Part shown: piece after piece, positions 1-32,735 of the stretch
How the letters are laid out: every line of letters starts with the position of its first letter
Numbering within the stretch: the first letter of the stretch is position 1
Source: Alphaproteobacteria bacterium
GTDB lineage: Bacteria; Pseudomonadota; Alphaproteobacteria; Sphingomonadales; Kordiimonadaceae
Reading direction: 5' to 3'
Length of the DNA: 32,735 bases
Assembly: GCA_021774775.1 (NCBI GenBank)
Contig: JAJFIT010000061.1
Location: forward strand, 1-32,735
Translations under genes and position numbers: made by a program
Notes under the pieces: model-generated
Database searches by the model: none
What the model saw: only the letters and a program-made list of their open reading frames with translations
What the model was told of the DNA's origin: nothing

Positions 1-207
1 GCGGCCTCGCCACAAATACTGCTTTTTCTTGCGCAGGAAATAAACGACTGTTGTGAAATAACCTGCACATAAAAAAGCTATGATGCCCAGCTGCGGGTGG
101 TGGGTCGTGACTTGCAGAATTGCGAAAGCCAGGGCGAAAACCGCACCCAAGCCATTGATATAGAACCAGAGCTTGAGTTTATAATTTTTGATTTCGGTTA
201 GGATCAC
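1..207 (-). CDS. Small membrane protein, C-terminus truncated by window edge (hypothetical)
   Basis: Open minus-strand frame from GTG at 207 (VILTEIKNYKLKLWFYINGLGAVFALAFAILQ...GIIAFLCAGYFTTVVYFLRKKKQYLW) with an AGGTGG Shine-Dalgarno-like motif about 7 nt upstream; two hydrophobic segments; runs off the window. Not in the supplied ORF track. Confidence 0.5.
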   Translation of the reverse strand, partial: MILTEIKNYKLKLWFYINGLGAVFALAFAILQVTTHHPQLGIIAFLCAGYFTTVVYFLRKKKQYLWRGR

Positions 208-333
208 GGCTTCGCCACCTTATTCGGCTGATTTGTTAACACAACCGTAACGAGATTTGGTTTCCAATAGATTAATGCCCACGGTGATCGAGGCTTGGTG
301 AAGTGTGATCGTGTCAGTTTGTACAAAGCGAGA

Positions 334-370
334 CTGCAGGCAACCACGTGCGGATGCCTGCAGGTTTTTC
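334..370. terminator. Hairpin downstream of the MCP gene, possible terminator
   Basis: Perfect 9-bp inverted repeat CTGCAGGCA (334-342) / TGCCTGCAG (355-363). The T-rich tract (GTTTTTCTTT) follows it on the + strand, so polarity is opposite to the MCP gene; terminator function for that gene is uncertain. Confidence 0.4.
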
Positions 371-371
371 T

Positions 372-1505
372 TTAGCTGTTGAGGACATCTTCAAGCTTCT
401 GCGCCTGGTCTCCAAGGTTGCCAGCAACAGAAAGCAGCCCACCGGAAACGTTCTTAACCTCTTCAACGTTGCCGTTAACATCAACGATGTTGCTTGTAAC
501 ATCACTAACGCCAACTGATACTTCCTCAACATTGCGAGCTATTTCCTTGGTGGCAGCACCCTGCTCTTCGACAGCCGCTGCGATTGATGAGGAAAATTCG
601 CTCAGGGTATCAATTGTTTTGCCGATACTACCGATTGAATCAACTGCTGTAGTCGTCGCGTTTTGAATTTCGGTAACTTGCTGCTTTATATCATCTGTTG
701 CCTTGGCTGTTTGAACGGCCAGGCTTTTTACCTCTGATGCAACAACCGAAAATCCACGACCAGCATCGCCTGCCCGGGCTGCTTCAATGGTGGCATTCAA
801 TGCCAGCAAATTGGTCTGGCTTGCAATGTCGTTAATCAATCCCACGACTGTTTCGATCTGCTTTGACGCAGCCGAAAGTCCCTGAACCAGATTATTGGTT
901 TTCTGGGCCTCGTCAACTGCGGTCTGGGCCAGGTCGGTCGAGCGCGTGACCTGTTGATTAATCTCCTGAATCGACGTGTTCAATTCCTCTGCAGCGGAAG
1001 CCACGGTTTGTGCGTTGGCACCGGCCTGCTCCGCGGCAGCGGAGACCATTGTTGTCTTTTCAGTGGCTTGACCTACAGACTGATTGAGCCCTTCCGCACT
1101 GGCATTAAGGTCGTTCGATGCTTCGGCGATGGAACCGACGATGGCGTGGAATTCAGTCATTTTATTTTCAATGCCGTCGGCTGCAGCGTTTATTTCATTT
1201 GCGGCAATGCCGTATGAGCCAAGCAGGCCATGGGGCGAAATTCGGCGGAAATACTGGTTTTTGGCAATAAAACCGAGCGAGGCGGTGCTTTCCCGCACAT
1301 AGGCATCGGCCCGGTCAATCATCTCGTTTATGCGATTACACAAGTCACGCTCTATACAGTTTTCAGTTGTTATGCCGCCAATGCGTGATTCAAAATTTCC
1401 GGCGCATACATCGGTTACGACCGATAGAATGTCCTTAATTTTCTCAGAGCTAACGCTATTGTCGATTGTTGTATCAATGTTGTGAAGTCCGTCCATGTCA
1501 GTCAT
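372..1505 (-). CDS. Methyl-accepting chemotaxis protein signalling domain, soluble (no TM segment)
   Basis: Contains the MCP hairpin-tip core IASQTNLLALNATIEAARAGDAGRGFSVVASEVKSLA; 377 aa with no hydrophobic TM stretch. Confidence 0.92.
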   Translation of the reverse strand: MTDMDGLHNIDTTIDNSVSSEKIKDILSVVTDVCAGNFESRIGGITTENCIERDLCNRINEMIDRADAYVRESTASLGFIAKNQYFRRISPHGLLGSYGIAANEINAAADGIENKMTEFHAIVGSIAEASNDLNASAEGLNQSVGQATEKTTMVSAAAEQAGANAQTVASAAEELNTSIQEINQQVTRSTDLAQTAVDEAQKTNNLVQGLSAASKQIETVVGLINDIASQTNLLALNATIEAARAGDAGRGFSVVASEVKSLAVQTAKATDDIKQQVTEIQNATTTAVDSIGSIGKTIDTLSEFSSSIAAAVEEQGAATKEIARNVEEVSVGVSDVTSNIVDVNGNVEEVKNVSGGLLSVAGNLGDQAQKLEDVLNS

Positions 1506-2019
1506 CCTTCTTCAAGTCGGCAATAAATTCATTGTAGCTGACGTTCTTTTCCTCAAGCATGGCTTTTAGAGACGCTACAGACTCTTGCAAACCGGCTTTT
1601 TTGCTTGGGTTTCTGCGTTCAATAGAGGACAGCTGTTCATACAAAGGCATGACAATATTTTTTATGGTGTTGGGATTGGGAGTTCTTCGCGTGGAGTGGT
1701 ATCCGACGATATTTCCGTCAGAGCGGCTTGGCGTTACATGTGCCATAACCCAGTAGTGGTCGCCGTGTTTGGTGGAATTCACCACATAGGCGAAAATTTC
1801 CTGGCCAGATTTAATGGCATCCCACAGCATATCGAATACTGCCCGCGGCATATTTTTATGGCGTATAACATTGTGCTGTTTTCCAACCACATCTTCTTCC
1901 AGATAGTCGGAGACCTCCAGAAAAGTGTGATTGGCATAGGTGATGCGACCGTCGAGGTCCGTTTTGCTAACGATTAGATCATTTCGATCAAAGAAGACTT
2001 CTTGTCCGTCGAAGTTCAT
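1498..2019 (-). CDS. Aer-type PAS domain protein (stand-alone)
   Basis: TDLDGRITYANHTFLEVSDYLEEDVVGKQHNVIRHKNMPRAVFDMLW...GDHYWVMAHVTP matches the recalled E. coli Aer PAS domain pattern (HNMVRHPDMPKAAFADMW...GDHYWVRA). GAGGAAAT SD upstream; overlaps the MCP start by 8 nt (ATGACTGA). Confidence 0.88.
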   Translation of the reverse strand: MNFDGQEVFFDRNDLIVSKTDLDGRITYANHTFLEVSDYLEEDVVGKQHNVIRHKNMPRAVFDMLWDAIKSGQEIFAYVVNSTKHGDHYWVMAHVTPSRSDGNIVGYHSTRRTPNPNTIKNIVMPLYEQLSSIERRNPSKKAGLQESVASLKAMLEEKNVSYNEFIADLKKDD

Positions 2020-2384
2020 TGTATTTCCTCAATTCATTTGGCGACGCATGCCCTAAAATGCGCCCCTCACCACTGGCTCCGCACGAAGGCGCTGCCGTGG
2101 AATGGAAATACTCGACCCAACTGACAATATAACTGTCTATTATTTAAAATTTTATTAAGTGGCAGACTTCGAAGGCGGTGGAAATATGCTCTGGTTTTCA
2201 GTCTCGATAGAGTCCGCTGAATGGATGCTCACTAAACGATTGTAAATGCACAACTCTTCCTGTTTAGATGCAAGTATCATGCTCTATCGCTCGCAACAAG
2301 GAGCCCCAAGAATCGCCGCACTACTCCGCTCAATTTTCAGAAAGAGCTGACTGTGGACCAGTGAATGAATGCGGCTGATGTGCT

Positions 2385-2424
2385 GGATTTGCCTGTTGTT
2401 GGATTTGCCTGTTGTTGGATTTGT
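2385..2424. repeat. 16-bp tandem repeat, about 2.5 copies
   Basis: GGATTTGCCTGTTGTT at 2385-2400 and 2401-2416, then partial GGATTTGT at 2417-2424; about 10 nt beyond the stop codon of the minus-strand SAHH-like gene. Confidence 0.85.
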
Positions 2425-2433
2425 CCGGCGTCG

Positions 2434-3615
2434 TTAGCGGTTCAATGCCAGATAGTCTTCAGCCACGCGGGCATCAATGTCTATTGGTACAGGCACCACA
2501 CAATCCCCAGTGCCGCCCCCTGCTCCCTGGCCCTTACGTTGGGCAACGCGCTCCAAACATCTGGCCTGAAGGGCAAAACCTATGTCCATCGATTCGATTG
2601 AATTGCCAAGCGGTCGTGGACCGGACAAGTTGACCATATGACCGCCACCGAGGATGTGTAGCACTCGTTCGTCAATTAATGTCAGGCTTTCAATGCCCTC
2701 TTCCGGGTAGGCCGTACAGCGAACGACCAAGGGGCTCGCTTTGATCTCGGCCACATCAATTTCAGTTGGAAAATGACCACCATTCATCAAAATTACGCCG
2801 TCTTTCAGGTTGGGAATATCATCTGCAGTGATGATATTTTCTGCGCCGGTTTCGGTGACGATTATGTCCGCGCTTTTAATCGCATCACGGCGTAGCGGCG
2901 TGGCAAAGCCGTCAAAATGGGCAGAGAGTGTCGTGACGGGGTTGGTGTCGACAACACTGACAGTGCTGAAAGCGGCACGGAAACAGCCGGCAACTCCCTG
3001 CCCGCAGGCCCCGTAACCAAACACAGTCACCCGTTTGCCGTTGGTAGCCCGATTGGTCAGCCGCATGTAGCTTTCAAAAATACTTTGGCCCACTGCATGT
3101 TTGTTTTCGGCAAACTGCTTAATCGGGCTGTCGTTGATCACAAGAATTGGCACGCCAAGCTGGTCGCGCAGCGGTTTCAGCCGCGCTCGGCCAGAGGTGG
3201 TTTCTTCGGTACCGCCCAAAAGCCCCTCGTAAGGACTATCCAGATAGCGGACGAAAAGATCCCCGCCGTTATCCAGCAACAGGTCTGGTTTTTCCGCCAG
3301 AATTCGGGCCAGTGATTGGCCGTGAACATCGCTGTCCATGGTGGCTTCGGCGAATACATTGATGTCATTGGCCTGAAGAAAATTAACCGTCGTCGCCTGG
3401 GTGCTGTTCAGGTTGCCGGTTGCAACGATGCGGGCACCGCCAACGCGCAGCGTCAGTAGAAGCGCGACTGTTTTGGGCTCCAGATGAATACCGGTGCCAA
3501 TGGTCAGTCCTGCAAAGGGTTGGGTCACCTCAAATTCGTCTCTGATTGCAGCCAAAAGCCTGCAACTGCGGTGAACCCAATCGATGCGGGAGTTACGGTT
3601 CGGATCGATGGCCAT
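2434..3615 (-). CDS. S-adenosylhomocysteine hydrolase-like NAD-binding enzyme (divergent homologue)
   Basis: SAHH landmarks retained: LLLDNGGDL, GGTEETTSG, NDSPIKQFAENK, GYGACGQGVA Rossmann motif, NGGHFPTEID, GGGHMVNL. The canonical C-terminal KPDHYRY is absent. Confidence 0.8.
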   Translation of the reverse strand: MAIDPNRNSRIDWVHRSCRLLAAIRDEFEVTQPFAGLTIGTGIHLEPKTVALLLTLRVGGARIVATGNLNSTQATTVNFLQANDINVFAEATMDSDVHGQSLARILAEKPDLLLDNGGDLFVRYLDSPYEGLLGGTEETTSGRARLKPLRDQLGVPILVINDSPIKQFAENKHAVGQSIFESYMRLTNRATNGKRVTVFGYGACGQGVAGCFRAAFSTVSVVDTNPVTTLSAHFDGFATPLRRDAIKSADIIVTETGAENIITADDIPNLKDGVILMNGGHFPTEIDVAEIKASPLVVRCTAYPEEGIESLTLIDERVLHILGGGHMVNLSGPRPLGNSIESMDIGFALQARCLERVAQRKGQGAGGGTGDCVVPVPIDIDARVAEDYLALNR

Positions 3616-3782
3616 TGGTTTGTCTCAGTGTGATGTTTTTGTTATCAGGCTACACTAGATGACGACCCCTGTTATGGCAACAGCATCAGGCTATTGGCAT
3701 GTTCCTACTTGTACTTGGCCAATGACAGACCGTTGATTGAATGATACTGGGTGATGGGATGTAGGGATTAGGGAGCTAAACC

Positions 3783-5006
3783 ATGTTGAGACCACTGCTG
3801 GGTGTTGCGGTTATCTTGTTGATTGCTTTTTTGCTGTCGAACCGGAAAAAGGCAATCAATTTGCGGGTGGTTGGCGCCGCATTCGGGCTGCAGCTATTTT
3901 TTGCAGTGTTCGTGCTTTATGTCCCGTTTGGAAAAGCTGTGTTGGGCGGCATGGCCAACGGCGTGACAGCGTTGCTTGAGTTTTCCAAGGCTGGAACCAA
4001 TTTTATTTTTGGCGGCTTCGCATCCGATAGTTTTGGTTTCGTGTTTCTAATTCAAGTGCTGCCGGTAATCATCTTTGTTTCTGCACTGATGTCAGTTCTG
4101 TATCACCTGCGTATTATGCCGGTGTTGGTGAAACTGTTTGGCGGCGCAATGAGCAAGCTGGTGGGTACAACGCCGGTGGAAAGCCTGTGCGCCGCGGCGA
4201 ATATCTTTTTCGACCAGTCCCAGTCACCTCTGGTGGTGCGCCCGTACATTGACCGCATGAGCGACACGCAGTTTTTCACCGTGATGGTATGCGGGCTGGC
4301 GTCTATTTCCGGCGCAATATTGGGCGGCTATGCCAGCATGGGCATCAGCCTGGACTTCCTGATTGCGGCAGCATTTATGGCGGCACCGGGCGGCCTGTTG
4401 ATGGCCAAGATAATGATGCCGGACGACCCCGAAGCAGAGCAAAGTGAAGATATTGACCTGTCATCGGTGGACAATGTGGGCGAGCCTGCGATCAATGTGG
4501 TTGAAGCCGCTGCCAACGGGGCGCTTGACGGTGTGAAGCTGGCGGCTGCAATTGGCGGCATGTTATTGGCCTTCGTTGCCTTGATCGCGTTGATGAACGG
4601 CATTATTGGCGGTGCCGGCGATATGGTTGGCATCGCGGGGCTTAGTCTTGATTCCATTCTGGGCGCGGTATTTGCGCCCTTCATGTATTTGTTGGGTGTT
4701 CCGTGGGAAGAAGCTGCAATTGCTGGTAATATGGTCGGGCAAAAACTGATCTTGAACGAGTTCGTTGCCTTTGCGAATTTGGCACAGATCCAGTCAACAC
4801 TTAGCGACCATACGGTTTCTGTGGTTACATTTGCGCTGTGTGGTTTTGCAAACTTCTCTGCCTTGGCGATTTTGCTGGGCGGGCTTGGCAGCATCGCACC
4901 CAGCAAAAAACACCTGATCGCCAGTTTTGGTCTGCGCGCAGTTGCTGCTGGTACCTTGTCGAACCTGATGAGTGCCGCTTTGGCCAGTATTTTGATTGGG
5001 CTATAG
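3783..5006 (+). CDS. Concentrative nucleoside transporter (CNT/NupC family)
   Basis: 407 aa polytopic protein with NupC-family segments (FGFVFLIQVLPVIIFVSALMSVLYHL, PVESLCAAANIFFDQSQSPLVVRPY, NEFVAFANLAQI, ALCGFANFSALAILLGGLGSIAP). Confidence 0.93.
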   Translation: MLRPLLGVAVILLIAFLLSNRKKAINLRVVGAAFGLQLFFAVFVLYVPFGKAVLGGMANGVTALLEFSKAGTNFIFGGFASDSFGFVFLIQVLPVIIFVSALMSVLYHLRIMPVLVKLFGGAMSKLVGTTPVESLCAAANIFFDQSQSPLVVRPYIDRMSDTQFFTVMVCGLASISGAILGGYASMGISLDFLIAAAFMAAPGGLLMAKIMMPDDPEAEQSEDIDLSSVDNVGEPAINVVEAAANGALDGVKLAAAIGGMLLAFVALIALMNGIIGGAGDMVGIAGLSLDSILGAVFAPFMYLLGVPWEEAAIAGNMVGQKLILNEFVAFANLAQIQSTLSDHTVSVVTFALCGFANFSALAILLGGLGSIAPSKKHLIASFGLRAVAAGTLSNLMSAALASILIGL

Positions 5007-5151
5007 ATTTGTTTTCCCGATGAAGTGCTTAAATGGTTGATTGATGAGGTCCAATTGCCGGTTCATGCGGGCATTTGGGCCAATGGTCCTCTTTTCTGAC
5101 CGACCCATGGTTCGGGACCTTATAATTGCGTCTGAATTTTAATAGGAAATT

Positions 5152-5829
5152 ATGATGCAAAAAAGCCGGTTAAGTCTAACAACATTGGCATTTACGGTCC
5201 TGATCGCCCCGTTTTTGGCGGCGCAGGATACACAGTATACACCAGCCGCGACACCGGACCAGACTGAAGTATTTGAGATATCAACCAACAAGAGCATTGA
5301 ACTGGATTACTACCTGCCGGACGGTTTTGACACCCAAAAACCCTATCCAGTCATGTTGACACCCGGGTCATTCTTTTTGCAAGACGATCCTGCAGCGTTT
5401 GGCTGGGTGGTTGTTCGGGCCTACATCGGTGATCGTCGCTTCACGACCAAAGACGCCAATATAGTGCTGGACCACCTTTCGAAAGTCATCAAGCCGCGCG
5501 GCAATAGGTTTCACATTATGGGTTATAGTGCCAACAGTGGTGGAACATTTCGTATCGCGGCGGCCTTGCCGGGTCGGTTTGCTGGTGTATTAACGATCCC
5601 GGGGTACCCGAGGCAACGGCTGGAATATGAAGCATTAACGCGGATGAAAATTCGGTTTATTGTTGGCGAGCGGGATGGTTATTGGTTACGGGAAGCCAAA
5701 AAAGCACATGCACAATTCACGGATCTCGGCACTGACACCGATATCGAGATTGTTAAAAATGGAGGTCATGTATTGAAGGAATTGGCTGGCGAACCGCTAT
5801 TTAAACGGATCGACGACTGGTTTCGCTAG
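5152..5829 (+). CDS. Secreted alpha/beta-hydrolase (esterase-like)
   Basis: N-terminal signal peptide (SRLSLTTLAFTVLIAPFLAAQD), nucleophile-elbow-like GYSANSGG, late D/H region (GERDGYW...NGGHVLKEL). ATG at 5155 is an alternative start. Confidence 0.7.
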   Translation: MMQKSRLSLTTLAFTVLIAPFLAAQDTQYTPAATPDQTEVFEISTNKSIELDYYLPDGFDTQKPYPVMLTPGSFFLQDDPAAFGWVVVRAYIGDRRFTTKDANIVLDHLSKVIKPRGNRFHIMGYSANSGGTFRIAAALPGRFAGVLTIPGYPRQRLEYEALTRMKIRFIVGERDGYWLREAKKAHAQFTDLGTDTDIEIVKNGGHVLKELAGEPLFKRIDDWFR

Positions 5830-5830
5830 A

Positions 5831-5842
5831 TCATGATCATGA
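5831..5842. repeat. 12-bp perfect palindrome TCATGATCATGA upstream of the LytS-like gene
   Basis: Read directly at 5831-5842, flanked by TAG(A)/CTA extending the dyad; 85 bp upstream of the ATG at 5927. Confidence 0.6.
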
Positions 5843-5926
5843 CTATAGTTGCCCCATAGCTGGACAAGGCGGTATTGGGCCCATATTGCTGGCCGACAAT
5901 AAATCTTCTGCCCCGAAAGACTAACC

Positions 5927-6994
5927 ATGCAATTATCAAATGTCCTAAAGCAGTTTATGTCACCCCGCGGCATCGCCCTGATCGCAGTGTGGCTTTTCGT
6001 GTCTCTCGGCATGATGGCTTATTATAAGGCGAAATTCGTTTTGTCTGGCGACATTGCCTGGACAAATGTTTTTGCTCTGTTTTCGTTGGATGCTGTATTT
6101 GGCTATATTGTTGCCACCATTCTGGTTTTCGGATGCGAGCTGGTAGGCCGCGCCACTGAAAATGTATTAGTTGACCGGGTTACAACATCGCAATTGGCGG
6201 CGCTTCGTTATGTAGCCTGCGCTGTTTTTGGCGTCGCTAGCGTTTTCGCTGCCAGTTATGGCTGGTTTACCCTGCTTTTCGGCTACCCGACGTCAACGGA
6301 TTTTCTGATCGATCTAATAGTGTTATCCCTCACCTTGCCGTTGTTTGTTAACGGGTTGCTGGAAACTTTTCATTATCACGGTGCCTGGCAGGCAGAGCGC
6401 TTCGAGAAAGAAGCTGCATCGAGGGAGGCGTTGCTTGCAGAGTTTGAAGCGCTTAAAAATCAGGTTAGCCCGCATTTTTTGTTCAACAGTTTTGCAACCC
6501 TGTCACAAATTATTCAGGACGATCCTGTTCGTGCATCCGCCTTTGTCGATGATTTATCTGACGTGTTTCGCTATGTACTTCAGAACCGTGACAGCGAAAC
6601 GGTGGCATTGTCGGACGAACTGAAGGCAGTACAGGCACTGCTGCAGGTTCACCAGGCACGGGTACCCGGGGGGTTGGTTGTCAATATTGACATCGTGGAC
6701 AAAGCGAAAGGTGAACAGATTTTGCCAATGGCGCTTTATACGTTGGTGGAAAATGCCCTCAAGCATAATATTGTCAGCGCGGAACAGCCGCTTTCCATAA
6801 AAATTCATGTGGATCGGGACGATACCTTGGTGGTGGAAAACACGTTACAACCACGCAGAACAAGGCATTCGCTTGGTACGGGACTTAAAAATCTCGACCG
6901 ACGATTCCAATTGATGCTGCGGCGCGGCCTGGATGTGCAAAAGGCCGACGGTAAATTCATCGTGCGGGCCCCACTGGTTGGAGTTTTATCGTGA
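5927..6994 (+). CDS. LytS/YehU-type membrane sensor histidine kinase (His_kinase family)
   Basis: Hydrophobic N-terminal half, then LKNQVSPHFLFNSFATLSQIIQDDP (PHFLFN H-box) and LVENALKHN/GTGLKNLDRRF ATPase motifs. Confidence 0.9.
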   Translation: MQLSNVLKQFMSPRGIALIAVWLFVSLGMMAYYKAKFVLSGDIAWTNVFALFSLDAVFGYIVATILVFGCELVGRATENVLVDRVTTSQLAALRYVACAVFGVASVFAASYGWFTLLFGYPTSTDFLIDLIVLSLTLPLFVNGLLETFHYHGAWQAERFEKEAASREALLAEFEALKNQVSPHFLFNSFATLSQIIQDDPVRASAFVDDLSDVFRYVLQNRDSETVALSDELKAVQALLQVHQARVPGGLVVNIDIVDKAKGEQILPMALYTLVENALKHNIVSAEQPLSIKIHVDRDDTLVVENTLQPRRTRHSLGTGLKNLDRRFQLMLRRGLDVQKADGKFIVRAPLVGVLS

Positions 6995-7734
6995 ATATTC
7001 TTGTGGTGGAAGACGAGCCTGTTGCGGCGGAACGCCTAAAATCATTAATCGAGGAGCGAAAGAGTGGCGCGACAGTCAGCGCGATTGAAGCCACCGCCGA
7101 AAAGGCAGCAAACCGAATAACAACAGAGGCTTATGATCTTATCTTCATGGATATCCAGTTGGCCGACGGCTTGTGTTTCGATATTTTTGAAGCTGTTGAT
7201 CCGCCCTGTCCGGTTATATTTTGCACGGCATTTGATGACTATGCTATTCAGGCCTTTAAAGCCAATGGAATCGAATATCTTTTGAAACCCGTGCGCGGCG
7301 ACGACATCGACCGTGCATTTGACAGATATGATGCCCTTAAAAGCCAGTTTAAAAATGCAGACATCATCTCAAAGACTAAAAAAATTAATTACGAATCTGG
7401 ACCCAAACAACGATTTTTGATCAGGGCTGGAAACCGCCTGTTTAGTATTCAGGTTGATGAGGTGGCATGGTTTGAAACCCGCGGCAGAGATATCGCGCTG
7501 CGTTCTTTTGATGGGCGCGACTTCTATATTGATGACACGCTAAACGAACTGGAACGCAAGCTCGAACCGGGTAGGTTTTTTCGGATAAACCGACAGCGTC
7601 TCATGGCTTTCGACGCCATTGAGGACATTCATATTGATGAGGGCCGCTATTATGTAAAGATGGCTGCTGATCCATCACCTGTCCTGGTTAGCCGAGACCG
7701 GGTTCCTGATTTTCGTCAGTGGCTGGACCGCTAG
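6991..7734 (+). CDS. LytTR-family response regulator
   Basis: Receiver domain (VVEDEPVAAERLKSLI, DLIFMDIQLADG, FCTAFDDYAIQAFKANGIEYLLKPV) plus LytTR domain (FLIRAGNRLFSIQVDEVAWFETRGRDIALRSFDGRDFYIDDTLNELERKL...FFRINRQRLM). GTG start overlapping the kinase stop (GTGA). Confidence 0.93.
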   Translation: MNILVVEDEPVAAERLKSLIEERKSGATVSAIEATAEKAANRITTEAYDLIFMDIQLADGLCFDIFEAVDPPCPVIFCTAFDDYAIQAFKANGIEYLLKPVRGDDIDRAFDRYDALKSQFKNADIISKTKKINYESGPKQRFLIRAGNRLFSIQVDEVAWFETRGRDIALRSFDGRDFYIDDTLNELERKLEPGRFFRINRQRLMAFDAIEDIHIDEGRYYVKMAADPSPVLVSRDRVPDFRQWLDR

Positions 7735-7758
7735 CCGCCCCGCCAAGCTTTCTATGTT

Positions 7759-7784
7759 ATTTTTGTAAACAATTGTACAAAAAT
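7759..7784. promoter_or_regulatory. AT-rich dyad, candidate operator upstream of the TIR-TPR gene
   Basis: ATTTTTGTA (7759-7767) / TACAAAAAT (7776-7784), perfect 9-bp arms with 8-nt spacer AACAATTG. No GC-rich stem, so unlike an intrinsic terminator. Confidence 0.45.
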
Positions 7785-7856
7785 TGACCGCGTATTGATA
7801 CACTATGTGTTCAAGGGTTGTACTATATAACCTTAGGTAAGTTGGGGTGTCGATTA

Positions 7857-9929
7857 TTGTCAGAATTTCGCTATAAGGCTTTTATCAGTTATAGCCACCA
7901 AAACAGACAAATAGCGGCCTGGCTTCTGAAAAAACTCGAGGGTTACCGCGTTCCTGCGCATTTAAACGGTAGTAGCAGGCGGTTTGAGAAGTCCCCCATC
8001 ACCCTCGGTAAAATGTTTCGGGACCGCGAAGAATTATCCGCATCTGTTAGTCTCGATTCAAAACTTCTTGATGCAATTAAACAATCTGAGTTTATAATTG
8101 TTGTGTGTTCTCCCGATGCTGCGGCTTCGCGGCGGGTCAATGAAGAAATTGCTCAGTTCATCAAACACCGCGGTAGCAGAAATGTTCTTTGCTATATTGT
8201 TGAAGGCGAACCAGAGTTTGGGCCGATAACCGGACAGCCAGCGCAGGATTGTGTTTCGCCCGTATTGCGCAAATTGTATATTCAGTCCGGCCAAATTCCT
8301 GTGGCGGCTGATGCTCGTGGCGTCGGCGATGGCCCCTCGCGGGCGCTTCAGAAGATTATTGCCGGCTTACTTGGGGTTGATCTGGACGAATTAGTGCAGC
8401 GAGATGCGCGAAGACATCAAAGCCGGCTTGCGATGGTTGCGGCGGTTTCGGCTGGATTCGCCTTGCTGACGACTGGATTGTTGGTGCGGGCGAATTTGGC
8501 GGAAAGTGCTGCACAACAAGCCACTCTTGATGCTCAGTTGCAGAATGAACGTGCAGAAGATTTGATTCATTTTATGTTGGAAGATCTGGCAGGTACCAGA
8601 CTAGTTGAACTTGGCCGCCTGGACGTTCTCGATGCAGTCTTGGTTAAAGTAACAACCCATTATTCGGAACAGGACGATAATAAACTGGGCGATTCAGGTT
8701 TAGCCAGAAAAGCGCGGGCCTATCAACAATTAGGACGATTATATCTGGCAGGAAATATGCTCGATTCTGCCAATGAATTGTTTGAGTATGCGTTCCGCAC
8801 TACAGAGGCTTTGGCGAAAAGAAATCCTGGCTCAGAGGAAGCGGTTTTTTCTCATATAACGAGCCTGTATGGGATTGGCTTGAGTGATATTTTTCGCGGG
8901 CGCTATGTTGCGGCAGAAAAAGCATGGCGAGAAAGAGTAGAATACGGTGAAACTTTACTCCGTAACGAGAAGCATTCACAGTCAGTATGGGGTGAACTCA
9001 GCAACGTACATATACATTTGGGCTGGTCTTTGATGGAGCTGGGCCGCGTTGAAGAAGCTTATGTCGAGTTTAAAAAAGGTCGAAACTTACGGCAGGCCTA
9101 TGCAGACCGTTATCCCGAAAATACAACCGGATTGAACAATCTTGCGGGTGGTTTTTATCATGTTCAATGGGCAGAGTTGTACCTTGGCAAGAATGAACAG
9201 GCGTTGGAAAATGCGATAAAATCTAATGAAATATACAAAAAATTAACTGATACAGCTCTTTTGGATCAACGCGCTCGGGGGAATTATGCTCGCAGTCTGC
9301 GCTGGCTATCCGAAGCTGAGATTGCCGGTGGTAAATATAATGAGGCTTCCAAACACCTAAGACAGTCTGTCGCTATTCACAAAGAACTCCTTGATTTCGA
9401 ACCGAACGAAAAAACTTTTCAATATCAGGCTTGTGTTAGTTCAGTGATGCTAACGGAAGTGTTGATTGCCAACAGGAAGTTTAAAGAAGCTCAATCGGCA
9501 AATAATGCCATTTGCAGCAATGCGGCCGAGGTTTTGGCGCTTGATCATCCCTTAGTGCACAACCGTTTTTATGGATACCGGCAGGAACTGGTACGAATGA
9601 AATTGCAAATGCTGGACAAGCGCAACAGTCATGCGGCTGACGGATATACCAAATTGACATCGCGGTTTGAGCAGGAAACACCGGAAATCAAAAATTCCCT
9701 GTTGGGACGGCGTATTGCTCTTTCGTTGGCTATTTACGCTGTAGAATTGGGTAATCAAACGCACAATTTGCCCGGCGCGAAACGGGGATTGTCAAATATT
9801 GCTGCGAAAATTGGCTCAGGCCTTGGGGCTTTACATAGCCCGACCGCGAGGTTGTTATCGCGGGCAAAGCAGCTTTCTAGCCAAGCTTCTGGTGAAATAG
9901 AAAGTGAAGCTTTATCAATTGATTTTTGA
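7857..9929 (+). CDS. TIR-domain protein with one TM segment and C-terminal TPR-like repeats
   Basis: N-terminal YKAFISYSHQNRQIAAWLLKKLE...FRDREELSASVSL...AIKQSEFIIVVCSPDAAASRRVNEEI (TIR_2-like), TM (MVAAVSAGFALLTTGLLV), EDLIHFMLEDL...GRLDVLDAV linker and TPR-like helical repeats. TTG at 7857 has GGGG SD at 10-nt spacing; the ORF track's alternative TTG start is 7818. Confidence 0.88.
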   Translation: MSEFRYKAFISYSHQNRQIAAWLLKKLEGYRVPAHLNGSSRRFEKSPITLGKMFRDREELSASVSLDSKLLDAIKQSEFIIVVCSPDAAASRRVNEEIAQFIKHRGSRNVLCYIVEGEPEFGPITGQPAQDCVSPVLRKLYIQSGQIPVAADARGVGDGPSRALQKIIAGLLGVDLDELVQRDARRHQSRLAMVAAVSAGFALLTTGLLVRANLAESAAQQATLDAQLQNERAEDLIHFMLEDLAGTRLVELGRLDVLDAVLVKVTTHYSEQDDNKLGDSGLARKARAYQQLGRLYLAGNMLDSANELFEYAFRTTEALAKRNPGSEEAVFSHITSLYGIGLSDIFRGRYVAAEKAWRERVEYGETLLRNEKHSQSVWGELSNVHIHLGWSLMELGRVEEAYVEFKKGRNLRQAYADRYPENTTGLNNLAGGFYHVQWAELYLGKNEQALENAIKSNEIYKKLTDTALLDQRARGNYARSLRWLSEAEIAGGKYNEASKHLRQSVAIHKELLDFEPNEKTFQYQACVSSVMLTEVLIANRKFKEAQSANNAICSNAAEVLALDHPLVHNRFYGYRQELVRMKLQMLDKRNSHAADGYTKLTSRFEQETPEIKNSLLGRRIALSLAIYAVELGNQTHNLPGAKRGLSNIAAKIGSGLGALHSPTARLLSRAKQLSSQASGEIESEALSIDF

Positions 9930-9952
9930 TTTAGGGTCAATGGAATTCTTGT

Positions 9953-11056
9953 ATGGAAACCACTGATTGCATTGTTATCGGTGCTGGCGTTGTTGGTTTG
10001 GCTGTAGCCAGTAAACTTGCCGCAACTGGCAGAGAAGTTTTGGTCCTTGAAGCCGAAAATGCAATTGGAACCCAGACATCCGCGCGCAACAGCGAAGTGG
10101 TTCACGCTGGAATTTATTATCCCCCAGCCAGCCTTAAGGCCGCTTTTTGTGTGTCTGGACGGAAAGCCCTATATCACTACTGTACGGACAGAGGTGTGCC
10201 GTTCAGCCGATGCGGAAAACTCATTGTTGCGACTGAGAATGACAACATATCCGATTTGGACGACATTCTCAAAACTGGTCAGGCCAACGGCGTAACAGAT
10301 TTGATAAAACTGGACCAGCCGCAGGTGAGGGAAATGGCTCCTGCTTTGAATGCGGCTGCGGCCTTATGGTCGCCGTCCACTGGTATTGTTGATAGCCATC
10401 AACTGATGCTTTCGCTGCTTGGAGACCTGCAGCGGCACGGAGGCGCGCTGGTGTTAAATTCCGGGGTCAAGAGCATGTCGTCGCACGGCGGCAAATTGCA
10501 GGTAACCGTTGATGACGATGTTGAAACAACCATACAGGCGCACACCGTCGTAAATTGTGCGGGTCTGGGTGCAGTTCCCGTTGCCAACCATACGAACGGC
10601 TTGCCGGCGTCAGCTATCCCGAGAGTTGACTATGCCAAAGGCAGTTACTTCGCCTATTCCGGTAAAGTGCCGTTTGATTGCCTGGTTTACCCGGTGCCGT
10701 CACCCGGCGGGCTGGGTATTCACCTGACGCTTGATCAGGCGGGTCAGGCCAGGTTTGGTCCGGATGTAGAGTGGGTCGAAGAGATTGATTATACCGTCGA
10801 TCAGAATTCTAGGATAAAATTTGTGAAGTCAATCCAGGCCTATTGGCCTGACCTCGAGCCATTACGGCTTCACGCTTCATATTCAGGCATTCGGATCAAA
10901 ACCTTTGCCAAAAACGCAGACTATCATGACTTTCTCATATCTGGCCCAAAAGACCATGGCGTTCCCGGGCTGATCAATCTGTTTGGTATCGAATCGCCTA
11001 GCCTGACGTCCTGTTTGGCGATAGCAGATTATGTTAGGGCCAAATTGGTAGTTTAG
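9953..11056 (+). CDS. FAD-dependent oxidoreductase, L-2-hydroxyglutarate oxidase/dehydrogenase-like
   Basis: DCIVIGAGVVGLAVASKLA Rossmann motif, SARNSEVVHAGIYYPPASLKAAFCVSGRKALYHYC as in L2HGDH/LhgO-type enzymes, C-terminal SYSGIRIK. Confidence 0.85.
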   Translation: METTDCIVIGAGVVGLAVASKLAATGREVLVLEAENAIGTQTSARNSEVVHAGIYYPPASLKAAFCVSGRKALYHYCTDRGVPFSRCGKLIVATENDNISDLDDILKTGQANGVTDLIKLDQPQVREMAPALNAAAALWSPSTGIVDSHQLMLSLLGDLQRHGGALVLNSGVKSMSSHGGKLQVTVDDDVETTIQAHTVVNCAGLGAVPVANHTNGLPASAIPRVDYAKGSYFAYSGKVPFDCLVYPVPSPGGLGIHLTLDQAGQARFGPDVEWVEEIDYTVDQNSRIKFVKSIQAYWPDLEPLRLHASYSGIRIKTFAKNADYHDFLISGPKDHGVPGLINLFGIESPSLTSCLAIADYVRAKLVV

Positions 11057-11084
11057 GCAGGCCCGCCTTATTTTTGCTCCTGTC

Positions 11085-12353
11085 TTAATTTTTGTTCAAG
11101 ACAATATTGCCCTGCATAACCAGCGTAGGATTGCGCAAAACAGAAATGTTGGTGATTGGATTACCCCTCACCGCGATCAGTTCCGCCAGCATACCGGTTT
11201 TCACCTGTCCGATCTGGTCAGCCATATGCAGCAGGCTGGCGTTTACCGATGTGGCGCTGCGCAGGACGTCAACCGGCTCCATGCCATATTCAACCATCAG
11301 TTCCAGTTCCCAGGCGTTGTCGCCGTGATCAAACACCCCAACATCAGACCCGGCGCACATGATAACGCCCGCCTTCAGCGCGGCAGTGAAAGAGGCTTTC
11401 TGGTCGGTAATGCGCTTGGGTTCGGCCCCCTCGCCTTTCTTCCAGCCCTGATATCCGGCAATTGCTTCGCCGGCCGCCAGCGTTGGACACCATGCAACGC
11501 CTTCGTCTTTCATTAACTTAAAAATTTCAACGGTGCCCGCATTGCCGTGTTCGATAGTCTCAACACCGGCCATTATGGCCCTGCGCATTGCTTCTGGTGT
11601 AGAGGCGTGCGCGACGGTGTAACGACCAGATGAACGGGCTGTTTCAACAATTGTTCGAATTTCTGCCTCTGAAAAGGTTGGCATAGCCTCACCGTTGGGG
11701 CCCCAACGATAATCAGCATATACCTTGATGAAATCAGCGCCGTGGCCAATTTGATCGCGGGTTTCCGCAACCAAACCCATCCCATCCGCCGTTTCAGCCC
11801 CCAAGGGAACCCTGACATGCTCGGCGAAGCCTTTTGGGCCGTATGATCCAGTGGCAACAATTGCTTTGCCCGCTACAATCAACCGGGGGCCGGGAATTAC
11901 ACCTTTCTTCAGTGCCAGCTTAACACCTACGTCCACGTAGCCAGCGCCTTCGCTGCCCAGATCGCGCAGGGTTGTGTACCCTGCTTCTAAGGATGCTTTT
12001 AAGTGGTTACCTGCCCTGAGCGCCCGTTCTGCCCAGGATTCTTTCAGGACCTGATCATTCCAATTGGTCTCGTCGTAGGGGTGAAGCAGCACATGGCTGT
12101 GAAGTTCGATCAGGCCGGGCATAAGCGTTTGACCGGGCAGTTGGATAATCTCGGCAGCACTTTGTTCCAGGCTATCAAGACTGGCAATTTGGGCGATACG
12201 CCCGTTCGACACCAATACTGCTTTGCCAGTGATGAGTTTTGATGATTTTCCGTCAAAAATAGCATCCGGCACCAAAATAACGTCGTCCGCAGACAAGGGG
12301 GCGGCCACAATTGTCATCCACAGCACAAACGTGGTTCGTAAAAGATATTTCAT
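11085..12353 (-). CDS. Secreted metal-dependent amidohydrolase (imidazolonepropionase/prolidase-like)
   Basis: LPGLIELHSHVLLHP, TLRDLGSEG, VAHASTPEAMRRAIMAGVETIEHG, CAGSDVGVFDHG, GMLAELIAVRGNP. Signal peptide MKYLLRTTFVLWMTIVAAPLSADD starting at ATG 12353 with GGAGGGG SD; the upstream ATG at 12410 is less likely. Confidence 0.9.
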   Translation of the reverse strand: MKYLLRTTFVLWMTIVAAPLSADDVILVPDAIFDGKSSKLITGKAVLVSNGRIAQIASLDSLEQSAAEIIQLPGQTLMPGLIELHSHVLLHPYDETNWNDQVLKESWAERALRAGNHLKASLEAGYTTLRDLGSEGAGYVDVGVKLALKKGVIPGPRLIVAGKAIVATGSYGPKGFAEHVRVPLGAETADGMGLVAETRDQIGHGADFIKVYADYRWGPNGEAMPTFSEAEIRTIVETARSSGRYTVAHASTPEAMRRAIMAGVETIEHGNAGTVEIFKLMKDEGVAWCPTLAAGEAIAGYQGWKKGEGAEPKRITDQKASFTAALKAGVIMCAGSDVGVFDHGDNAWELELMVEYGMEPVDVLRSATSVNASLLHMADQIGQVKTGMLAELIAVRGNPITNISVLRNPTLVMQGNIVLNKN

Positions 12354-12444
12354 AACCCCTCCCCTGATTGATGCTTGGCTAATTGTATCCGGCGAAATAG
12401 CTGACAGCAAACAATTGCTGCAGTTTAAACATCAGAGGCCGATG

Positions 12445-13827
12445 TCACTGCGCTATTTGGGTATTTTTCAATTCTGACAGTCGGCTGCCATATGCCTTGG
12501 CGTAGGGAGCCAGTCGAAAAGCTTTTTCATAGGCTGCGATCGCTGCTTCGGTGTCCCCTCGCATCAGTTTAGCCTCCGCGAGCAAGGACAGGGCATAATG
12601 ATCACCAGGCGCTTGTTCCAGAGCGGCCTCCAGGAGGACGATTGCTGATTTCGTATCCGCTGAATCAAACAAAAACGCAGATGCCTTATCAACCAAAGCA
12701 AAATGATTTTGCGCGGGGGCCTGCAGGTCAGACAGCCGACTAAGGCGCGTGGTAAGCTGTGTGATCTGGTCGACCATGTCCGGGTTATCTTTCCAGCGAG
12801 CGGCGAGTGCCTCTGCCAACACTCGGATTGCCGGCGATATTTCCTCTTTCGCCAATAATGACGAAAGTTCACTTGCTGCAATGCGTGCCGCTCCAGGGTT
12901 CGAAAGCTGCATGAAATAACGGGCACGCCAATAGCTAACGGTTTCGTCGGGTGCGTAGCTGGCGGTGATTGGATCCACCTGAAGTCGATCGAGCATAGTA
13001 CCGAACAGCGGAAACAGTCCAAAGCTGCCGGCTGTAACGGGATGCATGCCTGACCATATTATCTCGTCGTTCTTGGGGTTTGACAGTACAAAGGATACCA
13101 CGTCGTCGGCGCCGTCCTTGATCAAGGTTCCTTTGAGTGAATATACCGGCGTGGAAGGCCCGTGACGGGTATAAATGCCGCCAGTTGGGTCCGGCGCGTC
13201 GAGATTCCACCAATGACGAATTACCAGAATATCCGGAACTTGAGAAAGATAGTAGGACGACATTTCGCTGATCGCGATTGCCAGCGGTATTTTTTCCCTA
13301 TCGCCACCCGAAGTGCGAACATCATTGATGGTGACAATGACGCCAGGTTTTTCGCTGTTGGCAAACTGAATTCGGTCAGGTGCCGTATTTTGTGTTGCAG
13401 TAGTGTTCCAGAGATAAACGACGCCGAGAATGGCTATCAATAATACGGCGAATCCCACCGGACCAAGAGGCCTCCATTTTTTTTGCTGGGCCGTCCTTTC
13501 ATTGGCTTCCGGCAATAATTGATATCCTTGCCGCGGGATGGTGGCGAGCATTTTGGGGTTATTGATGTCGTCGCCCAGTGCTTTGCGCAGTTTGGAAATT
13601 GCAACTGGGATAGTTTGTTCGCTTAACTCCCGACCTTGCCAGACCTGATCGATAAGTTGTTCTTTCGATATAATGTCGCCGCGCTGTGTACACAGCGCTT
13701 CCAGTAAATGCGCAATTTTATCCTCAAGTTTCAGCCTGTGACCGTCGCTGTGAACCAATTCGTTTCCGGGCGTTTTGAAGGCCCACGGCCCGATAACAAA
13801 CGAGGCTGATTTTGGTTTGTCTGACAC
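12445..13827 (-). CDS. CadC-like winged-helix transmembrane transcriptional regulator with C-terminal TPR-like region
   Basis: OmpR/CadC-type wHTH (LKLEDKIAHLLEALCTQRGDIISKEQLIDQVWQGRELSEQTIPVAISKLRKALGDD...IPRQGYQL), single TM (PVGFAVLLIAILGVVYLW), C-terminal TPR-like repeats. Confidence 0.9.
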   Translation of the reverse strand: MSDKPKSASFVIGPWAFKTPGNELVHSDGHRLKLEDKIAHLLEALCTQRGDIISKEQLIDQVWQGRELSEQTIPVAISKLRKALGDDINNPKMLATIPRQGYQLLPEANERTAQQKKWRPLGPVGFAVLLIAILGVVYLWNTTATQNTAPDRIQFANSEKPGVIVTINDVRTSGGDREKIPLAIAISEMSSYYLSQVPDILVIRHWWNLDAPDPTGGIYTRHGPSTPVYSLKGTLIKDGADDVVSFVLSNPKNDEIIWSGMHPVTAGSFGLFPLFGTMLDRLQVDPITASYAPDETVSYWRARYFMQLSNPGAARIAASELSSLLAKEEISPAIRVLAEALAARWKDNPDMVDQITQLTTRLSRLSDLQAPAQNHFALVDKASAFLFDSADTKSAIVLLEAALEQAPGDHYALSLLAEAKLMRGDTEAAIAAYEKAFRLAPYAKAYGSRLSELKNTQIAQ

Positions 13828-13941
13828 GGTGGGCGCGGCTCCGGTGAATTTACTTCGATAAAATAAGGCTACTTAACCTTACAGGCGAAAGCGCTGGAAA
13901 TGCCAGCATTGAGAAACATTTCCTGTGTGAATTGGCCACAT

Positions 13942-13967
13942 TTAAGGTTTCTTAAGGATCCTTAAGT
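13942..13967. promoter_or_regulatory. Three direct TTAAG(G/T) repeats at 10-bp pitch, candidate wHTH regulator operator
   Basis: TTAAGG at 13942, TTAAGG at 13952, TTAAGT at 13962; the latter two form the perfect palindrome CTTAAGGATCCTTAAG (13951-13966). Located between the divergent wHTH gene and the LamG-like gene. Confidence 0.6.
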
Positions 13968-14048
13968 GTGCGGATACCCTATTTTTCAGTTCAAGAAAAA
14001 CAAAAGACAGAGTTAAGCAGCAGAGAAACACAAGATTGAGGAAATACT

Positions 14049-15155
14049 ATGATTAAAGTCATCAAAGGCGTCTTTTATGGGGCGGCGATGCTAGCTATAA
14101 CTGTAACGGTACCGGCTGTGGCACAGGACATAGATGCCGCCCAGTGGGAACTGTCGGAAAATGGATCCCAAATCGTTACGCACCTTGGCAGGCAGAGCAT
14201 CCAGCTAAACAACGGCATCGCTGACCTGAAAAATACCAAGTTTCAGAATGGTACAATTAGCTTCGATATTGCCATGACAGAGAAACGCGGGTTTGCGGGC
14301 GTCTATTTTAGGAGAAGCGACAATTTTGCAGAGTATTTCTATCTGCGGTCTCACATGTCGGGCAATCCCGACTCCAACCAATACACGCCGAATTTCAATG
14401 GTGTTTCCGGGTGGCAACTCTATCACAGCCCCCGGTTCAGTGCGCCAACAGTGTATAAATTTGACCAATGGTTTCCTGTTAAGCTTGTGATCAAAGACAA
14501 TAAAATGGATGTCTACATTGATAGCGCCGAACCAGTTTTGCACGTTGATAACTTAATGGGGCCGTCAGCCGCTGGAGGCATTCGCATCGGTGGTGGATTC
14601 CAGGAATTTTATTTCAGCAATTTCAAAGCTGTTGCAGACAATTCAGTCACCACTGTTGGCAAAGCTGTACCGCGCGCTGAACTTCCTGATAATTTGATTA
14701 CTAAATTCAGTGTGGCCAGTACGGCTGTTCTTGGAACCTCAGTTGAAGGAAAAGCTGAGTTGGATAGAAAACTGCTGGATGGGCAAGTTTGGCAAACACT
14801 GGAGATAGACGAATCTGGCGCGGCCAACCTTGCCCGAGTGTCTGGCCGAACGCGTGATGTAAATACGTTGTTTGTGCGTAAAACCCTGACTGCCGACACC
14901 GCAAAAACTGTCCGGTTCCAATACGGCTTCAGTGATCGGGTAACAGTCTTTTTCAACGGCAGGGCAATTGCCTACGGCGATGATACCTATGTCACCCGAG
15001 ATTACCGCCATTTGGGCACCATTGGCCTTTATGACAGCGTTTTTCTGCCGTTAAAACGAGGCGAAAACGAATTGATATTCGCGGTTAGTGAGGGCTTTGG
15101 TGGTTGGGGCATCAAAGCCGCAATGGACCCTGTTGTCGGCGTTCAAATGGACTAG
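14049..15155 (+). CDS. Secreted LamG/concanavalin-A-like domain protein
   Basis: Signal peptide (GVFYGAAMLAITVTVPAVAQD), then NGTISFDIAMTEKRGFAGVYFRRSDNFAEYFYLR...DQWFPVKLVIKDNKMDVYID...GGIRIGGGFQEFYFSNFKA, a beta-sandwich pattern. Function unknown. Confidence 0.75.
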   Translation: MIKVIKGVFYGAAMLAITVTVPAVAQDIDAAQWELSENGSQIVTHLGRQSIQLNNGIADLKNTKFQNGTISFDIAMTEKRGFAGVYFRRSDNFAEYFYLRSHMSGNPDSNQYTPNFNGVSGWQLYHSPRFSAPTVYKFDQWFPVKLVIKDNKMDVYIDSAEPVLHVDNLMGPSAAGGIRIGGGFQEFYFSNFKAVADNSVTTVGKAVPRAELPDNLITKFSVASTAVLGTSVEGKAELDRKLLDGQVWQTLEIDESGAANLARVSGRTRDVNTLFVRKTLTADTAKTVRFQYGFSDRVTVFFNGRAIAYGDDTYVTRDYRHLGTIGLYDSVFLPLKRGENELIFAVSEGFGGWGIKAAMDPVVGVQMD

Positions 15156-15184
15156 CTCTTCCATGAATGCCGCTTCTGGAGAAG

Positions 15185-15218
15185 CCCGGGCAGACTTGAC
15201 CCCTGCCCGGGTTTTTTT
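15185..15218 (+). terminator. Rho-independent terminator of the LamG-like gene
   Basis: CCCGGGCAG (15185-15193) / CTGCCCGGG (15203-15211), 9-bp GC-rich stem followed by TTTTTTT (15212-15218). Confidence 0.93.
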
Positions 15219-15220
15219 GT

Positions 15221-16396
15221 CTAATCAATAATGTCGAACGTCAATCCTGCGTTTGCCACAAGACGTTTGATTAACTGATCACCCATGGCGGGCGCAGTTG
15301 TCCAAATGCCGCCGCCTGTGTCCAGGTCGTCTTGCACAAGGCAAACCGCGCATTCGCTGATCATCTTTGATGTTGATCCGTAACCCGGGTCCTTGTCGCC
15401 AGTAACGGCCGCCGTTATCCTGTTGTCGCCGTCGGTTCCCACAAACATTACATCGTAGAAACCAGCCTCGCGCTCTTCCTTACCGGGGCCTTCTCCTGGC
15501 TTGGGCCCGCCTTCCTTGGACATGCTGTCGTCATTGGCAATTGCATTAGCGATTGCTTCGCCTTTTTCACCAGGGCCAGTGATAAACATTTCGTCGTAAA
15601 CGAAGTCAGTGCCGTAGCTATAGCCGGTAATGAAGTTGGACCGCAAAACGTTTCGGGTGTTGATAGGCGCCATTATGAACGGTGCGCACCAGCTTTCGAT
15701 CACCTCATCATAGATCGGCTTCGTACCTCTCGGTTGTTCAGGCCCTTTTGCGCCCGGAGCCAATGAATAGGGGTCCCGCAGCAATTCCAGAATCGACGGG
15801 TCCCTGGCTGCAGCAGCCATGGTGGCCTTTAGGCTGGCGGCGGTTCCGCCAGAGAAAGTTCCTTGCATTCCTCGGACCCTTCCCCGAACCCGAGACATGG
15901 GCTTGCCAAATTTTTCGCGCGCTGCAGCCTGCAGAAAATGCACACCCAAATCAAACGGGATGCTGTCAAAACCGCAGGAAAAGACAATACGTGCCCCTGA
16001 TTGTTTGGCTGTTTCCTCATGCGCTTCAATCATTTGGCGCATCCAGGGTGGCTCGCCGCACAGGTCGACATAGTCGGTGCCAGCTTTGGCACAGGTGGCG
16101 ACCAGATCAGACCCATAAAGCTGGTAGGGCCCAACCGTTGTCAACACCACCTTGGTGGATGCGACCATGGTTTGAATGGAATCGGGGTCATCAGCATCGG
16201 CAATAACCAGCGGTGTACTTGCAGGAGCGCCGATCTCATCGCGAACCGCGGCTAGTTTTTCTGCGCTTCTGCCCGCCATTGCCCACTTGAGTCCTGATCC
16301 TGCCCCATATTGTTTGACTAAATATTCAACAACAAGGCGGCCGGTAAAGCCACTGGCCCCGTAAACAACGACATCATAGGGTTTTTCTGCAGTCAT
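15221..16396 (-). CDS. Saccharopine dehydrogenase-like / trans-acting enoyl reductase family protein
   Basis: YDVVVYGASGFTGRLVVEYLVKQYG...WAMAGRSAEKL, VLTTVGPYQLYGSDLVATCAKAGTDYVDLCGEPPWMR, SCGFDSIPFDLG. ATG at 16396 has AGGAG SD; the ORF track start at 16486 is less likely. Confidence 0.88.
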   Translation of the reverse strand: MTAEKPYDVVVYGASGFTGRLVVEYLVKQYGAGSGLKWAMAGRSAEKLAAVRDEIGAPASTPLVIADADDPDSIQTMVASTKVVLTTVGPYQLYGSDLVATCAKAGTDYVDLCGEPPWMRQMIEAHEETAKQSGARIVFSCGFDSIPFDLGVHFLQAAAREKFGKPMSRVRGRVRGMQGTFSGGTAASLKATMAAAARDPSILELLRDPYSLAPGAKGPEQPRGTKPIYDEVIESWCAPFIMAPINTRNVLRSNFITGYSYGTDFVYDEMFITGPGEKGEAIANAIANDDSMSKEGGPKPGEGPGKEEREAGFYDVMFVGTDGDNRITAAVTGDKDPGYGSTSKMISECAVCLVQDDLDTGGGIWTTAPAMGDQLIKRLVANAGLTFDIID

Positions 16397-16489
16397 CAGC
16401 TTGCTCTCCTGTTGTTGACACAACGTAACTATAGGGCGCGATTTGCACATGGCGACCCTAATATCAGTTGGGCTGGGCAAATTCATGCA

Positions 16490-16518
16490 GAAACGACCCC
16501 TAGAAATTATCGGGGTCG
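16490..16518 (-). terminator. Hairpin downstream of the NTP-transferase gene
   Basis: CGACCCC (16494-16500) / GGGGTCG (16512-16518); on the minus strand followed by a short TTTCTG tract just past the stop at 16531. Confidence 0.5.
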
Positions 16519-16530
16519 ATAGCAGCGAAT

Positions 16531-17400
16531 TTATTCAGTACGGCTTTCGAGGATTTTGGTTACTTGCATATAGTCGCGGGGCGAATCCACATCAATCGCG
16601 GCTTCTGCATAGGGAAGCTTAATGGCCACTCCTTCTGCCCCCAATACTTTTGAGGCCCGCTTGAAGGCACCTCTGACGGTAAAGCGGCGCAGCATCAGAC
16701 CAACCAGATTGATAAAACCGAATGCTTTGAACAGTTTAAACGGGCTTTTGCGCTCGTTTTCGACATTTTTCCAGAATTCCAAAATCTTGATGCTGTCCTG
16801 GGACATAACGGCGAACAGGTTTGCGCCAGAAAGCTTGGTATCTTTAAATGGTAAATATGTACGCTTGGATTCGGGATGCATTGCCTTGATATATTTTTCT
16901 TCAACAAATCCCGCGCCAAAACCTGTTAAATGCTGCGCTTCGGCGCAAAAATAATCAACCACCTCGGGAGTTAGCAATGCATGGTCTGCGGTTGTTACCA
17001 GATAAGGGAATTGGTAACCGGTTTCTTCAATTGCCTTGATAATGCTTTGACAAATAGATTTGGCTGTCGCGACTACCTTGACGTTGGCTGCATCTAGCTC
17101 GTCCTTGAGTTTGCTGCATGAAGCGAATAGTTCTTCCTGACCATCGAACACCACGTGAATATCGCCGACCGAAGGTGACGCCCTCAACGCATCGACAGCA
17201 TAAGCAATCATGGGGCGGCCCATCAAGGGTACTAACGCTTTGTATTTATGGCCAAAAATTGATGCAACAGGGTCGTTGTCATTACGTTTGCCCGCCAAAA
17301 CAATCGCCGTGAATTTTACGTCAGAACCGATTTTAACCTTTGCGGCTGACGCATCGGCGGCATCTGATGTCTCGTTGGTGTCCGGCGGGTTTAATGTCAT
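16531..17400 (-). CDS. MobA-like nucleotidyltransferase (NTP_transf_3-like)
   Basis: KFTAIVLAGKRNDNDPVASIFGHKYKALVPLMGRPMIAYAVDAL...YLVTTADHALLTPEVVDYF; sugar-nucleotidyltransferase-type N-terminus. Confidence 0.75.
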   Translation of the reverse strand: MTLNPPDTNETSDAADASAAKVKIGSDVKFTAIVLAGKRNDNDPVASIFGHKYKALVPLMGRPMIAYAVDALRASPSVGDIHVVFDGQEELFASCSKLKDELDAANVKVVATAKSICQSIIKAIEETGYQFPYLVTTADHALLTPEVVDYFCAEAQHLTGFGAGFVEEKYIKAMHPESKRTYLPFKDTKLSGANLFAVMSQDSIKILEFWKNVENERKSPFKLFKAFGFINLVGLMLRRFTVRGAFKRASKVLGAEGVAIKLPYAEAAIDVDSPRDYMQVTKILESRTE

Positions 17401-17590
17401 TTGGTTCGGGCCTCAATTACTCTTTAACGCAATTTGGCGGCAAAACAATCAACAGCCGTGCTCGTTGGTGGGTCGCTGAACCGTCATAGCTTGCCCTGTT
17501 TAGTTAGCCTGACAAGGGGTAAAAGGCAATGAAAGCTTCAGTCAGTTGGCGAGACGAACGACGGAGGGTATTTTGATCTGCGCTTCCGGC

Positions 17591-18223
17591 TTATGCCTTA
17601 CGGACTTTATCGTAGCCCACTTTGCACAGTAACAGCCAAAAACCGGCGATCAACCAGGCTGCCACTATATCAGTTGGCCAATGCACGCCTAAGTAAACAC
17701 GGCTCACGCCATTCATTAAAATAATACCTGAAGCTACTATAAGTATTATGTAATTTAATTTTTTTGGACTGACCTTCAACAACAGGAAAGCAAGCAAACT
17801 ATAGACAACAGCTGACCGCAGCGTGTGTCCGCTGGGAAAACTGGCGCTGGAGGCTGAGACTATCTGCTCGACAATTTCAGGCCGGTCTCGCCCGAACGCC
17901 CATTTGGTAATAGCGGTAATGATAAATGAGCCCGCGGCTGCTACTAAAAACCAATGTGCTGCCTGTTTTTCTTTGCGCCAGTACAAAACTCCGACGGTAA
18001 TCAGGCTTATGGCTGCCAAGACAATAGAATCTCCCAGATGGGTTAAACCGGCAACCAGCGTTTGCCAGAAGTCACCGGCTATCACCGTTGGTGAATTTCC
18101 GCGCAGCAGCAGAATGCCGTTTTCGTCAAATTTGGCGGTATAGCCCTGCGTAACAAGGAATGCGAGGCAGACAAATAGCCCTACCGGCAATAATAGCAGC
18201 GCATGATTTCGCAGATTACTCAT
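17591..18223 (-). CDS. PAP2-family membrane phosphatase
   Basis: PAP2 signature KWAFGRDRP...SASFPSGHTLRS...SRVYLGVHWPTDIVAA with multiple TM segments. Confidence 0.94.
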   Translation of the reverse strand: MSNLRNHALLLLPVGLFVCLAFLVTQGYTAKFDENGILLLRGNSPTVIAGDFWQTLVAGLTHLGDSIVLAAISLITVGVLYWRKEKQAAHWFLVAAAGSFIITAITKWAFGRDRPEIVEQIVSASSASFPSGHTLRSAVVYSLLAFLLLKVSPKKLNYIILIVASGIILMNGVSRVYLGVHWPTDIVAAWLIAGFWLLLCKVGYDKVRKA

Positions 18224-18267
18224 TGATGTCCCCTGTCTCCAATCAGGTTAACATATCGGTGAGCCCC

Positions 18268-19215
18268 CTATTTTGCCAGCCTTTGTTGCGTATAAATGAA
18301 CAGATTGGGGTTGCGAATTTGCGGTTGCACCGCCCAGAAACGGTCTGTGGCAATAATGTCTGCGCCCATAGCAATGATGTTCCGGTATGAAATGTTGGTT
18401 TTTTGGTCTCTGATTTGGTTGTCCAGTGCGCTCGCGCCGCGACCGAGTGTACCAACGATTGTGCGCCAGCCGCGCTGGTGCAGTTTTGCATAAAAGGCAG
18501 GCTCCAGCAGGCGCGTGCCGGTCCAGGCAACCACCAGTCGGCTTGGTATGCCGCTGGCATCCAGGCTTTCAATGACCTGATCGTTGGACAGACCAATCGA
18601 AATTGGCATCTCGGGGGCGATACTGTAGAAAGCCTGCGCTTGCTTAATGGAGTATGCGATCGACATACTGTAGTCATTGGCACCGGTTTGATCCACCAAC
18701 TGGGCTACTTTCTTGAAGTCAGTACCTCGTTTTATGTCCAGGGTCAGGATAGTGCGCCCAATGGTCCATTTGAGGGCGGCCTCCAGTGTCGGGACTCGAA
18801 AATCGGTTAAGGTTCCATCGTTATCTTTTAACCTTAGGCCTTTGATATCATCCCATGTCTTGTTGTTAAGCGCCCCGGTGCCATTGCTGGTGCGACCCAG
18901 GGTATCATCATGCATCAATACAAGCGTGCCGTCCTTCAGTTGGGCCACATCCACTTCCATCAGGCCGTACCCATAGCTGAGTGCATTGTCCATCGCCTCA
19001 ATCGAATTTTCCGGCATTCCAGGCACTGGCCCACCGCGATGATGGCTCAACATTGGAATGGGGGAAGTTGGCCTTTGCATGAAGGTGGCAAGCCCGCCGG
19101 GTGGTATCGTCAGATAGTGCCGAACGCTCGGGTCGATGGGTGCGGGCACTTGCTCACTGAAAACCGCCGTAGATAGGCCCGCTAGTAGCATGAGCAGAGT
19201 GAATAATTTGGGCAT
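18268..19215 (-). CDS. Exported glycerophosphodiester phosphodiesterase
   Basis: Signal peptide; LSHHRGGPVPGMPENSIEAMDNAL, LMEVDVAQLKDGTLVLMHDDTLGRTSNG, LTLDIKRG. Confidence 0.92.
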   Translation of the reverse strand: MPKLFTLLMLLAGLSTAVFSEQVPAPIDPSVRHYLTIPPGGLATFMQRPTSPIPMLSHHRGGPVPGMPENSIEAMDNALSYGYGLMEVDVAQLKDGTLVLMHDDTLGRTSNGTGALNNKTWDDIKGLRLKDNDGTLTDFRVPTLEAALKWTIGRTILTLDIKRGTDFKKVAQLVDQTGANDYSMSIAYSIKQAQAFYSIAPEMPISIGLSNDQVIESLDASGIPSRLVVAWTGTRLLEPAFYAKLHQRGWRTIVGTLGRGASALDNQIRDQKTNISYRNIIAMGADIIATDRFWAVQPQIRNPNLFIYTQQRLAK

Positions 19216-19250
19216 TTTGCTTTGTCTCCTTGACGAACGACGGCGGTGCG

Positions 19251-20117
19251 ATGATACCTGAAGAATATTTTAACAGATTGCAAGCGAGCCACGCCCAGAT
19301 GCAACAACAATATTCGCAACTTCAATATTCGATGAATGACCTGCTGGATATCATGCAGAAGCTACGAACGCCGGAAACCGGTTGCCCGTGGGATCTGGAG
19401 CAAACTTTTGAGACCATCGCCCCTTATACCATCGAAGAAGCCTATGAAGTGGATGATGCTATCCGTTCAGGTGATATGTCTGCGCTCAGGGACGAGCTGG
19501 GCGATTTGCTGCTGCAGACTGTGTTTCATGCGCGTATTGCTGAAGAAAGCGGTGAATTCACGTTCAGTGATGTCGTTGGGTCCATATGCGATAAAATGGT
19601 ACGGCGACACCCTCATGTATTTGACGGTGCCAGCGTTGAAGGCGCTGACGCCCAGACCGCTGAATGGGAGTTGCAAAAGGAACAGGAGCGAAAAGCGCTG
19701 GCATTGACGCAAGGCGCGGTGCCCTCTGCTCTTGACGGTGTTGCGGGTTCCCTTCCTGCCTTACTTAGGGCTGTGAAGTTACAAAAACGAGCTGCAAGGG
19801 TTGGCTTTGACTGGCCCGACACTGTCGAGGTGCTGGATAAAGTGCAAGAGGAATGCGCTGAACTGGTTGAAGCCTGCCAAAAACCAGACAATCAAAACCA
19901 CGTGAAAGAAGAATATGGTGACCTGATGTTTGTGATGGCAAATTTGGCCCGCCATTTGAAGCTTGATCCGGAAGAAGCCCTGCGAGCTGCCAACGCGAAA
20001 TTTGAGCGACGTTTCAAGAAAGTTGAGGAAAAGATAGCTGCGCTTGGCAAAGCTATGGGACAGTCCAGCCTTGAGGAAATGGACGCCCAGTGGGATTTGG
20101 TGAAACAAGAGGAGTGA
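19251..20117 (+). CDS. mazG: Nucleoside triphosphate pyrophosphohydrolase MazG
   Basis: LLDIMQKLRTPETGCPWDLEQTFETIAPYTIEEAYEVDDAI...LRDELGDLLLQTVFHARIAEE...EEYGDLMFVMANLARHL (two MazG domains). Start uncertain: TTG 19230, ATG 19251 or ATG 19332. Confidence 0.95.
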   Translation: MIPEEYFNRLQASHAQMQQQYSQLQYSMNDLLDIMQKLRTPETGCPWDLEQTFETIAPYTIEEAYEVDDAIRSGDMSALRDELGDLLLQTVFHARIAEESGEFTFSDVVGSICDKMVRRHPHVFDGASVEGADAQTAEWELQKEQERKALALTQGAVPSALDGVAGSLPALLRAVKLQKRAARVGFDWPDTVEVLDKVQEECAELVEACQKPDNQNHVKEEYGDLMFVMANLARHLKLDPEEALRAANAKFERRFKKVEEKIAALGKAMGQSSLEEMDAQWDLVKQEE

Positions 20118-20150
20118 AACTGGAGTGAACCTCTGGGACGCTTAATTACG

Positions 20151-21563
20151 CTAGTCAACCCAGTAGCTGGTTCCCTTGCTGTATTTTCCCCAGGCAATGG
20201 GATCAACAGTGAAACTAAAGCGTGTACCATCCTCGGTATATTCACTCTCGATAATTTTGCTATTGGCATGCAGCCATGCAGGAGTTTGCCCGTCGTTAAA
20301 GGGAACGATAATTTCAACTTGCAGGTCTTTGTTGCTGAGGGCTTTGTCCAGAGCGGTGATGAAGGTCTCGCATCCCGCGCCGGTTAACCCGGAAACCGGC
20401 ATTATGGTATTATTGCGCGCTCCAACACCCTGCCACTGTTCCAATTCGTCGGCGCTCACTAAATCAGATTTATTCATCGCTTCAAGAACAGGCGTGGCGT
20501 CGTTATCGGATGTCAGATCGTAATTCAGCTCCACGCCCAATTCGGCCAGCACGTTCTCAACGTCCTGTTTTTGAATGTCACTGTCGGGGTGGGATGCATC
20601 GCGTACATGAACGATTAGATCGGCTTCCAATACTTCCTCCAAAGTTGCCCTGAAGGCAGCGACCAATGTGGTTGGCAGTTCTGAAATAAAACCCACGGTA
20701 TCAGACATGATGATTTTGCGTCCGCTGGGCAGTGTGATCGAGCGCATGGTGGGGTCAAGCGTGGCAAACAGCATATCTTCAGCCAGCACGTCGGCATCAG
20801 TCAATCGGTTGAATAACGTAGATTTACCGGCGTTGGTATAGCCCACCAGCGCCACGATCAGGTACGGGGTTTTTTGGCGCTGTGCACGGTGCAGGTTTCG
20901 GGTGCGAGTGACCGACGCCAACTGTCGTTTGATGCGGGTAATCCGGTCGGCGATTATTCGGCGGTCTGCCTCAATCTGGGTTTCGCCTGGCCCACCGAGA
21001 AAACCTGAGCCACCGCGTTGGCGCTCCAAATGGGTCCATGACCGAACCAATCGGCTGCGCTGGTACACCAGGTGGGCAAGCTCAACTTGCAGTTCGCCTT
21101 CTTTGGTGCTGGCGCGGTCGCCGAATATTTCCAAAATCAACGCGGTCCGGTCGATTACTTTAACCTTTAGCTCTCGTTCAAGGTTTCGCTGTTGAATCGG
21201 GCTCAACTCGCAGTCAAATACAATCAGGTCGATCTCTTGGGCCTTGGCGAAGCTTTTCAGTTCGTCGAGTTTTCCGCTACCCAAATAGGTCGCAGGTTTA
21301 ATTGTTCGCAAGCTTGCTGTCTCGCCGCCGACCAAATCAATTTCAATAGCTGACGCCAATCCCATAGCTTCTTCAAGCCTGGCATCAGGCGAGCGAACAA
21401 GAAGGTCCGGTGCTTTGTCTTTTAGGTAAGGATGCAGAACAAACACCCGTTGTCGGGTGATTTGTTTTTGCAAATAGGCAAGTCCGTCGGTTGACCAACC
21501 GCCGCCGCTCTCGCCTGGACTGCCGGTATTTCCGGAATCGGATCGATCATTGTTTTTGGTCAA
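20151..21563 (-). CDS. hflX: GTPase HflX
   Basis: G1 LVGYTNAGKSTLFNRLT, DTVGFISELPTTLVAAFRATLEEV, GSGFLGGPGETQIEADRR; TTG start just after the hfq stop. Confidence 0.96.
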   Translation of the reverse strand: MTKNNDRSDSGNTGSPGESGGGWSTDGLAYLQKQITRQRVFVLHPYLKDKAPDLLVRSPDARLEEAMGLASAIEIDLVGGETASLRTIKPATYLGSGKLDELKSFAKAQEIDLIVFDCELSPIQQRNLERELKVKVIDRTALILEIFGDRASTKEGELQVELAHLVYQRSRLVRSWTHLERQRGGSGFLGGPGETQIEADRRIIADRITRIKRQLASVTRTRNLHRAQRQKTPYLIVALVGYTNAGKSTLFNRLTDADVLAEDMLFATLDPTMRSITLPSGRKIIMSDTVGFISELPTTLVAAFRATLEEVLEADLIVHVRDASHPDSDIQKQDVENVLAELGVELNYDLTSDNDATPVLEAMNKSDLVSADELEQWQGVGARNNTIMPVSGLTGAGCETFITALDKALSNKDLQVEIIVPFNDGQTPAWLHANSKIIESEYTEDGTRFSFTVDPIAWGKYSKGTSYWVD

Positions 21564-21564
21564 A

Positions 21565-21813
21565 CTAGTCCTCTAAGCCTTCTTTCTCAGGCTCAAAAAG
21601 CTGTACAGGGCCGGATGGCATGACAGTTGAAATTGCGTGCTTGTAAACTAGCTGCGAATGCCCGTCCCGGCGCAGGAGAACGCAGAAATTATCGAACCAG
21701 GTAATAACGCCTTGAAGCTTAACGCCGTTTACAAGGAATACGGTAACAGGTGTTTTGGTTTTTCTGACCGCGTTTAGGAATACATCTTGAAGGTTTTGGT
21801 TTTTTTCTGACAT
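21565..21813 (-). CDS. hfq: RNA chaperone Hfq
   Basis: 82 aa; [59 protein letters not shown]. Confidence 0.98.
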
Positions 21814-21958
21814 GGTCTTCTTTTTTCTTGTTTCGTTAATGTGCCCAGCCGCTTATTCATCGCGGCAAAGTACGATCTTTGGATGGATTGCTGTCGATAC
21901 CCGTTTGTTTGTTCTATATGTCAGACCTATGGAGCGTCGGTCAACAGGCTTTTGACGA

Positions 21959-23401
21959 TTACCCGCGCCAAAGTGCCTTTGCAAAGATTGCCATAAATAT
22001 AGGTGCCTCGACGCGTCCGACGAGCATTAAGATGCTTAAAATCAAATAATCAACCTGTTCTAGGCTGGCATATCCTGCAAATTCCGGGTCAGCGCTGGTG
22101 GCAAGTGGGCCAGACAGCGTCATTGCTGTAAAGGCAAGAGTAAGAGCATCCTGGAAATGAATCCCGAGAACAGCAAGGCTTGTCGCACCAAGGGCGGTGA
22201 CCAACACAAAAGAACCAAGTAGCAGCCAGATGGCATTGATGTCGCCCTTCTCTGCTACTTTGTCGCCATAATTAACCGAATGAACGCCGTGCGGGTGTGC
22301 AAGACGGTCAACTTCTGCGCGGCCAAGGCGGAAAATCAGCAAAATTCGCATTTGCTTCAATCCGCCAGAGGTACCAGCAACAGCACCACCAACTGCTGCC
22401 AGCATCATCAGCACAATTGAAACCGGTAAAATTACGCTATCGCCCAGCGATGTTACCTGATCGGGCATGCTGCCGTAGGTTGACAGCGCAGAGGTCGCGG
22501 CAAAAACCAAACCCGCAATGTCTGCGAGGGTAACATCCATTAACATGGCTAGAAGTACAGTGCCTGCAACAATTACCATTAGACTTGTACGCAGCTCCCG
22601 GTCGCGCTTGAAGGCGATGGAAAAAGTACCGCTGCGCAAATGGTGGAAGTCCCAGTTTGACAGGCCAACCAGTAAAAAAATGGCCATGATAATTTGCGGG
22701 AGCGATCCTTGCTGTTGGATAAGGGCCTCTGGCACCACACCTGATGTGCTGACGGCGGAAAGCGCCAGAATGAAAGCATCGAATTTGGAGTTTCCTGCCA
22801 ACCAAAGCAGGATAAAACAGACCAGGGTCACAAAAACATAAATAGGCAATAGCGATCGAGTGGTTGAACGCAAGCGATGGTAACCAGAATCCCGGTCGCC
22901 CAAATTGAGCGGTGACTGGTGCAACTGGATGCCGCCGCTATTCATTGCCATCAACAGCGACAGTGCGAAAGCAACAGCCATAAGACCACCAGTCCAACTG
23001 GTTAGGGAGCGCCATAACAATATGGATGACATGGTTTCAATTGTGCCCTCATATGCGGTCGAGCCATTGGTGGTGATCTGTGACATGCCGTCGTAGAAAG
23101 AGGTTAAAAATCCGCTGTCGGGAAACAGGAAAAACAATGGCAGGCCCGCCATCGCGGCAAGTGTTATGATGCCAATGATGGGTAGAAAAATAGTCAGCCT
23201 TGGTACGCGCACCCGTTCTGTTGACCGAAAGCCAAGAAATAGCGCCCCGCCAAGCAAAGATGCCAATGCAGTTGAGGCAGCAAAACTTCCAAAAGCTTCC
23301 GGTTCGTCATTAAGGGCGGCGTAAACAAGCGGCACAAGTTGCAGGCATGCCAATACGAGTATCCAGGAACCAATTAAGTAAAATAGGCGGCTTTTCCACA
23401 T
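21959..23401 (-). CDS. trkH: TrkH-family potassium uptake membrane subunit (divergent)
   Basis: Polytopic; four P-loop-like segments, AGTSGGLKQMRILLIFRLGR and C-terminal MLVGRVEAPIFMAIFAKALWR. Start likely ATG 23401, 10 nt after trkA; the ORF track start is 23476. Confidence 0.88.
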   Translation of the reverse strand: MWKSRLFYLIGSWILVLACLQLVPLVYAALNDEPEAFGSFAASTALASLLGGALFLGFRSTERVRVPRLTIFLPIIGIITLAAMAGLPLFFLFPDSGFLTSFYDGMSQITTNGSTAYEGTIETMSSILLWRSLTSWTGGLMAVAFALSLLMAMNSGGIQLHQSPLNLGDRDSGYHRLRSTTRSLLPIYVFVTLVCFILLWLAGNSKFDAFILALSAVSTSGVVPEALIQQQGSLPQIIMAIFLLVGLSNWDFHHLRSGTFSIAFKRDRELRTSLMVIVAGTVLLAMLMDVTLADIAGLVFAATSALSTYGSMPDQVTSLGDSVILPVSIVLMMLAAVGGAVAGTSGGLKQMRILLIFRLGRAEVDRLAHPHGVHSVNYGDKVAEKGDINAIWLLLGSFVLVTALGATSLAVLGIHFQDALTLAFTAMTLSGPLATSADPEFAGYASLEQVDYLILSILMLVGRVEAPIFMAIFAKALWRG

Positions 23402-23411
23402 GGCAAGGTGT

Positions 23412-24788
23412 CTAGAACAAATCTGCGCGTGCGGAAAACAGCTGTTCGACTTTTTTGACCGATTGCGCCATCGCAAGCAGCACTACATGGTCACCGCTTA
23501 ACAATTGTGTCTCTGCGGTCGGCAAAATGGTCACGCCGTCCCGGACCACCATCCCAAACTTAACTTCGCCGTGCATGCGTAGCTCTCCAATGGTTTTTTT
23601 AGCAATATCCGAGCCTTCAAGAACTTCTGCTTCGATGATTTCGGCCTGACCATCAAAAATACTGTACAGGTCGCGAATTCGACCGCGCCTTACGTGCTGA
23701 ACGATCGAGGAAACGGTTGTTTCCCTTGGGTCTAACGCGACATCAATACCTAAGGAGCCAACCAGGTTACCGTAAATGGGGTTATTCATCAGTGTAATGG
23801 CGCTGGCACAACCCTGTTGCTTGGCTAATAGCGCCGACAGAATATTGACTTCGTCATCGTCCGCCACTGATACTACCGTATCCACTTGTTCAATATTGGC
23901 TTCCAGTAGAATTTCACGGTTTAAGGCATCGCCGTTGATAACCACTGTTTTATCAAGGCTTTCGGCAATTTTTTTTGCCCGGTCGGTATCAATTTCAATG
24001 ATCTTGAGGTTGGGGCTTCGCTCGCTCTCTTCAAGAAGTTGAGCCAAAGCAAGACCAATGCTGCCGCCCCCAACGATTACGATTCGCCGTGCTTTTTGTT
24101 CTTCATGACCAAACACAGCCATTGATCGTTCGGTCGTTGATGCTTCAACCACAATAATGATGGCGTCGCCTGCCTGCAACTGGTCGTCACTGCGCGGTAC
24201 AAATAGTCGACCGCCGCGTTGTACAGCGGCCACAATGGTTCGCAAGTTGGGGAACAACTCTGATAGTTGGCGTAACGGCGTATCGATAACCGGGCAATCA
24301 TCTTGCAGAAGCAGGCCAATCATACGTACCTGACCCCCGACAAATGGCACCATGTTGAAGGCACCGGGAACTTCGAGGCGGCGATGCAGGGCGCGGGCAA
24401 CTTCCATTTCCGGTGAAATAATTACATCAATAGGCAGGTTATCGCGCGAAAACAGGTCTCTCCAATTTGGGTTCAGATATACTTGGTTGCGAATTCGGGC
24501 AATTTTTGTCGGTACGCTAAACAGGGAGTGTGCCACCTGGCAGGCAACCATGTTAACTTCGTCTGAAAGTGTAACAGCAACGAACAAGTCGGCATCAGAT
24601 GCCCCCGCCCGGGCCAGCATGTCGGGATCGGAACCATGCCCAACAAGCGCCTGAACATCTAAGCTTTCGCTGATTTTCCTGATCAATTTTACCGAGCGGT
24701 CGATGACAGTGACGTCATTTTGTTGATCTGCCAAATGTTTGGCGATATGGAAACCAACCTGCCCTGCTCCACAAACAATAACTTTCAT
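23412..24788 (-). CDS. trkA: Trk system potassium transporter TrkA
   Basis: MKVIVCGAGQVGFHIAKHLADQQNDVTVIDRS and second Rossmann IVGGGSIGLALAQLLEES; two RCK_N/RCK_C modules. Confidence 0.96.
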   Translation of the reverse strand: MKVIVCGAGQVGFHIAKHLADQQNDVTVIDRSVKLIRKISESLDVQALVGHGSDPDMLARAGASDADLFVAVTLSDEVNMVACQVAHSLFSVPTKIARIRNQVYLNPNWRDLFSRDNLPIDVIISPEMEVARALHRRLEVPGAFNMVPFVGGQVRMIGLLLQDDCPVIDTPLRQLSELFPNLRTIVAAVQRGGRLFVPRSDDQLQAGDAIIIVVEASTTERSMAVFGHEEQKARRIVIVGGGSIGLALAQLLEESERSPNLKIIEIDTDRAKKIAESLDKTVVINGDALNREILLEANIEQVDTVVSVADDDEVNILSALLAKQQGCASAITLMNNPIYGNLVGSLGIDVALDPRETTVSSIVQHVRRGRIRDLYSIFDGQAEIIEAEVLEGSDIAKKTIGELRMHGEVKFGMVVRDGVTILPTAETQLLSGDHVVLLAMAQSVKKVEQLFSARADLF

Positions 24789-24838
24789 AAGTCGTTATCC
24801 GATCTGAAATACAGTCTGATAGCTAGCCAGTTGGCAGC

Positions 24839-26239
24839 TTAACTATCAATTTTTCCGTTGTTGTCCTGTTTGTTTCCTGACAAGCCCAACGACTTTAGTT
24901 TCCGGTGTAATGCCGAACGCTCCATTCCAATAAAGGCGGCTGTCCGCGATATATTGCCACTGAAGCGATTTATCTGGACCTTGAGATACTCTCGTTCGAA
25001 GGCCTCACGCGCTTCCCGCAGTGGTGTCGTCATTATAGTGTTGTTGTCGCTGGTTTGCAGCAGGTCTCCAGAGGTGACCTTGACCTCTTGCGGCAGATCA
25101 TCTGCAGTAATGCTCGCGCCCGCCTCTTCTGGACCCATAATAACCACGCGTTCCATGATATTTTTAAGCTGGCGAACATTTCCGGGCCAATCATAGGATT
25201 GCAGTGCAGCGATCGCGTCGTCTCCCAATATTGAAGGTGAGCGACCCGTAGCAACCGCAAGTGTATCCAAAAAACCCTGTGCAAGTGCCGGTATATCCTC
25301 GCGGCGTTCGCTCAATGCAGCCATGGCCAGTGGTACAACATTAAGTCGGTGATACAGGTCTTCCCTGAACCGGCCCTCGGCAATTTCCTGTACAAGGTCC
25401 CGGCTGGTGGCAGATACCACCCGGACATCTACTTTTACGCCGGTATTGCCGCCGACGCGCTCAAACGCCTGATCGGTCAATACCCGCAGGATTTTGCCCT
25501 GGGTGGGCAGTGGCATGTCTGCAACTTCGTCGATAAATAATGTGCCGCCATGCGCTCGCTCAAAAAGGCCGGTTTTTACCACGCCGCCATTTTGCTCTAC
25601 GCCGAAAAGCTCCTGCTCCATCCTGTGCGGCTCCATCGACGCTGCACTGACAATAACAAATGACCCGTTGGAGCGATTTGAGCGAAAATGTATTTGTCGC
25701 GCGGCGACTTCCTTACCGCTGCCAGACGCGCCCTGAATTAAAACCCGGCTGTTCGTTGCTGCAACTTTCTCAATGCTTTGGCGCAGGCTGTTAATTGCGG
25801 CAGATCGCCCGGTGATATCAACCGAAAAGGCAGATCGCTTTTTAAGTTCTTCGTTCTCGCGGCGTAGCTGTTCCGTTTCGGTCGCACGCTGGACCGTCAA
25901 TAATAGCTGGTCCGCTTCAAAAGGTTTTTCAATGAAGTCATAAGCGCCTTTTTTAATGGCAGCCACAGCGGTTTCGATGTTGCCGTGACCTGAAATAACC
26001 ACAACGGGCAGGTCTCTATGGCGAGACTTTACCAGCTCAAGAATCTCGAGTCCGTCCAGTTTGCTGCCCTGCAACCAGATGTCCAAAACCATCAGAGACG
26101 GAAGTCTTGCCTCAATTTCGGCCAGTCCACTGTCACTGTCAGCGGCTGTTCGGGTTGCATAACCTTCGTCTTCCAGAATGCCGGCAATCAGGTCTCTGAT
26201 GTCGGCTTCGTCGTCAATAATCAGAATGTCTAGTGCCAT
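24839..26239 (-). CDS. ntrX: Nitrogen regulation response regulator NtrX
   Basis: Receiver (ILIIDDEADIRDLIAGILEDEGY), AAA+ (GASGSGKEVAARQIH, GGTLFIDEVADMP), Fis-like C-terminus NISRTAAFIGMERSALHRKLKSLGL; adjacent to ntrY. Confidence 0.96.
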   Translation of the reverse strand: MALDILIIDDEADIRDLIAGILEDEGYATRTAADSDSGLAEIEARLPSLMVLDIWLQGSKLDGLEILELVKSRHRDLPVVVISGHGNIETAVAAIKKGAYDFIEKPFEADQLLLTVQRATETEQLRRENEELKKRSAFSVDITGRSAAINSLRQSIEKVAATNSRVLIQGASGSGKEVAARQIHFRSNRSNGSFVIVSAASMEPHRMEQELFGVEQNGGVVKTGLFERAHGGTLFIDEVADMPLPTQGKILRVLTDQAFERVGGNTGVKVDVRVVSATSRDLVQEIAEGRFREDLYHRLNVVPLAMAALSERREDIPALAQGFLDTLAVATGRSPSILGDDAIAALQSYDWPGNVRQLKNIMERVVIMGPEEAGASITADDLPQEVKVTSGDLLQTSDNNTIMTTPLREAREAFEREYLKVQINRFSGNISRTAAFIGMERSALHRKLKSLGLSGNKQDNNGKIDS

Positions 26240-26266
26240 ATGAGGCATTGTCCTTTAAAAAGTGGC

Positions 26267-28618
26267 TTATTCGGCCGCTGTTGATTGATCGTTGACAGCG
26301 TCGTTTTCCTCGGCTTGTTCAGCGCGTTTTTCAAGTGTTTGGTGAGAGAATGTAAGCACAACGCGTGCGCCGATGGGGGTTCGATCCGCAATGCGCACCG
26401 ATCCGCCGTGTTCTTCCATAATCCTGCGAACGATTGCAAGCCCAAGCCCTGTACCCTTGGAGCGCGTGGTTACATAGGGTTCCATAAGACGTGATTTTTG
26501 AGCTGCTGGCAGCCCAAGGCCGTTATCTTCTATTTTAATAATGGTTTTATCATCAATCTGAGACAGGCTGGTATGAACAAACCCGGGTTCTAATACGTCG
26601 CTGCCGTCTCGTTTGTCGTTAGTTACCCGTGCCTCAACAGCTTCGGCAGCATTTTTCAAAACGTTGGTCAGCGCTTGTCCGATCAAGCGGCCATCGCATT
26701 TTATTCGTTCAAAATTACCGTCCAATTCGCTGGAGAACTGAATGTCAGGCGCAGCGACTTCCTGCAAAAACACTGACTGACGTGTTACGTCTGCAATGTC
26801 TGTTTGCCGGTATATTGGCGCGGGCATTCTGGAGAATGAGGAAAACTCGTCAACCATGCGGCGCAGGTCTCCCACCTGGCGAATAATGGTGTCGGTGCAC
26901 TGGCCGAAAATATCCTGATCGTTTTTGATTTCGCTTAAATATTTTCGTTTCAAGCGTTCAGCTGATAACTGGATTGGTGTCAGTGGATTTTTAATTTCAT
27001 GGGCGATACGCCGCGCTACATCAGCCCAAGCCGCCGTGCGTTGGTCAGCCAGTTGTTCGGTCAAGTCGTCAAACGTCACCACATATCCGCCGATTGTGTT
27101 ATCTTCCTGTCGTTCAGCAAATACGCGCACCATCAACGTTCGAACTTCGCCTTCTATGTCGATTTGAACTTCGCCCTTGGTCTCGCCCTCTTCAGATCGC
27201 TCGCTCTGCTCAATAATGTCGGTGAAATCGGGGACAACTTCGGTCAAAACTTTGCCCATTAAGTCTTCAGGCGACACATTGAGCAGGTTTAGTGCAGACC
27301 TGTTGGGCAAAAATACGCTGCGATCCTGCTTTAGCCCCATTACCCCGGCGGATACACCCTCCAGCACCTCCTCAAGAAAACGGCGTCTTTCATCCATTTC
27401 GGCATTGGCCTCGATAAGTGCGTCCTGATGCTTGGCAAGCTGGTCAGTCATTCGGTTAAATGCGCGGCTAAGTGTGCCGACCTCATCGCCCGAAGATACC
27501 GTTGGAACCCGCGCCTGCAAGTCACCCTGTCCGACCCTGTCTGCCGCATCAACCAAATTAGACAGCGGATTAACCAGTCGGCTAGAGAACCACAAACCTA
27601 TCCAGATGGCAGCAAGTAAAATCAGCAATGCGATGATAATGAAAACTACATTGAACTGCAGTTGAATATCGCTGCGCTGTCCTTCCAGATTGTCATAGTC
27701 CGCCACAGCAGCGCGGGTTGCAGACAAATAGCCCAACACCTGGGGGCTGAGGTCGCGAGAAACATATAGATAGGTTGGCCGAAGGAAGGATGATAATTTA
27801 ATAAGTCCGGAAACGTTATTGCTTTCTGCATTGGCAGAAATGACTGTTTCGCCGCTTGACGCTCGGGTCAGCAAGTCAGTCGCAATGCGCGGCGTTGTGA
27901 ACGTCAGGCCGTCATTGGCACCCGCAAGGATTGAACCATCCTCACCGTTTGGCTGTTCGATGATCACTAGTTCAGACAAAAGCCGTGTACTGAGCGCTGT
28001 TTCCGCCACCCGCTGCAGGGTTATCTGGTCTCGTTGTTGGGCGAAATTAAGCTGGTTGTAGGCGAGCGCGATTTTGAGCATGTCTTTTTCGATATTGACG
28101 CGGTGCTCAATCATATAGGTCTCTGCGACCTCAAGCGAGTTATTCAATGTGAAGCGTATTTTCTCGCTAAACCACTGTTGGATGCCAAACTCTAGGAACA
28201 ATGCCGAAAATACGGTCATGATAATGGGCGGGACAATTGCGATTGCGATGAAAAACCCTGTCACTTTCGCCTGCAACCTTGAACCGGCCTTCATGCCTTT
28301 TCGCGACAACCAGATGCGAATAAACCAACGACCAATTGCCATGCCAAGCGCCAGCAAAAGTACCAGGTTTATCGCCAACATAACGCGCATTGTCTGGCCC
28401 GACGTTACTTCCGTCGGGGCGGACTTTTGCGACATGGCTATATAAGTAGCGATGGCAGAAATAACCGCCAGCACGGACAGCAATACTTCCAGCCGTCCAA
28501 AAAGATTCAGTCGCCGCGACCATAGCATAAACTTGGCCCATCGCCGGTTTGGCAGCTTCGGCGCGGCGGTGAGAAAGTCGTGTGGTTCTTTATGCTTAAC
28601 AGTAGTCATGGGGTCCAT
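26267..28618 (-). CDS. ntrY: Nitrogen regulation sensor histidine kinase NtrY
   Basis: N-terminal TM domain, HAMP (NPLSNLVDAADRVGQGDLQARVP), PAS, H-box WADVARRIAHEIKNPLTPIQLSAERLKRKY, ATPase GTGLGLAIVRRIMEEHGG. Confidence 0.96.
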   Translation of the reverse strand: MDPMTTVKHKEPHDFLTAAPKLPNRRWAKFMLWSRRLNLFGRLEVLLSVLAVISAIATYIAMSQKSAPTEVTSGQTMRVMLAINLVLLLALGMAIGRWFIRIWLSRKGMKAGSRLQAKVTGFFIAIAIVPPIIMTVFSALFLEFGIQQWFSEKIRFTLNNSLEVAETYMIEHRVNIEKDMLKIALAYNQLNFAQQRDQITLQRVAETALSTRLLSELVIIEQPNGEDGSILAGANDGLTFTTPRIATDLLTRASSGETVISANAESNNVSGLIKLSSFLRPTYLYVSRDLSPQVLGYLSATRAAVADYDNLEGQRSDIQLQFNVVFIIIALLILLAAIWIGLWFSSRLVNPLSNLVDAADRVGQGDLQARVPTVSSGDEVGTLSRAFNRMTDQLAKHQDALIEANAEMDERRRFLEEVLEGVSAGVMGLKQDRSVFLPNRSALNLLNVSPEDLMGKVLTEVVPDFTDIIEQSERSEEGETKGEVQIDIEGEVRTLMVRVFAERQEDNTIGGYVVTFDDLTEQLADQRTAAWADVARRIAHEIKNPLTPIQLSAERLKRKYLSEIKNDQDIFGQCTDTIIRQVGDLRRMVDEFSSFSRMPAPIYRQTDIADVTRQSVFLQEVAAPDIQFSSELDGNFERIKCDGRLIGQALTNVLKNAAEAVEARVTNDKRDGSDVLEPGFVHTSLSQIDDKTIIKIEDNGLGLPAAQKSRLMEPYVTTRSKGTGLGLAIVRRIMEEHGGSVRIADRTPIGARVVLTFSHQTLEKRAEQAEENDAVNDQSTAAE

Positions 28619-28730
28619 GATGCATAATTGTCACTATTGTTCCACATATATCACAAAGAAAATAGTGTTTCCATCTTAACGTGTTGTAAGTATGAGATAA
28701 ATAGACGCTCAGAACATTAAGGAGAATAGG

Positions 28731-30185
28731 TTAGCTGGACCTCAAAGGCAGATTGATTTCCAATTCTCGTATTTTTTTACGGAGCGTATTGCGATTCAAT
28801 CCCAAAAGCTCGGCTGACTTTACTTGGTTGCCGTTGGTAACGCTCAGTACTTTCTGGATCAGCGGTCGTTCAATTTCGCGCAGAATTCTGGTATGCAGAC
28901 CGGGCGGTGGCAAGCCGTCTTCATGATAGTCAAAATACTGGTCTAAATGGAGCCGGACAGTTTGCGACAGGTTTCCGCCTGTCACATTGGCCATAATACT
29001 CATTGGACCACCGGCAAGGTCAGACGTAGACCGGTCAAATTCTGCCTTGATGGCTTCGCCGTTGATTTGGTCGCCAGGATGTAAGGCGCAAATTCTACGA
29101 ATTAGATTTTCCAGTTCCCGTACATTGCCTGGCCAGTCAAACGATTGCAGAACTTTCTTGGCGCCTGCGGTTAAGCTTTTGAAAGGAAGACCAGATTCAG
29201 CGACTTGATCAAGAAAATGTTCGGCAAGATCAGGAACATCTTCCGTTCGTTCACGCAGCGGCGGTATCGACAAAGGCACAACATTCAATCTGAAATACAG
29301 GTCTTCCCTAAACTCGCCAGAGCCAACCATAGCTTTCAGGTTTTTGTTGGTTGCAGCGATGATGCGCACGTTGGTGCGGATGCTGGACTGGCCGCCTACA
29401 GTGCGATATTCGCCTTCCTGCAGTACCCGCAAGAGGCGGGTTTGCGCCTCAAGCGGCATGTCGCCGATCTCATCAAGAAACAATGTGCCGCCTTTGGCTT
29501 CTCCAAAACGGCCCAGAGTACGGGTTTCTGCGCCAGTGAAGGCGCCGCGCTCGTGCCCGAATAACTCGGTTTCAATTAACTCTTTGGGAATTGCAGCCAT
29601 ATTAATTGGTACGAAAGAGTTTTCGCGGCGCGGACTATGTTCATGCAGTGCGCGTGCAACCAGTTCTTTTCCCGTGCCGCTCTCGCCGTGAATAAGGACT
29701 GTAAGTTCGGTTTGCACGACCCGGGCCATGGCACGGTATATTTCCTGCATGGCTGGTGAACGTCCAATAAGAATATCCTGATCAGCGACACTGCGCTCTG
29801 GTTGTCGGGTCGTTGTAGTTTTAAGTGCTTTCTTAACAATGCTCACTAACTCATCAATATCAAAAGGTTTTGGAAGATATTCAAAAGCACCATTGTTGGT
29901 TGCATCCATAGCTGTGGAAAGGGTATTTTGCGCACTCATAATGATGAAGGCCAGTTCTGGGCGGTCCTTCAGGAGCATGGGCATCGCCTCAAGACCGCTG
30001 CCGCCGGGCATCAATACATCGGATATCACAACGTCGCCCTGCCCTGACCGCACCAACCGTGTAAGCTCAGGTACATCTTCTGCCTCGATGACCAACCAGC
30101 CCTCCTGGCGTAGCGCTTCGCCGACAACAAGCCTTATTGTCATGTCGTCGTCGGCTACAATAATTGTTGCGTTACTTTTGCTCAT
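28731..30185 (-). CDS. ntrC: Nitrogen regulation response regulator NtrC
   Basis: Receiver, sigma54-interaction domain with GESGTGKELVARALHEHS and GAFTGA (ELFGHERGAFTGAETR), Fis-type HTH GNQVKSAELLGLNRNTLRKKIREL; ATG at 30185 overlaps the ntrB end. Confidence 0.97.
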   Translation of the reverse strand: MSKSNATIIVADDDMTIRLVVGEALRQEGWLVIEAEDVPELTRLVRSGQGDVVISDVLMPGGSGLEAMPMLLKDRPELAFIIMSAQNTLSTAMDATNNGAFEYLPKPFDIDELVSIVKKALKTTTTRQPERSVADQDILIGRSPAMQEIYRAMARVVQTELTVLIHGESGTGKELVARALHEHSPRRENSFVPINMAAIPKELIETELFGHERGAFTGAETRTLGRFGEAKGGTLFLDEIGDMPLEAQTRLLRVLQEGEYRTVGGQSSIRTNVRIIAATNKNLKAMVGSGEFREDLYFRLNVVPLSIPPLRERTEDVPDLAEHFLDQVAESGLPFKSLTAGAKKVLQSFDWPGNVRELENLIRRICALHPGDQINGEAIKAEFDRSTSDLAGGPMSIMANVTGGNLSQTVRLHLDQYFDYHEDGLPPPGLHTRILREIERPLIQKVLSVTNGNQVKSAELLGLNRNTLRKKIRELEINLPLRSS

Positions 30186-31275
30186 GGTTTCTGTCCTCAT
30201 GCATGGCTAGCTGCACCCTGAATACTGCGCCGCCCTCATTGTGGTTGTCAGCAGTAACCGTGCCACCGAAATTACTGACGTAACGCGCGACAAGTGATAA
30301 CCCCAATCCAGCGCCACCGGACTTTCCGGTTACGAATGGGTCGAAAAGGTGGCCTTTGATGTTATCTGGAATGCCAGGTCCGTTGTCTTTGACTGTTATT
30401 TCGATTGGCAGCCGAATTCGTTCTCCGTCCGCCCCCCGTATCCAAATGCCATGGCGGTAGGCGGTGGAAACGGTAATGTCTGCTTCTGGCCCCGCAGCTT
30501 CAACAGCATTTTTAACCAGGTTAAGGAACACCTGGACCAAACGATCATAGTTGCCGTCTACCAGAGGTAAAGACGGGTCAAATTTTGGCCGGATGACCGC
30601 GGATTCGGCAAACCCTGCAACTGATAGATTGAGAACATGGTCCAACACCTCGTGGATATTAACGGCTTCCATATTCTGTTCGATTGGGGCGTTAAACCCT
30701 TCAAGATCGTCGACCAAATCCTTAATCCGATCCACTTCCTTACAAATCAGCTCTGTCAGTCTGATGTGTTTTTCGTCCAAAGCACGCCCCATCAACTGAG
30801 CAGCGCCTCGGATACCAGACAATGGGTTCTTGATTTCATGGGCCAGCATAGACGCCAGCCCACTGACCGAGCGCGCGGCCGCGTCCATTTCGCTTTTCTT
30901 TTCCAGAAATGCAGTAATCCTTCGAGGTAATACAGACACAATTGTCGACCCGTCTTCTTCGATTGGGTTTGCATGCAAGTCCACCAATTCGACATCACCC
31001 AGCGGTGGCATGCAGCGAACGTCATAACTGTTAAGCGGTGAGTTTTCCTGCCGGGCGCGAGAAACAAGTTCTTCCGCCGCACCACCGACGCCTCCAAGGC
31101 CGGATAGTTCACTGTTAATGAGGCTTTCGCGGCTCCGGCCCAAAATAGCTTCAGCGTGTGCATAAACTTCACGGATTTGATTTTTTCTGTCTACAACAAC
31201 AACGGCTTGTCGCAGGCCTGCCAAAATTCGTTGTTCCTGGCCGTCAGTTAGATTGGTGTTGTCAGCGATGACCAT
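30172..31275 (-). CDS. ntrB: Nitrogen regulation sensor kinase NtrB (GlnL)
   Basis: PAS plus LASMLAHEIKNPLSGIRGAAQLMGRALDE H-box and GGAGLGLSLVARYVSNFGGTV; start overlaps the dusB stop (TGATG). Confidence 0.96.
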   Translation of the reverse strand: MVIADNTNLTDGQEQRILAGLRQAVVVVDRKNQIREVYAHAEAILGRSRESLINSELSGLGGVGGAAEELVSRARQENSPLNSYDVRCMPPLGDVELVDLHANPIEEDGSTIVSVLPRRITAFLEKKSEMDAAARSVSGLASMLAHEIKNPLSGIRGAAQLMGRALDEKHIRLTELICKEVDRIKDLVDDLEGFNAPIEQNMEAVNIHEVLDHVLNLSVAGFAESAVIRPKFDPSLPLVDGNYDRLVQVFLNLVKNAVEAAGPEADITVSTAYRHGIWIRGADGERIRLPIEITVKDNGPGIPDNIKGHLFDPFVTGKSGGAGLGLSLVARYVSNFGGTVTADNHNEGGAVFRVQLAMHEDRNHEQK

Positions 31276-32261
31276 CAGGCCGCCAGTTGCTCACAAAGTG
31301 GCAGGTAAAATGCCTTGATCGCGGCCTTTACTTTTTCGGGATCATCCTGGCGGTTGACATCATTTCTGAATTCGGCGGAGCCATGTAATCCCTTGGTATA
31401 CCAACCGATGTGCTTGCGTGCGATACGCACGGCCGCCTCGACACCATAATGGTGCAGCATATCTTCATAATGTTCAATCAATGTGGCCAGTTGAACATCA
31501 AGGGGCGGCGGCGCAGTTTCCTCGCCGGTGCGCAGGTATTGGATCGCCTGATTGATGAACCAGGGCTTACCGTAAGTACCGCGTCCAATCATCACGCCGT
31601 CAGCGTTACTGTCGCTAAGAGATTGCTTTATATCGTTAAAGTCATTGATGTCACCGTTGACAATTACCGGAAGCGACACAGCTTTCTTGACTAAGCCGAC
31701 CTTTTTCCAGTTGGCGTGGCCCTTGTAAAATTGACAGCGGGTGCGTCCATGTACCGCGATCAGTTTGATGCCTGCCTGTTCAGCGATTTTTGCCAATTCG
31801 GGCGCGTTGAAACTATTGTCGTCCCAGCCCAAGCGCATTTTAAGGGTTACAGGCAACGACACTGCGGTCACTGTGGCATGGATCAGTTCGCCTGCATGGT
31901 CCAGGTCGCGCATCAGGCTGGAGCCCGCGTGACCGTTAACAACTTTTTTGACCGGGCACCCCATGTTGATATCGATGATCGCTGCACCGCGGTCCTCGTT
32001 TAACCGGGCGGCCTGCGCCATTTTTGCGCCTTCGCAACCCGCTAGCTGGACCGACATGGGGAATTCGTCCGCACAATTGGTTGCCATTTTCTGGCTGCGT
32101 TCGGTGGCGCGTATCATCGCCTCGGATGCAATCATTTCCGAGACAACCAGCCCCGCACCAAAGCGTTTTACCAACCGGCGAAACGGCATATCGGTAACGC
32201 CCGACATGGGGGCGAGAATAACGGGGTCTATGATTTCAACCGGACCAATGTTAATAGCCAT
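31275..32261 (-). CDS. dusB: tRNA-dihydrouridine synthase DusB (NifR3)
   Basis: LAPMSGVTDMPFRRLVKRFGAGLVVSEMIASEA, IIDINMGCPVKKVVNGHAGSSLMRD, GVMIGRGTYGKPWFI; first gene of the dusB-ntrBC operon. Confidence 0.97.
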   Translation of the reverse strand: MAINIGPVEIIDPVILAPMSGVTDMPFRRLVKRFGAGLVVSEMIASEAMIRATERSQKMATNCADEFPMSVQLAGCEGAKMAQAARLNEDRGAAIIDINMGCPVKKVVNGHAGSSLMRDLDHAGELIHATVTAVSLPVTLKMRLGWDDNSFNAPELAKIAEQAGIKLIAVHGRTRCQFYKGHANWKKVGLVKKAVSLPVIVNGDINDFNDIKQSLSDSNADGVMIGRGTYGKPWFINQAIQYLRTGEETAPPPLDVQLATLIEHYEDMLHHYGVEAAVRIARKHIGWYTKGLHGSAEFRNDVNRQDDPEKVKAAIKAFYLPLCEQLAA

Positions 32262-32285
32262 AAGGGAACCTATAAAAACTCAAAC

Positions 32286-32302
32286 TGCCTAATAATTAGG
32301 CA
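32286..32302. promoter_or_regulatory. Perfect 17-bp dyad TGCCTAATAATTAGGCA fitting the NtrC core TGC-N11-GCA
   Basis: TGCCTAAT (32286-32293) A ATTAGGCA (32295-32302), in the dusB/ispD divergent promoter, 25 nt upstream of the dusB start. Confidence 0.65.
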
Positions 32303-32348
32303 CTGCTTATGCCAGAAGTAAATTTAAAAATCTATAGCGGGATTTTCT

Positions 32349-32735
32349 ATGGCTGAAACGGCGCAAAATGCAGGAAAAATAGCGGTTATCTTGGTCGCGG
32401 CTGGCCGTGGTAGTCGCGCAGGGGTTGGTGCGCCCAAGCAATACCGAGACCTAATGGGAAGGCCGGTTATCGTCAGAACGCTGGAGGCGTTTCAAGAAGC
32501 ATTTGAAGAGCGTGAACAAATAGCTTTGATAGTGCCGGTTATTCACCGCGATGATCAGGATATCTACCGCAAGTGTGTTGTTGGACTCCGCGGCATCGCG
32601 GCACCCGTTATCGGTGGTGCCACGCGCCAGCAAAGCGTAAAAAATGCTTTGGAATCTTTAGCCGATATTCAGCCTGACGTTGTTCTAATACATGATGCGG
32701 CGCGGCCTTTCGTCACCGCAGATTTGATAGCGCGT
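32349..32735 (+). CDS. ispD: 2-C-methyl-D-erythritol 4-phosphate cytidylyltransferase (IspD or IspDF), truncated at window end
   Basis: ATG at 32349 opens a frame to the window end: AVILVAAGRGSRAGVGAPKQYRDLMGRPVIVRTLEAF...GGATRQQSVKNALESL...VVLIHDAARPFVTADLIAR. Not in the ORF track because it is partial. Confidence 0.95.
   Translation, partial: MAETAQNAGKIAVILVAAGRGSRAGVGAPKQYRDLMGRPVIVRTLEAFQEAFEEREQIALIVPVIHRDDQDIYRKCVVGLRGIAAPVIGGATRQQSVKNALESLADIQPDVVLIHDAARPFVTADLIAR

Follow-up and report, generated by a model that had tools for sequence, protein, structure and literature searches.

The perfect dyad TGCCTAATAATTAGGCA, which lies at positions 32286-32302 of the window (the whole stretch of 32,735 nucleotides that was analysed, from a draft genome of 2.93 Mb), is very probably the operator at which NtrC represses dusB-ntrB-ntrC, the operon that encodes it; we assign this reading, which is drawn from sequence comparison, a probability of about 0.88. 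The dyad itself, its identity with the NtrC motif of the genome, its conservation, the conserved promoter-like element beside it and its association with ntrB are all directly observed.

Genomic context

The minus strand of the window carries, in this order, dusB, an ntrB-like kinase gene, ntrC, a gene for an NtrY-like kinase, ntrX, trkA and a trkH-like gene. The operon opens with dusB (31275-32261, minus strand), which matches TIGR00737 with 386.8 bits; between it and ntrC stands the ntrB-like sensor kinase gene (30172-31275, minus strand), whose product has nitrogen regulation protein NR(II) as its top NCBIfam match at 178 bits, under the cut-off of 240; and ntrC (28731-30200, minus strand), whose product is the predicted dyad-binding regulator, scores 604.6 bits with TIGR01818 against a cut-off of 558.6. 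The presence of an NtrC-encoding operon downstream of the site, asserted by the first-pass annotation, is thus confirmed. Since the receiver aspartate, the GAFTGA loop and the helix-turn-helix at the C-terminus are all retained in the translated NtrC, the protein is predicted to be able to activate the glnB and glnK sigma-54 promoters. On the other side of the dyad lies the divergent ispD (32349-32735, plus strand), which is truncated by the contig end and recognized by a TIGR00453 match to the fragment; the dyad is separated from dusB by 24 nt and from ispD by 46 nt.

The dyad and the NtrC motif of the genome

The letters at 32286-32302 form, as originally described, an exact 8+1+8 dyad that fits TGC-N11-GCA and lies ahead of dusB-ntrB-ntrC, and no other perfect 8+1+8 dyad occurs in the window. 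Such symmetry is not unusual by itself, since 0.73 dyads of this kind are expected per window under a first-order Markov model of its sequence, and TGC-N11-GCA occurs 11 times, below the 17 occurrences expected. What lifts the dyad above chance is its match to the NtrC motif of the genome, its genome-wide rarity and its conservation. When up to three mismatches were allowed, just three further copies were detected in the source genome, one preceding glnB-glnA (C18), one preceding glnK-amtB (C140) and one at folB-uvrC (C68).

The regions upstream of glnB and glnK in the family contain sigma-54 promoters of the form TGGCA-N7-TGC, and the AT-rich TGC-N11-GCA sites in these regions are mostly positioned 82, 90-92 or 97-102 bp upstream of the -24 element, distances that are spaced by approximately one helical turn (L035-L094, 30 family genomes). 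A weight matrix was built from 26 distinct sites upstream of the family glnB-glnA and glnK-amtB sigma-54 promoters, with no dusB site among them. The matrix gives the window dyad the top score of 25.5 bits, against 10.0 bits for the second-best position in the window; for best scores taken per 250 bp, the 99th percentile is 9.4 bits. The outer TGC and GCA columns were fixed by the choice of training sites, for which an AT-rich middle was required, and the columns immediately inside them, which were left free, likewise agree with the window dyad. Comparison with the genome's own NtrC motif, which had been proposed as a check on the site, thus came out in its favour. In four family genomes (L139, L146, L150, L152) an NtrC-like dyad was also seen between the genes for a TetR-type regulator and an alpha/beta-hydrolase-like protein; there it may be that regulator's own operator.

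Conservation upstream of dusB

Conservation in relatives, a second check suggested by the first-pass annotation, is evident at three levels. Within the Kordiimonadaceae, a marine family, the dyad is kept before dusB in 29/29 genomes, the set being those in which the region upstream of dusB was usable. In other families of the order a site scoring 14 bits or more is present in 16 of the 20 genomes examined, and a seventeenth has one of 8.6 bits. Across the wider Alphaproteobacteria, where ntrB lies directly downstream of dusB, a site is located within 90 bp of dusB in approximately 18 of 19 genomes, a few of these sites being weak (6.6-10.9 bits), whereas among the located genomes in which ntrB is not adjacent, none of four has a dusB site; this association with ntrB (p = 6e-4) is based on small numbers and approximate start positions, and leaves out five loci that were unplaced. 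Two dyads 27-29 bp apart are often present in the dusB-ntrBC promoter of sister families and other Alphaproteobacteria (L099-L103, L109, L113, L174-L198), against one strong dyad in that of the Kordiimonadaceae. The comparison suggests that tandem dyads with this spacing are common in the class, and that the Kordiimonadaceae retain a single strong copy.

The site goes with dusB rather than with ispD, because one locus, L111, keeps the dyad beside a different divergent reading frame (start MARVTVEDC), the product of which looks like RNA polymerase omega and not IspD. The suggestion that isoprenoid synthesis could be touched by nitrogen status through ispD is therefore unsupported, and an effect of the dyad on this gene is unproven.

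A promoter predicted to start transcription within the dyad

Conserved alongside the dyad is CATAAG (32306-32311, minus strand), a predicted -10 hexamer of the dusB promoter in which CATAA is present in 29/29 family genomes and the final G in 28/29. A predicted -35 hexamer, TAGATT in the window (32329-32334, minus strand) and TGGCTT in most relatives, lies 17 bp from it, a spacing that is constant in all 29 genomes; the bases T (-23), G (-21) and T (-17), counted from CATAAG, never vary. We therefore read TAGATT/TGGCTT-17 bp-CATAAG as a predicted vegetative-type promoter. Because CATAAG ends 0-3 bp ahead of the dyad on the dusB strand in the 29 family genomes, dusB transcription is predicted to start inside the dyad, a geometry expected of a repressor. 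It should be emphasized, however, that the -35 element matches the usual consensus poorly and that the start is a prediction. A scan of the genome collection for CATAAG-N0-4-dyad returned 21 stretches, 18 of them from Kordiimonadaceae; the remaining three, from a Clostridia metagenome-assembled genome, an Acinetobacter and a Gammaproteobacteria metagenome-assembled genome, look like chance occurrences.

This layout departs from the promoter originally proposed, TTTACT-N18-TAATTA with its -10 inside the dyad. The sequence is indeed present on the minus strand, but it is not conserved in the 29 family genomes: TTTACT is not maintained, and TAATTA, which is part of the dyad, varies along with it. 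We have therefore rejected this promoter; the conserved CATAAG precedes the dyad, and it is the predicted start that the dyad covers. The repression reading is unchanged by the correction, and the earlier interpretation is supported in substance and wrong in its promoter detail.

We propose that transcription from the vegetative-type promoter, whose -35 and -10 elements occupy 32334-32329 and 32311-32306 on the minus strand, would begin within the dyad. NtrC sitting on the dyad would obstruct RNA polymerase or the early steps of transcription, and repression of this kind would hold NtrB and NtrC at low and steady levels. The same NtrC, acting on the same motif positioned ~82-102 bp upstream of the -24 element, would activate the sigma-54 promoters of glnB-glnA and glnK-amtB. 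For Kordiimonas we infer the binding of NtrC, the transcription start, the repression and any phosphorylation dependence from these features.

It could be argued that NtrC instead activates the operon, with CTGGCATAAGCAGTGCC (32302-32315, minus strand) acting as a -24/-12 sigma-54 promoter aimed at dusB and the dyad overlapping its -12 element. The sequence fits TGGCA-N7-TGC and resembles the family glnK promoters; its mimicry of a sigma-54 -24/-12 promoter extends to the window and 16 relatives. We consider such activation very unlikely, however, since the GG-N10-GC geometry is found in only 17 of the 29 genomes, compared with an invariant CATAA whose upstream spacing is constant, and since a site atop a -12 element is not in an enhancer position. 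The candidate sigma-54 promoter of dusB was rejected on the grounds that the GG-to-GC distance or the GG itself is lost in 12/29 genomes. Nor was the layout of an NtrC enhancer, with a conserved -24/-12 promoter ~80-100 bp downstream, found at this site, as dusB begins 24 nt from the dyad.

Other readers of the dyad

An alternative to NtrC as the protein that reads this site is another regulator of the same fold, either NtrX, which is encoded downstream, or a Fis-like protein. The DNA-binding domain of NtrX is related, and the copy of the dyad at folB-uvrC occurs in 12 of 63 genomes that lack ntrC, implying that a further reader may exist. The motifs published for NtrX, CAA-N2-5-TTG and, in R. 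sphaeroides, GCA-N9-TGC (PMC9223101), are both absent from the window dyad, and NtrX was rejected as the reader on the basis of this mismatch. Against any such regulator, the sigma-54 promoters of glnB and glnK have sites of the same motif at an enhancer-like distance, and the presence of the dusB site goes with that of an adjacent ntrB; we thus regard reading of the dyad by another regulator of this fold as very unlikely.

The possibility that the dyad functions at the RNA level, as a hairpin in the leader of dusB, or that it serves ispD instead of dusB, is negligible even though the transcript could form a 7-bp stem and ispD is just 46 nt away, since folding is no better than that of shuffled sequences (z = -0.56, on which the hairpin was rejected), the same sequence stands upstream of sigma-54 promoters and hence outside those transcripts, and the dyad persists in L111 beside a gene other than ispD.

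A conserved dyad and DnaA box upstream of uvrC

Upstream of uvrC, the NtrC motif pointed to a further element that is conserved and unexplained. In the source genome this folB-uvrC element (G000:C68:2266-2353, L003; see also L137-L153 and L203-L262) combines the DnaA box TTATCCACA with a dyad of the NtrC/Fis type. In 12/12 family genomes compared the box starts 62 bp past the dyad's end, and all but one of the 12 have a second DnaA-like box that begins ~123 bp before the dyad. When box and dyad were searched for as a pair, with a gap of 56-68 bp allowed and the reversed pattern as control, the pair was identified in 62/301 genomes of the order (one match for the control) and in 101/385 genomes of the class Alphaproteobacteria (zero for the control). 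The gap was 61-63 bp in all 60 loci fetched, and uvrC adjoins the pair in 30/30 loci from the order and 24/30 from the class. A literature search on this uvrC-upstream element found no paper.

The element was rejected as a replication origin: in a closed relative the GC skew switches from negative to positive at 0.3-0.6 Mb, a region that includes hemE at 0.438 Mb, whereas the element is located at 3.08 Mb. NtrC as its sole reader was likewise rejected, its presence showing no association with ntrC (12/63 genomes without the gene against 21/79 with it; p = 0.32). The uvrC element may well be read by a protein other than NtrC, because the element is about equally common in genomes without and with ntrC. 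That a similar dyad occurs there in genomes without ntrC counts against self-repression of dusB-ntrB-ntrC by NtrC, in that another protein of like specificity may exist.

The element may regulate DnaA in a manner similar to DARS or datA. E. coli DARS2 employs IHF and Fis beside DnaA boxes (PMC4245941), and the NtrC motif of Caulobacter has been reported to be related to the Fis motif (PMC10274813); a DARS-like role is thus an attractive guess. That whichever protein reads the dusB dyad, be it NtrC or a Fis-like protein sharing its specificity, is bound at this class-wide element as well strikes us as very unlikely, the similar frequency of the element with and without ntrC counting against it. 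If true, it would place NtrC-type binding at a DnaA-binding locus, in a job like that of Fis at E. coli DARS2, and would link both nitrogen status and the control of replication to the feedback loop of dusB-ntrBC.

Comparison with known NtrC systems

Autorepression of dusB-ntrBC in other alphaproteobacteria, to which the first-pass annotation had appealed, is published (PMC10274813, PMC10746234), and the literature that we searched contained no such work on NtrC in Kordiimonadaceae. The dyad would thus extend a documented autorepression loop to this family, and the motif and promoter layout described here make NtrC control in Kordiimonas directly testable. In the part available to us, a reconstruction of the NtrC regulon in Proteobacteria gives a core of glnA, amtB, glnB/K, ntrB and ntrC that agrees with the sites reported here, and does not treat Kordiimonas or the promoter layout of the window (PMC5343134).

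Sinorhizobium meliloti resembles the window in having a dusB-ntrBC operon, the autorepression of which is described as known, and in the TGC-N11-GCA core of its NtrC site (PMC10746234). That core was footprinted with NtrC at another repressed promoter, that of the small RNA gene nfeR1; the footprinted site is thus not the one at dusB, and its distance to the start differs from that in the window (PMC10746234).

In Caulobacter crescentus NtrC binds the promoter of its own operon, and loss of ntrC raises the transcripts ~20-fold (PMC10274813). The two systems share the order of a dihydrouridine synthase gene, ntrB and ntrC, and glnBA and glnK, which have predicted sites here, are direct NtrC targets in Caulobacter (PMC10274813, PMC12421884). 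In contrast with the Kordiimonas protein, however, Caulobacter NtrC lacks GAFTGA and acts at sigma-70 promoters (PMC10274813, PMC12421884), whereas the glnB and glnK promoters of Kordiimonas resemble sigma-54 promoters.
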